A stretch of 64,000 nt of DNA. Source: Oscillospiraceae bacterium. Its GTDB lineage: Bacteria > Bacillota > Clostridia > Oscillospirales > Oscillospiraceae. A program made the translations under genes and the position numbers. Under the pieces are notes generated by a model, which saw only the letters and a program-made list of their open reading frames with translations, was not told the origin of the DNA and did no database searches. Where the stretch lies: NCBI GenBank assembly GCA_015068425.1, contig SVKK01000006.1, positions 1 to 64,000 of the forward strand, written 5' to 3'. Shown one piece after another: positions 1 to 64,000 of the stretch; position 1 is the stretch's first letter, and each line of letters starts with the position of its first letter.

Positions 1-77
1 GCGCCAGTAGCTCAGCTGGATAGAGCAACTGCCTTCTAAGCAGTAGGCCAGGGGTTCGAGTCCCTTCTGGCGTGCCA
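1..77 (+). tRNA. tRNA-Arg (anticodon TCT)
   Basis: Full cloverleaf with encoded CCA. The acceptor GCGCCAG pairs with CTGGCGT (one G-T wobble) and the anticodon loop CTTCTAA gives TCT. First of four tandem tRNA genes; its promoter must lie left of the window. Confidence 0.97.
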
Positions 78-83
78 TTTTAT

Positions 84-161
<78 letters not shown>

Positions 162-214
162 CAAAGAAGCCGGGATTGGGAAACCTCCCGATCCCGGTTT
201 TACTTTCCCCATAC

Positions 215-289
215 AGGGGTGTAGCCAAGCGGTAAGGCAAGGGACTTTGACTCCCTCATTCGCTGGTTCGAGTCCAGCCATCCCTGCCA
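215..289 (+). tRNA. tRNA-Gln (anticodon TTG)
   Basis: Cloverleaf with loop CTTTGAC, anticodon TTG. The acceptor AGGGGTG pairs with CATCCCT, and CCA is encoded. The 53-nt spacer before it holds a small inverted repeat (CCGGGATTGGGA/TCCCGATCCCGG) that could be a processing hairpin. Confidence 0.96.
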
Positions 290-323
290 GACCCTTCGAA
301 ACTGCCCTTGCAAAATTTAATAT

Positions 324-399
324 GCCCCAGTAGCTCAGTCGGCAGAGCACCTGCCTTTTAAGCAGGGTGTCCGCGGTTCGAATCCGCGCTGGAGCACCA
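324..399 (+). tRNA. tRNA-Lys (anticodon TTT)
   Basis: Cloverleaf with loop CTTTTAA, anticodon TTT, and encoded CCA. The acceptor is GCCCCAG against CTGGAGC, which leaves a C:A mismatch at the third pair (C326 against A393); usual tRNA-Lys has T or a paired base there. The rest of the fold is canonical, so the gene is probably functional. A terminator follows at once. Confidence 0.94.
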
Positions 400-438
400 A
401 GAAAACAGCCTACACTTTCGGGTAGGCTGTTTTCTTTT
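400..438 (+). terminator. Rho-independent terminator of the tRNA cluster
   Basis: Perfect 14-bp stem (400-413 with 422-435) with an 8-nt loop and a T-rich tail, starting directly after the tRNA-Lys CCA. Confidence 0.9.
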
Positions 439-479
439 GGTCACTCCCGAGGATTCGAAGTTTATGCCCCGGAGGGGTA

Positions 480-495
480 AATCCGCGCTGGAGCA
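480..495 (+). repeat. Copy of the tRNA-Lys 3' end (att-like direct repeat)
   Basis: The 16 bases at 381-396 of tRNA-Lys (T-arm 3' half plus acceptor, AATCCGCGCTGGAGCA) recur exactly here, about 100 bp downstream. Such copies mark integration or excision of tRNA-targeting elements, but no integrase lies nearby, so this would be a scar or an old tRNA duplication remnant. Confidence 0.55.
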
Positions 496-543
496 TAGAT
501 TAAGCAAACCCCGTCGCATTCGGCGGGTGTTCGTAAAACAGTT

Positions 544-577
544 AATGGAGCGTATCAATGCGATACGCTCCATTTTT
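544..577 (+). terminator. Intrinsic terminator-like hairpin
   Basis: A 13-bp perfect stem (544-556 with 562-574), a 5-nt loop and five T's. No gene ends directly before it, so it may be a second stop for tRNA read-through or the tail of a lost gene. Confidence 0.75.
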
Positions 578-589
578 GTATAGACATGG

Positions 590-782
590 TTTGGGGCAGG
601 CACGCCCCAACAAGAGTATGATGACAAATCTGGTATCATGGCAGAATTTTGCTCTTATGTAACAATCTTCTGAGAGAGGCTCCCTTTACACAAGGGAGGC
701 TTTGGTGCGGTGCGAAACCGTACAATACGCACTACACCGAACGGTGTATAGAAGTGCGCCCTTACGGTTCGATAAATTGGAA
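590..782. other. Non-coding spacer with nested inverted repeats
   Basis: No convincing gene. There is a hairpin TTGGGGC/GCCCCAA near 591-610, a CTCCCTT/AAGGGAG hairpin near 679-697 resembling the repeat modules elsewhere in the window, and a nested structure at 713-771 (outer CGAAACCGTA with TACGGTTCG, middle GCACT/AGTGC, inner ACACCG/CGGTGT). Confidence 0.5.
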
Positions 783-1334
783 TTACAGATTGAAAGTCTC
801 TTTTATCAGTCTGGCAACTGCAGCCGGCTCCATGTCAGAATTATCGATTCTGAGATAGTTTTCAAAAGTGATTTCTCCTTCATAACTGACGCACCTGTGA
901 TTCTGATCATCTTGGATCAAACGCTGGTTTGAAGTCTCTATGTCCCTTTTGGAAGCCTTGTTTTTCAGCCTGTTTTCAGAAACATTTCGCTTCAGTCTGA
1001 TCTCTTGGGGAGCAATCAGTTCAACATAATAGAATTCTGTTCCATATGGTTCAAAAAAACCTTTGACGTGCTCTAGATACTCCCATTCCGAAGGCATGTC
1101 AAAATCCATCATCATGGTGAAGATCATCCCATAGTTTTTAGATGCGGCATAATTCCTAAAAATCAGATCCCTCATTTCATTGATCGTCTTCCCGTCGTAT
1201 CTGCCGAAGATCTCGATCACCGGTTCAATGGTCATGTGGTTGTGAAAGAGCCTCAATTCTGTAATTTTTATCAATTCCTGACCAACTGTCATTTTCCCAA
1301 CGGCAGCATCGCCGATGATAAAAACCAGTTTCAT
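783..1334 (-). CDS. P-loop NTPase, shikimate/adenylate-kinase-like
   Basis: A 183-aa protein with an N-terminal Walker A motif GDAAVGKMT (residues 8-16) after a hydrophobic strand, as in small P-loop kinases that act on nucleotides or small metabolites. No substrate-specific motif is recognised, so the substrate is unknown. The start is the ATG at 1334, placed 6 nt after GGAGGTG; the upstream in-frame ATG would swallow this site. It is a single gene facing left, with no partner, and its A+T-richer codon use differs from the neighbours, hinting at transfer. It could also be a phosphotransferase linked to resistance. Confidence 0.72.
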   Translation of the reverse strand: MKLVFIIGDAAVGKMTVGQELIKITELRLFHNHMTIEPVIEIFGRYDGKTINEMRDLIFRNYAASKNYGMIFTMMMDFDMPSEWEYLEHVKGFFEPYGTEFYYVELIAPQEIRLKRNVSENRLKNKASKRDIETSNQRLIQDDQNHRCVSYEGEITFENYLRIDNSDMEPAAVARLIKETFNL

Positions 1335-1758
1335 AGAGCACCTCCACAAATTCTTATTGGTAATATATAAGCGAGGGTTTAACAGCCTTCGCTTTTTCTA
1401 TATGATGAAGGGGACTGGTCTGACGGAATTTCTTATTGGGACACCACGCCCGTCGATAAATGTGTCAGCCACCCTTCATCATTTATCGGTCTTTTGTTTT
1501 CATACTATCACGCGAAAGTGAATTATTCAAGAACAGGCACAGCGGATCGATCCGCTGTGCCTGCTAACTGTCTTATGACCACCGCCCATTCGCGGTGGGG
1601 TTTGCTTGCTGGTGCAAGATATTCAATTCCGGGAGAGCTGTATCTCCCCAACATTCCCCCTTGCAATATGCAGTGCGATAGTATAAAATCCCCATATAAG
1701 CCTCTTTTTTAACAATCTTCCCTTAAAACATATTGACGAGGCATCTGGAGGTAAAAAG
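1335..1758. other. Long structured intergenic region
   Basis: A 424-bp gap with no gene. It holds two mutually exclusive long-range pairings on the plus strand (1402-1412 with 1472-1482; 1454-1462 with 1480-1488, the latter followed by a T-rich stretch), a perfect palindrome at 1534-1563, hairpins CCACCGC/GCGGTGG near 1577-1598 and GGGAGA/TCTCCC at 1631-1648, and a weak promoter at 1661-1687 (TTGCAA, 15-nt spacer, TATAAA) for the next gene. Confidence 0.5.
1534..1563. repeat. Perfect 30-bp palindrome
   Basis: The arm CAGGCACAGCGGATC is followed directly by its reverse complement, with no loop. It has no T-run, so it is not a simple terminator. It could be a protein-binding site or a cruciform-forming repeat. 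Confidence 0.8.
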
Positions 1759-2745
1759 ATGTTAACAGCAAAGCAGAATCTTCTCGAAGTTATGAAGAAA
1801 GACGGCAATCCCGACCGTTTTGTCAAGCAGTATGAATTCCTGAACATTCTTGTTCCCGACACCTACTATATGGGCAACTATCCCATCATCCCCGGCTCCC
1901 CCAACGGCGTTGACCAGTACGGCGTTACCTGGACTCTCCCCATCGGACAGATGGGCGCATTCCCCCTCCACGACGACGAGCACCGCGTGCTGAAGGATAT
2001 CACCAAGTGGAGAGAGCTTCTCCATCCCCACTATGTCCCCGAAGATCCCGGCTACTGGGGCATGCTCCACGGCATCGCCGCACAGACCGACCGCGAGAAC
2101 CAGTATGTCTGCGGCTTCCACGCACAGGGCGTTTTCGAGCGTCTCCACGCTCTCATGGGTATGGAAGACACCTTCGCAAACTTCTACGAGGAGCCCGAAG
2201 AGATGCACGCCCTCATCGACTTCATCACCGAGCGCGAGCTGGACTTCGCAAAGACCCTTGTCGAAAAACTCCATATCGAGGCCATCTTCCATCATGACGA
2301 CTGGGGCGCAACCGAGAACTCCTTCCTCTCCCCCGAGATGTTCGAAGAGTTCCTCCTCCCCGCTTACAAGAAGATTTACGGCTTCTATAAAGAGCACGGC
2401 TGCCTCATCATCCACCACAATGATGGCTACGCCAGAAACCTCGTTCCCTACATGATAGAGATGGGCATCGACATCTGGCAGGGCGTCATCCCCGCCAACG
2501 ACATCCCCTCTCTCATCGAAGAGTACGCCGGAAAGATCACCTTCATGGGCGAAATCGAAACCCGCGTTCTGGACGTTCCCACCTGGACTCCCGAACTGGT
2601 CAAGGCCGAAGTTGAGCGCGCCTGCCGTAAGTGCGGCAAGCACGGCTTCATCCCCTGCCAGACCGCAGGCATGCCCATGACTTGCTTCGTTCCCTACGAC
2701 ATGATCAACGCAGAAATCGACCGCATGAGCAAGGAAATGTTCTAA
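1759..2745 (+). CDS. Uroporphyrinogen decarboxylase (URO-D) family protein
   Basis: A 328-aa TIM-barrel protein of the URO-D superfamily. This fold covers HemE and the methyltransferases MtaA/CmuA that move methyl groups from corrinoid proteins to thiols. The central 'HHNDGYARNLVPYMIEMGIDIWQG' region (described in parts: HHND, then NLVPYMIEMGID) matches the family's second half, followed by ITFMGEIE. Conserved-looking His and late Cys residues (in FIPCQTAG) could bind zinc as in the methyltransferase branch. It is unlikely to be true HemE: no other haem genes are near. RBS TGGAGG lies 8 nt before the ATG. A strong terminator follows. The substrate is unknown. Confidence 0.85.
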   Translation: MLTAKQNLLEVMKKDGNPDRFVKQYEFLNILVPDTYYMGNYPIIPGSPNGVDQYGVTWTLPIGQMGAFPLHDDEHRVLKDITKWRELLHPHYVPEDPGYWGMLHGIAAQTDRENQYVCGFHAQGVFERLHALMGMEDTFANFYEEPEEMHALIDFITERELDFAKTLVEKLHIEAIFHHDDWGATENSFLSPEMFEEFLLPAYKKIYGFYKEHGCLIIHHNDGYARNLVPYMIEMGIDIWQGVIPANDIPSLIEEYAGKITFMGEIETRVLDVPTWTPELVKAEVERACRKCGKHGFIPCQTAGMPMTCFVPYDMINAEIDRMSKEMF

Positions 2746-2754
2746 ACAAGCCTA

Positions 2755-2786
2755 AGAGAGACCGCCTAAATGCGGTCTCTCTTTTT
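2755..2786 (+). terminator. Intrinsic terminator after the URO-D gene
   Basis: An 11-bp stem (AGAGAGACCGC at 2755-2765 with 2772-2782), a 6-nt loop and a T run. Confidence 0.92.
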
Positions 2787-2808
2787 CCATCACACCCATC
2801 ACGCCGAA

Positions 2809-3299
2809 TTAAAGCCTTCCCCTCGCTGGGAAGGCTTTAAAGCGGAATAATTACGAGGTACAGTCTCGGTGCTGCCGAACAGGCAGCTCTATGCAGCAGC
2901 GTCCTGAGCGGAAATCGAGGGAAGCACTCCAAGGTTTAGGCTTTGATTATGTGGCACAAGGTATTTTCCACCTCCGCACTTGGGGAGTTTCCAAAGAGGG
3001 GTTTTGAATCCCCTCTTTGGCCTGTTTTTCTTTCCATATTCTTTTTGCTGGCACAAAAAGAATATGGCCGTCGGAGACAAAACACCTCATCCGTCTGCCC
3101 TTCGGGCAGCCACCTTCCCCAAGGGGAAGGCTTTGAAGGTGCGTCCATAATTAGTTGCGTCGGGCCGGCCGGGTGTCCGGCCCCTACGAACGATGTTTTG
3201 CTGCGCTGCTATGTAGGGAACGGTCTTGACCGTTCCGAATAAGAACACCTCATCCGTCTGCCCTTCGGGCAGCCACCTTCCCCAAGGGGAAGGCTTTGT
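2809..3299. repeat. Modular stem-loop repeat locus 1
   Basis: A mosaic of intergenic modules: a hairpin at 2809-2840; a long module at about 2885-3083 that includes a CCATATTC...GAATATGG inverted repeat; two near-identical copies of a double hairpin (3081-3134 and 3244-3297, built on TCTGCCC/GGGCAG and CTTCCCC/GGGGAAG); a GC-rich palindrome GGCCGG...CCGGCC at 3161-3185; and GGAACGGTC/GACCGTTCC at 3217-3236. The same units recur at 37.0, 45.1-45.8, 49.2-49.6 and 63.6-64.0 kb. No protein-coding content is apparent. Confidence 0.85.
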
Positions 3300-3370
3300 T
3301 AAACTGTTCCCTTGCCCCTTTTCCCGCGGCATGGTATACTCAAGAAAAAAGCCACAAAGGACATCATCCT

Positions 3371-4429
3371 ATGAAAAAATTTGCAGTTTTCAGCGGCTTT
3401 CTCGGTTCGGGAAAAACAACGACTATGATTGCCCTGACAAAACATTTCTCCTCCCACCACGGCAAGGCCGCTATGATTTCCAACGACCTTGGCCATGGAG
3501 TGAGTCTTGCCGACAACAAGCTGGCGAGCCTTTCCGGCTGCAGCGCCTCGGAGATAACGGACGACTGCATCTGCTATGTGAATGAGCTTTTGGCAGAGAG
3601 GCTCAAGGCCTATTATGACGATGGCTTTTCTCTTGTCATCTCCGATATCCCCGGCTTCGGAGTGGGTGCCCTTGAACACGTCTACCACGGTCTGGCAGAA
3701 AAATTCCCCGGACGCTTTGAGCTTGCACCCTTCACAGTGCTTGTTGAGCCCCAAACCCTCTCCCTTCTGGAAAAGGGCTGCGCCGGAGAGCTTGAGTATA
3801 TCTATGACACCCAGCTTAAAGAGGCAGATCTCATAGTTTTGAATAAGTGCGACAGTATAAGCGATGAGGAAAAGGCCTCCTGCCTTTCTTTTCTGGCGGA
3901 GCGCTATCCCCATGCCCGCACGGTGGCCATAAGCGCTCTCCGGGGCGAAGGTCTCGAAGCGCTCTCTCAGGCGCTTATAAAGGGAAAAGCCTCAATGCGC
4001 CTTCCCGATATAGGCTACGGGGGCGAGGCATTTATCTCCGCCATGGGCAGAATGACCGAGCTTTATATCCAATACCGCGCCATTGTCTGCTGCAATGATT
4101 TTGACGGCACCGCATATCTCTCGGATCTGGCGGAGCGCATTGCGGAGCTCATCCGTGCCGCAGGCCGCGAAATCCCCCATCTGAAGCTTTTGGCTTGGGA
4201 GGGCGAGGGTGATTACGCCAAGGTGGACCTTATCGGCGCCCACCGCGCTGTGGAGATAAACCACCGTTTCCGAAGCCCCGCAAGCGCTGTTGCGGTGCTC
4301 CTCAACACCAGCGCCGAATGTCCCGCGGATATTTTGGAGGACATCATCTTCGACGCGCTTTACTCCGTCTCGGAAAAATATCGGCTGGAGCTGCAGATAT
4401 TCAAAAAAGAAACTCTCCCTATGGGATAA
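3371..4429 (+). CDS. COG0523/CobW-like G3E GTPase
   Basis: A 352-aa SIMIBI GTPase. Walker A GFLGSGKTT is at residues 9-17, the base-specificity motif NKCD lies further on, and a CobW-type C-terminal part follows. The family inserts or chaperones metals (Co, Zn, Ni) or B12. The metal-binding CxCC motif of the family is reduced here to C66-x-C68-Tyr69, so metal handling may differ. The start is the ATG at 3371 (MKKFAVF, Walker A at the usual place); upstream in-frame sequence is repeat DNA. It is separated from the URO-D gene by 625 bp of terminator and repeats, so it is not cotranscribed, although the two families often co-occur around methyl transfer. A shared terminator lies between it and the convergent gene. 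Confidence 0.85.
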   Translation: MKKFAVFSGFLGSGKTTTMIALTKHFSSHHGKAAMISNDLGHGVSLADNKLASLSGCSASEITDDCICYVNELLAERLKAYYDDGFSLVISDIPGFGVGALEHVYHGLAEKFPGRFELAPFTVLVEPQTLSLLEKGCAGELEYIYDTQLKEADLIVLNKCDSISDEEKASCLSFLAERYPHARTVAISALRGEGLEALSQALIKGKASMRLPDIGYGGEAFISAMGRMTELYIQYRAIVCCNDFDGTAYLSDLAERIAELIRAAGREIPHLKLLAWEGEGDYAKVDLIGAHRAVEINHRFRSPASAVAVLLNTSAECPADILEDIIFDALYSVSEKYRLELQIFKKETLPMG

Positions 4430-4466
4430 AAAAAGCCGCAGAGCGAAGCGCTCTGCGGCTTTTTTA
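4429..4466. terminator. Bidirectional terminator between convergent genes
   Basis: A long perfect stem (AAAAAGCCGCAGAGCG with CGCTCTGCGGCTTTTT) with A's on one side and T's on the other serves the GTPase gene on plus and the trigger-factor relative on minus. Confidence 0.93.
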
Positions 4467-4473
4467 TTCTCAA

Positions 4474-5430
4474 TTATTCCTCGGTAGTGGTGATGTCGGC
4501 ATTCTCCAGAATAAAGGCAACTGCCTTCTTCTGGCGGATTTCACGACCCATATTTTCCTTGACATCCTCGCCGAAGAAGCCCTTGACCTGGTCAACGGTG
4601 AGACCGTACTGGTCAGCAATGAACTGGAACTCACGTTCGAAGTCCTCTTCGGTAACCTCAATACCTTCTCCGTCGGCAACAGCATCGAGAGCTGCGCTTA
4701 CTCTTGCGCCGAATTCTGCCTGGTCGCGCTGCGCGTCGCGAAGCTCTTCCAGACTGCGGGCGGTGAACTGGAGATACTGGTCAAGGCTGAGTCCCTGCTG
4801 GCGGAGCTGCTGCTCCATACCTGCCAGCATACCGTCGATTTCCTTCTCAACGGACTCTGCGTCCAGCTCTATATCCTGGCAATTCTGAGCCAGATTGAAC
4901 ATCAGCTCGTCGATAACTCTGTTGTATGCCTGCTCCTCGGCGGAAGATGCCATCTGCTCTTTGAGCACGGCGCGCATCTCTGCAAGAGTGGGGAGACCTG
5001 CAATATTCTGTGCGAACTCATCATCCATCTCATAAAGGCTCTTTACGTGGATTTCATGAAGGGTGCACTTGAAGATGGCCTCCTTGCCTGCAAGGTCAGC
5101 GCTGTGGTAAACCTCGGGGAAGGTTACGTGAACATCAACCTGCTGGCCGATCTGAGCTCCTACGAGCTGCTCCTCGAAGCCGGGGATAAAGGTGCCGGAG
5201 CCAAGGACGAGACTCTGACGCTCTGCGGTGCCGCCTGCGAACTGCTCATCGCCTACGAAGCCTGCATAGTCAAGAATAACCTCGTCGCCATCCTGTGCGC
5301 ATCTGTCGGTGATAACTTCGGTCTTGGTATTGGCCTGACGAAGCTTCTCCAGATATTCGGTGACTTCCTCTTCGGTGACTGCGTGTACGGCCTTAGTGGC
5401 TTTCAGGCCGATATATTTCTCTTTTTCCAT
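4474..5430 (-). CDS. Trigger factor-like peptidyl-prolyl isomerase lacking the ribosome-binding domain
   Basis: 318 aa against about 430 for trigger factor. An FKBP-type isomerase domain sits at about residues 45-127 (DEVILDYAGFVG, GSGTFIPGFEEQLVGAQIGQ) and a long helical SurA-like chaperone domain fills about 130-310. The N-terminal ribosome-docking domain of true trigger factor is missing; the protein begins some 40 residues before the FKBP fold. The start is well supported (AGGAGG 7 nt before the ATG; consensus promoter upstream), so this is not a mis-called start. It probably acts as a cytosolic folding helper that is not ribosome-tethered. A full-length tig may exist elsewhere. Confidence 0.85.
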   Translation of the reverse strand: MEKEKYIGLKATKAVHAVTEEEVTEYLEKLRQANTKTEVITDRCAQDGDEVILDYAGFVGDEQFAGGTAERQSLVLGSGTFIPGFEEQLVGAQIGQQVDVHVTFPEVYHSADLAGKEAIFKCTLHEIHVKSLYEMDDEFAQNIAGLPTLAEMRAVLKEQMASSAEEQAYNRVIDELMFNLAQNCQDIELDAESVEKEIDGMLAGMEQQLRQQGLSLDQYLQFTARSLEELRDAQRDQAEFGARVSAALDAVADGEGIEVTEEDFEREFQFIADQYGLTVDQVKGFFGEDVKENMGREIRQKKAVAFILENADITTTEE

Positions 5431-5475
5431 GGGAATCCTCCTGATTTCCTGATTTTTCGAAGTTTTTACCGACTC

Positions 5476-5504
5476 ACTATACTATAAAACCCCCGGCTTG
5501 GCAA
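5476..5504 (-). promoter_or_regulatory. SigmaA promoter of the trigger factor-like gene
   Basis: On the minus strand TTGCCA, 17-nt spacer, TATAGT, about 46 nt before the start codon. Confidence 0.75.
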
Positions 5505-5517
5505 TAAATAATATTTC

Positions 5518-5546
5518 TTGCGCCATGATGGCGGAAACTGTATAAT
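5518..5546 (+). promoter_or_regulatory. SigmaA promoter of the 77-aa gene
   Basis: TTGCGC, 17-nt spacer, perfect TATAAT, about 28 nt before the TTG start of the small gene. It diverges from, and lies just outside, the leftward promoter at 5476-5504. Confidence 0.75.
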
Positions 5547-5573
5547 ATTTTTGATGAAAGGAGCTGAATTGAT

Positions 5574-5807
5574 TTGTATAACTATGTCAACGAGGATGTC
5601 TTCTTTGCCTGGTACGAGGAAAAGACGGGACTCAAACCCAACAAGAAGGCTCTTCTGGCGGAGCTTGCCAAGCAATATATGTCCTCCCGAAAGGGAGAGT
5701 TTGTCCTCCCCGCCGATAAGTGTTTGAGCGGAGAGAGCGAAAAATATTGCTTCAGCTTCGAAAATGTGGGCTGCTGCGGCGCCAGCACAATGTATTTTTA
5801 TCTTTAA
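5574..5807 (+). CDS. Small Cys-containing protein of unknown function
   Basis: 77 aa, start TTG at 5574, 10 nt after AAAGGAG; an in-frame TGA at 5565 rules out a longer product. It has its own consensus promoter and its own terminator, which argues that it is real. The N-terminal half is helical and charged (FFAWYEEKTGLKPNKKALLAELAKQY in pieces), and the C-terminal half has a Cys pair near the end (GCCGAS) plus one Cys each at LPADKCLS and EKYCFS. It has no signal peptide or membrane segment. I do not recognise the family. The four cysteines could bind a metal. Confidence 0.7.
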   Translation: MYNYVNEDVFFAWYEEKTGLKPNKKALLAELAKQYMSSRKGEFVLPADKCLSGESEKYCFSFENVGCCGASTMYFYL

Positions 5808-5812
5808 TAAAA

Positions 5813-5850
5813 AACTCCGGCAGAGTTTTTTCTGTCGGAGTTAAATTTTT
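5813..5850. terminator. Bidirectional terminator
   Basis: A 12-bp stem (5813-5824 with 5831-5842, one G-T pair), A-rich before and T-rich after, shared by the 77-aa gene and the convergent esterase gene. Confidence 0.88.
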
Positions 5851-6814
5851 ATTTCTTTGCTGCGGCGCGTCTTGCCTCTTCCCTGCGGCGCATTGTCGCG
5901 GCAACGCACTCATCGTGCTCGGCGGTTTCGGGGGCCACATAGCTCATAAGCCACTTGGCGCAGAGATCCATCCATACGCTCAGCGCCATATGCCTGTCGC
6001 TGCGGTAGGGGCCAACGCCTCCGGGGACACCTGTGGCAAAGCCGTGCTCGCCGTTTTTGAAAATATGCAGCTCATATTCAATACCCTTTTCCGCAAGGGC
6101 GGCAGCAAGCTTCAGAGAGTGGACAGCAGGTACAAGGCTGTCATTGGCGGCGTGCACCATAAATATGGGGGGAGTTTTCTCGCTGACAAAGTTATGGGGG
6201 CTCAGCTCATCGCACTGCTCGGGACTGGGGGTGGCGGTTCCGAAAATTGTCTTATTGCCCGCCATCATAATGGAGTTATTGGGAATTGCCTCGGCAAGAT
6301 ATTCCTCCTGATAGCGGTAATCTATGAGGGCATAGCCAAGCACAACTGCGAGAGGTTTGAAAACGCTGCTTTCCACTCCGAAATAATCCGCAAGGAAGCT
6401 ATCGTGCCAATGCACCGCCATATTGGCGCAAAGGTTTGCTCCCGCGGAAAAGCCGGCAAGACTTATGCGATCGGTGTCCACGTGCCACTCATCCGCGTGC
6501 TGGCGGATAATGAGAATGGCCTTTGCCAGATCCAGCAGCTGGGCGGGATGGCGGGAGTCTATATCTCCGCAGCGGGAACCTACGGTGTATTCGAGGATAA
6601 AGGTCTGGTAACCCTTGTCCGCGAAGCGAAGGGCGGTGGTGTCCCCCTCCAGATCCACGGAGCAGAAAAGATATGCGCCGCCGGGGCAGACGATTACAGC
6701 AGGCAAAGCCTCAACAGCATCCTCCTGCATAGGCAGTGGGTTGCACTTTCTCAACATAGTATAAAGAGCCACATCCTCGCGGTCTTCCCAAAGGGGTATT
6801 CTTTCTGTTATCAT
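5849..6814 (-). CDS. Alpha/beta-hydrolase, acetyl-esterase type (copy 1)
   Basis: A 321-aa alpha/beta-hydrolase of the Aes/acetyl-xylan-esterase type. The nucleophile elbow GFSAG has Ser123, the acid is Asp225 (HAANDSLVP), the base is His257 (NGEHGFATG), and the oxyanion segment is CPGGAY (43-48). It has no signal peptide, so it is intracellular and probably deacetylates imported oligosaccharides. It closely resembles the gene at 26853, with the same length and catalytic positions. RBS GGAGGG precedes the ATG by 7 nt. It is transcribed alone toward the terminator at 5813. Confidence 0.87.
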   Translation of the reverse strand: MITERIPLWEDREDVALYTMLRKCNPLPMQEDAVEALPAVIVCPGGAYLFCSVDLEGDTTALRFADKGYQTFILEYTVGSRCGDIDSRHPAQLLDLAKAILIIRQHADEWHVDTDRISLAGFSAGANLCANMAVHWHDSFLADYFGVESSVFKPLAVVLGYALIDYRYQEEYLAEAIPNNSIMMAGNKTIFGTATPSPEQCDELSPHNFVSEKTPPIFMVHAANDSLVPAVHSLKLAAALAEKGIEYELHIFKNGEHGFATGVPGGVGPYRSDRHMALSVWMDLCAKWLMSYVAPETAEHDECVAATMRRREEARRAAAKK

Positions 6815-6848
6815 AACTTACCCTCCGCTTTTATATAATTGCAGCTTT

Positions 6849-6877
6849 AGTATAGCATATCTTTCCGTGGCTGTGAA
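6849..6877 (-). promoter_or_regulatory. Putative promoter of esterase copy 1
   Basis: On the minus strand TTCACA, 17-nt spacer, TATACT, 35 nt before the start codon. Confidence 0.6.
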
Positions 6878-6977
6878 TATTGAGCAAATAATTTTCCCTC
6901 CCCGGCATTTCGTTGTGGAAATGTCGAATTTCCTATGATATACTGTTGGTTAGCAGTTTTACTCCGGAGGCGAAGAC

Positions 6978-7775
6978 TTGAAGAATTTTCTTAAAGGAAT
7001 AGTTGTTGGTATCGGCGGCATCGCTCCCGGTCTCAGCGGCTGCGTTCTCCTCATCATTTTCGGTCTTTATCAGAAGACCCTTGATGCTTTCGGGCACCTT
7101 TTCAAGGATATAAAGAAAAACAGTCTCTTCCTGCTCCCTCTGGTTTTGGGAATGGCTGTAGGTGTTTTGCTTTTCAGCAAAATCATCGATTTCTTCATAG
7201 GCAACTACGAGATGCCCACCCGCTTCTGCTTCCTCGGTCTCATCCTCGGCACTGTCCCCATGGTTTGGAAGGAGGTCAGAAAAGATGGCTGCAAATGGTA
7301 CCACTATGTTTGCATGGTTCTTGCTGCCGCCTTTGGCTTCTGGCTTTTTAGAGCAAACCCCCATCTTTTCCCCGAGGTCACAAACCCCAATGTGTTCCAG
7401 TCCATACTATTGGGCATTGCGGTTGGCGTCACCGCAGTAGTCCCCGGCTTTGACCCCACAGTTGTTCTCACCACCCTCGGCATTTACCGCATGTATGTCT
7501 CCGCGCTGGCAGATTTCGATGTTTCCATACTGGCGCCTATGCTCATCGGTCTCGCCTTGAGTCTTGTGGCAATCTCCCGCTTCATGACATTTCTTTTCAA
7601 GCGCTTTTACACCGCAACCTACTCCGTAATTTTCGGCATTTTCATTTCAATGATACCCAATATGCTTAACAAAAGCTGCGTTTTGGGCTTCAATTTGGCG
7701 TCGGCAATCTCCATCATTCTGCTTATAGCAGGCTTTTTTGTGTCTTATATTTTAGGGAAGAAGAGAGAAAATTAA
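6978..7775 (+). CDS. popT: DUF368 membrane protein, polyprenyl-phosphate transporter PopT
   Basis: A 265-aa protein with about eight hydrophobic segments and the DUF368 hallmarks GIGGIAPGLSG near the N-terminus (residues 11-21) and AVVPGFDPTVVLTTLGIY in the second half, an internal pseudo-repeat of the family. DUF368 proteins were shown to return undecaprenyl phosphate across the membrane for reuse in wall synthesis. The start is TTG at 6978, 7 nt after CCGGAGG. It is translationally coupled to pssA through TAATG. A -10-like TATACT at 6939 suggests the promoter, though the -35 is poor. Confidence 0.88.
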   Translation: MKNFLKGIVVGIGGIAPGLSGCVLLIIFGLYQKTLDAFGHLFKDIKKNSLFLLPLVLGMAVGVLLFSKIIDFFIGNYEMPTRFCFLGLILGTVPMVWKEVRKDGCKWYHYVCMVLAAAFGFWLFRANPHLFPEVTNPNVFQSILLGIAVGVTAVVPGFDPTVVLTTLGIYRMYVSALADFDVSILAPMLIGLALSLVAISRFMTFLFKRFYTATYSVIFGIFISMIPNMLNKSCVLGFNLASAISIILLIAGFFVSYILGKKREN

Positions 7776-8359
7776 TGAAAAAATTCATCGGTTTTTATGA
7801 CTACACAGTCATCATTACCTACCTGAGCATCATTTCCGCTGTTGTTGGAATGACCCTCGCCTCCAAGGGCTGCTTCACCGGCGCAATCATCTGTCTGTTT
7901 GCCTCCGGCGTATGCGATGCCTTTGACGGTATGGTCGCCCGCACCAAGAAAAACCGCAGTGAGGACGAAAAGAGCTTCGGCATCCAGCTGGACTCCCTCT
8001 GCGACGTGGTCAGTTTCGGCGCTTTCCCCGCCTTTTTGTGCTACTGCATGGGTGCAAACGGAGTTTTCGGCTATATCTGCATCTGCCTTTTCGCCCTCTG
8101 CGCCGTTATCCGTCTGGCATTTTTCAATGTTCTGGAAACCAAACGCCAGCAGGTTGAGGAAGGCACCAACAAGTTTTACCGCGGTCTCCCCGTAACCGCA
8201 ATCTCCATTATTTTCCCCGCGATTTATCTTTTCCACGGTCTATTTAAATACTCCGTTTTCGTGGGCATACTTCACGGGATGCTCCTGGTGGTGGCATTTT
8301 TGTTCGTTCTGGATTTCCGCGTAAAAAAATTCGACCTCCGCAAGCTTTTTACCAAATAA
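7775..8359 (+). CDS. pssA: CDP-diacylglycerol-serine O-phosphatidyltransferase
   Basis: A 194-aa membrane enzyme of the CDP-alcohol phosphatidyltransferase family. It makes phosphatidylserine (precursor of phosphatidylethanolamine) from CDP-diacylglycerol and serine. The catalytic motif runs from DGMVAR to GIQLDSLCD with the three essential Asp residues and Gly. The gap between AR and G is 12 residues rather than the usual 8-9, a charged insert (TKKNRSEDEKSF). About five membrane segments follow. The ATG overlaps the popT stop by 1 nt. Another CDP-alcohol transferase is the alternative, but the GIQLDSL context favours PssA. Confidence 0.87.
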   Translation: MKKFIGFYDYTVIITYLSIISAVVGMTLASKGCFTGAIICLFASGVCDAFDGMVARTKKNRSEDEKSFGIQLDSLCDVVSFGAFPAFLCYCMGANGVFGYICICLFALCAVIRLAFFNVLETKRQQVEEGTNKFYRGLPVTAISIIFPAIYLFHGLFKYSVFVGILHGMLLVVAFLFVLDFRVKKFDLRKLFTK

Positions 8360-8362
8360 GCC

Positions 8363-8402
8363 AAAAGGCCGTCTCCCATTGGGAGGCGGCCTTTTATTTT
8401 TT
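8363..8402 (+). terminator. Terminator of popT-pssA
   Basis: The stem AAAAGGCCG.CTCCC with GGGAG.CGGCCTTTT and a long T-rich tail. Confidence 0.92.
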
Positions 8403-8463
8403 CTTGCCCCTTGAGCTGAGCTATGATATTCTTGTTGCAAGAAAGGTCGTTGGAGGTGGGCGC

Positions 8464-9417
8464 GTGGATGCAAGATTACTGGAAAAGCTGTCTGTGGTCA
8501 CAGCGGAAGAACAAGAGATTTTGGACGGACGCCGCCATATTGACCGCAGCCTTTATATGCAGGATCAAAGCAGCACCGTCAACAGTCGGAAGCTTTTGGC
8601 CTCCGGCAAGCTTATAACCTTCCGTCCTCATACCCGCTTTATCCACTTCCCGGAGCATACCCACGACTATGTGGAAGTGATATATATGTGCAGCGGCGAA
8701 ACTACCCACATTGTCAATGGCAGGAAGATCCGTTTGGAGCAGGGAGCCCTGCTGTTTCTCAATCAAAGCGCCACCCACGAGGTATGCAGAGCCGGAGAAA
8801 AGGACATTGCCGTTAATTTCATCGTGCTGCCGGAATTCTTTTCCGCCCCCCTCTCCATAATAGGCGAGGAAGAAACACCTCTGCGAAAATTTCTTGTGGA
8901 CTGCCTTTGTGGGCGCAATTCCGGGGCGGGATACCTTTATTTCGATGTTTCTGAGGTAAAACCCATACAAAACCTGCTGGAAAATCTCCTTTGGATACTC
9001 ATTCAGGAAACCCCCGCCAGACGGAAAATGAGCCAAATGACTATGGCCTTACTGTTTATGCAGCTTCTTGGCCACACGGAAACTCTAAGCACCGATGACC
9101 GGGAAGACAAGGTGGTCTGGCAGGTTCTGCGTTATGTTGAGAGCAACTATGTCAGCTGCAGCTTCGCGGAATTGGCGGAGCAGCTTCATTATGACGCCTC
9201 CTGGCTCTCCCGGGAAATAAAGCGTAAAACCGGAAAAACCTATACCCAGCTCATTCAGGAGAAACGCCTTGCCCAGGCGGCATTCCTCCTGCGCAACACA
9301 AAGCGGAATGTTTCCGATATCGCTCTTGCAGTAGGCTATGAAAACATAAGTTATTTCCATCGGATTTTTGCAGAATCTTTCGGAAAATCCCCCAAACATT
9401 ACCGGGATGAGCGTTAG
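8464..9417 (+). CDS. AraC-family transcriptional regulator (rhamnose island)
   Basis: 317 aa: an N-terminal cupin sensor (FPEHTHDYVEVIYMCSG at about residues 69-85, where the His-rich strand is typical) and a C-terminal double helix-turn-helix (about 220-315, ending SDIALAVGYENISYFHRIFAESFG). The start is GTG at 8464, 5 nt after GGAGGTG; the ATG at 8468 is out of frame. It stands directly ahead of rhaBAD in the same direction and is the obvious candidate activator for L-rhamnose use, like RhaR/RhaS, although the ligand is inferred from context. Confidence 0.88.
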   Translation: MDARLLEKLSVVTAEEQEILDGRRHIDRSLYMQDQSSTVNSRKLLASGKLITFRPHTRFIHFPEHTHDYVEVIYMCSGETTHIVNGRKIRLEQGALLFLNQSATHEVCRAGEKDIAVNFIVLPEFFSAPLSIIGEEETPLRKFLVDCLCGRNSGAGYLYFDVSEVKPIQNLLENLLWILIQETPARRKMSQMTMALLFMQLLGHTETLSTDDREDKVVWQVLRYVESNYVSCSFAELAEQLHYDASWLSREIKRKTGKTYTQLIQEKRLAQAAFLLRNTKRNVSDIALAVGYENISYFHRIFAESFGKSPKHYRDER

Positions 9418-9511
9418 TGCAAGAGAGGACACTTTTTAAGAAAACAAAAGACCTCTTTTTTTGATTTTTATAGTGGTAAAATAATTTCATAATGCGAAAG
9501 GAGGGCTTTCT

Positions 9512-10780
9512 TTGGCTTATTATCTGGCAATTGATATTGGCGCGTCTTCAGGTCGCCACATCGTAGGCTGGCAGGAAAACGGCGCCATCCTGAGCAAGGA
9601 AGTTTACCGTTTCCCCAACGGCGTCCGGGAGGAAAACGGACATTTGGTCTGGGACACCGAGGCTCTGGTGAGCTCGGTTAAGCAGGGAATCGCCGCTGCA
9701 AAAGCTGAATTCCCCCATATTGAGAGTCTGTCCATTGATACCTGGGGCGTGGATTATGTTCTGATAAAAGGCGAAGACGAGCTTTACCCCGTTTATGCCT
9801 ACAGAGACAGCCGCACCGAAGAGGTGATTGCGTCCGTTCACGGAAAAATATCCTTCTCCGGGCTTTACCGCCGCACCGGCTGCCAGTTTCAACCCTTTAA
9901 CACCGTTTATCAGCTTTATGCCGATAAGCTGAGCGGGCGGCTGGAGGGTGTCACCGATATGCTGATGATGCCCGAATACCTTATGTGGAAGCTTTGCGGC
10001 GTCAAGGCAAGAGAATTCACAAATGCCACCACCACGGGTATGGTAAACGCTCAGACCGGTGAGTTTGATATGGAGATTGTGGAAGCTCTCGGCTATCCCG
10101 AACATCTATTCCCGAAGCTGAGCCATCCCGGCGCGGTCATCGGCGAATATGAGGGAATCAAGGTGGTTCTCTGCGCCACCCACGATACGGCTTCCGCTGT
10201 GGAGGGTATCCCCATGGAGGGTAAGCATCCCTATATCTCCTCCGGCACATGGTCCTTGCTGGGTGTGAAAACGCCTGAACCCATCACGGACGCAAGCAGC
10301 GAAAAAGCCAACTACTCCAACGAGGGCGGCGTGGGTTATAACCGCTATCAGAAAAATATTATGGGCATGTGGCTTGTAAACGAGCTGCAAAGGGAGCTAT
10401 GCCCTGATATGAAGTTCCCGGAGATCGTAAAGCTGGCGGAAGCAAGCTCTTGCGACGCTCTTGTGGACGCGAATGCTCCCGAATTTCTCGCCCCCCGAAG
10501 TATGAAAGAAGCTTTCGACGCAGCTGCCGGAGGTATGCTGACTATAGGCGACTATTTCCGCTGCGCCTACCGCAGTCTGGCTCTCAGCTATAAGCGGGCC
10601 ATCGACGATCTGGAAGCCAACACTACCTGCAGCTATGAAAAGCTCTACATAGTAGGCGGCGGAGCCAAAAACAGCTCCCTCAACCGCCTTACGGAAGAGG
10701 CAAGCGGCAAGAAAGTAATTGCGCTGCCCATTGAAGCAAGCGCTCTGGGCAATCTTAAAATACAAATGGAGGTCAAATAG
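9512..10780 (+). CDS. rhaB: L-rhamnulokinase
   Basis: A 422-aa FGGY carbohydrate kinase that phosphorylates L-rhamnulose at O1. The N-terminal phosphate loop AIDIGASSGRH, SIDTWGVDYVL and C-terminal YIVGGGAKNSSLNRL and ASALGN motifs match RhaB. It is shorter than the roughly 480-aa enzymes but has both FGGY domains. The start is TTG at 9512, 8 nt after AAAGGAGGG. rhaA starts 1 nt after its stop. No clean sigmaA promoter is seen in the 94-bp gap after the AraC gene, consistent with activator dependence. Confidence 0.93.
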   Translation: MAYYLAIDIGASSGRHIVGWQENGAILSKEVYRFPNGVREENGHLVWDTEALVSSVKQGIAAAKAEFPHIESLSIDTWGVDYVLIKGEDELYPVYAYRDSRTEEVIASVHGKISFSGLYRRTGCQFQPFNTVYQLYADKLSGRLEGVTDMLMMPEYLMWKLCGVKAREFTNATTTGMVNAQTGEFDMEIVEALGYPEHLFPKLSHPGAVIGEYEGIKVVLCATHDTASAVEGIPMEGKHPYISSGTWSLLGVKTPEPITDASSEKANYSNEGGVGYNRYQKNIMGMWLVNELQRELCPDMKFPEIVKLAEASSCDALVDANAPEFLAPRSMKEAFDAAAGGMLTIGDYFRCAYRSLALSYKRAIDDLEANTTCSYEKLYIVGGGAKNSSLNRLTEEASGKKVIALPIEASALGNLKIQMEVK

Positions 10781-10781
10781 T

Positions 10782-12032
10782 ATGTCCTACGCTGAAGCAA
10801 AGGCCAAATACGCGGCCATAGGCATCGATACCGATGCAGCTATCGCGAAACTGAAGAACATTCCCGTTTCCCTGCACTGCTGGCAGGGTGACGATGTCCG
10901 CGGTTTCGACACCGACCCCTCTAAGCCCCTTACCGGCGGCATCCAGACCACCGGCAACTATCCCGGACGCGCCCGGACTCCCGAGGAGCTGATGGCCGAT
11001 TTGGACATGGTGCTGAAGCTCTGCCCCGGAAAGGCAAAGATGAATCTCCATGCCTCTTATGCCATTTTTGAAGAGGGCGACTGGGCCGACCGTGACGCTC
11101 TGGAACCCAGACATTTCAAAAAATGGGTGGACTTCTGCAAAGAGCGCGGCCTGGGCTGCGACTTCAACCCCACCTTCTTCTCCCACCCCAAGGCCAAGGG
11201 TCTCACACTCTCCTCCCCCGACCCCGAGATCCGCAGCTTCTGGATAGACCACGGCAAAGCCTGCATCCGCATCTCCGGCTATCTGGCGGAGGAGCTGGGT
11301 CAGCCCTGCGTTATGAATATCTGGTCCGGAGACGGCTTCAAAGATATCCCCGCCGACCGCATGGGTCCCCGCGTCCGCTATAAGGAAGCCATAGACGCCA
11401 TTCTATCCGAGCCCTTCGATTTCGACAAGGTCAAGCCCTGTGTGGAATCCAAGGTTTTCGGCATCGGTGTGGAGGCCTATACTGTCGGCTCCGCCGAATT
11501 CAGCCTCAGCTATGCCGCTATGAATCCCGGCAAGTGCATTCCTCTTATGGATAACGGCCATTACCACCCCACTGAGGTTGTCAGCGACAAAATCCCCGCC
11601 CTGCTGGCATTCTTCCCCGAAATTGCCCTGCACATCACCCGCCCCATCCGCTGGGACTCCGACCATGTTGTTCTGCTGGACGATGAGACCAAGGAAATTT
11701 GCAAGGAAATTGTCCGCTGCGGCGGTCTGGAGGGCTCCGTCAAGATAGCTCTCGACTACTTTGACGCTTCCATCAACCGCATCTCCGCCTGGACCGTTGG
11801 CTTCCGCAATGTCCAGAAGGCGCTGCTGATGGCGCTTTGCACCCCCGATCTCAGCGCTCTGCAGAACGGGGATAACTGGAGCGAACTTATGGTTATTCAG
11901 GAAGAGCTGAAGACTATGCCCTTCGGCGAGATTTGGGAGCAGTATTGCCGCCGGTGCGGCGCACCTGCAGACGGCGAATGGTTTGCCGATGTTAAAAAAT
12001 ATGAGGCCGAAGTGCTGAGTAAGAGAGGTTAA
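10782..12032 (+). CDS. rhaA: L-rhamnose isomerase
   Basis: A 416-aa TIM-barrel isomerase that converts L-rhamnose to L-rhamnulose with divalent metals. Recognisable family segments are SLHCWQGDDVRGFD, GGIQTTGNYPGRARTPEEL, CDFNPTFFSHPKA, MDNGHYHPTE and HITRPIRWDSDHVV, which contain the metal-binding Glu/Asp/His residues. The start is the ATG at 10782, with GGAGG inside the end of rhaB. Length is normal. It is coupled to rhaB (1-nt gap) and followed by rhaD after 4 nt. Confidence 0.97.
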   Translation: MSYAEAKAKYAAIGIDTDAAIAKLKNIPVSLHCWQGDDVRGFDTDPSKPLTGGIQTTGNYPGRARTPEELMADLDMVLKLCPGKAKMNLHASYAIFEEGDWADRDALEPRHFKKWVDFCKERGLGCDFNPTFFSHPKAKGLTLSSPDPEIRSFWIDHGKACIRISGYLAEELGQPCVMNIWSGDGFKDIPADRMGPRVRYKEAIDAILSEPFDFDKVKPCVESKVFGIGVEAYTVGSAEFSLSYAAMNPGKCIPLMDNGHYHPTEVVSDKIPALLAFFPEIALHITRPIRWDSDHVVLLDDETKEICKEIVRCGGLEGSVKIALDYFDASINRISAWTVGFRNVQKALLMALCTPDLSALQNGDNWSELMVIQEELKTMPFGEIWEQYCRRCGAPADGEWFADVKKYEAEVLSKRG

Positions 12033-12036
12033 GAAA

Positions 12037-12852
12037 ATGAAGAATATTCTGAATGCCCCCTTTGTGGAGGAAATGCGTAAAACCACTGCGAATATGTACC
12101 GCCTGGGCTGGGACGAGCGCAACGGCGGCAATATCAGCTGCCTGCTGGATGAAGAGGAAGTTTATCAGTATCTGGACAAAAACGAGGTTATCCGCAGCAT
12201 TCCCATGGGATTTGACGCCGCTTCCCTGGTTGGCAAGGTCTTTATCGTCACCGGCACCGGAAAGTATTTCAAAAATGTAGATGAGGATCCCGAAACCAAT
12301 CTGGGCATTGTCCGCATCGGGGAGGACGGCAAAACGGCGGAGCTTTTGTGGGGCTTCTCCGACGGCGGCAAGTTCACCTCCGAATTCCCCGCCCATCTGA
12401 TGAGCCATATGGCAAGACTTTCCGTTGATCCGGAAAACCGGGTGGTGCTCCATTGCCATCCCACCTATACTCTGGCAATGAATTATGTTCACGAGCTGGA
12501 TGAGAAAAAGTTCACCCACACTCTGTGGGAGATGTGCACCGAGTGCATCGTGGTGTTCCCCGACGGCGTAGGCGTTCTGCCCTGGATGCTCTGCGGCACC
12601 AACACCATAGGCGAAGCCACCGCGGAAAAGATGAAGGAATTCCGTCTGGTGGTCTGGGGAATGCACGGCATCTACGGCGCCGGCAAGACTATGGACGAAA
12701 CCTTCGGTCTCATCGAAACCGTTGAAAAGGCCGCCCAGATCTATATGCTGACCGCCCACCTGCCCAGAATCAACACCATCAAGGATGAAGAAATGGTGGA
12801 GCTTGCGGAATACTTTGGCGTGAAGTACCGTAAGGATTTCCTGAATTTATAA
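12037..12852 (+). CDS. rhaD: Rhamnulose-1-phosphate aldolase
   Basis: A 271-aa class II (zinc) aldolase of the RhaD/FucA type that cleaves L-rhamnulose-1-phosphate to DHAP and L-lactaldehyde. NERNGGNIS-type motif (WDERNGGNISCLL near residue 30), the zinc-binding HCHPTYT and the later WGMHGIYG are present. It is the last gene of rhaBAD. No lactaldehyde reductase gene is found in the window. A short hairpin (AATGC/GCATT) follows but no strong terminator. Confidence 0.95.
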   Translation: MKNILNAPFVEEMRKTTANMYRLGWDERNGGNISCLLDEEEVYQYLDKNEVIRSIPMGFDAASLVGKVFIVTGTGKYFKNVDEDPETNLGIVRIGEDGKTAELLWGFSDGGKFTSEFPAHLMSHMARLSVDPENRVVLHCHPTYTLAMNYVHELDEKKFTHTLWEMCTECIVVFPDGVGVLPWMLCGTNTIGEATAEKMKEFRLVVWGMHGIYGAGKTMDETFGLIETVEKAAQIYMLTAHLPRINTIKDEEMVELAEYFGVKYRKDFLNL

Positions 12853-13124
12853 GCTTTTCCCCGAAGCTAATAATGCAGCGCATTAAAATATGTCGGTTTT
12901 TGCCATTTACAAGACGAAGGCTCAAATATTTAAGATTATTGCAGTTGTTGCGGCGGATATCCCACAAAAAATTCGTTTTAACAGAGTCTAAAGTATAAAA
13001 AATGTACATATTTCGGTTAAGAAACTGCGTTGATGAGAAAAAACGGAGCTGTTATAATTAATGTAATGCTTTGGGGATATTGTCCCCAAATATAAACCAG
13101 ACATAAAAAATGGAGGAAATAGTA
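12853..13124. other. A+T-rich regulatory gap before the sugar transporter
   Basis: 272 bp without a gene. It holds a weak hairpin after rhaD and the consensus promoter at 13030. Nothing else is recognised. Confidence 0.5.
13030..13058 (+). promoter_or_regulatory. SigmaA promoter of the sugar transporter operon
   Basis: TTGATG, 17-nt spacer, perfect TATAAT, about 67 nt before the lipoprotein start codon. Confidence 0.85.
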
Positions 13125-14357
13125 ATGAAAAAGATTCTTGCTCTGCTTCTGTCCATGGTCATGGTATTTGGCCTGGTCGCCTGTGGCGCAGCTCCTGCAG
13201 CTCCCGCTGATCCCGCAGCTCCTGCAGCTCCCGCAGATCCCGCAGCTCCTGCAGCTCCTGCCGAGCCCGCAGCTCCCACCTATGAGGATATGGGCACTAT
13301 TCTTTGGCTGTCCAACCTTTCCGGCGGCGCACAGTATGACGCTACCTGCGCTTACCTTGGCGCTCTCTGCGAAGCCCTTGGCTATGAATTCGAAGTCTGC
13401 TTCGGCGATCCCTTCAACGATGCAGCCAACAACCTTCTTGCCGTTCAGAACGCTATGACCGATGACGTGGTTGGTATGATCACCAGCCAGGACGGCGGTC
13501 TCAAGGACATTATGGAAGCATACCCCGAGCTCTGGGTTGCAGGCTATAACTGCGACATGCGCTCTGTTTATGCCGCTGACGGCGCAAATGCTGCCTGCGC
13601 AAGCAATGACCATTATCTTGGCACCATCGCTGACGGTTACGGCGACGGTTTCTTCCTTGGCAACCAGATGGCCAGACTTATAATCGAAGGTGGTTATGAG
13701 AAGGTTGCTGTCATCAACTTCCCCGTATTCGCATATCCCAACCTCACCGAGGCTGATGCCGGTCTCCGCGCTGCTATCGCTGAGTACAACGCCACCGCCG
13801 ATAAGCCCATCGAGATCGTTGGCGACACCACCACCCTCATGTTCGAGCCTCTGCCCGACTCCTGGTTCCTGGAGGCTGGCCGCGGTGATCTGGATGTCAT
13901 CATTGGCCTCTGCGCCGGCGTTCAGTTCGTATATCCCACCATGGTTGGCGCTATGGCCAACGGCACCTGCGCCGCTGATACCAAGCTCATCACTTCCGGC
14001 TTCGAGACTGACCCCGACATCATCGCTGACATCGGCGGCGACGGCGTCATCGCCGGCCTCACTGTTTCCGCAGCTGAGAACCCCGCATACGGCCTCATCC
14101 TCATCGACAACGCCATCACAGGCAACGTCGCTGAGGGCACCACCAACGCCTGCGTTGACTCCGCTGAGTATGTTATCGACAGCGTTGAGGACATCAACAA
14201 TGTTATGACCAAGTCCATGATGGGCACCGGCGATGCTGCCAACGCACATCTCACCGTTGAAGAAGTTCTGGCTCTTTGCGGCCGCAACAACCCCTCCCTC
14301 ACCTGGCAGGAGATCGTTGATACCTTCCAGGCAATCAGCGTTGACGAGCTGAAGTAA
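13125..14357 (+). CDS. Sugar ABC transporter substrate-binding lipoprotein
   Basis: A 410-aa lipoprotein with a lysine-positive signal (MKKILALLL) and lipobox LVAC with Cys20. An Ala/Pro/Asp linker of three 9-residue units (about 22-48) tethers a type-1 periplasmic-binding-protein domain (about 55-360). It lies between the rhamnose catabolic genes and the matching ATPase and permeases, so rhamnose or a rhamnoside is the likely ligand; the ligand cannot be read from the sequence. The start is the ATG at 13125, 8 nt after GGAGG; a Met 5 codons upstream would overlap the RBS. A hairpin after the gene may keep its expression above that of the downstream genes. Confidence 0.88.
   Translation: MKKILALLLSMVMVFGLVACGAAPAAPADPAAPAAPADPAAPAAPAEPAAPTYEDMGTILWLSNLSGGAQYDATCAYLGALCEALGYEFEVCFGDPFNDAANNLLAVQNAMTDDVVGMITSQDGGLKDIMEAYPELWVAGYNCDMRSVYAADGANAACASNDHYLGTIADGYGDGFFLGNQMARLIIEGGYEKVAVINFPVFAYPNLTEADAGLRAAIAEYNATADKPIEIVGDTTTLMFEPLPDSWFLEAGRGDLDVIIGLCAGVQFVYPTMVGAMANGTCAADTKLITSGFETDPDIIADIGGDGVIAGLTVSAAENPAYGLILIDNAITGNVAEGTTNACVDSAEYVIDSVEDINNVMTKSMMGTGDAANAHLTVEEVLALCGRNNPSLTWQEIVDTFQAISVDELK
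13188..13268 (+). repeat. Tandem 27-bp coding repeat (3 units)
   Basis: Three in-frame units at 13188, 13215 and 13242 encode AAPAAPA(D/E)P, the flexible linker between lipid anchor and binding domain. Copy number can vary by slippage. Confidence 0.85.
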
Positions 14358-14395
14358 GCAATATAAATATTACTGCGCAAAGCGCAAACCTGAAA

Positions 14396-14431
14396 GGGAA
14401 AAGGTCTGCCCTGGCGGACCTTTTCCCCTTT
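14396..14431 (+). terminator. Partial terminator inside the transporter operon
   Basis: The stem GGGAAAAGGTC.GCC with GGC.GACCTTTTCCC, 14-15 bp, but only a short T-run after it. It is placed between the binding-protein and ATPase genes, the usual place for an mRNA-stabilising or attenuating hairpin. Confidence 0.65.
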
Positions 14432-14461
14432 GACATTTTCTAAGAGAGGAAGGACCTGCCC

Positions 14462-15967
14462 ATGGAACAGAACATTGTGTTCCGAGCCAAGGCTCTGCGT
14501 AAGGAATTTGGACCGACGGTTGCTCTCAAGGGCGTGGATTTTGAGCTAAGACCGGGAGAGATAAGAGGTCTCGTTGGAGAAAACGGATCCGGAAAATCCA
14601 CCATTATGTCCATAGCAGCCGGTATGCAGGGCGCTACTGCAGGCGAAATGGAGTATATGGGTGAGCTCTGGCATCCCCACACCATGGTGGAAGCTCAGAA
14701 GGCCGGAATATCCATGATACTGCAGGAAGCCAACACCATCCCCGGGGTAAGCGTTGCCCAGAATATTTTTTCCGGCAGAGAAAATGAGTTTTCCAAGCTG
14801 GGACTTATAAATATGCCAAAAATGTACCGTGCCGCAGATGACTTGCTCCGCAGCTTCGGTATTGACCATATACGGGGTCGTGACCCCATTGACATTCACA
14901 CCTTTGAGGATCGCAAGCTGGTGGAGCTTGTGCGCTGTGTGGATGAAAACACCCGCATTCTTGTTGTGGACGAAACTACCACCGCCCTCTCCCATACGGG
15001 ACGCGAGATTCTCTATAGGCTCATACATAAAATGGCCGACGAAGGCAAGAGCGTTGTTTTCGTCTCCCACGATATGGACGAAATTTTGGAGCAGTGCTCC
15101 TGCCTCACCGTTCTGCGTGACGGTGAAATAATCGGCACTCTTTCCCGGGAGGAGATGGATGCTCCCGATGCCGTTCAGCGCATCCGCTATATGATGGTTG
15201 GCCGGGAGATCGGCGAGAAGTATTATCGCGAGGATTACGATTCCTCCTGTTCCGATAATGTGGCTCTTGAGCTTAAAAACCTTTCCTTCGGACCTATAAA
15301 GGACTTCTCACTGGAGCTCCGCGAGGGCGAGATAGTAGGCATAGGCGGTCTTTCCGGCTGCGGAATGCACGAGATCGGTCGCGCTGCTTACGGACTTGAA
15401 AAGCTCCGCAGCGGTCAGGTGCTCCGCAAGGGCAAGCCTGTCACAAGCTGCCTTAAAGCCATTGACATGGAGATTGGCTATATCTCCAAAAACCGTGACA
15501 GCGAGGCGCTTATTCTGGAGGCTCCCATACAGAACAACATAGTTCTCCCCTCTCTCCGCAGTCTGGTGAAGCTGAGCTACATAAGCCCCCGCTCCGAGAA
15601 GAAAATGTCCGACAGGGAGATAGACGCTTTCCGCATAAAGTGCGGCAGCGGCAGGCAGTGGGTAAACACCCTCTCCGGCGGCAACAAGCAGAAGGTCTCC
15701 TTCGGCAAATGGACCGCCCGTGACTCTCAGGTAATAATTATGGACTGCCCCACCCGTGGCGTTGACATAGGCGTAAAGCAGGCTATGTATACCATGATCG
15801 AGGATATGAAAAAGCAGGGCAAGGCCATTTTGATGATTTCCGAGGAACTCAGCGAGCTTATCGGCATGGCAGACAGGCTGATCATCATGAAGGATTTTGA
15901 AGTTAAAAAAGAGTTCGCCCGCTCTCCCGAACTGAAGCAGACGGATATCATCGAGTATATGATTTGA
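14462..15967 (+). CDS. Sugar ABC transporter ATPase, RbsA/MglA-like double domain
   Basis: 501 aa with two nucleotide-binding domains. Domain 1 has an intact Walker A (GENGSGKST, 39-47) and Walker B (RILVVDETTTAL), but its signature motif is replaced by TFEDRK. Domain 2 has no Walker lysine (GLSGCGMHE) but a canonical LSGGNKQK signature. This leaves one composite ATP site, more extreme than the usual asymmetry of the family. RBS GAGGAAGG precedes the ATG at 14462. It is followed at once by two permease genes. Confidence 0.93.
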   Translation: MEQNIVFRAKALRKEFGPTVALKGVDFELRPGEIRGLVGENGSGKSTIMSIAAGMQGATAGEMEYMGELWHPHTMVEAQKAGISMILQEANTIPGVSVAQNIFSGRENEFSKLGLINMPKMYRAADDLLRSFGIDHIRGRDPIDIHTFEDRKLVELVRCVDENTRILVVDETTTALSHTGREILYRLIHKMADEGKSVVFVSHDMDEILEQCSCLTVLRDGEIIGTLSREEMDAPDAVQRIRYMMVGREIGEKYYREDYDSSCSDNVALELKNLSFGPIKDFSLELREGEIVGIGGLSGCGMHEIGRAAYGLEKLRSGQVLRKGKPVTSCLKAIDMEIGYISKNRDSEALILEAPIQNNIVLPSLRSLVKLSYISPRSEKKMSDREIDAFRIKCGSGRQWVNTLSGGNKQKVSFGKWTARDSQVIIMDCPTRGVDIGVKQAMYTMIEDMKKQGKAILMISEELSELIGMADRLIIMKDFEVKKEFARSPELKQTDIIEYMI

Positions 15968-15981
15968 GGAGGGGATTAAAA

Positions 15982-16962
15982 GTGACAGAAAAGAAATTAA
16001 ACCCCGTTCTCAGCTGGATCAAGCTCCACAAAACCGAGATAGGCGCTTACTGCGGACTTCTGCTGTGCATAGTCCTGTTCTCCATAGTGCCCCCTCTCAA
16101 GGGCAAGAGCATCTGGGCTCCTGACAAGCTTGCAACACTTATGAGCAACGTCATAGTTATGGCTCTGCTCAGTGTCGGCGCGGTATTCGTCTATGCCATG
16201 GGCAATATGGACGTGAGTATAGGCAAGCAGGTGGGTCTTTATGCCACCATTATCGTGGCTTTGGGCAACTCCACCGGCAGCCTTATCCCCGGCATACTTG
16301 TGTCCCTTGTTATCGCTATTATTATCGGAGCTATGAACGGCGCCATAGGCGAGCTTTTGCATATTCATCCCGTTGTCTCGTCAGTCGCCTTTATGATGGC
16401 GCTGGGAGGCATCAGCACCGTTACCTATAACGGACTGGGCTCCCGAAATGTTGGTCTCACCAGTATAGACTATCATCTTTTCAAGTCTCCCTGGCTTATG
16501 CTGGCGGCTCTTGTTGTTGAGGTAATTATCATTACCTACCTCTTTAACTACACCAAATACGGCAAATATGCCAAGAGCATAGGCGCTAACCCTGTTGCCG
16601 CGGAGCAAAGCGGCATCAACCTTGTGAAATACAAGGTTATTTCCTATATCATTATGGGCTTCTGCGTGGTGCTGGCAGCTCTTTTCCAGATGGGCTTCAC
16701 CGGCTCCGCCTCCGACTCCACCGGCACCGGTTTTGAAATGAACGTAATGGTGGCCCTTATTCTGGGCGGCATGCCCCTCAACGGCGGTATGCGCTCCAAG
16801 GTAAGCTGCGCTGTGGTAGGCTCCTTCACTCTGGGTCTGCTGGCTGTGGGTCTGCCCCTCATCGGTGTTAAACCCAATCAGGTGTTCATAATCAAGGCGA
16901 TTATTTTCCTTGTGGTTGTTCTCATAACCTGCCGCAAAAAAAGCGGCACACTGCCCAGATAA
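15982..16962 (+). CDS. Sugar ABC transporter permease (RbsC-like) 1
   Basis: A 326-aa integral membrane protein of the branched-chain/ribose permease family, with about nine hydrophobic segments and the NGAIGELLHIHPVVSSVAF and ALILGGMPLNGG segments typical of RbsC-like subunits. The start is GTG at 15982, 7 nt after GAGGAGGGG; a longer ATG form would begin before the RBS. It pairs with the next permease, giving a heteromeric channel. Confidence 0.92.
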   Translation: MTEKKLNPVLSWIKLHKTEIGAYCGLLLCIVLFSIVPPLKGKSIWAPDKLATLMSNVIVMALLSVGAVFVYAMGNMDVSIGKQVGLYATIIVALGNSTGSLIPGILVSLVIAIIIGAMNGAIGELLHIHPVVSSVAFMMALGGISTVTYNGLGSRNVGLTSIDYHLFKSPWLMLAALVVEVIIITYLFNYTKYGKYAKSIGANPVAAEQSGINLVKYKVISYIIMGFCVVLAALFQMGFTGSASDSTGTGFEMNVMVALILGGMPLNGGMRSKVSCAVVGSFTLGLLAVGLPLIGVKPNQVFIIKAIIFLVVVLITCRKKSGTLPR

Positions 16963-16975
16963 GGAGGGAAGAGAA

Positions 16976-17971
16976 ATGAAACGCAAAACAACTCTCGGCC
17001 GTATTATCGGCACTCTCGCTCTCCCCGTGGCAATGTATCTCATTATGATGGTTCTTTGCTACTCCAACGGCAAAATGTACTTCGGCACCTGGAATATGTG
17101 GCGCACCCTTATCGTGGATATTGCCCTGTCCATCACCTGCGCCATGGGCATTGGTCTTCAGTTCAAATGCGGACGCTTCGACTTTTCCGGCGGCGCCATA
17201 ATGCTTTTGACCTCCATCGTTGCCGGCAACGTAGCTCTCAGCATGGATAACAGCGTCGCCGCTATGGTGGTTCTCTGCATTGCGGGTTGTGTTATTCTCT
17301 CTGTGCTTGTTGCTGTTTTCTATGTTTTCGGCAGAGTTCCCGTTGTTATCACAACTATCGGCTTTGCTATGCTTTACGAATCCGTAACTTGCCTCATTTA
17401 CGGCAGCCGCGGAATTAACATAGTCTCCAATATGACTCTGCGCATTTTCTCCACCTACCCCTACGCTCTGATCCCTCTGGCGCTGGCCATCGCCATCTAC
17501 GCTTTCTACAGCTACTGCACCGTCAGCGGCAAGCAGGCGCAGCTCCTTGCCAACAACCAGCAGGCAGCGGTGAATATAGGCATAAGAGAAAAGCAGAATG
17601 TTATCATCAGCTATGTTTTCAGCGGCCTCATCTTCGGCTGCGCCACCATTATTTATATGGCAAACGGAATGCACCGCGCCGCAACCACCTCCATGGCCAC
17701 TGTAGGCGAGCTTTTCAGCAACATTTTGCCCGTGTTCATCGGACTCATTGTGGGTGTATTCTGCGGCGACACCATAGGCACCATAGTCGGTTCTCTGACT
17801 CTCTGCCTGATGTCCTATGGTCTCAAAGCTGTGTTCAGCGATGAGCTCGGCGCTGCCATTTCCACCATATGTATGGGTGTATTCATTCTCGTTATCAATG
17901 TTATCGGCTCTCAGGGCGGCAATATTGTCAAGCTTTTTCGCCGCAAGCCCAAGGAGGAACAAGGCGCATGA
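16976..17971 (+). CDS. Sugar ABC transporter permease (RbsC-like) 2
   Basis: A 331-aa membrane protein of the same family as the preceding gene but clearly diverged. Hydrophobic segments span most of its length; a cytoplasmic GKQAQLLANNQQAAVNIGI segment is probably the ATPase contact. RBS AAGGAGGG lies before the ATG at 16976. Its last 4 nt overlap the GH3 gene (ATGA), so the hydrolase belongs to the transporter operon. Confidence 0.92.
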   Translation: MKRKTTLGRIIGTLALPVAMYLIMMVLCYSNGKMYFGTWNMWRTLIVDIALSITCAMGIGLQFKCGRFDFSGGAIMLLTSIVAGNVALSMDNSVAAMVVLCIAGCVILSVLVAVFYVFGRVPVVITTIGFAMLYESVTCLIYGSRGINIVSNMTLRIFSTYPYALIPLALAIAIYAFYSYCTVSGKQAQLLANNQQAAVNIGIREKQNVIISYVFSGLIFGCATIIYMANGMHRAATTSMATVGELFSNILPVFIGLIVGVFCGDTIGTIVGSLTLCLMSYGLKAVFSDELGAAISTICMGVFILVINVIGSQGGNIVKLFRRKPKEEQGA

Positions 17972-19662
17972 AAACATTTCTCAGCAAAAAACCCTTTTAT
18001 CTCAGCCAGCAGCAGATAAAGTGGGTTGAAGATACCATCGCCTCCATGAGCGAGGATGAAAAGGTGGAACAGCTGTTCTGCCCTCTGCTCTACAGCAACG
18101 ACCCCGGCTATCTGATCCACGCCATCAGCGAGCACCGTTGGGGAGGAATTATGTTCCGCTCCAACCCCGCAAAAGAGGTTCAGACTGCCATCAACACTCT
18201 GCAGGCAAATTCCCCCATCCCTATGATTATCTCTGCAAACCTTGAAGACGGAGGTATCGGCCTTGCCTCCGAAGGTACATATATGGGACGCCAGATGCTC
18301 ATGGCCGCCACCGGCGAAGCTGAGCAGGCACGCCGTCTTGGCCGTATATGCGGTGTGGAGGGCGCCGCCGTGGGTGCCAATGTCACTTATTCACCCATCG
18401 TGGATATAGACATGAACTTTATGAACCCCATCACCAATGCCCGCACCTACGGAAATGACCCGGAAAAGGTTCTGGAAATGGGTCGGGCATATATCGAGGG
18501 TCTCTCCGGCACCGGAGTTTTGCCCACCATAAAGCATTATCCCGGCGACGGTGTGGATTCCCGCGACCAGCATTTGCTCACCAGCGTCAACAGCCTTCCT
18601 CTGGATAAATGGGAGGCAACCTACGGCAAAATTTACCGCGGTCTCATAGAGGACGGCGCTCCCATAGTAATGGCCGGACATATCGCCATGCCCGCAATGG
18701 AGGAGTTCTATGACGGAAAGCCCTGCACACAGGTAATCCCCGGCTCTTTCTCCGCCAATGCCCTTCGCTATCTCCGTGAGGAGCTGGGCTTCAACGGTCT
18801 TATATCCACCGATGCCAGTCCCATGGTTGGAATGATGGCGGTTACCAATCGCGCAGAGGCCGTGCCTCTCGCCATTGAGCATGGCTGCGATATGTTCCTT
18901 TTCACCAAGGATCTGGAAGAAGACCTGAAGTATATGAAGGAGGGCGTGGCCAAGGGTCTGCTCTCCGAGAAGCGCCTTAACGAGGCTCTTGAGCGTATTC
19001 TCGCCCTGAAGGCTCTACTTAAACTTCCCGAAAAGAAGGAAAACGGCACTCTCCTCAAAGGCGAGGAGGCTCTCTCCGTTCTTTCCAATCCCGAGCATCT
19101 TGCCTGGGCGGAAGAGTGCGCGGATAAGGGCGTAACCCTTGTCAAGGATGTGCGCGGCATCCTCCCCCTCTCCCCCGAAAAGCACAAAAAAGTCCTCCTT
19201 GAAATACTGGGCGATTTTGAGTCCAACGACAGAGTCTATGCCCATTTCGAGGCTCGGCTGAAGGAGGCGGGCTTCGAGGTGACAAAGTATATCCCCGAAA
19301 CCTTTGAGACCATTTTCCTTGACGGCGCCGTGGAGAGATTCAAGGCCAAGTATGACCTTGTGTTCTATATCGGCAACATCGAAAATGCCTCCAACAAGAC
19401 CACCGCCCGAATCAACTGGCACACCCTGTTCGGCGCAGGCAACAACCTGCCCTGGTTTGCCAAGGAAGTCCCCACCGTTTTTGTCAGCGTGGGCAATCCC
19501 TACCACCTCTTTGATGTGCCTATGGTGCCCACCTATGTAAACGCCTACTGCCACGCCCCCGCCGTCATCGACGCGGCAATCGATAAGGTGCTGGGCAGGA
19601 GTGAGTTTAAGGGCATAAGCCCCATTGATCCCTTCTGCGGCTGCTGGGACACCAGACTCTAA
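17968..19662 (+). CDS. Glycoside hydrolase family 3 enzyme
   Basis: A 564-aa GH3 protein without a signal peptide, so it acts on imported oligosaccharides. The family segments NARTYGND (R159), KHYPGDG (189-195) and ISTDASPMVGM with the probable nucleophile Asp282 are present, and a second alpha/beta domain follows (about 385-560). The NagZ-like N-terminal layout makes beta-glucosidase and N-acetylglucosaminidase both possible; the operon suggests release of sugar attached to rhamnose. The start is the ATG at 17968, with GGAGG in the upstream permease and a 4-nt overlap. Confidence 0.87.
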   Translation: MKTFLSKKPFYLSQQQIKWVEDTIASMSEDEKVEQLFCPLLYSNDPGYLIHAISEHRWGGIMFRSNPAKEVQTAINTLQANSPIPMIISANLEDGGIGLASEGTYMGRQMLMAATGEAEQARRLGRICGVEGAAVGANVTYSPIVDIDMNFMNPITNARTYGNDPEKVLEMGRAYIEGLSGTGVLPTIKHYPGDGVDSRDQHLLTSVNSLPLDKWEATYGKIYRGLIEDGAPIVMAGHIAMPAMEEFYDGKPCTQVIPGSFSANALRYLREELGFNGLISTDASPMVGMMAVTNRAEAVPLAIEHGCDMFLFTKDLEEDLKYMKEGVAKGLLSEKRLNEALERILALKALLKLPEKKENGTLLKGEEALSVLSNPEHLAWAEECADKGVTLVKDVRGILPLSPEKHKKVLLEILGDFESNDRVYAHFEARLKEAGFEVTKYIPETFETIFLDGAVERFKAKYDLVFYIGNIENASNKTTARINWHTLFGAGNNLPWFAKEVPTVFVSVGNPYHLFDVPMVPTYVNAYCHAPAVIDAAIDKVLGRSEFKGISPIDPFCGCWDTRL

Positions 19663-19670
19663 CTAAAGCC

Positions 19671-19706
19671 AACACGCTCCGGTGCCCTTTTGCCGGAGCG
19701 TGTTTT
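19671..19706 (+). terminator. Terminator of the transporter-GH3 operon
   Basis: A 12-bp stem (AACACGCTCCGG with CCGGAGCGTGTT), 10-nt loop and TTTT. Confidence 0.88.
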
Positions 19707-19734
19707 GCTAAATCCCGAATCAGGAGGAACGCGT

Positions 19735-20577
19735 ATGTTTTATCAGACAGAAAAATTGATGCCCGGTCTAACCCGCATCTGGGACGTGGCTCACACTGCC
19801 ACGTATCTTGTGGAGGGGGAAGAAAAGGCTGTTTTGATCGATACCGGCGTAGGCGTAGGCCAGCTGAAAGCGGTGGTTGACCGTATCACCGATAAGCCCC
19901 TGACCGTGCTGCTCACCCACGGGCATGTTGACCACGCCATGGGCGCGGCCCCATTCGATGATGTCCGCCTAAGTCCTCTGGATAAAGAGATTTATGAAGT
20001 GCACAGCGCATTTGAAATTCGAAAAGGCTATGTGATGGGCGCCGCCATGCAGGGCGCTGACCCCGCCGCGGTGCATGCCGTAAAGGACGGAGACTATTTG
20101 CAGCCTAAAGCCTTTTCCTCCTTCGCCCCTCTATCTCCCGGTGACCGCTTCGAGCTGGGCGGAGTCAGCGTGGAGGTTTTGGAGGGCACGGGCCACACTC
20201 CCGGCTCTCTTACTATGCTCATTCCCGAATGGCGTGTGCTTTTGCTGGGCGATGCCTGCAACCAGTTCACCTTCCTTTTCGATAGCTTCGCTTCCCCTCT
20301 TGAAAGCTACAGACGGATGCTTCTTGGTCTTAAGGAGAAAACGGAAGGCAGATATGACCGGGTGCTTGTATCCCACGGAATGGGCGAAGGCGGAGTGGGA
20401 ATGATAGACAGCGTTATTGCCGTCTGCGACGAAATTTTTGCCGGGCAGGCGGATAATCTTCCCTTCCAAAACCCCATGGGAAGCGGGTTGATTGCCAAGG
20501 CTATGGATTTTTCCCGCTTTTGCCGTGCCGACGGCGGAGAGGGCAATATCATATATAATCCCCAGCGTATGCGCTGA
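19735..20577 (+). CDS. MBL-fold metallo-hydrolase
   Basis: A 280-aa metallo-beta-lactamase-fold protein. The metal motif THGHVDH gives His62, His64, Asp66 and His67, with a later TGHTPGS His and GDACN Asp. No signal peptide. It is probably a thioesterase- or lactonase-type hydrolase; a sugar lactonase role would suit the neighbourhood but is not shown. The start is the ATG at 19735, 7 nt after AGGAGG. Convergent with the AraC-GH39 gene. Confidence 0.85.
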   Translation: MFYQTEKLMPGLTRIWDVAHTATYLVEGEEKAVLIDTGVGVGQLKAVVDRITDKPLTVLLTHGHVDHAMGAAPFDDVRLSPLDKEIYEVHSAFEIRKGYVMGAAMQGADPAAVHAVKDGDYLQPKAFSSFAPLSPGDRFELGGVSVEVLEGTGHTPGSLTMLIPEWRVLLLGDACNQFTFLFDSFASPLESYRRMLLGLKEKTEGRYDRVLVSHGMGEGGVGMIDSVIAVCDEIFAGQADNLPFQNPMGSGLIAKAMDFSRFCRADGGEGNIIYNPQRMR

Positions 20578-20634
20578 GGAATATAAAAAATGCACCCACA
20601 GTTTTTGCTGTGAGCGCATTATTAATCATACATT

Positions 20635-23133
20635 TCAAAGCCCGGTGTCTGCTTTGCTTATTTCCACAAGGCGCAGCTCATGAGGCGCCATCTGCGCCCG
20701 ATATTGCCAATTATCCTGGGTGATAGCTGCCTGATAGATATGAAGATCGGGCTGGGAATTATCCCGAAGCCACTGCACATCCCGGCTGCCCAGCTCCTGA
20801 GCGCCCATTTCCACCCAGCGGTCAAAGGCGCTTCCGTGAGCTTGATTGACTATAGTTTCCCGAATGCGGTACATACCGGCAGGAAGACCGGAGAGAGGAA
20901 GCGTGAGCTCCAAAGTGCTGCGGCGGGGAAAAACTCCGTCTCTCGCGGTCTGGCTAAGACCGAAGCCCTCCTTCAGGAAGAGAGGGTCGAAATGCTGATA
21001 GTTATACAAGATGGCAGCAATGCTGCCGTTTTTCCTGCGTGTGACAAACCAGCCCTCGCCGGAGCCCAGCAGGGTGTCCCCCAACTGCCGCATCAAAACC
21101 ATGGCATGGTAAGGAGGCTTCTTGACTGCGTCCTGCGTGAAAAGTCCCAGGCCTCCGTGGAAGCTCTCATGAGGGGGCTGATTTTCCTCCATAAGGTCTG
21201 TAAGACTCCAGTAACCCAAGGCATCTGTGCGGTCATAGTTATCAAGAAAATTCTTGGCCACATAGCAACCCTTGAAGCAGGTGTCGTTGATCAGATTGCG
21301 GTGGGATACGCACAAATTCCATTCAGTAATGTAGAGAGGAACATGGCTCATACCGACTTCTTCCATAACATTTTGCATTTTGGAAATATATTTGTGGAAG
21401 TGCTCCGGGTCGGCACTGAAGCCGGAGGGTGTGGTAAAGCTTGCTTTGAGACTGTCAAAGTTCTCAAAATCATCTGAGTAATAATGAATATCCATAAACT
21501 GAGGTGTGCAGCCGTTTTCCTTGGAAAAGGCCACAAAGCTGCGCAGCCACTCCAGCTCATAAGCCGTGGTTGGATAGAGAGAGGGAGAGCCGAAGATAAG
21601 CTCACCGTCGAAGCTCTTGAGTGTGCGGAAGGTGTTTTGATACAAGCTGTAAAACTGAGCTGCATCTTCAAAGCCGAACATCTGTATGGAGGTATCGGGC
21701 TCGTTCCATACGCTGTATAGCCATGAGCGTATCTCCTCTGTGCCGTATCTTGAGCGGATATGGGAAAGGAACAGGGCAATCAGGGTGTTCCAATCCTCCA
21801 TACGCTTGGGAGGGCTGACGGTAAAGGGGCTGGCGAATATGGTTTTTTCAGGCGCTGCCGCAATGTCGGCAGGCATAAATGAAAACTGAATCAGTGGCTT
21901 GAGGCCGATAGAAAGAACAAAGTCCAGCAGTTTGTCAATAAGGGTGAAGCTGAACTGCAGGCTGCCGTCTGAGTTTCTGCGGCAGACAAGCATATCGTCG
22001 GAGAAAATGCCGTGGAAGCGCAGATAACGGAAACCCACATCCCGCTGCAGCTGACGCAGCATATCCTGAATCTCGGCCTGCAGCAAATCCTTGGCGCGTC
22101 CAACGCCTATAAAGCTGCGCCATTTATGGGCAAGAGCTTTGCCCCTTGCGGTGCAATCCACCGGCTCAAGGCTCAGCTTGCCCTTTTCCTCCGCGGAGAC
22201 GGGTAAAACAGTGTGGGAACCGACTTCCGGCAGATACTGGGATAAGAGATGAAGGTAATTTTCCGACTTGAAATCCAGATAATTGATGGAAAGAAGCTTA
22301 TCTTTGGCAAAGGGCATAGGTGCAGCAGCGTTTTTTCTATAGGAACTGGGAACTTCGTTATAGCGCTTTTTGAAGGCACGCACAAAGGCTCTGGGGTCGG
22401 AAAAACCGTTGTTGGCGGCGATTTGCTCCACGGGAATATCGGTATGCAGCAGATCCTGAACCGCGTGGTCCAGTCTGAAATTGGTGTAATAAGTGGAGAA
22501 GTTGATGCCCATATACCGCTCAAAGAAGCTGGAAAGGTAGGGTGCGGAAAGATGGGTCTGGTCGGCCAGTTGGTTCAAAGTCAGCTGCTCTTTATAATGC
22601 TCGCTTATGTAGCGAAGAATTCCGTTGAGCCGCTCCAGATGCTTTCGGGTATTGGCTTCGCCCGCAGGTTTTTCCACCTTGAAGTTCTCCACCAGCTCGC
22701 TGAGCAGGCGATAGGCCAGGGAGCGGCTGTGAAACAGCGAAACGCCGCCGGCATTGGATTGGAGCATAGAGGCGATGATCTGCTTGATGCCGCGGAACTT
22801 CTCCCGATTATCGCAGTCTGTGGAGTTGCAGTTGAAGTAAAGTGTCTGCAGCAGATCCTGGGGCAGGTCGAATTTGGAAAGCTTGACCTGCACGGCGATC
22901 ATAACGCAATCGTCGGAATGCAGCTCGTGGATAACGTTGCTGTTGATAAGAAGCATATCGTCCTGCTGCAGAGTTGTCTGGCTGTCTCCGGCCAAAACGC
23001 TTACCTCACCGGCCAGTACGAACAGCAATTCAAGGCTTTCGTGCCAATGGCGGGTGACATCTCCCAGCTTATGCATATAAAGCCGGACGGGGTTATTCTG
23101 GTCAAAGGGGATTATCTCATGACGCGCTTCCAT
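20635..23133 (-). CDS. AraC-type regulator fused to a GH39 glycosidase domain
   Basis: An 832-aa fusion. Residues 1-85 form a cupin sensor and about 165-268 an AraC double helix-turn-helix (LTLNQLADQTHLSAPYLSSFF and EQIAANNGFSDPRAFVRAFKKRY in parts). About 335-760 is a GH39 barrel (GRAKDLL, GFRYLRFHGIFSDD) and a C-terminal beta-domain ends the protein. Both GH39 catalytic residues remain: acid/base Glu478 in WNEPD and nucleophile Glu604 in YITEWN. No signal peptide. It probably senses or cleaves an intracellular xyloside or rhamnoside and controls the divergent genes. The start is the ATG at 23133 after CGGAGGC; 21 upstream in-frame residues lie before the RBS. Confidence 0.9.
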   Translation of the reverse strand: MEARHEIIPFDQNNPVRLYMHKLGDVTRHWHESLELLFVLAGEVSVLAGDSQTTLQQDDMLLINSNVIHELHSDDCVMIAVQVKLSKFDLPQDLLQTLYFNCNSTDCDNREKFRGIKQIIASMLQSNAGGVSLFHSRSLAYRLLSELVENFKVEKPAGEANTRKHLERLNGILRYISEHYKEQLTLNQLADQTHLSAPYLSSFFERYMGINFSTYYTNFRLDHAVQDLLHTDIPVEQIAANNGFSDPRAFVRAFKKRYNEVPSSYRKNAAAPMPFAKDKLLSINYLDFKSENYLHLLSQYLPEVGSHTVLPVSAEEKGKLSLEPVDCTARGKALAHKWRSFIGVGRAKDLLQAEIQDMLRQLQRDVGFRYLRFHGIFSDDMLVCRRNSDGSLQFSFTLIDKLLDFVLSIGLKPLIQFSFMPADIAAAPEKTIFASPFTVSPPKRMEDWNTLIALFLSHIRSRYGTEEIRSWLYSVWNEPDTSIQMFGFEDAAQFYSLYQNTFRTLKSFDGELIFGSPSLYPTTAYELEWLRSFVAFSKENGCTPQFMDIHYYSDDFENFDSLKASFTTPSGFSADPEHFHKYISKMQNVMEEVGMSHVPLYITEWNLCVSHRNLINDTCFKGCYVAKNFLDNYDRTDALGYWSLTDLMEENQPPHESFHGGLGLFTQDAVKKPPYHAMVLMRQLGDTLLGSGEGWFVTRRKNGSIAAILYNYQHFDPLFLKEGFGLSQTARDGVFPRRSTLELTLPLSGLPAGMYRIRETIVNQAHGSAFDRWVEMGAQELGSRDVQWLRDNSQPDLHIYQAAITQDNWQYRAQMAPHELRLVEISKADTGL

Positions 23134-23167
23134 AAAGCTGCCTCCGTTTCTTTTCGGTGGTGTTAAT

Positions 23168-23196
23168 ATTATAACATTGATATAAGCGCAATTCAA
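23168..23196 (-). promoter_or_regulatory. SigmaA promoter of the AraC-GH39 gene
   Basis: On the minus strand TTGAAT, 17-nt spacer, perfect TATAAT, 35 nt before the start codon. Confidence 0.8.
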
Positions 23197-23390
23197 TCCG
23201 CAGGCTACATTATTTCATGCCGCAGCTTTCCCTTTTCCCATAAAACAGAGAAAGCGGAACCCCCCGCGCTTAAAAAATCGCCTATTTTCCCTCTTGAAAA
23301 CCGCAAATAATCTGTATTTATCGCCGTATTTCAGGCTTTTGACCGTGAAAAACCCGGATTTTTTAGCAATTATATGTGAAATCTTAAAAA

Positions 23391-23434
23391 TTGGCACTAT
23401 CAACACGAAAGGTGCTATTATATAATATAGTCAA
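23391..23434 (+). promoter_or_regulatory. Putative promoter/operator of the pgmB-rhamnosidase operon
   Basis: TTGGCA at 23391, then TATTAT at 23416 (19-nt spacer) or TATAAT at 23421. Two TCAACAC copies flank the -10 region (23401 and 23431), possible activator sites. The rest of the 340-bp divergent gap is A+T-rich and featureless. Confidence 0.5.
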
Positions 23435-23473
23435 CACATTCCTTGGAAAATTTCTGTATGGAGGATTATAGAT

Positions 23474-24112
23474 ATGAATGTAAAGGGAGTAATTTTTGAT
23501 CTGGATGGAGTTATCTGTTTCACCGACGAATACCACTATCTGGCATGGAAGGAAATGGCCGACGGTATGGGTGTCTATTTTGACCGTGAGATCAATAACC
23601 GTCTGCGCGGTGTTTCCCGCATGGCAAGTCTGGACATCATTCTGGAGCGCTATTCCGGCCCTGCTCTGACTGATGCCGAAAAAGAGTCCCTTGCCGCCAA
23701 AAAGAACGATATCTACCGAAGCCTGCTCAGCCGCATGAGCCCTGCAGATCTTTCCGATGAGGTGAAGCTCACTCTGGACGCTCTTCGCGCAAAAGGACTT
23801 AAGCTGGCTATTGGCTCTTCCAGCAAAAATGCCCCCTTTATTCTGGAGCGCATTGGTCTTGCCGGCTATTTCGACGCCATCTCCGACGGAAACAACATCA
23901 GCCGTTCCAAGCCTGACCCCGAGGTTTTCCTGAAAGCGGCTGAATTTCTGGGTCTCGCCCCCGCTGAGTGCCTTGTGGTGGAGGATGCCATTGCCGGCGC
24001 CGAAGCCGGTCACGCAGGGGGATTTGAGGTTGCCTGCGTTGGAGACGCAAGTGAGGCCAAAGCCGGTGACCACAACATGAGCTGCTTCGCACAGCTTCTG
24101 GAGGTTTTATAA
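23474..24112 (+). CDS. pgmB: Beta-phosphoglucomutase (HAD superfamily)
   Basis: A 212-aa HAD enzyme. The nucleophile motif FDLDGVI has Asp9 and Asp11, followed by the cap-domain RGVSRMASLDIIL typical of beta-PGM, then SSSKNAPFIL and GxEDAxAGxxAA-like VEDAIAGAEAG. It converts beta-glucose-1-phosphate to glucose-6-phosphate, usually after a GH65-type phosphorylase. No phosphorylase gene is present in the window, which is odd. The gene overlaps no other; the rhamnosidase starts 1 nt after its stop. RBS TGGAGG lies 9 nt upstream of the ATG. Confidence 0.88.
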   Translation: MNVKGVIFDLDGVICFTDEYHYLAWKEMADGMGVYFDREINNRLRGVSRMASLDIILERYSGPALTDAEKESLAAKKNDIYRSLLSRMSPADLSDEVKLTLDALRAKGLKLAIGSSSKNAPFILERIGLAGYFDAISDGNNISRSKPDPEVFLKAAEFLGLAPAECLVVEDAIAGAEAGHAGGFEVACVGDASEAKAGDHNMSCFAQLLEVL

Positions 24113-24113
24113 T

Positions 24114-26828
24114 ATGTCCCTTGTGAATATGAAAATCAATGGTCTTGAAAGACCAGTTGGTTATGATTATGGCACCCCCCTTCTTTCCTGGCAGGTGGAG
24201 GGCGGCGCAAAGCGTCAAACCGAAGCCGCCGTCAGCGTGTTCCGCGATGGTATCCTTATTTGGGAATGCCGCGGAGACTTAAACTGGGAAGGTACTGCGC
24301 TGGAGCTGGGCGAGCTGCTGCCCAGAACCGTTTATCAGGTTGTCGTGGAAGTCACCGACGACGCAGGCGCTGTCCATAGCGGTCAGACTATGTTTGAAAC
24401 CGGTCTGGAGTCAGAGCCTTGGCAGGCAAAATGGATAGGCTGCGACGAGGAAACTCCGTGGGCGCCTGTGTTCAGCGGCCATTTTGATGCTGCGAAAGAG
24501 CTTCTTCGGGCAAGACTTTATATGGTTGGTCTCGGTGTCTACACCGCCAGGCTCAACGGCGAAGATATCTCCGGTGAGTGTCTCGCTCCCGGATTTTGGT
24601 ACTTCGAGAAGGAAGCGCCCTACCAGAGCTACGATGTGACCGACCTTATCAGGGAGACCAATACGCTGGAGGTTACTCTCGGCAACGGCTGGTACAAGGG
24701 ACGCTTCGGCCTTGAACGCGAGCCCTACAGTGACAGCTATGCCCTTCTTGCGCAGCTGCATCTGCTTTTTGCCGACGGCAGCGAGCAGCTTTTCGTTACA
24801 GACGAGAGCTGGACTTGGAAGGAGAGCGACATTTCCGGCAGCAACGGCATTTATGACGGAGAAATTCTGGACCGCCTTTCCCACGAAAACGGGGAAAACG
24901 CCCCCAAAAAGGTTTCTCTCATTGCCGCGCCTCTGAAAGCTGTTGCGCGCTTCAATCCTCCGGTGGCAGAGACTATGTGCCTGAAGGTGGCGGAAGTCCT
25001 CCATACCCCCGCCGGTGAAACGGTTCTGGATTTCGGTCAAAACCACACCGGCTTGCTCCGTTTCAAAGCGGATCTGCCCAAGGGCTGCGAAGTTCACTTC
25101 GACTTTGGCGAGGTGCTGCAGCAGGGCAATTTCTATAATGAAAATTACCGCAGCGCCCTTGGCGGTTTCAGCTACCGCAGCGGCGGCAAAGCTGAAACAG
25201 TCTGCCAGAGCTTCACTTTCTACGGCTTCCGTTATGTCCGCGTCAGCGGCTGGCCCGGCGAAATCAACGCGGCGGATTTTGAAAGTCCGGTGCTCCACAC
25301 CAAGCTGGATCAAAGCGTTCAGTTTAGTACCGGAAATCAGCTTCTGAACCGTCTTTATGAAAATGTTCTGTGGGGTCAGCGGAGCAATTTCCTCTCCATC
25401 CCCACGGACTGCCCCCAGAGAGATGAGCGTCTGGCATGGACCGGCGACGCTCAGGTATTCTCCCCCACCGCCTGCTATAATATGGATTGCCGTGCATTTT
25501 ACCGGAGTTTTCTCCATCTGCTCCGTCGTGATCAGCAGGAAAACGGCGGCGGTATCGCCACCTGTCTGCCCCGTTCCCAAGGCTTCATTTCCTGCGCCAT
25601 CTGGGGCGATGCAGCCACCATCATTCCCGAAACCCTCCTCCGCTTCTCCGGCAGCATTGAGGAAGTGAAGGCATATTACCCTCTGATGAAGGATTGGGTG
25701 GACTTTGTTACCACCCGCTCCCACGGCCATCTCTATGATGACGACCAACTGGGCGACTGGCTCGCATTGGACGGCGTCACCTCCCAGAGCTTCAAGGGCG
25801 GCACCGACGACGTCTATCTCGGCAGCGTTTATTATATGAACAGCGCCCGAATAGTAGCGGAAATGGCGGCAAAGCTTGGCTATGATGAAGACGCCGCGAA
25901 ATACGCTTCTCTTGCGGAAGATATACGCAATGCGGTGCTTAACACCTATTTCACCCCCGGCGGGCGGCTCAGCGTGGATACTCAGGCAGCATATATCACC
26001 GCCCTGAAATTCGGTATCTGGCGGGATAAGGATGTGCTTATCAGCCAGTTCCTGCGCCGTATGCGCTTCGATGGCTTTGAGATCCGCTGCGGCTTTGCCG
26101 GCGCGCCGCTGATGTGCGGTGTTCTTGCCGAGCACGGTATGGAGGATCTGGCCTGCGACCTGCTGCTCCACAAGGGCTTTCCCGGTTGGATGTACTGCAT
26201 CGAACTGGGCGCCACCACGATTTGGGAGCGCTGGAACAGCCTGCTCCCCGACGGAAGCTGCTCCGGTACCGGCATGAACAGCTTTAACCACTATGCTTAC
26301 GGCTCTGTTATGGAGTATGTATACGCTCATCTTGCCGGTCTGCGTCCGGGCAAGCAGGGCTTCCGCAACGCCCTCATCGCCCCCAAGCCAGATATCCGTC
26401 TTGGTCACATGGAGTGCTCTCTGGAAACCGTCTCCGGCAAATTCGTATCCAACTGGCGCATCTGCGAAAACGGAGAACTTTCCGTCCATCTGGAGATCCC
26501 CTTTGGCTGCACCGCTCAGGTCACCCTGCCCCGCAGCGGCAAAGAGAGCTTCCTTCTCACTGCCGGAAGCTATGATTACCGCTATTCCCCCGACCGTGAT
26601 TACCGGGCTGTATATTCTATGGATAGCCGGCTTTCCGCCCTTGCGGAGGATGAGGCGGCGCAGATGATTTTGCTTGAAGAAGCGCCGGCGCTTTTCGGTG
26701 TTCTGAAGGAAAACAACTGGGAATTCACCACTCAGACATTCCGTGAATTGAGCAACGCGTTCTTCCTCGGAATGAATCCCCCAAAAATAGAGGCTTTGGT
26801 CGCCCGCCTTGCTCAGCTTCGCTATTAA
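24114..26828 (+). CDS. Alpha-L-rhamnosidase, GH78
   Basis: A 904-aa GH78 enzyme that releases terminal L-rhamnose from oligosaccharides, pectin fragments or flavonoid glycosides. N-terminal beta-domains (about 1-390) lead to the (alpha/alpha)6 barrel with CPQRDERLAWTGD (acid Glu438), ATTIWERW (base Glu705) and MNSFNHYAYG. About 100 extra residues follow the C-terminal beta-domain and look helical; I do not recognise them. No signal peptide, so it is intracellular. The start ATG is 1 nt after the pgmB stop with GGAGG inside pgmB. It feeds rhamnose to rhaBAD. Confidence 0.93.
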   Translation: MSLVNMKINGLERPVGYDYGTPLLSWQVEGGAKRQTEAAVSVFRDGILIWECRGDLNWEGTALELGELLPRTVYQVVVEVTDDAGAVHSGQTMFETGLESEPWQAKWIGCDEETPWAPVFSGHFDAAKELLRARLYMVGLGVYTARLNGEDISGECLAPGFWYFEKEAPYQSYDVTDLIRETNTLEVTLGNGWYKGRFGLEREPYSDSYALLAQLHLLFADGSEQLFVTDESWTWKESDISGSNGIYDGEILDRLSHENGENAPKKVSLIAAPLKAVARFNPPVAETMCLKVAEVLHTPAGETVLDFGQNHTGLLRFKADLPKGCEVHFDFGEVLQQGNFYNENYRSALGGFSYRSGGKAETVCQSFTFYGFRYVRVSGWPGEINAADFESPVLHTKLDQSVQFSTGNQLLNRLYENVLWGQRSNFLSIPTDCPQRDERLAWTGDAQVFSPTACYNMDCRAFYRSFLHLLRRDQQENGGGIATCLPRSQGFISCAIWGDAATIIPETLLRFSGSIEEVKAYYPLMKDWVDFVTTRSHGHLYDDDQLGDWLALDGVTSQSFKGGTDDVYLGSVYYMNSARIVAEMAAKLGYDEDAAKYASLAEDIRNAVLNTYFTPGGRLSVDTQAAYITALKFGIWRDKDVLISQFLRRMRFDGFEIRCGFAGAPLMCGVLAEHGMEDLACDLLLHKGFPGWMYCIELGATTIWERWNSLLPDGSCSGTGMNSFNHYAYGSVMEYVYAHLAGLRPGKQGFRNALIAPKPDIRLGHMECSLETVSGKFVSNWRICENGELSVHLEIPFGCTAQVTLPRSGKESFLLTAGSYDYRYSPDRDYRAVYSMDSRLSALAEDEAAQMILLEEAPALFGVLKENNWEFTTQTFRELSNAFFLGMNPPKIEALVARLAQLRY

Positions 26829-26852
26829 TCCGGAAATCGGAAGGAGAATATT

Positions 26853-27815
26853 ATGATCACAAAGAGAATCCCCCTTTGGGAAGGCCGCGAGGATGTGGCC
26901 CTCTATACCGTACTGAAAGAATGCACCCCCAATCCCATGGTTCCCACGAAGCCCGAGGCTCTCCCCGCCGTGGTGGTTTGCCCCGGCGGCGCCTATATGT
27001 TTTGCTCTATGGAAAATGAGGGTGACACAGTAGCCTTCAGCTTTGCTGACGCAGGCTACCAGACCTTCATTCTCCAGTATACCGTAGGCACCACCTGCGG
27101 AGAGAATGATTCAAGACATCCTGCTCAGCTTCTGGATCTGGCAAAAGCTCTGCTGATCATCCGGGAAAACGCGGAGGCTTGGCATGTGGATCCTCAGCGC
27201 ATTGCTCTTATCGGTTTTTCCGCCGGCGCAAACCTCTGCGCCAACATGGCAGTATACTGGCATACTCCCCTGCTCTCCGGCCGCTTTGATGTTCCCTCAG
27301 AATACTTCAAGCCTATGGCTGTGATGCTGGGATATCCGCTGACGGATTATAGCTATCAGGAGGAATATAACGCAACCCTTCCTCCCAATCCCATGCTGCT
27401 TGCCGGCAACAAGGCCGTTTTCGGCACCCCCACTCCCGATAAGGAGCAGCTGGACGAGATGAGTCCCTGCCTCCATGTTTCGGAGAAAACACCACCTATC
27501 TTTCTGTTCCACGCTGCCAATGACAGCCTTGTTCCCGCGGTTCATTCCCTCAAAATGGCGCTGGCACTGGCAGAGAAAGGTATCCCCTATGAGCTGCACG
27601 TGTTCCAGAACGGCGAACACGGCTTCGCCACCGGTGTTCCCAACGGCGTTGGCCCCTATCGCGCCGATAAGCACCAGGCCTGCAGCGCGTGGGTGGAGCT
27701 GGCAAAAACCTGGCTTATGCGTTGGGCCGCTCCGGAAACTCAGGAGCATGATTTCTGCATCGCAGATGCAATACGAAGCGGCAGCGACGCCCCTCCTGCT
27801 GCTTTCTGCATATAA
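26853..27815 (+). CDS. Alpha/beta-hydrolase, acetyl-esterase type (copy 2)
   Basis: A 320-aa paralogue of the esterase at 5849, roughly two thirds identical by eye, with Ser123 in GFSAG, Asp224 in HAANDSLVP and His256 in NGEHGFATG. It is the third gene of the pgmB-rhamnosidase unit (24-nt gap, RBS AAGGAG), which suggests it removes acetyl groups that block the rhamnosidase. Acetylated rhamnogalacturonan fragments would fit. No signal peptide. Confidence 0.88.
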   Translation: MITKRIPLWEGREDVALYTVLKECTPNPMVPTKPEALPAVVVCPGGAYMFCSMENEGDTVAFSFADAGYQTFILQYTVGTTCGENDSRHPAQLLDLAKALLIIRENAEAWHVDPQRIALIGFSAGANLCANMAVYWHTPLLSGRFDVPSEYFKPMAVMLGYPLTDYSYQEEYNATLPPNPMLLAGNKAVFGTPTPDKEQLDEMSPCLHVSEKTPPIFLFHAANDSLVPAVHSLKMALALAEKGIPYELHVFQNGEHGFATGVPNGVGPYRADKHQACSAWVELAKTWLMRWAAPETQEHDFCIADAIRSGSDAPPAAFCI

Positions 27816-27869
27816 TTTATCAGACACCGAAACAGCTGTTTCTTTGCTCCTGCAGCAGCCTCTCTCCCG

Positions 27870-27898
27870 TTGAAATCCCCTCTCTTCTATGTTAGGAT
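27870..27898 (+). promoter_or_regulatory. Putative promoter of the phosphatase-ogt unit
   Basis: TTGAAA, 17-nt spacer, TAGGAT, 26 nt before the ATG at 27925. Confidence 0.6.
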
Positions 27899-27924
27899 AG
27901 TTTTAACGAAAGTGAGGAATTTGT

Positions 27925-28377
27925 ATGTACAAGATACTGTTTGTCTGCCACGGGAATATATGCAGAAGTCCCATGGCTGAGTTTATAATGAAGGATATGG
28001 TGAAAAAGGCGGGGATTGCCGAGAAGTTTGAGATTGCCTCCGCCGCCGTAAGCACCGAGGAGATTGGCAACAGCGTTTATCCTCCCGCACGGCGGAAACT
28101 GGCTGAGCATGGCATAAGCTGCTCCGGCAAAACCGCAAGACAGATGAGCGCCGCCGACTACCGCTATTATGACCTTCTCATCTGCATGGACGGCAGCAAC
28201 CTCCGCCGTATGCAGCGCATCTGCGGCGGTGACAGCCTTGGCAAAATGCATCTGCTTATGGATTTCACCTCCCGCCCCGGCGATGTTGCCGACCCTTGGT
28301 ACACCGGAGATTTTCAGGAGACATGGGATGATGTTTCCGAAGGCTGCAGCGGACTAATCCGCCATTTGGGGTACTGA
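27925..28377 (+). CDS. Low-molecular-weight protein tyrosine phosphatase
   Basis: A 150-aa LMW-PTP. The P-loop CHGNICRS gives nucleophile Cys8 and Arg14, and the general-acid Asp is in ADPWYTGDF near residue 121. Normal length. The family removes phosphate from protein tyrosine (or arginine), often for capsule regulation, but no kinase or capsule genes are nearby. RBS GTGAGG before the ATG. Ogt begins 1 nt after its stop. Confidence 0.93.
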   Translation: MYKILFVCHGNICRSPMAEFIMKDMVKKAGIAEKFEIASAAVSTEEIGNSVYPPARRKLAEHGISCSGKTARQMSAADYRYYDLLICMDGSNLRRMQRICGGDSLGKMHLLMDFTSRPGDVADPWYTGDFQETWDDVSEGCSGLIRHLGY

Positions 28378-28378
28378 T

Positions 28379-28867
28379 ATGGAATACTGCTGCTTTGCCC
28401 CCTCCCCTTTGGGTGAAATTTTGCTGGCAAGCGACGGCGAGGCCATCACCGGTCTCTGGTTTTCCGACTGCTACAGCGCGAATGGACTTGTGCGGGATGA
28501 CTCTCTCCCCATATTCTCCCTCACCCGTACGTGGCTGGAGAAATACTGGGCGGGCAAGGCTCCCGATCCACAGGAAATTCCCATTTCCCTCTCAGGCAGT
28601 CCCTTTGCTCTGGCTGTCTGGGAAGAGCTGAAAACCATCCCCTACGGTGAGACCGTAAGCTACGGTGAGATAGCCCGGCGCCTCGCCCCCAAAAGCCCCT
28701 CAGGGAAAATGTCCGCCCAGGCTGTGGGCGGCGCTGTGGGCAAAAATCCCATCAGCATCATTGTCCCCTGCCACAGAGTGATAGGCTCCGGCGGCAAAAT
28801 GGTGGGCTACGACGGAGGACTCCACCGCAAAACAGCACTTTTGAAGCTGGAAGGGGCAATAAAATAA
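28379..28867 (+). CDS. ogt: Methylated-DNA-[protein]-cysteine S-methyltransferase
   Basis: A 162-aa suicide DNA-repair enzyme that removes alkyl groups from O6-alkylguanine. The acceptor Cys131 sits in IVPCHRVIG; the preceding recognition helix (AQAVGGAVGKNPI) and the later GYDGGLHRKTALLKLEG are typical. It lacks an Ada regulatory domain. The start ATG follows the upstream stop by 1 nt, so it is translationally coupled. Confidence 0.94.
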   Translation: MEYCCFAPSPLGEILLASDGEAITGLWFSDCYSANGLVRDDSLPIFSLTRTWLEKYWAGKAPDPQEIPISLSGSPFALAVWEELKTIPYGETVSYGEIARRLAPKSPSGKMSAQAVGGAVGKNPISIIVPCHRVIGSGGKMVGYDGGLHRKTALLKLEGAIK

Positions 28868-28870
28868 CAC

Positions 28871-28910
28871 AAAACCCCGGTCAGGCACGAAAACCTGACC
28901 GGGGTTTTAG
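28871..28910. terminator. Bidirectional terminator between ogt and the permease gene
   Basis: A perfect 15-bp stem (28871-28885 with 28894-28908) with AAAA and TTTT ends. Confidence 0.93.
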
Positions 28911-28917
28911 ATTTAAT

Positions 28918-30186
28918 TTATATTCCGTAGGAAATCCAGATGTAGATATAGGCGGGGATTATTGCAGCCAGGGTGAAGGGTATGCCGATGCGCATAAAGT
29001 CGCCGTTGCTCACGAGCCAGCCTTCCTTGCGGAGTATGCCGATGCCGGTGATATTGGCGCTGGCTCCCACGGGAGTGAGGTTGCCGCCCAGAGTTGCTCC
29101 GGAGAGAAGTCCGAAATACAAAACAGTGGGGTCAACCCCCAAAGCGGCGGCTATGCCCTGAACCACAGGCAACATTGTTGCAACATAGGGGATATTATCA
29201 ATAAACGCGGAGATGATGACGCTTGCCCAGACAATGATGGTGTAGATAAGGAAGAGATTTCCTCCGCCTACCTTGGTGAAAAGCCCGGCAACAGCGTCCA
29301 CAACTCCCATTTCCGTAATTCCGCCCACCACGATGAAAAGCCCGAAGAGCAACAGCACGGTCTGGTAGTCAATTTCCTTTATTGGAGACCAAAAACCCTT
29401 TATGCTCTTTTTTCGTATTGCGTTATACACAGCACCCATCAGCATCAGCGCGGTGCATATAATGCCGTTGGTAAGGTCGGGGCGATTGGGGAAAAGGGAG
29501 GCCACAATAAGCAGCACAACGGTTGCCAGCAAAAGCACGGAGGGAACATAGTCCTCCACAACCGTTCTCTTGCCCGCCTCAACAGGGGCAGTCTCCTTGC
29601 GGAAGATGATAAGCAGGATTATGGCGGAGATAACGGCGCCCAGCTCAACGGCGAAGAAAATGCTGGGTTTGCCCAGATACACGAAGAAATCGTTGAAGCT
29701 CATACCTGCGTAGCCGCCCAAAAGTATGCTCGTGGTGTCGCCCACCAGAGTTGCGGCGCCCTGCAGGTTGGAGGACACGGCAATGGATATTATCATGGGT
29801 ACGGGGTTGAGCTTCAGCCTCTTTGCCATTGCCAGAGCGATAGGCGCAATCATCAGCACAGTTGCCACATTATCAATGAATGCGGACACTATTCCCGCAA
29901 AAAGGGAGAGAACAACAATCGCCCACTTAACATTGCTCACCCGCTCCACGATAATATCCGAAAGCAGGAAGGGCATTTTGGACTCGATCACAAGGGCAAC
30001 CGTGCCCATAGTGCCCGCTATCATAAGAAGCACATTGAAATCGATGTAGTCCATCAGCTTGCCGAAAGGCATCATGCCGCTTACAACAAAAATTGCGGCG
30101 GAAACAAGGGCGACAAGGGGTCTCCACTTCTGGAAGCTCAGCATCAGGATATAGGTGAGCGCGAAAAGCGCTATTGCAAACAGCAT
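28918..30186 (-). CDS. ArsB/NhaD-type (ion transporter superfamily) permease
   Basis: A 422-aa membrane protein of about eleven helices with the duplicated architecture of the IT superfamily. The two re-entrant signatures SAFIDNVATVLMIAPI (about residues 112-127) and SAFIDNIPYVATMLPV (second half) are each followed by GA(T)LVGD/GGNLTPVGA. Members export arsenite or exchange Na+/H+ or carboxylates. No ars genes adjoin, so the substrate is open. RBS GGAGGG before the ATG; single-gene unit ending at the shared terminator. Confidence 0.88.
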   Translation of the reverse strand: MLFAIALFALTYILMLSFQKWRPLVALVSAAIFVVSGMMPFGKLMDYIDFNVLLMIAGTMGTVALVIESKMPFLLSDIIVERVSNVKWAIVVLSLFAGIVSAFIDNVATVLMIAPIALAMAKRLKLNPVPMIISIAVSSNLQGAATLVGDTTSILLGGYAGMSFNDFFVYLGKPSIFFAVELGAVISAIILLIIFRKETAPVEAGKRTVVEDYVPSVLLLATVVLLIVASLFPNRPDLTNGIICTALMLMGAVYNAIRKKSIKGFWSPIKEIDYQTVLLLFGLFIVVGGITEMGVVDAVAGLFTKVGGGNLFLIYTIIVWASVIISAFIDNIPYVATMLPVVQGIAAALGVDPTVLYFGLLSGATLGGNLTPVGASANITGIGILRKEGWLVSNGDFMRIGIPFTLAAIIPAYIYIWISYGI

Positions 30187-30215
30187 AATTTCCCTCCAAA
30201 ATTTATTACAGAAAG

Positions 30216-30244
30216 ATTAGACTACATTTTATTCTCCCGCGCAA
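30216..30244 (-). promoter_or_regulatory. Putative promoter of the ArsB-like gene
   Basis: On the minus strand TTGCGC, 17-nt spacer, TCTAAT, about 30 nt before the start codon. Confidence 0.5.
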
Positions 30245-30292
30245 GTTAAGCATTCCCTTAAAACCGTTAACGAACCGTTAAGTTTATTGCTC

Positions 30293-30320
30293 TTGAAAAG
30301 AGCGGCGAAGAGGTTATAAT
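30293..30320 (+). promoter_or_regulatory. SigmaA promoter of uvrB
   Basis: TTGAAA, 16-nt spacer, perfect TATAAT, 33 nt before the ATG. No clear LexA box is seen overlapping it. Confidence 0.8.
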
Positions 30321-30353
30321 AAAATCAAAGAAATTATCCTCCGGGAGGCTGCT

Positions 30354-32315
30354 ATGCCCGAATTCAAGCTTAAAAGTGAATACTCTCCCTCCGGCGACCA
30401 GCCCGAGGCCATTGCCGCCCTTGCCGAGGGCATAAAAAGCGGTCTTAAAGAGCAGGTGCTTCTGGGCGTAACCGGCTCCGGCAAGACCTACACTATGGCA
30501 AAGGTCATAGAGGCGGTTCAGCGCCCCACCTTGGTGCTTGCCCACAACAAGACTCTCGCCGCCCAGCTTTGCAGCGAGTTTCGGGAGTTTTTCCCGGATA
30601 ACGCCGTGGAATACTTCGTCTCCTACTATGACTACTATCAGCCGGAGGCCTATATCCCCAGTACGGACACTTTCATAGAGAAGGACGCCAGCATAAACGA
30701 GGAGATTGACCGCCTCCGCCTTGCCGCCACCGCCTCGCTGCTGGAGCGGCGGGATGTTATAGTCGTGGCCTCCGTAAGCTGCATTTACGGCCTGGGCGAG
30801 CCCGACGATTTTGAAAAGATGATGGTGACCCTCCGCGTTGGGACAGAGCTTCCTATGGAGGAGCTTTTCCACCGGCTCATAGACATACGCTACGAGCGCA
30901 ACGACATTGCCTTTGAGCGCAATATGTTCCGCGTCCGGGGGGACACTGTGGAGCTTTGGCCCGCCTATTGGGCGGAAAGCGCCCTCCGGGTTGAATATTT
31001 CGGGGATGAGATTGAGCGCATCAGCGAGATAAACCCCGTCACGGGCAAGGCCATCCGCTATCTCCAGACTATCCCCGTCTGGCCCGCCAGCCACTATGTA
31101 ACCACCCACGAGAAGATGGAGCGGGCTGCCCGTGAGATTCGCAAAGAATGCGAGGAACGGGTGGAATACTTCAAAAGTCAGGGCAAGCTCATAGAGGCTC
31201 AGCGCATTGCCGAGCGCACCAACTATGACCTTGAGATGATGACGGAGCTGGGCTACTGCTCCGGCATCGAAAACTACAGCCGCATCATCTCCGGCCGTGC
31301 CCCCGGCTCTCCCCCCATGACCCTGCTGGACTATTTCCCCGATGACTTTATAATGTTCATCGATGAGAGCCACGTTACCCTTCCTCAGGTTCGCGCCATG
31401 TATAACGGCGACAGAGCCAGAAAGGAAGCTCTTATAAACTTCGGCTTCCGCCTCCCCTCCGCCTTTGATAACCGCCCGCTGAAATTCCCCGAATTTCAGC
31501 AGCGGCTCAATCAGGTGACCTATGTTTCCGCCACCCCCGGCGATTTTGAAAAGGAGCGCTCCGAGCGCATTGCCGAGCAGATCATCCGTCCCACCGGACT
31601 CACCGACCCGGAAATCTCCGTCCGTCCCACAGCAAACCAGATTGACGATCTTATCGAGGAAATTCATAAGCGCACTTCCCGCTCACAGCGCACACTGGTC
31701 ACCACTCTCACCAAGCGTATGGCCGAAGATCTCACCAGCTATCTCACCAACGCGGGCATACGCTGCCGCTATATGCACCACGATATCGACGCGATGCAGC
31801 GTATGGAGATAATCCGGGACCTGCGTCTGGGCGAATTTGATGTGCTTATCGGCATAAACCTCCTCCGCGAGGGTCTCGACCTGCCTGAGGTAAGCCTTGT
31901 TGCCATTCTGGACGCGGACAAGGAGGGCTTCCTCCGCAGCGAGACCAGCCTTATCCAGACTATCGGACGCGCCGCCAGAAATGCTGAAGGTCTTGTCATT
32001 ATGTATGCCGACACCGTCACGGGCAGTATGCGCCGCGCCATCGGCGAGACGGAGCGCCGCCGGAAAAAGCAGCAGGAGTATAACCGTATCAACGGCATCA
32101 TTCCAAAGACGGTCATCAAGGGTGTCCGCGAGCTTATGGATATCTCCGCCCCCACCTCTGTCAAGGGCAAAAGCGGCGTGAAGATGACGGAAAAAGAGCG
32201 CAAGGCTGAGATAGAGCGGCTTGAAAAGAAGATGAAGGAAGCGGCAAAGATGCTGGAGTTTGAAATTGCCGCCCAGCTTCGCGACCGCATAATCACTCTG
32301 AAGGGCGAAAAATGA
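30354..32315 (+). CDS. uvrB: UvrABC excinuclease subunit B
   Basis: A 653-aa DNA helicase-like subunit of nucleotide excision repair. Walker [11 protein letters not shown] (38-47), the beta-hairpin [12 protein letters not shown] that holds the damaged strand, FIDESHVT, and helicase motifs [10 protein letters not shown] and QTIGRAARN are present. A C-terminal UVR domain (about 615-650) binds UvrC. Normal length. uvrA and uvrC are not in the window. The start codon of the MATE gene overlaps its stop by 4 nt. Confidence 0.97.
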
Positions 32316-33673
32316 AAGAAATAAAAAACGACTTCACAAAAGGCGAAGTCTGGCGGGTTATAATGCGAATGGCGCTGCCGCTGATGCTGGCGCAGCTTGT
32401 GAATGTGCTCTATTCTGTTGTGGACAGAATGTATATAGGCCATATCCCCGGCGTAGGCTCCCTCGCTCTCACCGGCTTGGGCCTGACTATGCCCATTGTC
32501 AGCATCGTTACCGCCTTTGCCGGCCTTTGCGGCACGGGCGGCGGTCCCCTTTGCTCCATAGCAAGAGGCGAGGGCAAAAAGCAGCACGCGGAAGAGATAA
32601 TGGGCAACTGCTTCACATTGCTTCTCATCTTTGCTGTTTGTCTGACGCTGATATTGGAAATTTTCGCAAAACCCATTCTCTATGCCTTCGGGGCAAGCGA
32701 TGCCACCTTCCCCTACGCCGGTGAATATGTCCGCATCTATCTTTTGGGCACCGTGTTCGTTATGATAAGTCTGGGCATGAACCATTTCATAAATGCTCAA
32801 GGCTTTTCCTCCGTTGGCATGCTCACCGTGGCTATCGGCGCCGTTACCAACATCGTCCTTGACCCTATATTTATTTTTGTTTTCGATATGGGTATTTCCG
32901 GAGCCGCCCTCGCCACAGTTATCGCACAGGCGGTTTCCGCCGCCTGGGCGCTGGGTTTTCTTCTGGGCAAGAGAGCCATACTGGATTTCAAGCTGAAGAA
33001 TATGGGGCTGAAAGCCGCCCTTGTTGGGCGCATTCTGGCTCTCGGCACTACGGGTTTCGTTATGAGCATCACCAATGCCCTTGTCCAAACCGCCTGCAAC
33101 AGCCAGCTTCAGCGTTTCGGCGGGGATAACTATGTTGGCGCAATGACAATAATAAACTCCATCCGGGAGCTGACCTTTATGGCGGCTCACGGTCTCACCG
33201 CCGGGGCTCAGCCGGTGCTGGGCTATAACTTCGGTGCCGCCGCTTACTCCCGTGTGAAAAAGGGCATACGCTTTGTTTCCTCCGCCAGCTTCGTCTACGG
33301 TCTTTCCATCTGGCTTCTGGTTATGATTCTCCCCAGAACTCTGGCCTCCATCTTCAACTCCGACCCGGTTTTGCTGGCAGCAACAGAGCGCTCCATGCGC
33401 ATATATTTCTGCGGCTTCTTCCTTATGGCACTGCAGCTTGCCGGTCAGTGCGTTTTCGTGGGTCTCGGCAAGAGCAGGCAGGCCGTTTTCTTCTCATTGC
33501 TCCGCAAGGCGATTATTGTCACCCCTCTGGTTATCCTCCTGCCCTATATCCCTGCCCTGGGAGTTGAGGGTGTTTTCTGGGCGGAGCCAATAAGCGACCT
33601 TATCGGCGGCGCCGCCTGCTTTATAACCATGTATTTCACGGTGTATAAAAAGCTGCCTCAAGAAATTTCTTGA
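32312..33673 (+). CDS. MATE-family multidrug efflux transporter
   Basis: A 453-aa membrane protein with twelve predicted helices and the MATE features [22 protein letters not shown], then FINAQG, and the second-half repeat [10 protein letters not shown]. It probably exports cationic drugs with Na+ or H+. It overlaps uvrB by 4 nt (ATGA) and shares its promoter. No obvious terminator follows; transcription could run into the leader RNA next door. Confidence 0.93.
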
Positions 33674-33711
33674 CTTTTTTGATTTTTGGGTTTACATTTT
33701 ATCCAATGAAA

Positions 33712-33845
33712 TATTGATGCTTTCGAGTCGTTTCACCTAAGGGCTTTCGGGTCTATGGCGGACGACCGGAGTCATACCGGAAACAGTATGGCTTTCACGT
33801 TTTGAGAAGGAAGCGGTTTTCCCCCCGTGGGGAATAAATAAACCA
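33712..33845 (+). ncRNA. Candidate molybdenum-cofactor (Moco)-type riboswitch aptamer
   Basis: A structured leader before a FecCD-type ABC operon. From memory of the Moco/Tuco motif, matching blocks are a CACC segment, a GTCTATGGC block at about 33751-33759, a 10-bp hairpin GGAGTCATAC with GTATGGCTTT (33768-33777 with 33786-33795) capped by CGGAAACA, and a GAAGGAAG..CGG block at 33806-33815 followed by a pyrimidine run. The hairpin GCCGGGTGC... that follows is a perfect terminator, giving a plausible expression platform. B12 and other common riboswitch boxes were looked for and not seen. The class is inferred; a structured leader is well supported. Confidence 0.5.
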
Positions 33846-33850
33846 TCTAT

Positions 33851-33891
33851 GCCGGGTGCTTTCTCTCAAAAGAAAGCACCCGGCTTTTATT
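33851..33891 (+). terminator. Terminator between leader RNA and ABC importer (expression platform)
   Basis: A perfect 14-bp stem (GCCGGGTGCTTTCT at 33851-33864 with 33871-33884) followed by TTTTATTTG, located 18 nt upstream of the first importer gene, so it must be read through or prevented for expression. Confidence 0.9.
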
Positions 33892-33908
33892 TGTTGCAGG
33901 AGTCAGTT

Positions 33909-34931
33909 ATGAAAAAGGAAAAAAAGCGTTTATCATATTCTGCGGTTATCGCGCTGCTATGCGCCGCTCTTTTGGCGGCAATAATAGGCAGTGTTGTCCT
34001 CGGCCGCTATCCCATCGGCTTTAAGGAGCTCTGCGGCATTATTGGGAGCAAGCTTTTCCCCATTGAGAGCTTTTGGACTCCCACTCAGGAGGCTCTTTTG
34101 CTCAGCCACCGCCTCCCCAGAATTGCTCTCGCCTGCCTCGTAGGCTGCGCCCTCAGCGCCGCAGGTGCCAGCTATCAGGGCACCTTCCAAAATCCCATGG
34201 CCGCTCCCGACATTCTGGGCGCTTCCGCCGGTGCCTCCTTCGGCGCAGCTCTCGCCATAGTTCTGGGTCTGGGCAAGGCTATGATCACTCTTTTCGCCTT
34301 CGCCTCCGGACTTCTCTGCGTGGGTCTTGTAATCTTCGTGGGCGGAAGAGCCAAGGGCAAGCGGGTCATCGGGCTCATTCTGGCAGGCATTATGATAGGT
34401 TCCCTCTTCTCCTCCGGCACAAGCTTTATCAAACTTGTTGCCGACCCCGCTCAGCAGCTTCCCGCCATAACCTACTGGCTTATGGGCTCTCTCAACGGGG
34501 CAAGCGGAAGAGATGTCCTCTTCGCTCTCATTCCCATGCTCATCGGTCTTGTGCCCCTTTTCGTTCTGCGCTGGCGCATCAACATCCTCACTCTGGGTGA
34601 TGAGGAAGCCCGCACAATGGGCGTGAACGCCCCCCGACTGCGCATTCTGGTGATTCTCTGCGCTACGCTGGTCACCGCCGCCGCCGTATCCGTAAGCGGT
34701 GTTATCGGCTGGGTGGGTCTTGTTATCCCCCATCTTGCCCGCCGCCTCGTGGGCAATAACTACCGCCACCTGATGCCCGCAAGCATGCTCTTCGGCGCTT
34801 TGTTCCTTCTGCTTGTGGACGACATTGCCCGCAATGCCATGACAACGGAAATCCCTATAGGCATACTCACCAGCTTCATCGGTGCGCCTTTCTTCATTTA
34901 TCTTATAACAAGGGACGGTGAGAGAATATGA
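33909..34931 (+). CDS. FecCD-type ABC transporter permease
   Basis: A 340-aa BtuC/FecCD permease with about ten helices and family segments LPRIALACLVGCALSAAGASYQG, NPMAAPDILGASAGASFGA and IGWVGLVIPHLARRLVG. Members import iron-siderophore, haem, B12 or, in the MolBC branch, molybdate/tungstate. The start is the ATG at 33909 after CAGGAG. An in-frame extension upstream would run back into the terminator hairpin and is rejected. It heads a three-gene importer operon behind the riboswitch-like leader. Confidence 0.93.
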   Translation: MKKEKKRLSYSAVIALLCAALLAAIIGSVVLGRYPIGFKELCGIIGSKLFPIESFWTPTQEALLLSHRLPRIALACLVGCALSAAGASYQGTFQNPMAAPDILGASAGASFGAALAIVLGLGKAMITLFAFASGLLCVGLVIFVGGRAKGKRVIGLILAGIMIGSLFSSGTSFIKLVADPAQQLPAITYWLMGSLNGASGRDVLFALIPMLIGLVPLFVLRWRINILTLGDEEARTMGVNAPRLRILVILCATLVTAAAVSVSGVIGWVGLVIPHLARRLVGNNYRHLMPASMLFGALFLLLVDDIARNAMTTEIPIGILTSFIGAPFFIYLITRDGERI

Positions 34932-35701
34932 GTCTGGAAATCTGCGACCTGTGCTTTTCCTATGGCGAGCACGAGGTTTTGAAGGGACTCAGCTTTTCCG
35001 TTGAATACGGGGAGCTTCTCAGCGTTCTCGGTCCCAACGGCGTTGGAAAAAGCACCCTTTTCCGCTGCATACTGAGTCTTCTCAAGCCCCAAAAGGGAGA
35101 ATGTCTTATAGACGGAAAATCCACCGCTGGCTTCAGCGCCAAGGAGCTTGCTGGCTATATCGCCTATATCCCCCAGTCCCACTATCCCACCTTCAACTAT
35201 TCCGTTATGGATATGGTGCTTATGGGTACCACCGCTCAGGTGAACGCAATGTCCGTTCCCGGCAAGCGTCAGGTGGCTCTGGCAAGGGAAGCTCTTGAAA
35301 GGCTGGGCATTGCCCATCTCGCAAGCCGCGGCTATACCAATATCTCCGGCGGTGAAAGACAGCTGGTGCTTATTGCCCGTGCCATAGCCCAACAGGCAAA
35401 GATCCTCATCATGGATGAGCCCAGCGCAAATCTGGATTACGGCAACCGCACCCTCGTTATGCGCACCGTTAAAAATCTTGCCGCCGAGGGTTATGCTATA
35501 ATCCAATCCACCCACGACCCGGATCAGGCCTTCCTTTATTCGGACAAGGTGCTGGCCATTCAGGGCGGCAAGGTGCTTGCCTGGGGCAAGCCCGAGGACA
35601 CTATAAACAGCACCCTTATCAGCCGTCTCTACGGTGTGGATGTGGAAATTTGTTCCCTCAAGGACGACAAAGTGCGCGTTTGCGTACCTGCCGATTTATA
35701 A
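34928..35701 (+). CDS. FecE/BtuD-type ABC transporter ATPase
   Basis: A 257-aa single-domain ATPase. Walker A GPNGVGKST (about 37-45), Q-loop PQSHYPTFN, signature ISGGERQLVLIARA, Walker B ILIMDEPSANLD and H-loop STHDPDQA are all intact. The ATG overlaps the permease stop by 4 nt. It energises the importer with the flanking permease and lipoprotein. Confidence 0.95.
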   Translation: MSLEICDLCFSYGEHEVLKGLSFSVEYGELLSVLGPNGVGKSTLFRCILSLLKPQKGECLIDGKSTAGFSAKELAGYIAYIPQSHYPTFNYSVMDMVLMGTTAQVNAMSVPGKRQVALAREALERLGIAHLASRGYTNISGGERQLVLIARAIAQQAKILIMDEPSANLDYGNRTLVMRTVKNLAAEGYAIIQSTHDPDQAFLYSDKVLAIQGGKVLAWGKPEDTINSTLISRLYGVDVEICSLKDDKVRVCVPADL

Positions 35702-35721
35702 AACGGAAAAGGAGAATTGCT

Positions 35722-36786
35722 ATGAAAAAAACTGTGTGCATACTTTTGGTTCTGGCTATGGCTCTCAGCCTTTTCGCAGGCTGCGGCAGCTCCGCTCCTG
35801 CTCAGGAGAGCGCCAAGACCGTGGAATTCATCGATGACTGCGGGCGCAGCGTGGCCGTTCCCGAAGATATAAGCCGCATTGTTCCCACCGGACCTCTCTC
35901 CCAGATCGTGCTTTTCGCCCTCTGCCCGGAGATGTTCGTGGGTCTTGCCAGCAAGTGGGGCAGCGACAGCGAAGGTATTATCCCCGAGGAGTTTCTCGCC
36001 CTGCCCTATTTCGGTCAGCTTTACGGCTCTGCCGATCTGAATGTTGAATCCCTCGCCCTTGCCGCTCCCCAGATCATAATCGACATCGGAGAAGTGAAAA
36101 AGAGCACCGCCGAGGATATCGAGGCTCTTCAGACTCAGCTGGGTATCCCCTGTGTATTCATCGAATCCACCCTTGAATCTCTCCCCGAAACCTATCGCAA
36201 GCTTGGAGCTCTTCTTGGTCTTGAGGAAAGAGCCGAGACCCTCGCCTCCTTCTGTGAGGAGACCTATGACCGCACCCTCTCCATTATGGAGCAGGTGGGC
36301 GACAACAGAGCTCAGGTTGTATATATCCCCGGCTACGAGGAGCTGAGCGTTCTTGCCAAGGGCAGCTATCACGCCGAGATAATAGACCTTATCTGCGATA
36401 ATGCCGCGGTTGTGGAGGAGCCCACAAGCCGGGGCACCGGAAACCCCGTAAGTATGGAGCAGCTGGCACTTTGGGACAGCGAGTATGTGATCTTCGGAAC
36501 TGCAGAAAGCTACGCCGGTCTGGAAACCGATCCCGCCTGGGCGGAGATGCGCGCCGCCAAGGAAGGAAAGTGCCTCCTTGTCCCCTGCCGTCCCCAGAAC
36601 TGGCTGGGAAGCCCTCCGGGAGCTCAGCGTATTCTCGGTCTCATCTGGCTCACCGGCGTGCTCTATCCCGACTACTGCGATTATGACATAGAGGAGGAGG
36701 TCAAGGAGTTTTACTCCCTTTTCTTCCACTGCACTCTCAGCGACGAGCAGTTTGATGCCATCACCGAAAACGCATTTCTGAAATAA
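35722..36786 (+). CDS. FecB/TroA-like ABC transporter substrate-binding lipoprotein
   Basis: 354 aa; signal peptide with lipobox LFAGC and Cys21, then a two-lobed binding domain (FIDDCGRSVAVPEDISRIVPTGP in parts, about 35-60, and the C-terminal NWLGSPPGAQRILGLIWLTGVLYPD region). The fold serves iron complexes, B12, haem and molybdate/tungstate. The leader RNA argues for the last, but the ligand residues cannot be assigned by eye. The start is the ATG at 35722 after GGAG; the upstream in-frame Met has no RBS. Confidence 0.9.
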   Translation: MKKTVCILLVLAMALSLFAGCGSSAPAQESAKTVEFIDDCGRSVAVPEDISRIVPTGPLSQIVLFALCPEMFVGLASKWGSDSEGIIPEEFLALPYFGQLYGSADLNVESLALAAPQIIIDIGEVKKSTAEDIEALQTQLGIPCVFIESTLESLPETYRKLGALLGLEERAETLASFCEETYDRTLSIMEQVGDNRAQVVYIPGYEELSVLAKGSYHAEIIDLICDNAAVVEEPTSRGTGNPVSMEQLALWDSEYVIFGTAESYAGLETDPAWAEMRAAKEGKCLLVPCRPQNWLGSPPGAQRILGLIWLTGVLYPDYCDYDIEEEVKEFYSLFFHCTLSDEQFDAITENAFLK

Positions 36787-36791
36787 ACAGC

Positions 36792-36827
36792 AAAACTCCC
36801 TGCGCCTTACCGCGCAGGGAGTTTTTT
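36792..36827 (+). terminator. Terminator of the FecCD-type importer operon
   Basis: A perfect 14-bp stem (AAAACTCCCTGCGC with its complement) with T6. Confidence 0.93.
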
Positions 36828-36867
36828 GTGCGCCGACGCCGTCCATACAAGTGCGAATCCGATTTCA

Positions 36868-37245
36868 CGCACCTTTCGTAGGGCGCGATGACCTCATCGC
36901 GCCGCCAAAGCCTCCCTTGCAAAGGGAGGTGGATTTTGCCGCAGGCAAAAGACGGAGGGATTGTTCATGGCGGGACGCAAGGCCCCATCCTACGAAGGGT
37001 GCGTGAAAATGAGGGCCGGCCGGGTGTCCGGCCCCTACGAGCGTTATTTCAGTGCTGTGTAGGGAACGGTCTTGACCGTTCCGTAAGCACAAACACCTCA
37101 TCAGTCTCACATACGCTCGACAGCTTCCCCTCAAGGGGAAGCCTTTAAATGCAGCACCCACCCGTAGGGCGCGACGACTCGGCGCCATAAAAAAGTCTTC
37201 CCCTTGGGGAAGGTGGCTGCCGAAGGCAGACGGATGAGGTGTTTG
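36868..37245. repeat. Modular stem-loop repeat locus 2
   Basis: Repeat mosaic: GTAGGGCGCG units (about 36878 and 37164), a CTCCC/GGGAGGTGG hairpin with TTTTGCCGCAGGCAAAA at 36908-36955, the GGCCGG...CCGGCC palindrome at about 37014-37039, GGAACGGTC/GACCGTTCC at about 37063-37082, and the double-hairpin unit in both orientations. 37001-37174 matches 45597-45770 with one visible difference. No coding content. Confidence 0.85.
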
Positions 37246-37256
37246 GCGGATACGGA

Positions 37257-37298
37257 TAAAAAAGCGGAGAGACCTTTGTCGGTCTCCCCGCTTTTATT
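37257..37298. terminator. Terminator ending the long leftward operon
   Basis: The stem AGCGG.GAGACC with GGTCTC.CCGCT; the A run on its left gives a U run for leftward transcription, and T's on the right suit the other direction. Confidence 0.85.
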
Positions 37299-37300
37299 AT

Positions 37301-37588
37301 TTATTTTTTGCTGCGGTTTTTATCCTCGTCCGCCTTCAGGTTGGACATGGTGCCTCCCGCTTTTTCAGCGGAGCGGCGAACAAGACGCTCCAGACCGAGG
37401 ATGATGCAGCCGCCGCCTATAAGGCCGAGGAACGCCATTTTAGTGATAGCGCCCGCGGCAATGAGCAGACCGCCCAGCACAAAAAGGCCTATGGCGTTTG
37501 CCAGATTATCTTCACATTTGATGAGTCCCTTCACCTGGCGCTTAAGCTCTTTTCCTGCGCGCTCTCTTCTGCTTTGCTTATCCATCAT
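37301..37588 (-). CDS. Small two-helix membrane protein of unknown function
   Basis: 95 aa. The N-terminal 28 residues are basic (RRERAGKELKRQ), then come two hydrophobic segments (about 30-47 and 50-65) and a charged tail (NLKADEDKNRSKK). I do not recognise the family. The start is ATG ATG at 37588; the RBS (GAAGGGG-like, 10 nt upstream) is weak, which fits translation coupled to the clpE-like gene 20 nt upstream. Last gene of the operon, followed by a terminator. Confidence 0.65.
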   Translation of the reverse strand: MMDKQSRRERAGKELKRQVKGLIKCEDNLANAIGLFVLGGLLIAAGAITKMAFLGLIGGGCIILGLERLVRRSAEKAGGTMSNLKADEDKNRSKK

Positions 37589-37608
37589 ATCTTTTTACCC
37601 CTTCATCT

Positions 37609-39918
37609 TTATTCGGCAGTCACAATTACCTTTTCGCCGTCACTGCCAAGAATAATGGTTCTGGCATTCCCGCGAAGCTCGTCAACAATTTTTGCGGCAA
37701 CAACATCTTCGATTTCCTTCTGAATGGTGCGGCGTAGATTGCGGGCGCCGTAAGTCTGGCTGAAGCTGCGCTTCACCAGATAATCCACCAACGCTTCATC
37801 ATAGCGAAGAGCAATACCCTTGGCGCTCATAACAGCTTCAAGCTCGGAGAGCATCAGCACCGCGATTGCGCGGAAGTTTTCCTCGGTGAGGTGGTTGAAA
37901 TAGACTATCTCGTCCACGCGGTTGATAAACTCGGGACGCAGGAACTCATTGAGAGCCTTCAGCGCCTTGTCGCGGCTGAGCTCATTGATGCTCTGGCCGA
38001 AGCCCAGACCGCCGCCCCGGTTATTGCTGCCTGCATTGGTGGTCATTATGATAACGGTGTTTTCAAAGTTTACGGTGCGTCCCTGGGCATCGGTAATGCG
38101 TCCGTCGTCCAAAATCTGGAGCAGAATATTCAGCACATCTGGATGAGCCTTCTCAAGCTCATCGAAGAGCACTACGGAATAGGGTCTGCGGCGGATCTTT
38201 TCGGTAAGCTGGCCGGCCTCATCATAACCCACATATCCGGGAGGAGAACCGATAAGGCGGGAAACCGTGTGCTTTTCCATAAATTCGGACATATCAAGGC
38301 GGATAAGAGACTCGGGAGAATCGAAAAGCTCATCCGCAAGACGCTTGACAAGCTCCGTCTTACCTATGCCGGTGCTGCCCACGAAGATGAAGCTTACGGG
38401 CTTGCGCTTGGCCTGAAGACCAACGCGGCTGCGCTTTATTGCGGCACACACAGCGTCCACTGCCTCATCCTGTCCCACCACATGGCTCTTGAGCCGTGCG
38501 GAAAGGGAGCTGAGGCGCTCAAACTCATCGGCGCGGATGGAGGATGCGGGGATTTTTGTCCAAAGCTCAATAATTCTTGCAAGATTTTCCTCGCTGAGCA
38601 CAGGGCGTCCCTTAGTGCGAAGCTCCAGAAGCTCGTTTTCAAGGCGCAGATGCTCGGCACGAAGCTGCGCAAGTCGCTCATAATGCTCGTTTTCCGTGTC
38701 GGCCATAAGAAGCTCCCGCTCCTTGTCAAGGTCGGCAATATCCTTGCCTATAGCATCCATACGGGCAAGATCGGTGTTTTTCAAATTCACATCGGAGCAG
38801 GCCTCATCGATAAGGTCAATAGCCTTGTCGGGGAGGAAGCGGTCGGTTATATACCTCTCGCTGAGGGTGACCGCCAGGCGGCACATATCCTCGGGAATTA
38901 TCACCCCGTGATACTGCTCATAATAGTGGGCTATACCCTTCAGTATTTTAATGCTGTCGGAGATGCTGGGCTCCGCCACGGTGACGGGCTGGAATCTTCT
39001 CTCCAGAGCGGCATCCTTTTCAATGTGCTTGCGGTACTCTGCGAAGGTTGTTGCGCCGATAACCTGAATTTCTCCGCGGCTGAGGGCGGGCTTGAGGATG
39101 TTGGCGGCATTCATGCTGCCTTCCGCGTCCCCTGCGCCCACAATGTTATGAACCTCGTCAATAACAAGGATAACATTGCCTTCACGGCTTATCTCCTGAA
39201 TGAGTCCCTTCATTCGGCTCTCGAACTGACCGCGGAACTGGGTGCCTGCCACAAGGGCAGTGAGGTCCAGAAGATAAACCTCCTTATCCTTGAGCTTATA
39301 GGGCACGCTGCCTGCGGCTATGCGCTGGGCAAGACCCTCCGCAATAGCGGTTTTGCCCACGCCGGGTTCACCGATAAGGCAGGGATTATTTTTCTGGCGG
39401 CGGTTGAGAATTTGAATAACCCGCTCCAGCTCCTCCGCTCTGCCTATCATGGAATCCAGCTTGCCGGCTCTGGCTCTGTCGGTGAGGTTTATGCAGTAGT
39501 TATCCAGAAACTTTTTCTTGCCTCTGCCCTCTTTGGCGCCTGCCCTTCCGCTCTCGCTGCCGCTGTTGCCGCCTGCTGCGGGCGCGGGAGGATTCTGTCC
39601 GCCCATAAGACGGCTGAGAAAGGGAAAGGTTGCGGTTTTGCCCTCGTCGTCGCCGTCGCTCTCATCGCTCTCTGCAGCCTCCTGCAGAGCAGCAAGACCC
39701 TCACCGTTCATAAGGGAGGACATATCGTTGGTGAGCGCATCCAGATCCTCGTCACTGAGCCCCATCTTGCCTATCATATCGTCTATAGGCTTTATGTGCA
39801 GCTCGCGGGCACATTTAAGGCAAAGCCCTTCATTTTTGCTTTCGCCATTTTCAATTTTTGTTATGAATATCACCGCCACATTCTTTTTGCAGCGGGAACA
39901 AAGAGTGGGTCTATCCAT
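37609..39918 (-). CDS. Clp ATPase with N-terminal zinc finger (ClpE-like)
   Basis: A 769-aa Hsp100 unfoldase. An N-terminal four-Cys zinc finger (C7, C10, C33, C36) replaces the double Clp-N repeat; a low-complexity acidic and Gly/Ala/Ser linker spans about 80-135. Two AAA+ domains follow (GEPGVGKT 183-190, GSTGIGKT 514-521), with a short coiled middle region (about 390-440). A LGFG loop after NNRGG probably contacts ClpP. This layout is ClpE rather than ClpC. No CtsR box was found. RBS GGAG before the ATG. It sits in the truA-cvpA operon, so its expression seems housekeeping rather than stress-only. Confidence 0.9.
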
Positions 39919-39943
39919 TAAAAATCTCCAAACCTAAGCTATA

Positions 39944-40669
39944 TTATACACCAAGAATTTTTGCAAGGAAGTCGTGTTTAAGGAACCATCCGCCAAGAAC
40001 AGTATCGCTGAGAGTTTCGCCGCCGATGATTATTCCCATGAACTTCAATGCCCATACGAAAACTGCGCAGTATGCAGCCGCGGTAAAAAATCCTATAACT
40101 GTTCCTGCAATATCATTCACAAGATCCAGATGAGGAATCTTGTAGCTGAGATTCGGCAGGTTTATCACCACCGTGAGGATAATGACAATTATCAGGAAGG
40201 ATATCACAAAACAGCCCATATAGCTTATGCGGGCGCACAGCTCGTGAACAATGGCATCTACAAGATTTTCGTTATGCTCCTTGGAATAATCCACGGCAGA
40301 CTCCGCCATAACATCGGCAGCAGCGGTGGTAATGCCCAGACGGCGGAAGCACTCGGCAGCGAACTCATCGTGCTCTTCGGTGTACTGAGAGAGCAGGTCA
40401 TTGAGGGAATAGTTATGCTCATTATCCCAATCCATGGACTCAAGAACGCCGTCCTCACCATCCACCATCTTCTCAATATAGCCGCCGGCAAAGGGTCTGA
40501 GAGCCGGCACCACATCGTAAGAGAAGGCGTTGCTGAGAAGGTTTGCGCCGTAAACGGACACGGTGAGCACAAGCACGCCGGCGAGACCCATAATGAGGCC
40601 TCTCTTATATCCGGTCCAGGTTCCGTATACCAGTATTACCAAAAGCAGAATGTCAATTGCAGTTTTCAT
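39944..40669 (-). CDS. CvpA-family membrane protein
   Basis: A 241-aa membrane protein of the CvpA/colicin V production family. An N-terminal helix with YGTWTGYKRGLIMGLAG (the family's conserved start) is followed by three more helices, and a long charged loop sits at about 55-145. The role is poorly understood (envelope homeostasis). The start is the ATG at 40669 after AGGGATTGGC; an upstream in-frame Met lies beyond the RBS. It lies between truA and the clpE-like gene. Confidence 0.82.
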   Translation of the reverse strand: MKTAIDILLLVILVYGTWTGYKRGLIMGLAGVLVLTVSVYGANLLSNAFSYDVVPALRPFAGGYIEKMVDGEDGVLESMDWDNEHNYSLNDLLSQYTEEHDEFAAECFRRLGITTAAADVMAESAVDYSKEHNENLVDAIVHELCARISYMGCFVISFLIIVIILTVVINLPNLSYKIPHLDLVNDIAGTVIGFFTAAAYCAVFVWALKFMGIIIGGETLSDTVLGGWFLKHDFLAKILGV

Positions 40670-40720
40670 GCCAATCCCTCTTTTTCTTAGTATATCAAGC
40701 AATTATGAACAAATTAAGGT

Positions 40721-41500
40721 CTATTCCATCATTTTTCCCACTTCGCCCTCATACCATATGCGGTTGAGATAAAGTCCCTGAGGGGGCATAGTGGGTCCCG
40801 TGAGTCTTCTGTCTCCCTTTTCAAGGAGCGCAGGAATATCTTCGGGCTCAATTTTTCCGTAGGATGCGTACACCATAGTTCCCACAATGGCACGCACCAT
40901 ATTGTAGAGAAAACCGTCGGCGCAGACGGCGATGGTTATAACATCGCCCTCTTTCTCTGTGCGGCACCAATGGACGGTGCGCACCGTGGTTTTCGTGGGT
41001 GTTCCCACGCTTCTAACCGCCGCGAAATCGTGAGTTCCCTCAAAGGCTCTGCCCGCCCTCTCCATTTTCTCTATATCCAGAGCGGAGGGATAAAAGCAGG
41101 CACGCTTTTCAAGGAAGGGGTCACGGATGCGGCTTGCGTGGATTTTATAAATATACTCTTTTTTTATGCAGGAGCCTATGGCGTTGAAATCCCAAGGCGC
41201 CTCAACGGCATCCGATACGGAGATATCCGCCGGCAGACGGGAGTTCACCGCAAGGGGCAGTCTGTCTATAGGTATGCGGGAAGTTGTGCGGAAATTGGCG
41301 CAGTAGCGCAGAGCGTGAACTCCCGCGTCCGTGCGTCCGCAGCCAACCACCTTTACCCTGTGTCCGCAGACCTTGCTCAGTGCGGTCTCCAGAGTCTCCG
41401 CAACGCTTATTTCGGTTTTCTGAACCTGCCAGCCGTGGTAGGCAGAGCCGTCATAGCTAAGTCTCAGCGCAATATTGCGCTCTCCGGGCAGTCTCTCCAT
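40721..41500 (-). CDS. truA: tRNA pseudouridine(38-40) synthase
   Basis: A 259-aa pseudouridine synthase that modifies U38-40 of the anticodon arm. The catalytic Asp58 sits in GCGRTDAGVHA; LSYDGSAYHGWQ near the N-terminus, then FAAVRS and the C-terminal FLYNMVRAIVGTMVYASYGK are classical. The start is the ATG at 41500, which overlaps the stop of the upstream 32-aa gene as TGATG; it has only a weak RBS of its own, so its translation probably depends on that small gene. Confidence 0.95.
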   Translation of the reverse strand: MERLPGERNIALRLSYDGSAYHGWQVQKTEISVAETLETALSKVCGHRVKVVGCGRTDAGVHALRYCANFRTTSRIPIDRLPLAVNSRLPADISVSDAVEAPWDFNAIGSCIKKEYIYKIHASRIRDPFLEKRACFYPSALDIEKMERAGRAFEGTHDFAAVRSVGTPTKTTVRTVHWCRTEKEGDVITIAVCADGFLYNMVRAIVGTMVYASYGKIEPEDIPALLEKGDRRLTGPTMPPQGLYLNRIWYEGEVGKMME

Positions 41501-41598
41501 CAGAAAATCCAGTGGTAGAAGCTGATGCCTATGGCGAAGAGACCCACTATGATGTATATCCACTCCATAACGGGGCCTTCTTTTTTTCTCTTAAACAT
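41500..41598 (-). CDS. 32-aa single-helix microprotein between ecfT and truA
   Basis: A short reading frame: ATG at 41598, GAAAGG 9 nt upstream, ending in a TGA that shares its A with the truA ATG. The product starts with a basic patch (MFKRKKEG), then a 19-residue hydrophobic helix (EWIYIIVGLFAIGISFYHWIF, in parts residues 12-32). Basic N-terminus followed by one helix predicts a membrane anchor. Function unknown. The RBS, coupling and hydrophobic composition argue that it is translated; it may only couple truA to ecfT. Confidence 0.62.
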   Translation of the reverse strand: MFKRKKEGPVMEWIYIIVGLFAIGISFYHWIF

Positions 41599-41615
41599 AG
41601 TAATTCAACCTTTCT

Positions 41616-42419
41616 TTACAGCCCGAAATGTCTGAGAACACACACCGCTGCGATTATTATTGCGCAGCAAAGCAACGCAATTGCATCACGGGCGGCAAAA
41701 TGCAGCTGTTTCATTCTTGTTCTGCCCGTTCCGCCCTGATAGCAGCGGCATTCCATAGCCGTTGCCAGCTCGTCTGCCCGGCGGAAGGCGCTTACAAAAA
41801 GGGGTACAAGCATGGGGATGAGAGCCTTTGCCCTCTCCGTGAGCTTTCCTGTATCAAAGCCCGCTCCCCTTGCCTTCTGAGCGGACATTATCTTGTCCGT
41901 CTCCTCAATGAGGGTGGGGATGAAGCGCAGGGCAATGCTCATCATCATGCTCAGCTCGTGGACGGGAATTTTTATTTTGTTGAGGGGACTTAAAAGCCGT
42001 TCAAGACCGTCGGTAAGCTGCAGGGGTGAGGTGGTATAGGTCAAAAGGAATGTTCCGCAGACCAGAAGCATTATGCGCAGAACCATATATATGGCAGTCT
42101 TTATTCCGTCGAGAGTTATGGTGAAGATCCAAAACTGAACAAGAGGTTCTCCGCTGCCGTAAAACAGATTTATGATGCCTGTGAAGGCAACAATGAAAAC
42201 AAGGGGTTTAAGACCCTTCAGCATTGCTCTTGCCCCAATGCGGGCAATGGCGGTGAAAGAAACAAGGGTGGCGGTCATAAGCAGATAGCCTCCCCAGCCC
42301 TTCACGAGAAAGAGCGCCACTATATATCCCACCAGCCAGATTATCTTGGCTCTGGGGTCCAGGCGGTGAATTATGCTTTTGCCGGGGAAATACTGGCCGA
42401 GAGTTACATCCTTCAGCAT
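41616..42419 (-). CDS. ecfT: ECF transporter transmembrane subunit
   Basis: A 267-aa membrane scaffold that joins the ATPases to vitamin-binding S components. Five or so helices, with the Ala-Arg-Gly coupling motif in AQKARGAGFD and the second in ECRCYQGGTGRT. It overlaps ecfA2 by 7 nt. No S component is encoded in the window, as expected for a group II (shared) ECF module. Confidence 0.95.
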   Translation of the reverse strand: MLKDVTLGQYFPGKSIIHRLDPRAKIIWLVGYIVALFLVKGWGGYLLMTATLVSFTAIARIGARAMLKGLKPLVFIVAFTGIINLFYGSGEPLVQFWIFTITLDGIKTAIYMVLRIMLLVCGTFLLTYTTSPLQLTDGLERLLSPLNKIKIPVHELSMMMSIALRFIPTLIEETDKIMSAQKARGAGFDTGKLTERAKALIPMLVPLFVSAFRRADELATAMECRCYQGGTGRTRMKQLHFAARDAIALLCCAIIIAAVCVLRHFGL

Positions 42420-43276
42420 TGCTCATCCCCCTCTCTCAGGTTTATGAGCAGTTTGCGAAGATAATTCGTGGTATAAACGCTCTGAGGAATGTCAATACCT
42501 CTGCGGCGGAGGGCAAGAGCTATCTCCGTGGCCTTTGGAACGGCGAGACCCATTGCGGTGAGCTCCTCCGCTCTTTCAAAAACCTCGGCGGGAGTGCCGT
42601 CCATAGCTATGCGCCCTTCGTTGAACACCACAAGGCGGCTTGCTATACGGGCAACATCATCCATGCTGTGGCTGATGAGCAAAACCGTTGCCCCCGTTGT
42701 CCGCTGATAGTAGCCTATATTGCCCAGAATGCTCTCTCTGCCCGCGGGATCAAGCCCTGCGGTGGGCTCATCGAGAATGAGCACCTTGGGCTCCATGGCT
42801 ATAACGCCCGCTATGGCAACGCGGCGCTTCTGTCCGCCGCTGAGCTCAAGGGGGGAAAGCTCAAAAAGCTCCTCGCTGACGCCAACAAAGCCTGCGGCAG
42901 CTCTCACTCTTCTGTCGATTTCCTCGCTGCTCAGACCCATATTCTTAGGTCCGAAGGCTATATCCTTGTAAACCGTCTCTTCAAAAAGCTGATACTCGGG
43001 ATACTGGAAAACAAGTCCCACCTTAAAGCGGACATCTCTGGTGGCCGCCTTGGAGGAGGCGATATCCACATCGTCAACTATAACCTTGCCCCTGTTGGGA
43101 GGAAGAAGGCCGTTGAGATGCTGGATAAAGGTGCTTTTTCCGCTGCCTGTATGGCCTATGATGCCGATGAATTCGCCGGCTTCAATATCGATATTTATAT
43201 TGTCAATGGCAAGTTTTTCGAATGGAGTGCCCCGGCTATAAATATGGGACAATCCCTCCGTACGGATAACAGGCAT
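42413..43276 (-). CDS. ecfA2: ECF transporter ATPase A2
   Basis: A 287-aa ATPase. Walker A GHTGSGKST, Q-loop FQYPEYQLFEETVYKDIAFGP, signature LSGGQKRRVAIAG and Walker B VLILDEPTAGLDP are intact. The Q-loop EYQLFEETV form is characteristic of EcfA2. 1-nt gap from ecfA1 and 7-nt overlap with ecfT. It imports vitamins with any of several S components coded elsewhere. Confidence 0.95.
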   Translation of the reverse strand: MPVIRTEGLSHIYSRGTPFEKLAIDNINIDIEAGEFIGIIGHTGSGKSTFIQHLNGLLPPNRGKVIVDDVDIASSKAATRDVRFKVGLVFQYPEYQLFEETVYKDIAFGPKNMGLSSEEIDRRVRAAAGFVGVSEELFELSPLELSGGQKRRVAIAGVIAMEPKVLILDEPTAGLDPAGRESILGNIGYYQRTTGATVLLISHSMDDVARIASRLVVFNEGRIAMDGTPAEVFERAEELTAMGLAVPKATEIALALRRRGIDIPQSVYTTNYLRKLLINLREGDEQC

Positions 43277-43277
43277 A

Positions 43278-44120
43278 TTACTTGTCCTTCTTGAAAAATT
43301 CTGCTATTGCGTCTGCGCATTCCTCGACTCTGAGAGCCTCAAGGGGAACATCCCAGCCTGCGGCGCGCAGTCCGTATATAAGCTCCGTGGTCTCGGGCAC
43401 CGCAAGTCCTTCTGCGCACATAGTTTCCACCTGAGTGAAAACATCCTTTGGTTTTCCGTCGGCAACTATTTTCCCGCCGCTCATAACAATAAGTCTGTCG
43501 GCATCTATACATTCGTCCATATGGTGGGTTATGAGTATAACCGTCATTCCCTTTTTGCTGCGAAGGCGCTCTATGGCGGCAAGAACCTCTCTGCGTCCTA
43601 TGGGGTCCAGCATAGCAGTGGGCTCATCCAGCACTATGCACTCAGGCTCCATGGCCAAAACTCCCGCGATGGCGACACGCTGCTTCTGCCCGCCGCTGAG
43701 ACGGTGGGGGGCGTGAAGGCGGTAATCATACATTCCAACGCTTTTCAGCGCCTCATCAACGCGCTGCCTTATCTCTTCGGAGGGCACTCCCAGATTTTCG
43801 GGGGCGAAGGCCACATCGTCTTCAACAACGCTGGCCACTATCTGGTTATCCGGATTCTGGAAAACCATACCCACACTGCGGCGTATGTCTATGGTATGCT
43901 CCTCAAGGGAGGTATCCATTCCATTCACATAAACCTTTCCCTCTGTGGGGATCAAAATGGCGTTGAGATGCTTGGCAAGGGTGCTCTTTCCGCTGCCGTT
44001 ATGGCCCAAAATTGCCACAAAGGAACCCCGTTCTATTTCCAGCGAAAGATTCTTTATGGCAGGGGAAAAATCCTCGCCGTAGGCAAATGTTAAATTTTCA
44101 ATCCTGATAATGGAATCCAT
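43278..44120 (-). CDS. ecfA1: ECF transporter ATPase A1
   Basis: A 280-aa ATPase. Walker A GHNGSGKST (about 38-46), Q-loop FQNPDNQIVASVVEDDVAFAPEN as in EcfA1, signature LSGGQKQRVAIAG and Walker B CIVLDEPTAMLDP. It heads the ecfA1-A2-T set, 5 nt after the methyltransferase gene. The dimer with EcfA2 drives transport. Confidence 0.95.
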   Translation of the reverse strand: MDSIIRIENLTFAYGEDFSPAIKNLSLEIERGSFVAILGHNGSGKSTLAKHLNAILIPTEGKVYVNGMDTSLEEHTIDIRRSVGMVFQNPDNQIVASVVEDDVAFAPENLGVPSEEIRQRVDEALKSVGMYDYRLHAPHRLSGGQKQRVAIAGVLAMEPECIVLDEPTAMLDPIGRREVLAAIERLRSKKGMTVILITHHMDECIDADRLIVMSGGKIVADGKPKDVFTQVETMCAEGLAVPETTELIYGLRAAGWDVPLEALRVEECADAIAEFFKKDK

Positions 44121-44125
44121 TTGCT

Positions 44126-44986
44126 TTATCTTTCCCAGCGGCAGCTGGCCCCGCAGGGCAGAGCAAGACCGGTGTCCGTAACTCTCAGACCCAGTTCCTG
44201 ACTCTCGCTGTGACCGCCGAATTTTTTGGTGAAGATGCTGTCGGCTATATAGCCTATGGTGGATGCGCTGAGTCCGGTGGTGTAGGAGTTGATTATAACG
44301 AAAAGGGGATCGTCGCTGAGGACGCGGCTGGTGAGCTCAACAAAGTCCCAGATATTGTCCTCAAGTCTCCATACCTCTCCGCCGGGACCTCTGCCGTAGG
44401 AGGGAGGATCCATGATAATTGCGTCATAGCGTCTGCCGCGGCGGATCTCCCGCTCAACGAACTTGGCGCAGTCATCAACTATCCAGCGGATGGGAGCTTC
44501 CCGCACTCCGCTGGCCTCGGCATTTTCCTTGCCCCAGGCAACCATTCCCTTTGCGGCGTCCACATGGCAAACGCTGGCTCCCGCCTTTGCGGCGGCAACG
44601 GTGGCGGCTCCCGTGTAGCCGAAGAGGTTAAGCACGCTTATGGGTCTGCCCGCGCCGCGGATCTTCTCCATAATATAGTCCCAGTTGCTGGCCTGCTCGG
44701 GGAAAAGACCCGTGTGCTTGAAATTCATGGGCTTAACATTGAAGGTCAGCTCGCCGTAATTGATTTTCCAGGACTCAGGCACAGAGGACTTATCCCAGTG
44801 TCCGCCGCCGGTGCTGGAGCGGCTGTAGCGGGCGGAGGGCTTGCGCCAGAGGGGGTTATTTCTGGGGGTCTGCCATATTGCCTGAGGGTCGGGGCGAATG
44901 AGAATCTGATTTCCCCAACGCTCCAGTTTTTCCCCGCGGGAACAGTCTATAAGTTCAAAATCCTGCCATTTATCAGCTATCCACAT
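44126..44986 (-). CDS. Class I SAM-dependent methyltransferase (RlmI-like)
   Basis: A 287-aa methyltransferase. The SAM motif I VLNLFGYTGAATVAAAKAGA (in parts about 145-165), an Asp at the ribose position (HVDAAKGMVAWGKENAEASG) and the catalytic DPPSYGRGPGGEVW resemble the 23S rRNA m5C methyltransferase RlmI group. It lacks the N-terminal PUA domain of RlmI. The start is ambiguous: ATG at 44986 (9 nt after GGAG) is preferred over ATG at 44992 (3 nt). First gene of the nine-gene leftward operon. Confidence 0.85.
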   Translation of the reverse strand: MWIADKWQDFELIDCSRGEKLERWGNQILIRPDPQAIWQTPRNNPLWRKPSARYSRSSTGGGHWDKSSVPESWKINYGELTFNVKPMNFKHTGLFPEQASNWDYIMEKIRGAGRPISVLNLFGYTGAATVAAAKAGASVCHVDAAKGMVAWGKENAEASGVREAPIRWIVDDCAKFVEREIRRGRRYDAIIMDPPSYGRGPGGEVWRLEDNIWDFVELTSRVLSDDPLFVIINSYTTGLSASTIGYIADSIFTKKFGGHSESQELGLRVTDTGLALPCGASCRWER

Positions 44987-45032
44987 AAACATTTTCTCCA
45001 GTTTGATGCAATAATGTATAATAGAACACTGT

Positions 45033-45061
45033 ATTATATCACGCCACATTTCAAAGGTCAA
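45033..45061 (-). promoter_or_regulatory. Consensus promoter of the methyltransferase-ecf-truA-clpE operon
   Basis: On the minus strand TTGACC, 17-nt spacer, perfect TATAAT, 46 nt before the ATG at 44986. No internal terminator is seen before 37298, so it can drive all nine genes. Confidence 0.88.
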
Positions 45062-45104
45062 TTGCAGGGGGAAGAAAAAGCGCGCGGTGGACAGGTAGGG
45101 CGGG

Positions 45105-45790
45105 GCTTGCTCCCGCCGGCGAATCCGAAATCAACAATGTAGGGGCCGGACACCCGGCCGGCCCGCATTACACACCGCACCCACCGTAGGGCGCGACGAC
45201 TCGGCGCCATAAAAAAGTCTTCCCCTTGAGGGGAAGGTGGCTGCCCGAAGGGCAGACGGATGAGGTGTTAACTGAGGGATTGCCTTTTTGTTTTGTCTCC
45301 GACGGCCATATTCTTTTCGTGTGGCCGAAAAGAATATGCGCACCAACCAGCTTCCCTCCTCGCGGCATAGCCGCTGCGGTCGGAGGCTAAAAATGTGCCA
45401 CCGGCACATTTTCTTAACGCCTCGACCCTCTTTGGAAACTCCCCTCGGTGCAAAGGTAGAAATGGCGTTGTGCCACATAATAAGCGCCTAAACCTTAGTG
45501 TGCATCCCCCGTTTTCCGCTCAGGACGCTGCTGCGTGTAGGCGCCTGTTCGGCGCCACCGGGATTTCACCTCGTTCTATTTCAGCACCCGTAGGGCGCGT
45601 GAAAATGAGGGCCGGCCGGGTGTCCGGCCCCTACGAGTGTTATTTCAGTGCTGTGTAGGGAACGGTCTTGACCGTTCCGTAAGCACAAACACCTCATCAG
45701 TCTCACATACGCTCGACAGCTTCCCCTCAAGGGGAAGCCTTTAAATGCAGCACCCACCCGTAGGGCGCGATGACCTCAGCGCGCCGAAAA
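45105..45790. repeat. Modular stem-loop repeat locus 3 (largest)
   Basis: About 690 bp of mixed modules: GGCCGG palindrome on minus at 45139-45166; GTAGGGCGCGACGACTCGGCGCC plus double hairpin at 45187-45270 (near-copy of 37164-37242); the long CATATTC/GAATATG module on minus at about 45285-45500; and 45597-45770 matching 37001-37174. Some fragments read as open frames on both strands but have no start signals and consist of repeats only. Confidence 0.85.
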
Positions 45791-45794
45791 GCAA

Positions 45795-45824
45795 AAAACA
45801 GACCTGCCTGAGCAGGTCTGTTTT
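45795..45824. terminator. Bidirectional terminator after the ABC exporter permease
   Basis: A 13-bp stem (AAAACAGACCTGC with GCAGGTCTGTTTT) and a 4-nt loop, A-rich on its left side for leftward termination. Confidence 0.88.
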
Positions 45825-45832
45825 AATTTTAA

Positions 45833-47893
45833 TCAATATTCATATTTTGCCCAATCCTCGGAGTTAGTTCCGCTCATGGCTCTCTCCTCACCTACGGTGT
45901 GCAAAATCACGCCGTGCTCCAGAAGCCATGCCTCTGTGCGGCTGCCCACGGTGGGCACCGTATAGAAGGTGGTATATTGGCGTCCGCTTACATTTTCAAT
46001 GACAATTGGTCTCGGACTTGTGACGGAGGCCAGTTCTTCGGAAAGGGCATGATTGATAACCTCACTGTCTTTATAGGCAAGATCAATGCTGAAGCGGGCG
46101 GAATAAACATTATTGAGATATTCCTCGTCCTCAACTATCCAGAGCTTGCCCACTTTACCCTCGGCAAGATCGGGAACAATGCACTGACTGTAAAGCTCCC
46201 ACATTTCCTCAGCGGAGAAGTCCCAGTTATGGCGGAAGGCCTTTACGTAGTTTCCTTTTCCGTATAGCTCGTATTCTTCTAAAAGCTGCTGTTTTTCGGC
46301 AGGACTCATCTGCTTGAGCACGTATTCTTCATTATAGCCGTAATAGTTCATTATGATGAGGTCCTCTTCGCTGTAGCCGGGATTGAGCTGCGCCAGTTCT
46401 TCCGCAGTAACAGTTCCCTGAAGCTGACCGCTGATAAAGTTCTCCTCGTTGGGAACAAAGGGCAAGCTCTTGCGCTTTTCAATAGCTTCGGCGCTGTTCT
46501 GGAGATTTTCCAGAGCTTCAACATCCTCAAGGCTTATACCGTAGCGGATATAATAAATTCTGCTGAGAGTATTGCCGTTTTTCAAAGTATAGGTGATATG
46601 GAAGGAGCTGCCAAGACCGGTGTCTCTCTCGTGGATAGCCTTATTTTCCACAACGCTTTGGTGAAGGGCAACTGCCGCTGCAATATTTTCCGGCTCATTA
46701 TAGATAATGGCGTCGCTGCCCACCACGCAGACACTCTCCACATCCTCAGCATCGGGAACTCTCCGCTCGATGCCCAAAAGGTCTGTTTCCAGAGCCAGAA
46801 CACATACGCAGACTATGATGCAGCTTACGATAAGACCTTTCCATCTGCCCTTGAAGACACGGAAGGACTTATGGATAAGCATTTCGGCGGCAAAATAGCC
46901 CACAAAGGCACCCAGAAGCATAAAGAGAAGTATCCAAAGCACTTCGGCAAGGGGAGTCATCCAGAAGCTGTTTATAAGGATACTGTAGAAAAGGGCACCG
47001 GAGAAAAGCGCTCCGCCAAAGCACATGCAGTATTTGAAAACGGGCTTAAGGGCGGGAACGGCAACAACATCGCCCACGCTTTCCATCCGTCTGCGGCGGT
47101 AGAGCAGCAGAGCGCCGAAATACATTATCATGCCCACCACGCAGCAGGCGGCAAGCAGACCCCATCCCCGATAAAAGATGCCGAGAACTTCGTTGCCTCC
47201 AGTGGCAGGGTTATACTCCGTGATGGATCTGGGTCCATTCTGCCACATGCCCACAATGGGGCTGAGATATTTGGAAACAGGGCCGACGGAGTAGTTTTTG
47301 CCAAAAACTATAACCTCTATCAGGCTTCCCGCAACAGCCTCAACCGCAGCCGCAACAAAGTTCAGCACCGCAAAAACGATGGGCAGGATAACAATATTGC
47401 CCGTAAGCTGCGCGCATAGATTTGCAAAACCGTAGAAGAAGATAAACATCATGGTTACGATGGCAAAGGCCTGCAAATCGAAAACCACCGCTCCCGCATA
47501 GCCCCTGAGATAATGGATAAGGGCGCAAAGAGCAAAGGTGATGGCATTGATAACGATGGCGGGGAGCAGTCCTGCCAAAGTTGCGGAGAAGAAAATTCCC
47601 TCTCTCTTCACAGGCAGACTTGCGATGCCGGACATAGTCTTGGAGTTATACATAAAGCTCCATACACTCATCGCGGAGAAAACTCCCGCCAGAGCGCCGC
47701 TCAAAACTCCGCCTATATTGGCAAGGTCGAGAATATCACGCTGAAGGCTCGTCAGCCTTGAAACATAAGTTGTGGCCATTGCCGCGGGACCTGCCAGAAG
47801 CCAGATTCCCAGATATACAAACCACAAGGGCCAGAAGCGCTTGAGGGTGTTCAGAAAAATTGCCCTATTAAAGCACGATCTCTTTGACAGCAT
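45833..47893 (-). CDS. ABC exporter permease with large soluble insert
   Basis: A 686-aa membrane protein. Six or seven helices in the N-terminal half (about 15-370) resemble YtrC/ABC-2 permeases, with one last helix near 385, then about 290 hydrophilic residues with many acidic and aromatic positions (probably extracytoplasmic). The substrate is unknown; the family handles antibiotics, peptides or acetoin-like compounds. The start is the ATG at 47893, 6 nt after GGGAGGTG; it overlaps the ATPase gene by 26 nt. An upstream in-frame Met precedes the RBS. Confidence 0.82.
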   Translation of the reverse strand: MLSKRSCFNRAIFLNTLKRFWPLWFVYLGIWLLAGPAAMATTYVSRLTSLQRDILDLANIGGVLSGALAGVFSAMSVWSFMYNSKTMSGIASLPVKREGIFFSATLAGLLPAIVINAITFALCALIHYLRGYAGAVVFDLQAFAIVTMMFIFFYGFANLCAQLTGNIVILPIVFAVLNFVAAAVEAVAGSLIEVIVFGKNYSVGPVSKYLSPIVGMWQNGPRSITEYNPATGGNEVLGIFYRGWGLLAACCVVGMIMYFGALLLYRRRRMESVGDVVAVPALKPVFKYCMCFGGALFSGALFYSILINSFWMTPLAEVLWILLFMLLGAFVGYFAAEMLIHKSFRVFKGRWKGLIVSCIIVCVCVLALETDLLGIERRVPDAEDVESVCVVGSDAIIYNEPENIAAAVALHQSVVENKAIHERDTGLGSSFHITYTLKNGNTLSRIYYIRYGISLEDVEALENLQNSAEAIEKRKSLPFVPNEENFISGQLQGTVTAEELAQLNPGYSEEDLIIMNYYGYNEEYVLKQMSPAEKQQLLEEYELYGKGNYVKAFRHNWDFSAEEMWELYSQCIVPDLAEGKVGKLWIVEDEEYLNNVYSARFSIDLAYKDSEVINHALSEELASVTSPRPIVIENVSGRQYTTFYTVPTVGSRTEAWLLEHGVILHTVGEERAMSGTNSEDWAKYEY

Positions 47894-48761
47894 AGTCGGC
47901 ACCTCCCAGCTCATAAATGAAAATTTCCTCCAGACTCAGGGGCAAGGCGTCCATAAAGAGAGGCTCGCACTCCTGCAAAGCCATCTGCACCTTGGTGGGC
48001 TCGCCGCGAACAATTACGGTGCGCAGGCGTCCCGTTGCGGCGGTATGAAGAATGTCCAATCCCTCAGGAAGCTCCCTCCCCTCGGGCAGGGCAATCTGAA
48101 TTTTGCTTATATTTTCCTGCAGCTCGCTGAGGCTGCGCTCCAGCAGAAGTCTGCCGTGGTCGATAATGCCCACGTGGTCGCAGACATCCTCAAGCTCACG
48201 GAGGTTATGGCTGCTCACCAGCACCGTTGTGCCGTGCTCCGCCACATCGGACATAATTATGCTCCAGACCTGACGGCGCATAACGGGGTCAAGTCCGTCA
48301 ACAGGCTCGTCCAGCACCATAACCTTGGGGCGCATGCACATGCAAAGCCAGAAGGCGGCCTGCTTCTGCATGCCCTTGCTCATACGGCGGATGGGCATAT
48401 TCTCGTCAAGCTTAAAAATATCCTTGAGCTTTTCGTAGCGCTCAATGTCGAAGCGGGGATAAATGCCCCTATAATATTTCATCAGATCCTTCACTGTGGA
48501 CTGGAGGAAATAGAAAATATCGTCGGGGATATAGGCTACGGTCTCTTTAACGGCGGGATTTTCGTAAACCGCCTGCCCGTCTATCTCTATCTCTCCGCTG
48601 TCGGGGCGGTAAATGCCCATAATGTTGCGGATAAGAGTGCTTTTTCCGCTTCCGTTAGGCCCAACAAGACCGTATATTCCGCCTTTGGGAACATGGATGC
48701 TGATGCCGTCCAGAGCCATAAAGCCATCGAAACTCTTGCTGACATTTTTTATCTGAATCAT
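47868..48761 (-). CDS. ABC exporter ATPase (YtrB-like)
   Basis: A 297-aa ATPase. Walker A GPNGSGKST, signature region MSKGMQKQAAFWLCM (a LSxG variant typical of YtrB-type exporters), Walker B VMVLDEPVDGLDP and H-loop SSHNLREL. C-terminal 70 residues form a regulatory extension. The ATG overlaps the regulator stop by 4 nt. Works with the following permease. Confidence 0.9.
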   Translation of the reverse strand: MIQIKNVSKSFDGFMALDGISIHVPKGGIYGLVGPNGSGKSTLIRNIMGIYRPDSGEIEIDGQAVYENPAVKETVAYIPDDIFYFLQSTVKDLMKYYRGIYPRFDIERYEKLKDIFKLDENMPIRRMSKGMQKQAAFWLCMCMRPKVMVLDEPVDGLDPVMRRQVWSIIMSDVAEHGTTVLVSSHNLRELEDVCDHVGIIDHGRLLLERSLSELQENISKIQIALPEGRELPEGLDILHTAATGRLRTVIVRGEPTKVQMALQECEPLFMDALPLSLEEIFIYELGGADYAVKEIVL

Positions 48762-49120
48762 TCTTCGCTGCCTCCCTTCAGATATTGCTCAATGTCCTCC
48801 TCGCTTACGCCAAGATAGCGAAGCTCCTTAACTGTCTCTCCAAGGGTTTTGAGGAGCTGTTTTTTTCTTCCCTCGTCCACATCCATTTTGTGGGCGGCAA
48901 AGCTGCCCTTGCCGGCTATGGAGTAGATGTAGCCCCGGCCTTCAAGCTCCCTGTAGGCACGCTGAATGGTGTTGGGATTGATGGCCAGCGACTGGGCAAG
49001 CTCTCTCACAGAGGGCATTTTCTCGTCGGGAGCTATCACGCCCGAAACGATAAGCTTCTGTAGAGAATTCATAACCTGCACATATATGGGACGGGGGTCT
49101 CTGTAATTTATTGTTATCAC
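48758..49120 (-). CDS. GntR-family regulator, YtrA subfamily
   Basis: A 120-aa repressor. An N-terminal winged helix (PIYVQVMNSLQKLIVSGVI, then PSVRELAQSLAINPNTIQRAYRELEGRGYI in parts) and a short helical dimerisation tail; this small form is YtrA. Two in-frame GTGs exist: 49129 overlaps its RBS, while 49120 lies 6 nt after GAGAGGTG and is chosen. Its operator-like inverted repeat overlaps the promoter just upstream, so autorepression of the exporter operon is likely. Confidence 0.9.
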   Translation of the reverse strand: MITINYRDPRPIYVQVMNSLQKLIVSGVIAPDEKMPSVRELAQSLAINPNTIQRAYRELEGRGYIYSIAGKGSFAAHKMDVDEGRKKQLLKTLGETVKELRYLGVSEEDIEQYLKGGSEE

Positions 49121-49140
49121 AGACTTCACCTCTCTGCGCT

Positions 49141-49196
49141 AACTGTATTAGCTGTATTAGTACAGTTAAGATATCACGTCGTGTTTTCCTTGTCAA
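49141..49196 (-). promoter_or_regulatory. Promoter and inverted-repeat operator of the gntR-ABC operon
   Basis: On the minus strand TTGACA (49191-49196), 17-nt spacer, TATCTT (49168-49173). Directly downstream are nested repeats AACTGTA...TACAGTT (49141-49167) and CTGTA-TTAG-TACAG (49152-49165), as in YtrA-type operators. Confidence 0.82.
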
Positions 49197-49239
49197 GAGG
49201 GAAGAAAAAATTTCCGCACCTCCGCCGCAAGCACACCGC

Positions 49240-49560
49240 TGCCATCGTAGGGGCGGGCATTGCTCGCCTTTAAAGCCTCCCCTACTAGGGGAGGTGGATT
49301 TTGCCGCAGGCAAAAGACGGAGAGGTGTATTATTCGGAACGGTCAAGACCGTTCCCTACAAGCGCTGCACCAAAACATCGATTGTAGGGGCAGGACACCC
49401 GGCCGGCCCGCCTTTTATATCACATCCCCGTAGGGCGGTTGGGCTTTTCGCTTCGCGAAAACCTTCCATTCCTGCCTCGCTTCGCGAAGCTTGCTCCCGC
49501 CGCCAAAGCCTCCCCTACTAGGGGAGGTGGATTTTGCCGCAGGCAAAAGACGGAGAGGTT
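49240..49560. repeat. Modular stem-loop repeat locus 4
   Basis: A 53-bp exact direct repeat at 49272-49324 and 49507-49559 (CCTCCCC/GGGGAGG hairpin plus TTTTGCCGCAGGCAAAA) brackets GGAACGGTC/GACCGTTCC (about 49336-49356) and the GGCCGG palindrome (49384-49412, minus orientation). Between them lies CTTCGCGAAG-type palindromes at about 49450-49490. No gene. Confidence 0.85.
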
Positions 49561-49641
49561 TTGTCTCCTACGTCGGGGCTTTTATATGAAATATTTTCCC
49601 CTCCGATGGATAAAATCATTAGTACACTTTGGAGGTGCGCT

Positions 49642-50268
49642 ATGGCAAAAATCAAATCCTTTTTGCGGGAAAATCCCCATATTTTCTACCTTCTCTTCCT
49701 CCCCGCTTTTCTAATATGCTTTTTCGCCCTTGAAAAACTCATTCCTCCCGAAAATGTGCGCTGGTGGGTTTCAAGTCCCATAGACAGCGCCATACCCTTT
49801 GCGGAAATTTTCGTTATCCCCTACTGCCTCTGGTATCCCCTGCTTCTTGCCACGGGGCTTATTCTCCTTTTCCGTGATGCCTCTGCTTTCAAAAAATATA
49901 TGCTCTTTCTCTCCCTCGGCTTCGGGGCGGCGCTGCTTATATGCCTCATAATTCCCAACGGGCAGGCTCTCCGCCCCGCCCTTTTTCCCCGGGAAAACCT
50001 CCTCACCCGACTGGTGGGCGCCCTCTACCGTGCCGACACCCCCACCAATGTTTTTCCCAGTATGCACGTTTTGGGCTCCGTTGCGGCGGCAGGGGCCGCC
50101 TTGATAAGTCCCAGTATGCGCAGGCTGCGCCTTGTCTGGCTCGCCCTTTCTTTTGCCATCTGCCTTTCAACAATGTTCATAAAGCAGCACAGCTTTCTGG
50201 ATGTTCTGGGAGGTCTTTTTCTGAGTCTTACCCTTTGTTTCTCTATTTATCGCCGAAAAAGGCAGTGA
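49642..50268 (+). CDS. PAP2-family membrane phosphatase
   Basis: A 208-aa membrane protein of about five helices with PAP2 motifs: the ALRP segment near residue 105, FPSMHVLGS (motif 2 with catalytic His) and the STMFIKQHSFLDVLGG block (motif 3 His and Asp). The lysine of motif 1 is not obvious. Probably dephosphorylates a lipid pyrophosphate such as undecaprenyl pyrophosphate. The start is the ATG at 49642, 5 nt after GGAGGTG; upstream in-frame sequence is repeat DNA. Confidence 0.82.
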   Translation: MAKIKSFLRENPHIFYLLFLPAFLICFFALEKLIPPENVRWWVSSPIDSAIPFAEIFVIPYCLWYPLLLATGLILLFRDASAFKKYMLFLSLGFGAALLICLIIPNGQALRPALFPRENLLTRLVGALYRADTPTNVFPSMHVLGSVAAAGAALISPSMRRLRLVWLALSFAICLSTMFIKQHSFLDVLGGLFLSLTLCFSIYRRKRQ

Positions 50269-50271
50269 TTC

Positions 50272-50300
50272 TTGATAAGCGCGTATTTAAATGATATTCT
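50272..50300 (+). promoter_or_regulatory. Promoter of the yitT-pcp-mtnA-mtaD operon
   Basis: TTGATA, 17-nt spacer, TATTCT, just after the PAP2 stop. Transcription would start near 50307, 32 nt before the ATT start codon. Confidence 0.68.
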
Positions 50301-50338
50301 GTTAAAGGTAAGATTTCTGTTTGCGGAGGTGGAGAGCC

Positions 50339-51208
50339 ATTAAAAAGATATGCCTTAAAACACTTTTGCGCTCCGCCGCTTTGATAATCATCGGCAGCGC
50401 CCTTTTTGCTTTCAGCTTTAATATTTTTCTCCAGCCGGCTCATATAAACGCAGGCGGAGTCAGCGGCATCGGCCAGCTCATAAGCCATCTCAGCGGCTTC
50501 GGCAGCGTGGCGCTCTGGTCCTTCATCCTGAATGTCCCCCTCTTTCTTTTGGGACTTAAAAGTATAGGCAAAAACTTCTTTATCGGCTCTCTGGCGGGAA
50601 TGCTTCTCAGCAGCCTTTTCCTGAGCCTTTCCGAAAATATCCCCGCTCCCGATCTGGAGCCTTTGATGCGTGCCGTCTTCGGCGGCGCGGGTATTGGCGC
50701 GGGTCTGGGGCTTGTGTTTATCGGCGGAGCCAGCACCGGCGGCAGCGATATTGCCGCAAGGCTTCTCCGCCCCGTGCTCCCCGAGCTTCCCATCGGAAGG
50801 CTTATGCTGATAATTGACATCGTCATAGTGGCTTTCACCGGCATTGTCTTCGGAGACATCAGCCGCGCCCTCTATTCCGCGGTCTGTCTTTATGTCAGCT
50901 CACTGGTCATTGACTCCATTATCTACGGACTGGACTACTCCTCTATGGCCATCATTGTCTCCGAGCGCTACGAGGAAATTGGCAGGGCAATAAACAGCCG
51001 CCTTGACCGGGGCGTAACAGTTCTGGAGGGTCGCGGCTTCTACACGGGTCAGGAGAAAAACGTGCTCCTTTCCGCTATGAAAAAGCGTCAGGCTGCGGAG
51101 CTTAAGGCTCTTGTAAGCGAAATTGACCCGGATGCATTTATCATTCTCAGCGATGCCCATCAGGTTTTGGGCGACGGTTTCAAGAGATACAACAAAATGG
51201 AGCTTTGA
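50339..51208 (+). CDS. YitT/DUF2179 family membrane protein with probable ATT start
   Basis: 289 aa. Five or six helices (about 8-185; INAGGVSGIGQLI and GASTGGSDIAARL are family marks) and a C-terminal DUF2179 domain (about 205-285). Function unknown, possibly a transporter. No ATG or GTG fits. A perfect GGAGGTGG lies 7 nt before ATT at 50339, which would give the (M)KKICL start usual for the family. The alternative TTG at 50321 lies ahead of that RBS and within about 14 nt of the predicted transcript start. First gene of a five-gene operon. Confidence 0.8.
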   Translation: MKKICLKTLLRSAALIIIGSALFAFSFNIFLQPAHINAGGVSGIGQLISHLSGFGSVALWSFILNVPLFLLGLKSIGKNFFIGSLAGMLLSSLFLSLSENIPAPDLEPLMRAVFGGAGIGAGLGLVFIGGASTGGSDIAARLLRPVLPELPIGRLMLIIDIVIVAFTGIVFGDISRALYSAVCLYVSSLVIDSIIYGLDYSSMAIIVSERYEEIGRAINSRLDRGVTVLEGRGFYTGQEKNVLLSAMKKRQAAELKALVSEIDPDAFIILSDAHQVLGDGFKRYNKMEL

Positions 51209-51209
51209 T

Positions 51210-51827
51210 ATGAGAGTTCTTGTTACAGGCTTCGACAGTTTCGGCGGCGAGAGCATCAACCCCTCATGGGAAGCGGTGAAGAGGCTGCCCGACGAAATTC
51301 TCGGAGCAGAAATTATAAAAAAACAACTGCCCACAGAGTTTATAGCGGGAGAAAGAGAGCTGCTTTCCGCTCTGAAAAGCGCCGAACCCTCCATAGTTAT
51401 CTGCGCAGGGCAGGCGGCGGGAAGATCCGCCGTGAGCATTGAGCGCGTGGCAATAAATCTTCGGGATGCCTCCATTGCGGATAACGCCCTTTTCACTCCC
51501 GTGGATGAGGCTGTTTCCCCCGAAGGCGAGGCGGCATATTTCGTCACCTTGCCGGTGAAAGCCGCGCTTGCCGCGCTGAAGGAGGCAGGCATACCCGCGG
51601 AGCTTAGTCTCAGCGCGGGCAGCTTCGTCTGCAACGATATTTTATATACCCTTCTTCGCAGCACCGAGGGCACAGGCATCGCCGCCGGCTTTGTCCATGT
51701 CCCCCTCTGCCCCGCTCAGGCGGAGAAAAAATCTCCTCCGCCACCTTCAATGAGTATTGAGGATATGGCGAAAGCATTGGAAATTATTCTGACAAAGACC
51801 ATTAAAACAAAGGAGACTGAGCCATGA
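51210..51827 (+). CDS. pcp: Pyroglutamyl-peptidase I
   Basis: A 205-aa cysteine peptidase that removes N-terminal pyroglutamate. N-terminus VLVTGFDSFGG, Glu near residue 81 (SIERVAINL), Cys in SLSAGSFVCNDILY and His in GFVHVPLCP form the C15 triad. Length is normal. The start is the ATG at 51210, 1 nt after the yitT stop with GGAG in yitT. It overlaps the nitroreductase gene by 4 nt. Confidence 0.92.
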   Translation: MRVLVTGFDSFGGESINPSWEAVKRLPDEILGAEIIKKQLPTEFIAGERELLSALKSAEPSIVICAGQAAGRSAVSIERVAINLRDASIADNALFTPVDEAVSPEGEAAYFVTLPVKAALAALKEAGIPAELSLSAGSFVCNDILYTLLRSTEGTGIAAGFVHVPLCPAQAEKKSPPPPSMSIEDMAKALEIILTKTIKTKETEP

Positions 51828-52324
51828 ACAGCATAATGAAACGCCGCAGCATAAGAAAATATCTGGATAAGGCCGTTGAAGCGGACAAGATAGAGCGCAT
51901 ACTCCGGGCCGCTATGCAGTCTCCCACCGGCCACAACGCTCAGGATTGGGAATTCATCGTGGTTACGGAAAAGGAGATGCTGAAAAATATAAGCGAGCTG
52001 GGTCCTTATTCCGGCTTTGCCGCGGAAGCACCTTTGCAGATCGTTGTCTGCGCCAATCAGGAAAAAGCCTGGCACGGCGGCACATGGCCCAGCAATATGG
52101 GCGCTGTTTGCCAGACTATACTCCTGCAGGTTGAGGAGGAAGGTCTTGGCGCCTGCTGGATAGCCAACTGGCCCTATCCCGAGAGAATGGCTCACGTTAA
52201 AAACGCGCTGGATATTCCCGACCATGTTATCCCCTACGCCGTTATATCCATAGGCTACAAGCAGTATGAAAAGCGCTTTGACGACCGCTTCGACCCCGAA
52301 AAAATACATTGGGAAAAATATTGA
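51824..52324 (+). CDS. Nitroreductase-family FMN oxidoreductase
   Basis: A 166-aa short nitroreductase. RRSIRKY at the start (FMN phosphate), [16 protein letters not shown] and [11 protein letters not shown] are the family marks. The substrate is unknown (quinones, nitroaromatics or a flavin-linked step). It overlaps pcp by ATGA and precedes mtnA by 10 nt, so it is part of the operon. Confidence 0.9.
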
Positions 52325-52334
52325 GGTGAAGGAT

Positions 52335-53387
52335 ATGCCCCAGACCGTTGACCATGTTCGGCTCAGCCGCGACGGCAGGGCGCTCGTCATTCTTGACCAG
52401 AGCCGTCTGCCCAACCACAGCGAATACATAGTTCTGGCCTCCGCCGAGGCAATGTATGAGGCCATCAAGTCCCTCCGCGTCCGTGGCGCCCCCGCCATCG
52501 GCATATTCGCAGGCTTTGCCATGTATGTCCTTGCCCGGAGAATGGATATGAATTCCCGCGCCGCCTTCGACAAGGAGTTTTTTGAAAAAAGCGCCTATCT
52601 CAACTCCTCCCGCCCCACTGCCGTTAATCTCAGCTGGGCACTGAAGCGAATGGAAGGCGTGCTCTCCGCCCACGGCGAGCTTTCGCCCGGGGAGCTTCTG
52701 CCTCTGCTGAAAGCCGAGGCGCAGGCCATACTGGACGAGGATATCGCTATGTGCAAGGCTATAAGCGAGTACGGCCTCAGTCTCCTCAAGGAGGGGGACG
52801 GTGTGCTGACCCACTGCAACGCGGGACCCATTGCCACCAGCCGCTACGGCACCGCCATCGGTCCCCTCATTCTCGGAGCAGAAAAGGGAATCAGTTTCCG
52901 TGCCTTTGCCGACGAGACCCGCCCCCTTCTTCAGGGTGCCCGCCTCACCAGCTATGAGCTGCAGAAAGCGGGAGTTGATGTCACCCTCATCTGCGACAAC
53001 ATGGCGTCCATAGTTATGAAAAACGGCTGGGTGCAGTATTGCTTCGTTGGCTGCGACCGTGTGGCAGCCAACGGCGATGCCGCCAATAAAATCGGCACCT
53101 CCGGAGTTGCCATTCTGGCTAAGCATTACGGCATACCTTTCTATGTTCTTGGCCCCACCAGCACCGTGGATATGAACTGCCCCGACGGGGAGCATATCGA
53201 AATTGAGCTGCGTGAAGGCAGCGAGATAAGAGAAAAATGGTATAGCGAGCCTATGGCTCCCGAGGGCGTTAAGTGTTATAACCCCGCCTTTGACGTTACC
53301 GACCACGAGCTGATAAGCGGCATAATCACAGAAAAGGGCATCTGCCGTCCCCCCTACACCGAGAGCCTGAAAAAGCTTTTTGAATGA
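52335..53387 (+). CDS. mtnA: Methylthioribose-1-phosphate isomerase
   Basis: A 350-aa aldose-ketose isomerase related to eIF2[36 protein letters not shown] and [19 protein letters not shown] are the diagnostic segments. It turns 5-methylthioribose-1-phosphate into methylthioribulose-1-phosphate in methylthioadenosine salvage. The start is the ATG at 52335 after GAGGTGAAGG. The next gene can supply its substrate through deamination plus phosphorolysis; no mtnB/C/D genes are present. Ribose-1,5-bisphosphate isomerase is the alternative. Confidence 0.92.
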
Positions 53388-53400
53388 AAGGAAGAACCTT

Positions 53401-54660
53401 ATGATACGCTTTTATAACGGCAAAACCCTTGCCCTGAACGGAAATTTCGAAGTCACCAACCACGAGGTTTGGGTGGATGGCGACAAAATAGCATATGTAG
53501 GTCCCAAAAAAACCGATGCCCCCGTCTTTGAACGGGAAATCGACCTTGGCGGCAATCTGCTGATGCCCGGCTTCAAAAATGCCCACACCCATTCCGCAAT
53601 GACCTTCGGCCGCTCCATCGCCGACGATATGCCCCTCCAGCCATGGCTTTTTGACCGCATCTTCCCCCTCGAGGCAAAGCTTAGCCCCGAGAGAGTCAGC
53701 TGGCTTTATAAGCTGGCAATTATGGAATACCTCACAAGCGGCATAACCGCCGGCTTTGATATGTATTTCTACCGTCCCAAGGCCGCTCAAACCTGCTCCG
53801 AATACGGCTTCCGCAACGTTTTCTGCTCCATGAACGAAACCTACGAGAGCATTATCGAGGAGTGCGACACCGTCAACAATATGCACCCTCTCGTGAGCAT
53901 GCTCCCCTCCATTCACGCTGAGTACACCACCTCTTTGGACACCATGAAGGAGGTTGCCCGCGTCTGCCACGAGAGGAAGCTCCCCTTCTTCACTCATATT
54001 TCCGAAACCGCCGCCGAACATCACGAGTGCATCGCACGCCACGGCATGACCCCCACCCAGCTTTTCGACTCCCTCGGTTTATTCGACTACGGCGGAGGCG
54101 GCTACCACTGCGTATACCTCAGCGACAAGGACATTGAGATTTTCAAAAAGCGGGGACTTTGGGCAGTCACCTGTCCCGCCAGCAACGCCAAGCTGGCCAG
54201 CGGCATTGCGCCTTTGGTGAAATTCGCCGAGGCAGGAGTGAATCTTGCAATAGGCACCGACGGTCCCAGCAGCAACAACAGTCTGGATATGTTCCGGGAA
54301 ATGTACTTAGCCTGCGTGCTCCAGAAGCTCTCTCTGGGTGACGCCGCGGCTATGGACGCCCTCAAGGTGCTGGAGATGGCCTGCAGCGGCTCCGCCCTTG
54401 CGATGGGACTTTCCGACTGCGACTGCATCGCCGAAGGCAAGCAGGCGGATATGATAGTAATCGACCTGAGCCGTCCCGCTATGCAGCCTATAAACAACAT
54501 TGCAAAAAACATAGTTTATTCCGGAAGTCGCGACTGCGTTAAGCTCACTATGATAGCGGGCAAGGTTCTCTATGAGGACGGAAAGTTCTTCCTGCCCGAC
54601 AGCCCCGAAAGGGTTTATGAGGAATGCCAACGCATTGTCGGTGAAATGACAGCGGAATAG
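53401..54660 (+). CDS. mtaD: 5-methylthioadenosine/S-adenosylhomocysteine deaminase
   Basis: A 419-aa amidohydrolase. Metal ligands NAHTHSA (near residue 62), a third His in FFTHISET, HCVYLSD, and Asp in GTDGPSSNNSLD. It deaminates MTA or SAH to the inosine forms. With mtnA downstream of a phosphorylase this could be a purine-type MTA salvage route. The start is the ATG at 53401 after AAGGAAG; the longer ATG form lies before the RBS. Last gene of the operon. Confidence 0.9.
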   Translation: MIRFYNGKTLALNGNFEVTNHEVWVDGDKIAYVGPKKTDAPVFEREIDLGGNLLMPGFKNAHTHSAMTFGRSIADDMPLQPWLFDRIFPLEAKLSPERVSWLYKLAIMEYLTSGITAGFDMYFYRPKAAQTCSEYGFRNVFCSMNETYESIIEECDTVNNMHPLVSMLPSIHAEYTTSLDTMKEVARVCHERKLPFFTHISETAAEHHECIARHGMTPTQLFDSLGLFDYGGGGYHCVYLSDKDIEIFKKRGLWAVTCPASNAKLASGIAPLVKFAEAGVNLAIGTDGPSSNNSLDMFREMYLACVLQKLSLGDAAAMDALKVLEMACSGSALAMGLSDCDCIAEGKQADMIVIDLSRPAMQPINNIAKNIVYSGSRDCVKLTMIAGKVLYEDGKFFLPDSPERVYEECQRIVGEMTAE

Positions 54661-54756
54661 AGAATAAATATAAGCACTGCCCAGCCTGTGGGCTTATCGG
54701 CTTATCCTTCGATTGCGTTCCCGGCGCTGCCACCGCGGATGCGCCTATGACAAAGG

Positions 54757-54882
54757 CCCCCTCTGACGAGGGGGCTGGATTTTTTGCGCAGCAAAAAAGA
54801 CTGGGGGAGAGATCGGTTATCTTCCGGCATCTCTCCCTCCGACAAAACCTTCGGTTTTGCCACCTCCCTCGTCAGAGGGAGG
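54757..54882. repeat. Stem-loop repeat locus 5 (distinct family)
   Basis: CCTCTGACGAGG at its left end (54757-54774) and its inverted copy at its right end (54861-54882) bracket two inner hairpins (TTTTTGCGCAGCAAAAAA and AAAACCTTCGGTTTT) and a GAGAGATCGG...CATCTCTC pairing. It is a MITE-like inverted-repeat unit of about 126 bp with no coding content. Confidence 0.75.
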
Positions 54883-54953
54883 CTGAACGCTGTAACGAAG
54901 CAAGGAGCTTTTTGCGAAGTGCCCGCTACGGGTGGTTTTCTGCATAAAAAATC

Positions 54954-54984
54954 GCGCCGAAATCTTCCTTCGGCGCCATTTTAT
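54954..54984 (+). terminator. Terminator downstream of the mtnA-mtaD operon
   Basis: An 8-bp stem GCGCCGAA with TTCGGCGC, 7-nt loop, then CATTTTATTT. Confidence 0.75.
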
Positions 54985-54998
54985 TTACAGTTTATTTA

Positions 54999-55028
54999 TT
55001 TACATCGGCAATTTTTTAGGTGTATAAT
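54999..55028 (+). promoter_or_regulatory. SigmaA promoter of the RlmL-like gene
   Basis: TTTACA, 18-nt spacer, perfect TATAAT, 32 nt before the ATG. Confidence 0.72.
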
Positions 55029-55060
55029 AATTGGAACAACTGAAGTTTCGGAGAATTATT

Positions 55061-56170
55061 ATGGATTACAAACTTTGCGTGCCCTGTCTTCTGGGTCTTG
55101 AGGGTCCCATTGCCGACGAGCTTCGCCGTATGAAGATGAGAGACGTTGCCGCGGAAAACGGCCGCGTGTTCTTCACAGGTAATGAAGAGGACATAGCCAG
55201 AGCCAATATAAACCTGCGCATAGGCGAGCGCGTGCTCATTGAAGTGGGCAGCTTTGACGCCTTCACCTTTGACCAGCTTTTCGAGGGTACCAAGGCTCTC
55301 CCCTGGGAGATGCTCATACCTAAAAACGGTGCTTTCCCCGTAAAGGGTTACAGCCTCAACTCTAAGCTTTTCTCTGTTTCCGACTGCCAGAAGATAATCA
55401 AGAAAGCCGTTGTTGAGCGGCTGAAAAAGGTATACGGCATAGAATGGTTTGACGAAAGCGGGCCGCTGTATCAGATTCAGTTTTCCATTATGAAGGACAG
55501 AGCCAGCCTCTGCATCGATACCTCCGGTTTCGGCTTGCATAAGCGCGGCTACCGTCCCGCCCACAACGCCGCTCCCCTAAAGGAGACTATGGCCGCCGCT
55601 ATGGTAAATCTCTCCCGCTACAGAGGACGGGAAGACTTTGCCGATCCCTTCTGCGGCAGCGGCACCATCGCCATTGAGGCGGCACTCATCGCCAAAAACC
55701 GGGCTCCCGGCCTTAAAAGAGACTTCACCGCAATGAGTTGGCCCGGCTTCGATAAGCTGATGTGGGCAAGAGTCCGGGACGAAGCCAGAGCAAAGGAGTT
55801 CAGCGGCGATTACCGCATCTTTGCTTCCGATATAGACCCCCACGCCATTGAGATAGCAAAGGAAAACGCCCTTCGGGCGGGAGTTGCGGACATTGTGAAG
55901 TTTGAAGTGGCGGATGCAATGAGCTTCAGCCGCAAGACCGAGCGAGGCATCATTGTCACAAATCCCCCTTACGGCGAGCGAATTATGGAGCGCCGGGAGG
56001 CGGAGGGACTTTACGCCGGCTTTGGAAAGGCATATTTTGCCCTGGAGAACTGGAAGCTCTATCTTCTCTCATCCCATACGGAGTTTGAGCGCACCTTCGG
56101 CAAAACCGCCGACAAAAAGAGAAAGCTCTACAACGGTATGATTAAATGTGATTTGTTCATGTACCTGTAA
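55061..56170 (+). CDS. THUMP-domain rRNA methyltransferase (RlmL N-half/RlmKL type)
   Basis: A 369-aa SAM methyltransferase. An N-terminal THUMP RNA-binding domain (about 50-155) is followed by a Rossmann domain with DPFCGSGTIAIEAALIAKNRAPG (motif I, in parts), FASDIDPHAIEIAKENA and the catalytic NPPYGERI for N2-guanine. It corresponds to the m2G2445 part of RlmKL. The start is the ATG at 55061 after GGAG; a Met 10 codons upstream lies before the RBS and promoter start. Single-gene unit. Confidence 0.92.
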   Translation: MDYKLCVPCLLGLEGPIADELRRMKMRDVAAENGRVFFTGNEEDIARANINLRIGERVLIEVGSFDAFTFDQLFEGTKALPWEMLIPKNGAFPVKGYSLNSKLFSVSDCQKIIKKAVVERLKKVYGIEWFDESGPLYQIQFSIMKDRASLCIDTSGFGLHKRGYRPAHNAAPLKETMAAAMVNLSRYRGREDFADPFCGSGTIAIEAALIAKNRAPGLKRDFTAMSWPGFDKLMWARVRDEARAKEFSGDYRIFASDIDPHAIEIAKENALRAGVADIVKFEVADAMSFSRKTERGIIVTNPPYGERIMERREAEGLYAGFGKAYFALENWKLYLLSSHTEFERTFGKTADKKRKLYNGMIKCDLFMYL

Positions 56171-56270
56171 AATCCCGCAAGAGGGTTTGTGTGCAGGGGA
56201 AACCCAAGCACAGAAATTTCCATATATCTGGTATAAAGAGGAATAAGAAACAAATTAGTGAGGTAAACTT

Positions 56271-57209
56271 ATGAAGCACCTGTTTATTGTCAATCCCGCC
56301 GCAGGCGGCAAGGACAGCACCGATTTTGTGTCCGCAAAAGTTGCTCAGTTCTTCTCCGGCAAGGAGGGCGACTTTGAAATATACACCACCAAGGCTCCTA
56401 TGGACGCGGTGAAGAAAATAAAATATGAGGCCGATCTCTGCGACGAGCTGCGTGTTTATGCCTGCGGAGGCGACGGCACTCTTAACGAGTGCATATGCGG
56501 CGCGGCGGGATGGGATCACGTGGCCGTCACCCACTTCCCCACCGGCACCGGCAACGACTTTATCAAAACCTTCGGCGACGAGGGCAAACTCTTCTTCGAG
56601 CTGGAAGCGCTCATCAACGGCGAAGTGCGACCCATCGACCTTATCGACTGCAACGGAAGATACAGCGTCAACATCTGCTCCGTGGGCATTGACGCCCGCA
56701 TAGCTGCCGATGTCCATAAATACAGCAAAATCCCCCTGATCGGCGGTGCCACCGGCTATGTCACCAGTCTTGCGGCCAATCTTCTCAAGGGTATCACCGG
56801 ACCGCTGCGGGTTATCTGCGACGGCAAGCTTTATTACGGAGAGATGACCCTTATCTGCGCCTGCAACGGACGTTTCTACGGCGGCGGCTTCAACCCCGTC
56901 CCCGAAGCGCGGCTTGATGACGGTCTTCTGGACTTCCTTATCATCAAGGGCGTCTCCCGCCTCACCTTCCTGAAGCTGGTAGGCGGCTATGCCAAGGGCA
57001 AGTATGCCGACTTCCCCAAGTACATAAACCATGTTCGCTCCACCTCCATAGATATAGATAGTCAGGATGAACTGGTTATAAACGTGGACGGCGAGATTAT
57101 CCGCAGCAAAAAAGTCAGTATGAAGGTCATCCCCGGCGGCGTTAACTTCATTTTCCCCGCCGGAATGGAATTTTTCGCCTCCGAAAAGGAGAAAACAGCC
57201 GTAAATTGA
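56271..57209 (+). CDS. Diacylglycerol kinase-family lipid kinase
   Basis: A 312-aa soluble or peripheral lipid kinase (DgkB/YegS type). FIVNPAAGGK near the start, the catalytic GGDGTLNE (about residues 65-72) and FPTGTGNDFIKT motifs, and the C-terminal beta-domain ending VNVDGEI. It phosphorylates diacylglycerol or a related lipid. RBS GTGAGG before the ATG. A GGGTTT/AAACCC hairpin and a -10-like TATAAA lie in the 100-bp gap upstream. Confidence 0.92.
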   Translation: MKHLFIVNPAAGGKDSTDFVSAKVAQFFSGKEGDFEIYTTKAPMDAVKKIKYEADLCDELRVYACGGDGTLNECICGAAGWDHVAVTHFPTGTGNDFIKTFGDEGKLFFELEALINGEVRPIDLIDCNGRYSVNICSVGIDARIAADVHKYSKIPLIGGATGYVTSLAANLLKGITGPLRVICDGKLYYGEMTLICACNGRFYGGGFNPVPEARLDDGLLDFLIIKGVSRLTFLKLVGGYAKGKYADFPKYINHVRSTSIDIDSQDELVINVDGEIIRSKKVSMKVIPGGVNFIFPAGMEFFASEKEKTAVN

Positions 57210-57302
57210 AGCGCGGAGGAGATTTTCCCATAAAAAACGGCGGAAAATTAAAATTTTGGCGGTTTAACCCGGGAAATTCACAGATTGTTTTCAAAATAAT
57301 AC

Positions 57303-57331
57303 TTGCAAAAATCCAATATCTGGACTATTAT
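57303..57331 (+). promoter_or_regulatory. SigmaA promoter of groESL
   Basis: TTGCAA (57303-57308), 17-nt spacer, TATTAT (57326-57331) with an overlapping TATAAT at 57329. The CIRCE element starts 10 nt after it. Confidence 0.8.
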
Positions 57332-57341
57332 AATAAGCGTG

Positions 57342-57368
57342 TTAGCACTCTCCGTTTTCGAGTGCTAA
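57342..57368 (+). promoter_or_regulatory. CIRCE operator (HrcA binding site)
   Basis: TTAGCACTC-N9-GAGTGCTAA, a perfect consensus. The palindrome extends outward (AGCGTG/CACGCT), making it unusually long. It predicts HrcA-controlled heat induction of groESL; hrcA is not in the window. Confidence 0.98.
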
Positions 57369-57419
57369 CACGCTGAAAACTGTAAAGAAATTAAATTTAC
57401 GCATATAGGAGGAAGAAAC

Positions 57420-59362
<1,943 letters not shown>

Positions 59363-59392
59363 TCCCAAACCAAATAAAAATCAATCCTCCCC

Positions 59393-59436
59393 GTGGAAAT
59401 CACGGGGAGGATTTTTATTTTTTTGAAATTTTTACT
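59393..59436. terminator. Bidirectional terminator of groESL and the FtsX-like gene
   Basis: A perfect 13-bp stem (AATCCTCCCCGTG with its complement), 5-nt loop, T-rich tail; the last bases overlap the stop of the leftward permease gene. Confidence 0.93.
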
Positions 59437-62400
59437 CTCTTTCGCTGAGAAGGCTCATAAGATGGGTTCTGCCCACAACGGCGACGGAGAGCGCCGCGCC
59501 AAGGAAGTAGCACAAAATGAATATCGCGACACTGGGAAGCCATGTCACGGGGGATGCAGCAAAGAGAAGGAGGACACTTCCCAAAACGCTGCCTGTCAGG
59601 CAAAGGAGAGCCTGCTCCAGGAAGAAGGAGAAGAAGACTCTGGATTTGGAAGCGCCCAAGCCACGCAAAATGGCAAACTCCATGCGGCGGGAGGAAACCA
59701 TAAGCCAGCTTATAATAAAGCCAAGCAGGGCAACAAGAACAAACAAAGCGGGGAACAGAAGCTGGGAGAAGGATATGTAGCGGTTCAGTCCGCTTACAGT
59801 CTCCACAAAGCTGCGGTCATAGAGCAGGACGGTGGTGCGGTCACTTCCCGTCTTTCCAACCTGACTAAAACCGGAATCCGTCAGGAAATCCCGCATAGAT
59901 TCAAGTCGGGAGGCGCTGCTCAGGCTGAATATAAGGGTTGAAAAGCGAGTTGCTCTGTAGAAATGCTGATTTCGGGACTCAACGCTGCTGATGGAAGAGT
60001 CCTGCTGCTCCTTGCCTGCGATGTCCTCTTCCCCTGTGATCCAGCTCTCGTCGCACCAAAGAGAGAGGGGTACATATAGGTTGGCGTCCTCGCCCAGTTG
60101 GGTGAAAAAGCCTACAATCTTGAAAACGCGGCTATGCTCAATCATCTCGGAATTGAAGCTCATAGTAAGATTTGCTTCAAACTCATCGCCGAGACTCAAG
60201 CCATGGCTTTCGAGGAAGGCCTTGGGAGCGATGCACGCAACCGTGTCGGCGCTCTTTTCGGCGTTGAGGATTGTGCCCTCTTCCCGGAAAGACATTGTTT
60301 CAGCGAGAGAGCTGCAGGCATCGGGATCGGCAAGGAAACTCTCGTCCCAACCCTTCAGCCATTCCACATCCGGCTTTCGGCTGTGGATAAACTCCGGCGC
60401 AGCCGAAAGAGTGTTAAGGGCGACAATATCAGGCTGAACACTTATCCAGTTGGATCTGTTTTCTTCCGCGAACAACCCCTTGAAATCGGGGATTTCCTCG
60501 CTCAGCCAATAATTGAATCCCAGAGCCATACCGACACTTTCAATATCTCCGCTTTTCCAGATGCTTCGGGCGGCATCGGCGGAAACGGTGAGGTTTGAGC
60601 TGCTGCGTCCGTTCAGACTGACAACCCGTCCGGTAATTTCCGCATCCCGATAAAGGGAATCCATCTGCTCTTCCCAAGCGGAGGAGGCAGAGGCAAGAAT
60701 TCCAAGAAACAGACTAAGCACCAAAGCCACAATCGGAACAACAGTGCTGCGCCAACCGCCGCGGCGGGCGGAAAGAAAGGCAAAACGCAGAGCACCGCGG
60801 CCTCCGCAGGAGGATTTCCCACGGGGCAGGCGCACGGAAAGCTTACCCCGCTTGGGAGCTGTGGTTTTCCGGGCAATGGCAAGGAATATCCAGCAGAATA
60901 TAAGACTGAGGATAAAAACAAATATAAATGCCACCAAGGCGGGAAGAGAAGAGGCACTTCCCTGACTCACCGCCTCCCGAACAATACCAACCGCGGATTC
61001 GCTAAAGCGGCTGTCCACAACATACATTGAGCTTGCAGCGTTTATAGCAAGCTCAATCAAACGTCCGAGGGCAAAATTACCCGCAAGTGCGCCAAGGGCG
61101 GAGGAAATGCCGGAAATAAGCACCGCGCCGCTGAGAAGCCAGAGGTTTATTTTTCCTCCGGGTGTTCCCAGAGAAACAAGAACATTGACGCTTTCCCGCT
61201 GTCTGCCAACGAAAAGATAAGCGAAGAGGAAAATAACCACAAGCGCGCCGAGGGCGGATACCACGCTCACCGCGGAGGCAACATTGAGCATAGTCTCTAT
61301 GGGGCGCGCCGCCGCTGCATAGCCCTGGTCAAAGAGTGTTACCCGAACGCCATCGGGGCAGAGAGCCTGTATAGCTTCAACGGTTTCCGCCGCGGAGGCA
61401 TTATCCAGACCCACACGGCCAAGCTGATACCCGAAAAGCTCCTCTTCAAAATCACCCTCTGCGGCGGAAATCCAAACATTTCCGTAATAGCCGTCCACCC
61501 GGTTAGTGATACCCACAATCTCCAGAGCGCGGATATCGCCGGTGGCGGAAAGGAGAAAGCGGCTGTCCGCCGCGGAGTCAAACAGTTCAAGGGAAACGAT
61601 GTCCCCAAGCTGAAGCTCGAGCTGTCTTGCTATATCCCCGCTCACAACGCATACGGAGCGCTCTCCCGCATTGGGAAAGCGACCCTGCTCAAGTCTGAAA
61701 ACATTCTGGTGGAAAAGCTCAAGGGAGGCAATATCGTCGCTGGCTTCAATGGCAACATTGTTATTGGCGTTGGCATAAAGAGCGGCGTATTCTTCGAAGA
61801 TAGGAGCAGGCTCCTCGGTGGTAGTGTCCTGATAGGGCACAATGGGGCATCCCTCATAAAAGTCTGTTATAAGGAATTTGAAATCGTTTCCGGTGTCACT
61901 GAGTACATACTTTCCGTGAAGAGTATAGCGGCGTCCCCTTTCGGCAACAAAGCCGCTGTCTCCAATTTCTATAGCTGTGTATTTGTTGGTTTTTTCCGCG
62001 CTGTTGCGGGAATAAAGAACATTGTTGGAAATGGCAGAATAACCTGCAACCACTTTTCCTTCGCCTCCGTAGAGTCCCGTGGCGGGATCATACGTATAGG
62101 TTTTGCAGATGAGCTGGTTGGGGATATATCTGCCGTAGAAAGATTCCTGGCGGCTGGTTATCACGTGTCCGTATTCTCCGTCGGAATAAACAAAGTAATC
62201 AACGATTTCGTAGTAGTAGGCGACGGTACCTCCCCATGTGTCTGTGCCTTTGTAATAATGGTGCTTGGAACAGATATTATAGGTGGGAAGCTCTTCTTCC
62301 GTAAACTCGGTGTATACTCCCGTTTCAAAATCCTGCTGAAGATACTTGCCCTCGCTTTCAATAAAATAGGGCACCCAGTCGCTGCTGACCGTTTCGGTGC

Positions 62401-62881
62401 AGAGCTTCGCCGTGTTGTTGGTAGCGTTTATGGCGATATAGGGCGCCGCCATTTCCTCTTCCGTGAAATATACAGTGCCGAGAGTGGTATTTTCAGAGAA
62501 CTGGGTGAACTCAACAAGGGCATAATCCTCGTAAGGCGCGTCACCGCCGGGAACATAGCCGTCTATATAGCCTATTTTCCGCTTGTTCTCCTCCCAGAAA
62601 TCAACGCCCTCAAGCTCTTCAAGAGCCTGGGTGTCAAGCTCCGCGGCTGCAGCGCGGGCATAAGAGTCCGCAGCGTCAGCGTTGGGATAGTCTGCGCCCA
62701 TATATTCCAGAAGAGCCACGGAGGTATAGCTTTCGTCCAGAATCTCAAGCTGTTGGCTGCAGTAAAACCACATCCCGGCGCCGAGAGTCAGTGCGAGACA
62801 GATGACTGCAATCAACAGCGCGAAAAGGATGCTCCGTCCTTTGGCTCGGAGGGTGGAGCGTATTCCATACTTGAATGTCAT
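59432..62881 (-). CDS. Very large FtsX/MacB-type ABC permease
   Basis: 1149 aa with an N-terminal helix (about 17-40), a very long extracytoplasmic region (about 41-565), three helices (about 565-700), a basic loop, a second transmembrane helix (about 745) with a second extracytoplasmic part (about 770-1020), and three final helices. This is the duplicated-FtsX layout of eight-helix exporters. Such pairs expel antimicrobial peptides or extract lipoproteins. RBS GAGGAAG before the ATG. It has no adjacent two-component system. The ATPase gene lies 7 nt upstream. Confidence 0.85.
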   Translation of the reverse strand: MTFKYGIRSTLRAKGRSILFALLIAVICLALTLGAGMWFYCSQQLEILDESYTSVALLEYMGADYPNADAADSYARAAAAELDTQALEELEGVDFWEENKRKIGYIDGYVPGGDAPYEDYALVEFTQFSENTTLGTVYFTEEEMAAPYIAINATNNTAKLCTETVSSDWVPYFIESEGKYLQQDFETGVYTEFTEEELPTYNICSKHHYYKGTDTWGGTVAYYYEIVDYFVYSDGEYGHVITSRQESFYGRYIPNQLICKTYTYDPATGLYGGEGKVVAGYSAISNNVLYSRNSAEKTNKYTAIEIGDSGFVAERGRRYTLHGKYVLSDTGNDFKFLITDFYEGCPIVPYQDTTTEEPAPIFEEYAALYANANNNVAIEASDDIASLELFHQNVFRLEQGRFPNAGERSVCVVSGDIARQLELQLGDIVSLELFDSAADSRFLLSATGDIRALEIVGITNRVDGYYGNVWISAAEGDFEEELFGYQLGRVGLDNASAAETVEAIQALCPDGVRVTLFDQGYAAAARPIETMLNVASAVSVVSALGALVVIFLFAYLFVGRQRESVNVLVSLGTPGGKINLWLLSGAVLISGISSALGALAGNFALGRLIELAINAASSMYVVDSRFSESAVGIVREAVSQGSASSLPALVAFIFVFILSLIFCWIFLAIARKTTAPKRGKLSVRLPRGKSSCGGRGALRFAFLSARRGGWRSTVVPIVALVLSLFLGILASASSAWEEQMDSLYRDAEITGRVVSLNGRSSSNLTVSADAARSIWKSGDIESVGMALGFNYWLSEEIPDFKGLFAEENRSNWISVQPDIVALNTLSAAPEFIHSRKPDVEWLKGWDESFLADPDACSSLAETMSFREEGTILNAEKSADTVACIAPKAFLESHGLSLGDEFEANLTMSFNSEMIEHSRVFKIVGFFTQLGEDANLYVPLSLWCDESWITGEEDIAGKEQQDSSISSVESRNQHFYRATRFSTLIFSLSSASRLESMRDFLTDSGFSQVGKTGSDRTTVLLYDRSFVETVSGLNRYISFSQLLFPALFVLVALLGFIISWLMVSSRRMEFAILRGLGASKSRVFFSFFLEQALLCLTGSVLGSVLLLFAASPVTWLPSVAIFILCYFLGAALSVAVVGRTHLMSLLSERE

Positions 62882-62888
62882 AGCTTCC

Positions 62889-63554
62889 TCACTCCTTCAC
62901 TTCTCCGTCGCGAAGCTCGATAACGCAGTCCGCCTTTGCGGCAAGACCCATATCGTGGGTCACGATAACCACGCAGTAACCGTCCTTATGGGCAAGCTCG
63001 CAGAGGAGAGAGCTTATGATTTCGCTGTTGGCGGTGTCCAGATTTCCGGTGGGCTCGTCCGCCAGCAAAATGCCCGTTTCCATTCCAAGAGCGCGGGCAA
63101 TGGCAACGCGCTGCTGTTCGCCGCCGGAGAGCATGGTGGGATAACGGTCCAGCGCGCTTTCGGGCAAGCCTACCTTGGCTATAAGCTCGGCGGCGCGCTT
63201 TTTTGCCTTTCGGGGGCTGATTCCGCGAAGCTCCATGGGATACATCACGTTTTCCGCCACGGTGAGCAGGGGGAAAAGACGGAAAGACTGGTAAATAACC
63301 GCCACCTGTTCACGGCGATAGCGTTCAAGCTTCATCTCTGCGGTGCTTTTTCCGCCGCAAATAACCTGGCCGCTTGTGGGCAGGTCAAGTCCTGCCATAA
63401 GAGAAAGGAGGGTTGTTTTGCCGCTGCCGCTGCGTCCCACTATAGCGTAAACCTTCCCTGCCTCAAAGCTGTGGCTTACGCCCTTCAAGGCTTCAACCTT
63501 CTGATATTGGGTCTGGTATGTATAACGCACATCCCGCAGTTCAAGTATAGCCAT
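62889..63554 (-). CDS. LolD/MacB-type ABC ATPase
   Basis: A 221-aa ATPase of the MacB/LolD/BceA group. Walker [28 protein letters not shown] (Q-loop), [15 protein letters not shown] and Walker [13 protein letters not shown] are all typical of the group, as is the closing [19 protein letters not shown]. It precedes and drives the FtsX-like permease. RBS AAGGGGA before the ATG. Confidence 0.94.
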
Positions 63555-63591
63555 AACAAAAAATCCCCTTTTTACTAATTATATTTTCTAT

Positions 63592-63620
63592 ATTATATTG
63601 TAATTTTCCACTATAAACAA
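63592..63620 (-). promoter_or_regulatory. SigmaA promoter of the LolD-FtsX operon
   Basis: On the minus strand TTGTTT, 17-nt spacer, perfect TATAAT, 38 nt before the ATG at 63554. Confidence 0.75.
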
Positions 63621-63639
63621 GAATATTCTTCGCATCTGA

Positions 63640-64000
63640 AAACAACTATGTAGGGGCCGGACACCCGGCCGTGGGCACTTTTAAAGCCTTCCCCTTGAGG
63701 GGAAGGTGGCATTTGCGAAGCAAATGACGGAGATGTGTTAACGAACGAGGTGTTGATTGTCTCCGACGTCGGGGCGTTAAGAAAACATGCCGGTGGCATG
63801 TTTTTAGCCATCGACCGCAGCAGCTATGCTGCGAGGAGGGAAGTTACGGGACGTCGGGGACGCCGTCCCCTACGCAGCCAAAAAGAATATGGAAAGAAAA
63901 ACAGGCCAAAGAGGGAGACCCCTCTTTGGAAACTCTCCAAGTGCGGTGGTAGAAAACCCTTCCTGCCACATAATCAAAATCCAAACTTTAGTGTGCTTCC
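63640..64000. repeat. Modular stem-loop repeat locus 6 (cut by window end)
   Basis: Contains the GGCCGG-type palindrome on minus (63650-63672), a CTTCCCC/GGGGAAGG hairpin unit (63681-63735), and a long module on minus that matches 2885-3083 (CAAAAAGAATATGG at about 63880-63895, then AAAGAGGG...CCCTCTTT, then ACATAATCAAA near the end). Also two hairpins ACATGCC/GGCATGT and GCAGCA..TGCTGC. No gene is seen; the element probably continues past 64000. Confidence 0.8.

Follow-up and report, generated by a model that had tools for sequence, protein, structure and literature searches.

Within the window, i.e., the whole 64,000-nucleotide stretch of DNA that was analyzed, a leader occupies the interval between a MATE gene (32312-33673) and the genes of a FecCD-type ABC importer (33909-36786). 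The locus comprises the following features:

33670..33698, plus strand: sigma-70-like promoter (TTGACT-17-TACATT) that overlaps the MATE gene at its end; a consensus match only (9 of 12 positions)
33709..33828, plus strand: Moco/Tuco riboswitch aptamer of the P3-less type; RF01055 at 44.4 bits, model 1-135, P3 positions deleted
33719..33724, plus strand: P1 5' strand GCUUUC, partner 33809-33814; RF01055 alignment
33736..33741, plus strand: CCUAAG half of the P2 tetraloop receptor, second half UAUGG at 33754-33758; sequence and RF01055 alignment
about 33768..33796, plus strand: P4 hairpin, GAAA tetraloop at 33780-33783; RF01055 alignment and P4 covariation in relatives
33800..33814, plus strand: UUUUGAGAAGGAAGC, the 3' strand of the aptamer, which contains the P1 3' strand (33809-33814) and is common to P1 and the antiterminator; growing-transcript folds and duplex energy versus shuffles
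33851..33884, plus strand: intrinsic terminator of 14 pairs with a loop of 6 and the U-rich tail TTTTATTTGT; terminator scan
33858..33871, plus strand: antiterminator partner GCUUUCUCUCAAAA within the terminator 5' arm and loop; growing-transcript folds and duplex energy versus shuffles
33909..34931, plus strand: FecCD-type permease, MolB-like, ATG at 33909 and CAGGAG at 33897-33902; PF01032 at 297.6 bits, best PDB match MolB 2nq2_A, tree
34928..35701, plus strand: ABC ATPase, MolC-like; PF00005, best PDB match 2nq2_C (HI1470)
35722..36786, plus strand: lipoprotein-like substrate-binding protein, probably MolA-related; PF01497, profile and fold matches to 4pag, 4ovk and MolA
36792..36825, no strand assigned: 14-bp hairpin directly after the last gene, the probable operon end; symmetric stem from the minus-strand scan

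The leader RNA belongs with near certainty to the Moco/Tuco riboswitch class. RF01055 matches over its full model length and above the gathering score of 36, with an E-value of 2.6e-7 for both strands of the 64-kb window, and chance is therefore excluded as source of the match. In a permissive Rfam scan of 33600-34000 (E up to 10), no second riboswitch class, cobalamin included, was found and other matches were far under the gathering scores of their families, ruling out cobalamin or another riboswitch class for this leader. The preliminary description had noted a resemblance to the molybdenum-cofactor RNA from the order of conserved-looking blocks and a hairpin, all of which are present: CACC at 33734-33737, TATGGC at 33754-33759, GAAGGAAGCGG at 33806-33816 and the P4 hairpin with its GAAA loop. 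The class is thus confirmed, and it can now be specified as the P3-less type, as P1, the receptor-bearing P2 (CCUAAG/UAUGG), P4 carrying the GAAA tetraloop and the UUUGAGAAGGA core are all aligned, whereas the P3 stem is missing. In the text of Regulski et al. (2008, PMC2408646), such P3-less RNAs account for 58 of 176 Moco RNAs and correlate with tungsten-cofactor genes. Covariation is strong in 24 P3-less leaders, where 18 of 24 pairs show changes on both sides and pairing cells reach 89.8% versus 66.8% in shuffles (0 of 500 shuffles as high).

Judged from its sequence, an RNA starting from the promoter-like site at 33670-33698 would begin at the aptamer. The terminator downstream has the 14-pair stem previously described, yet not the distance of 18 nt to the first gene, which was measured from 33891; the stem itself lies 24 nt upstream of the ATG. 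In the rest of the plus strand between 33400 and 37300, the terminator scan gave no terminator-like site of more than 6 pairs. When the growing transcript is folded, a helix of 33800-33814 with 33858-33871 is seen at lengths of 160-170, and the terminator from 175 on. The duplex energy of this antiterminator amounts to -20.1 kcal/mol versus -11.6 +/- 2.4 kcal/mol with shuffled partners (0 of 300 shuffles as strong). As its first strand contains the P1 3' strand, the expression platform is linked to P1, and P1 and antiterminator are therefore mutually exclusive. This re-use of the P1 3' strand, in combination with the 14-bp terminator, points to an OFF switch acting through transcription termination as the likely mode of control, with a direction of switching that we infer. 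A terminator is present in 17 of the 18 importer-linked leaders examined. Among these 17, an antiterminator in the same region, differing in sequence, exceeds 95% of shuffles in strength in ten, and is not significant by the shuffle test in seven (G283:C22, L128, L135, L121, L179, G365, and G431).

The importer consists, by Pfam content, of a FecCD permease, an ABC ATPase and a Peripla_BP_2 protein. Against PDB sequences, the permease scores highest with MolB (216 bits), followed by FhuB (193), HmuU (170), BhuU (146), and BtuC (125), and the best PDB match of the ATPase is Haemophilus MolC. All NCBIfam models for siderophore, heme and B12 systems remain far under cut-off on the importer (e.g., BtuC with 229.9 versus 461). 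In a maximum-likelihood tree of 40 permeases, with PDB reference sequences taken from printed alignments and two very long-branched rows left out, a branch with 100/99 support unites MolB with the window permease, 15 further permeases linked to the riboswitch and their relatives, the opposite side being occupied by FhuB, HmuU, BhuU, and BtuC together with five more FecCD permeases of sampled genomes; before removal of the long-branched rows, support for the placement of MolB was weaker. The permease tree and the profile scores argue against a siderophore, heme or B12 importer. For the binding protein, the profile order is 4pag, 4ovk, 4hn9, and 2etv, structural-genomics chains that are uncharacterized or annotated as putative iron binders; MolA (74.6 bits) comes next, before IsdE, FeuA, FhuD, and BtuF. 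MolA thus ranks first among matches with an established molybdate function, though not first overall. Fold search with an AlphaFold model (pLDDT 85.7) likewise places the same chains first, MolA eighth and siderophore proteins lower, the 18% identity to MolA in the fold match reflecting a distant relation. By these sequence relationships, the importer is MolBC-like and would likely take up molybdate or tungstate. The earlier proposal of this cargo in place of iron or B12 is accordingly supported by the grouping of the permease with MolB and by MolA scoring above the named siderophore and B12 proteins. As to nesting among siderophore systems, separation is clear for the permease, whereas for the binding protein putative iron-binder chains outscore MolA.

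RF01055 was found in 54 of 391 genomes of the class Clostridia, the many-genome searches having been run with stricter filters under which weak matches are lost. The class search and an order-level search together gave 122 places, each followed by no less than 1.2 kb of readable sequence, which precede Tup (33), cofactor synthesis (18), Mol-like FecCD importers (12), Mod (8), and WOR (8) genes, and in 43 cases none of the reference proteins used. The 12 Mol-like FecCD sites are spread over 10 genomes and 8 families; in one genome (G166), two other genes stand first. Among relatives of the binding protein, the orthologous operon is preceded by RF01055 immediately in L121, L128, L135, L136, and L179 and, with a small ORF apparently in between, in L124 and L125; the RF01055 search gave no match in the close relatives L119, L120, L123, and L126. 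Inspection shows L136 to be without P3, the other six bearing it. Compared with the window, L121 proteins share 78% (permease), 65% (ATPase) and 55% (binding protein) identity. A pairing of RNA and importer confined to the genome of the window is rejected, as it occurs in 10 of the sampled genomes, from 8 families, and in 7 further named contigs. The preliminary description had set it apart from the usual ModABC pairing, to which the correction applies that in Clostridia it recurs, at 12 of 122 sites.

Several related operons extend into further genes. In G422, the order is riboswitch, permease, ATPase, binding protein, NTPase_1 and MobA-like; XdhC comes next after the importer in one of the two operons of G515, YqeC follows the operon in L136 and NTPase_1 that in L121. 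ORF reading in G008 places related importers beside moaA-mog-moeA (L063) and nif genes (L064, L065). NTPase_1 (PF03266) is repeatedly encoded 3' of the binding-protein gene (L059, L119, L121, L123, and L187). After riboswitch-led importers, a DUF364/DUF4213 'putative heavy-metal chelation' protein is encoded at L240:3395-4174, with similar ORFs in G228 and G283, a placement hinting at molybdenum or tungsten as possible targets of this family. Another conserved protein (CIDDTDNL...GTGEL) is found 3' of importer genes at L188:15200-15943, with similar ORFs in G166, G283, and G305; it has no Pfam match, weakly matches the N-terminal part of TiaS and is possibly molybdenum- or tungsten-related. 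Moreover, a small secreted protein is encoded by the first gene between Moco RNA and FecCD genes at L238:5007-5600 (minus strand), G283:C28 and G431:C75, and carries a Big_5 Ig-like domain in G305.

Very probably, a P3-less Moco/Tuco riboswitch governs the molBCA-like operon by transcription termination, the operon encoding an importer for molybdate and/or tungstate. Plentiful molybdenum or tungsten cofactor, the presumed ligand, would bind the aptamer and stabilize P1 (33719-33724 with 33809-33814). With its 3' strand occupied, P1 would prevent formation of the antiterminator with 33858-33871, so that the terminator at 33851-33884 would form and the importer genes would stay untranscribed. 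When the cofactor is scarce, the P1 3' strand would instead pair as antiterminator, the type II (FecCD) ABC importer would be made and could then take up molybdate and/or tungstate as its putative cargo. Counting against this reading are the merely distant likeness of the binding protein to MolA, the four close relatives in which no RNA was found, and an aptamer score below that of most relatives.

Alternatively, the RNA might act as described and the importer carry an iron-siderophore, heme or cobalamin, the cofactor signal mirroring indirect demand only. Pfam and NCBIfam as well as several of the best solved relatives, annotated as iron-complex binders, speak for such a cargo, as does the finding of only this FecCD permease in the 84%-complete genome, so that another FecCD cargo would otherwise be without such an importer. 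This explanation is nevertheless unlikely, considering the position of the permease on the MolB side of the well-supported branch, the low scores of the siderophore, heme and B12 models, the genes of mobA, xdhC and yqeC type in related operons led by the riboswitch and a leader devoid of a cobalamin riboswitch. Since MolBC-A, the nearest importer of known function, transports free molybdate (PMC4031551) and no metallophore genes were seen adjoining the window operon, even less probability is given to a chelated or organic cargo (a pterin, or a metallophore complex of molybdenum or tungsten) in place of the free oxyanion, although large chelates are the usual load of FecCD importers and the DUF364/DUF4213 protein occurs in some riboswitch-led operons.

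Least probable of all, and very improbable in itself, is a decayed aptamer that has lost switching. The window aptamer indeed scores below most relatives (44.4 versus typically 60-90 bits) and shows a C-A mismatch adjoining the P4 loop as well as non-standard outer P1 pairs. However, the match is full-length, core, GAAA tetraloop and both receptor halves (CCUAAG/UAUGG) are preserved, a P3-less model gives 78.3 bits (the window aptamer being one of its 24 training sequences), and the specific antiterminator is retained at a strength that no shuffle attains.

The genome of the window, 84% complete, encodes one WOR, MoaA, two MoeA-like proteins, TupABC, several PF00384 proteins and one MoCoBD_2 enzyme, and neither a ModA match nor a second FecCD permease was found in it. 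Molybdopterin and WOR enzymes in a genome without a ModA match speak for an importer of molybdate and/or tungstate. As the genome holds WOR and Tup beside several other molybdopterin enzymes, its content could not assign the metal. Among the tested genomes, both that have an importer leader without P3 (G000 and G525) encode WOR, as do two of seven whose leader bears P3; the set is far too small to decide, with a trend in the direction expected for Tuco. Tentatively, and with the odds against it, the P3-less RNA might be specific for the tungsten cofactor and the operon a dedicated FecCD-type tungsten importer, its P3-bearing orthologues being the molybdenum counterpart. If true, a tungstate route would exist beside Tup, Mod, and Wtp, and presence or absence of P3 would track metal choice inside one importer family. 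The orthologous operons with and without P3 represent matched pairs bearing on the role proposed for P3 in 2008 as the feature distinguishing Moco from Tuco sensing.

With the P3-less subgroup of Moco/Tuco riboswitches (RF01055, PMC2408646), the window RNA shares aptamer architecture, tetraloop and receptor, the intrinsic-terminator expression platform and the placement before a molybdenum/tungsten-related operon. It differs in its target, a FecCD/MolBC-type importer, as the article text of PMC2408646 names Mod and general molybdate/tungstate transporters and not this type. The location of Moco/Tuco riboswitches before molybdate or tungstate transporters is frequent and already known (PMC9971707), and RF01055-led TupABC and ModABC operons follow the same logic of a cofactor-sensing RNA before an oxyanion importer, but with another transporter type, whose permease and binding protein come from unrelated families. 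MolBC-A of Haemophilus influenzae (HI1470-1472; PDB 2nq2, 3psa), in turn, shares the permease branch, is the top PDB match of both permease and ATPase and has a probably related binding protein, but differs in gene order and in the only distant likeness of that protein. There, molybdate represses molB via an unknown factor, and control of MolBC-A has been called "poorly understood" (PMC4031551); no report of a riboswitch at molABC of this species was found in the literature searched. Likewise, a link of Moco/Tuco riboswitch and FecCD/MolBC-type importer was not found in that literature, in which PMC2408646 is covered by its article text. Hence, RNA class and importer branch are each known, and their pairing appears to be new and useful for annotation. 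A group of importers for which annotation suggests iron or B12 transport could be re-assigned to molybdate/tungstate uptake, and genomes seemingly deficient in ModABC, that of the window included, may import the metal via the Mol-like FecCD route. At least in Clostridia, the pairing also offers a candidate link from cellular molybdenum to repression of MolBC-type operons, the question raised in PMC4031551.

The Tup system of the genome of the window shows a peculiarity of its own. Its tungstate-binding TupA (L082:7777-8835, contig C43) is circularly permuted, with the C-terminal segment of ordinary TupA coming first, followed by the LSTTTSVNDSGLL segment, and tupB- and tupC-like genes lie 3' of it. 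Further permuted loci are L085:11692-12876, L087:1095-2282, and L234:1988-2974 (minus strand), the assignment being based on out-of-order matches in four genomes and two stretches matching NF041772. A report on TupA with circular permutation was not found in the literature search. Among the RF01055 places, L018:7377-14502 of genome G098 bears three consecutive RNAs, two of which precede large secreted dockerin type I proteins near an S-layer-domain protein, an unexpected target of a cofactor riboswitch.
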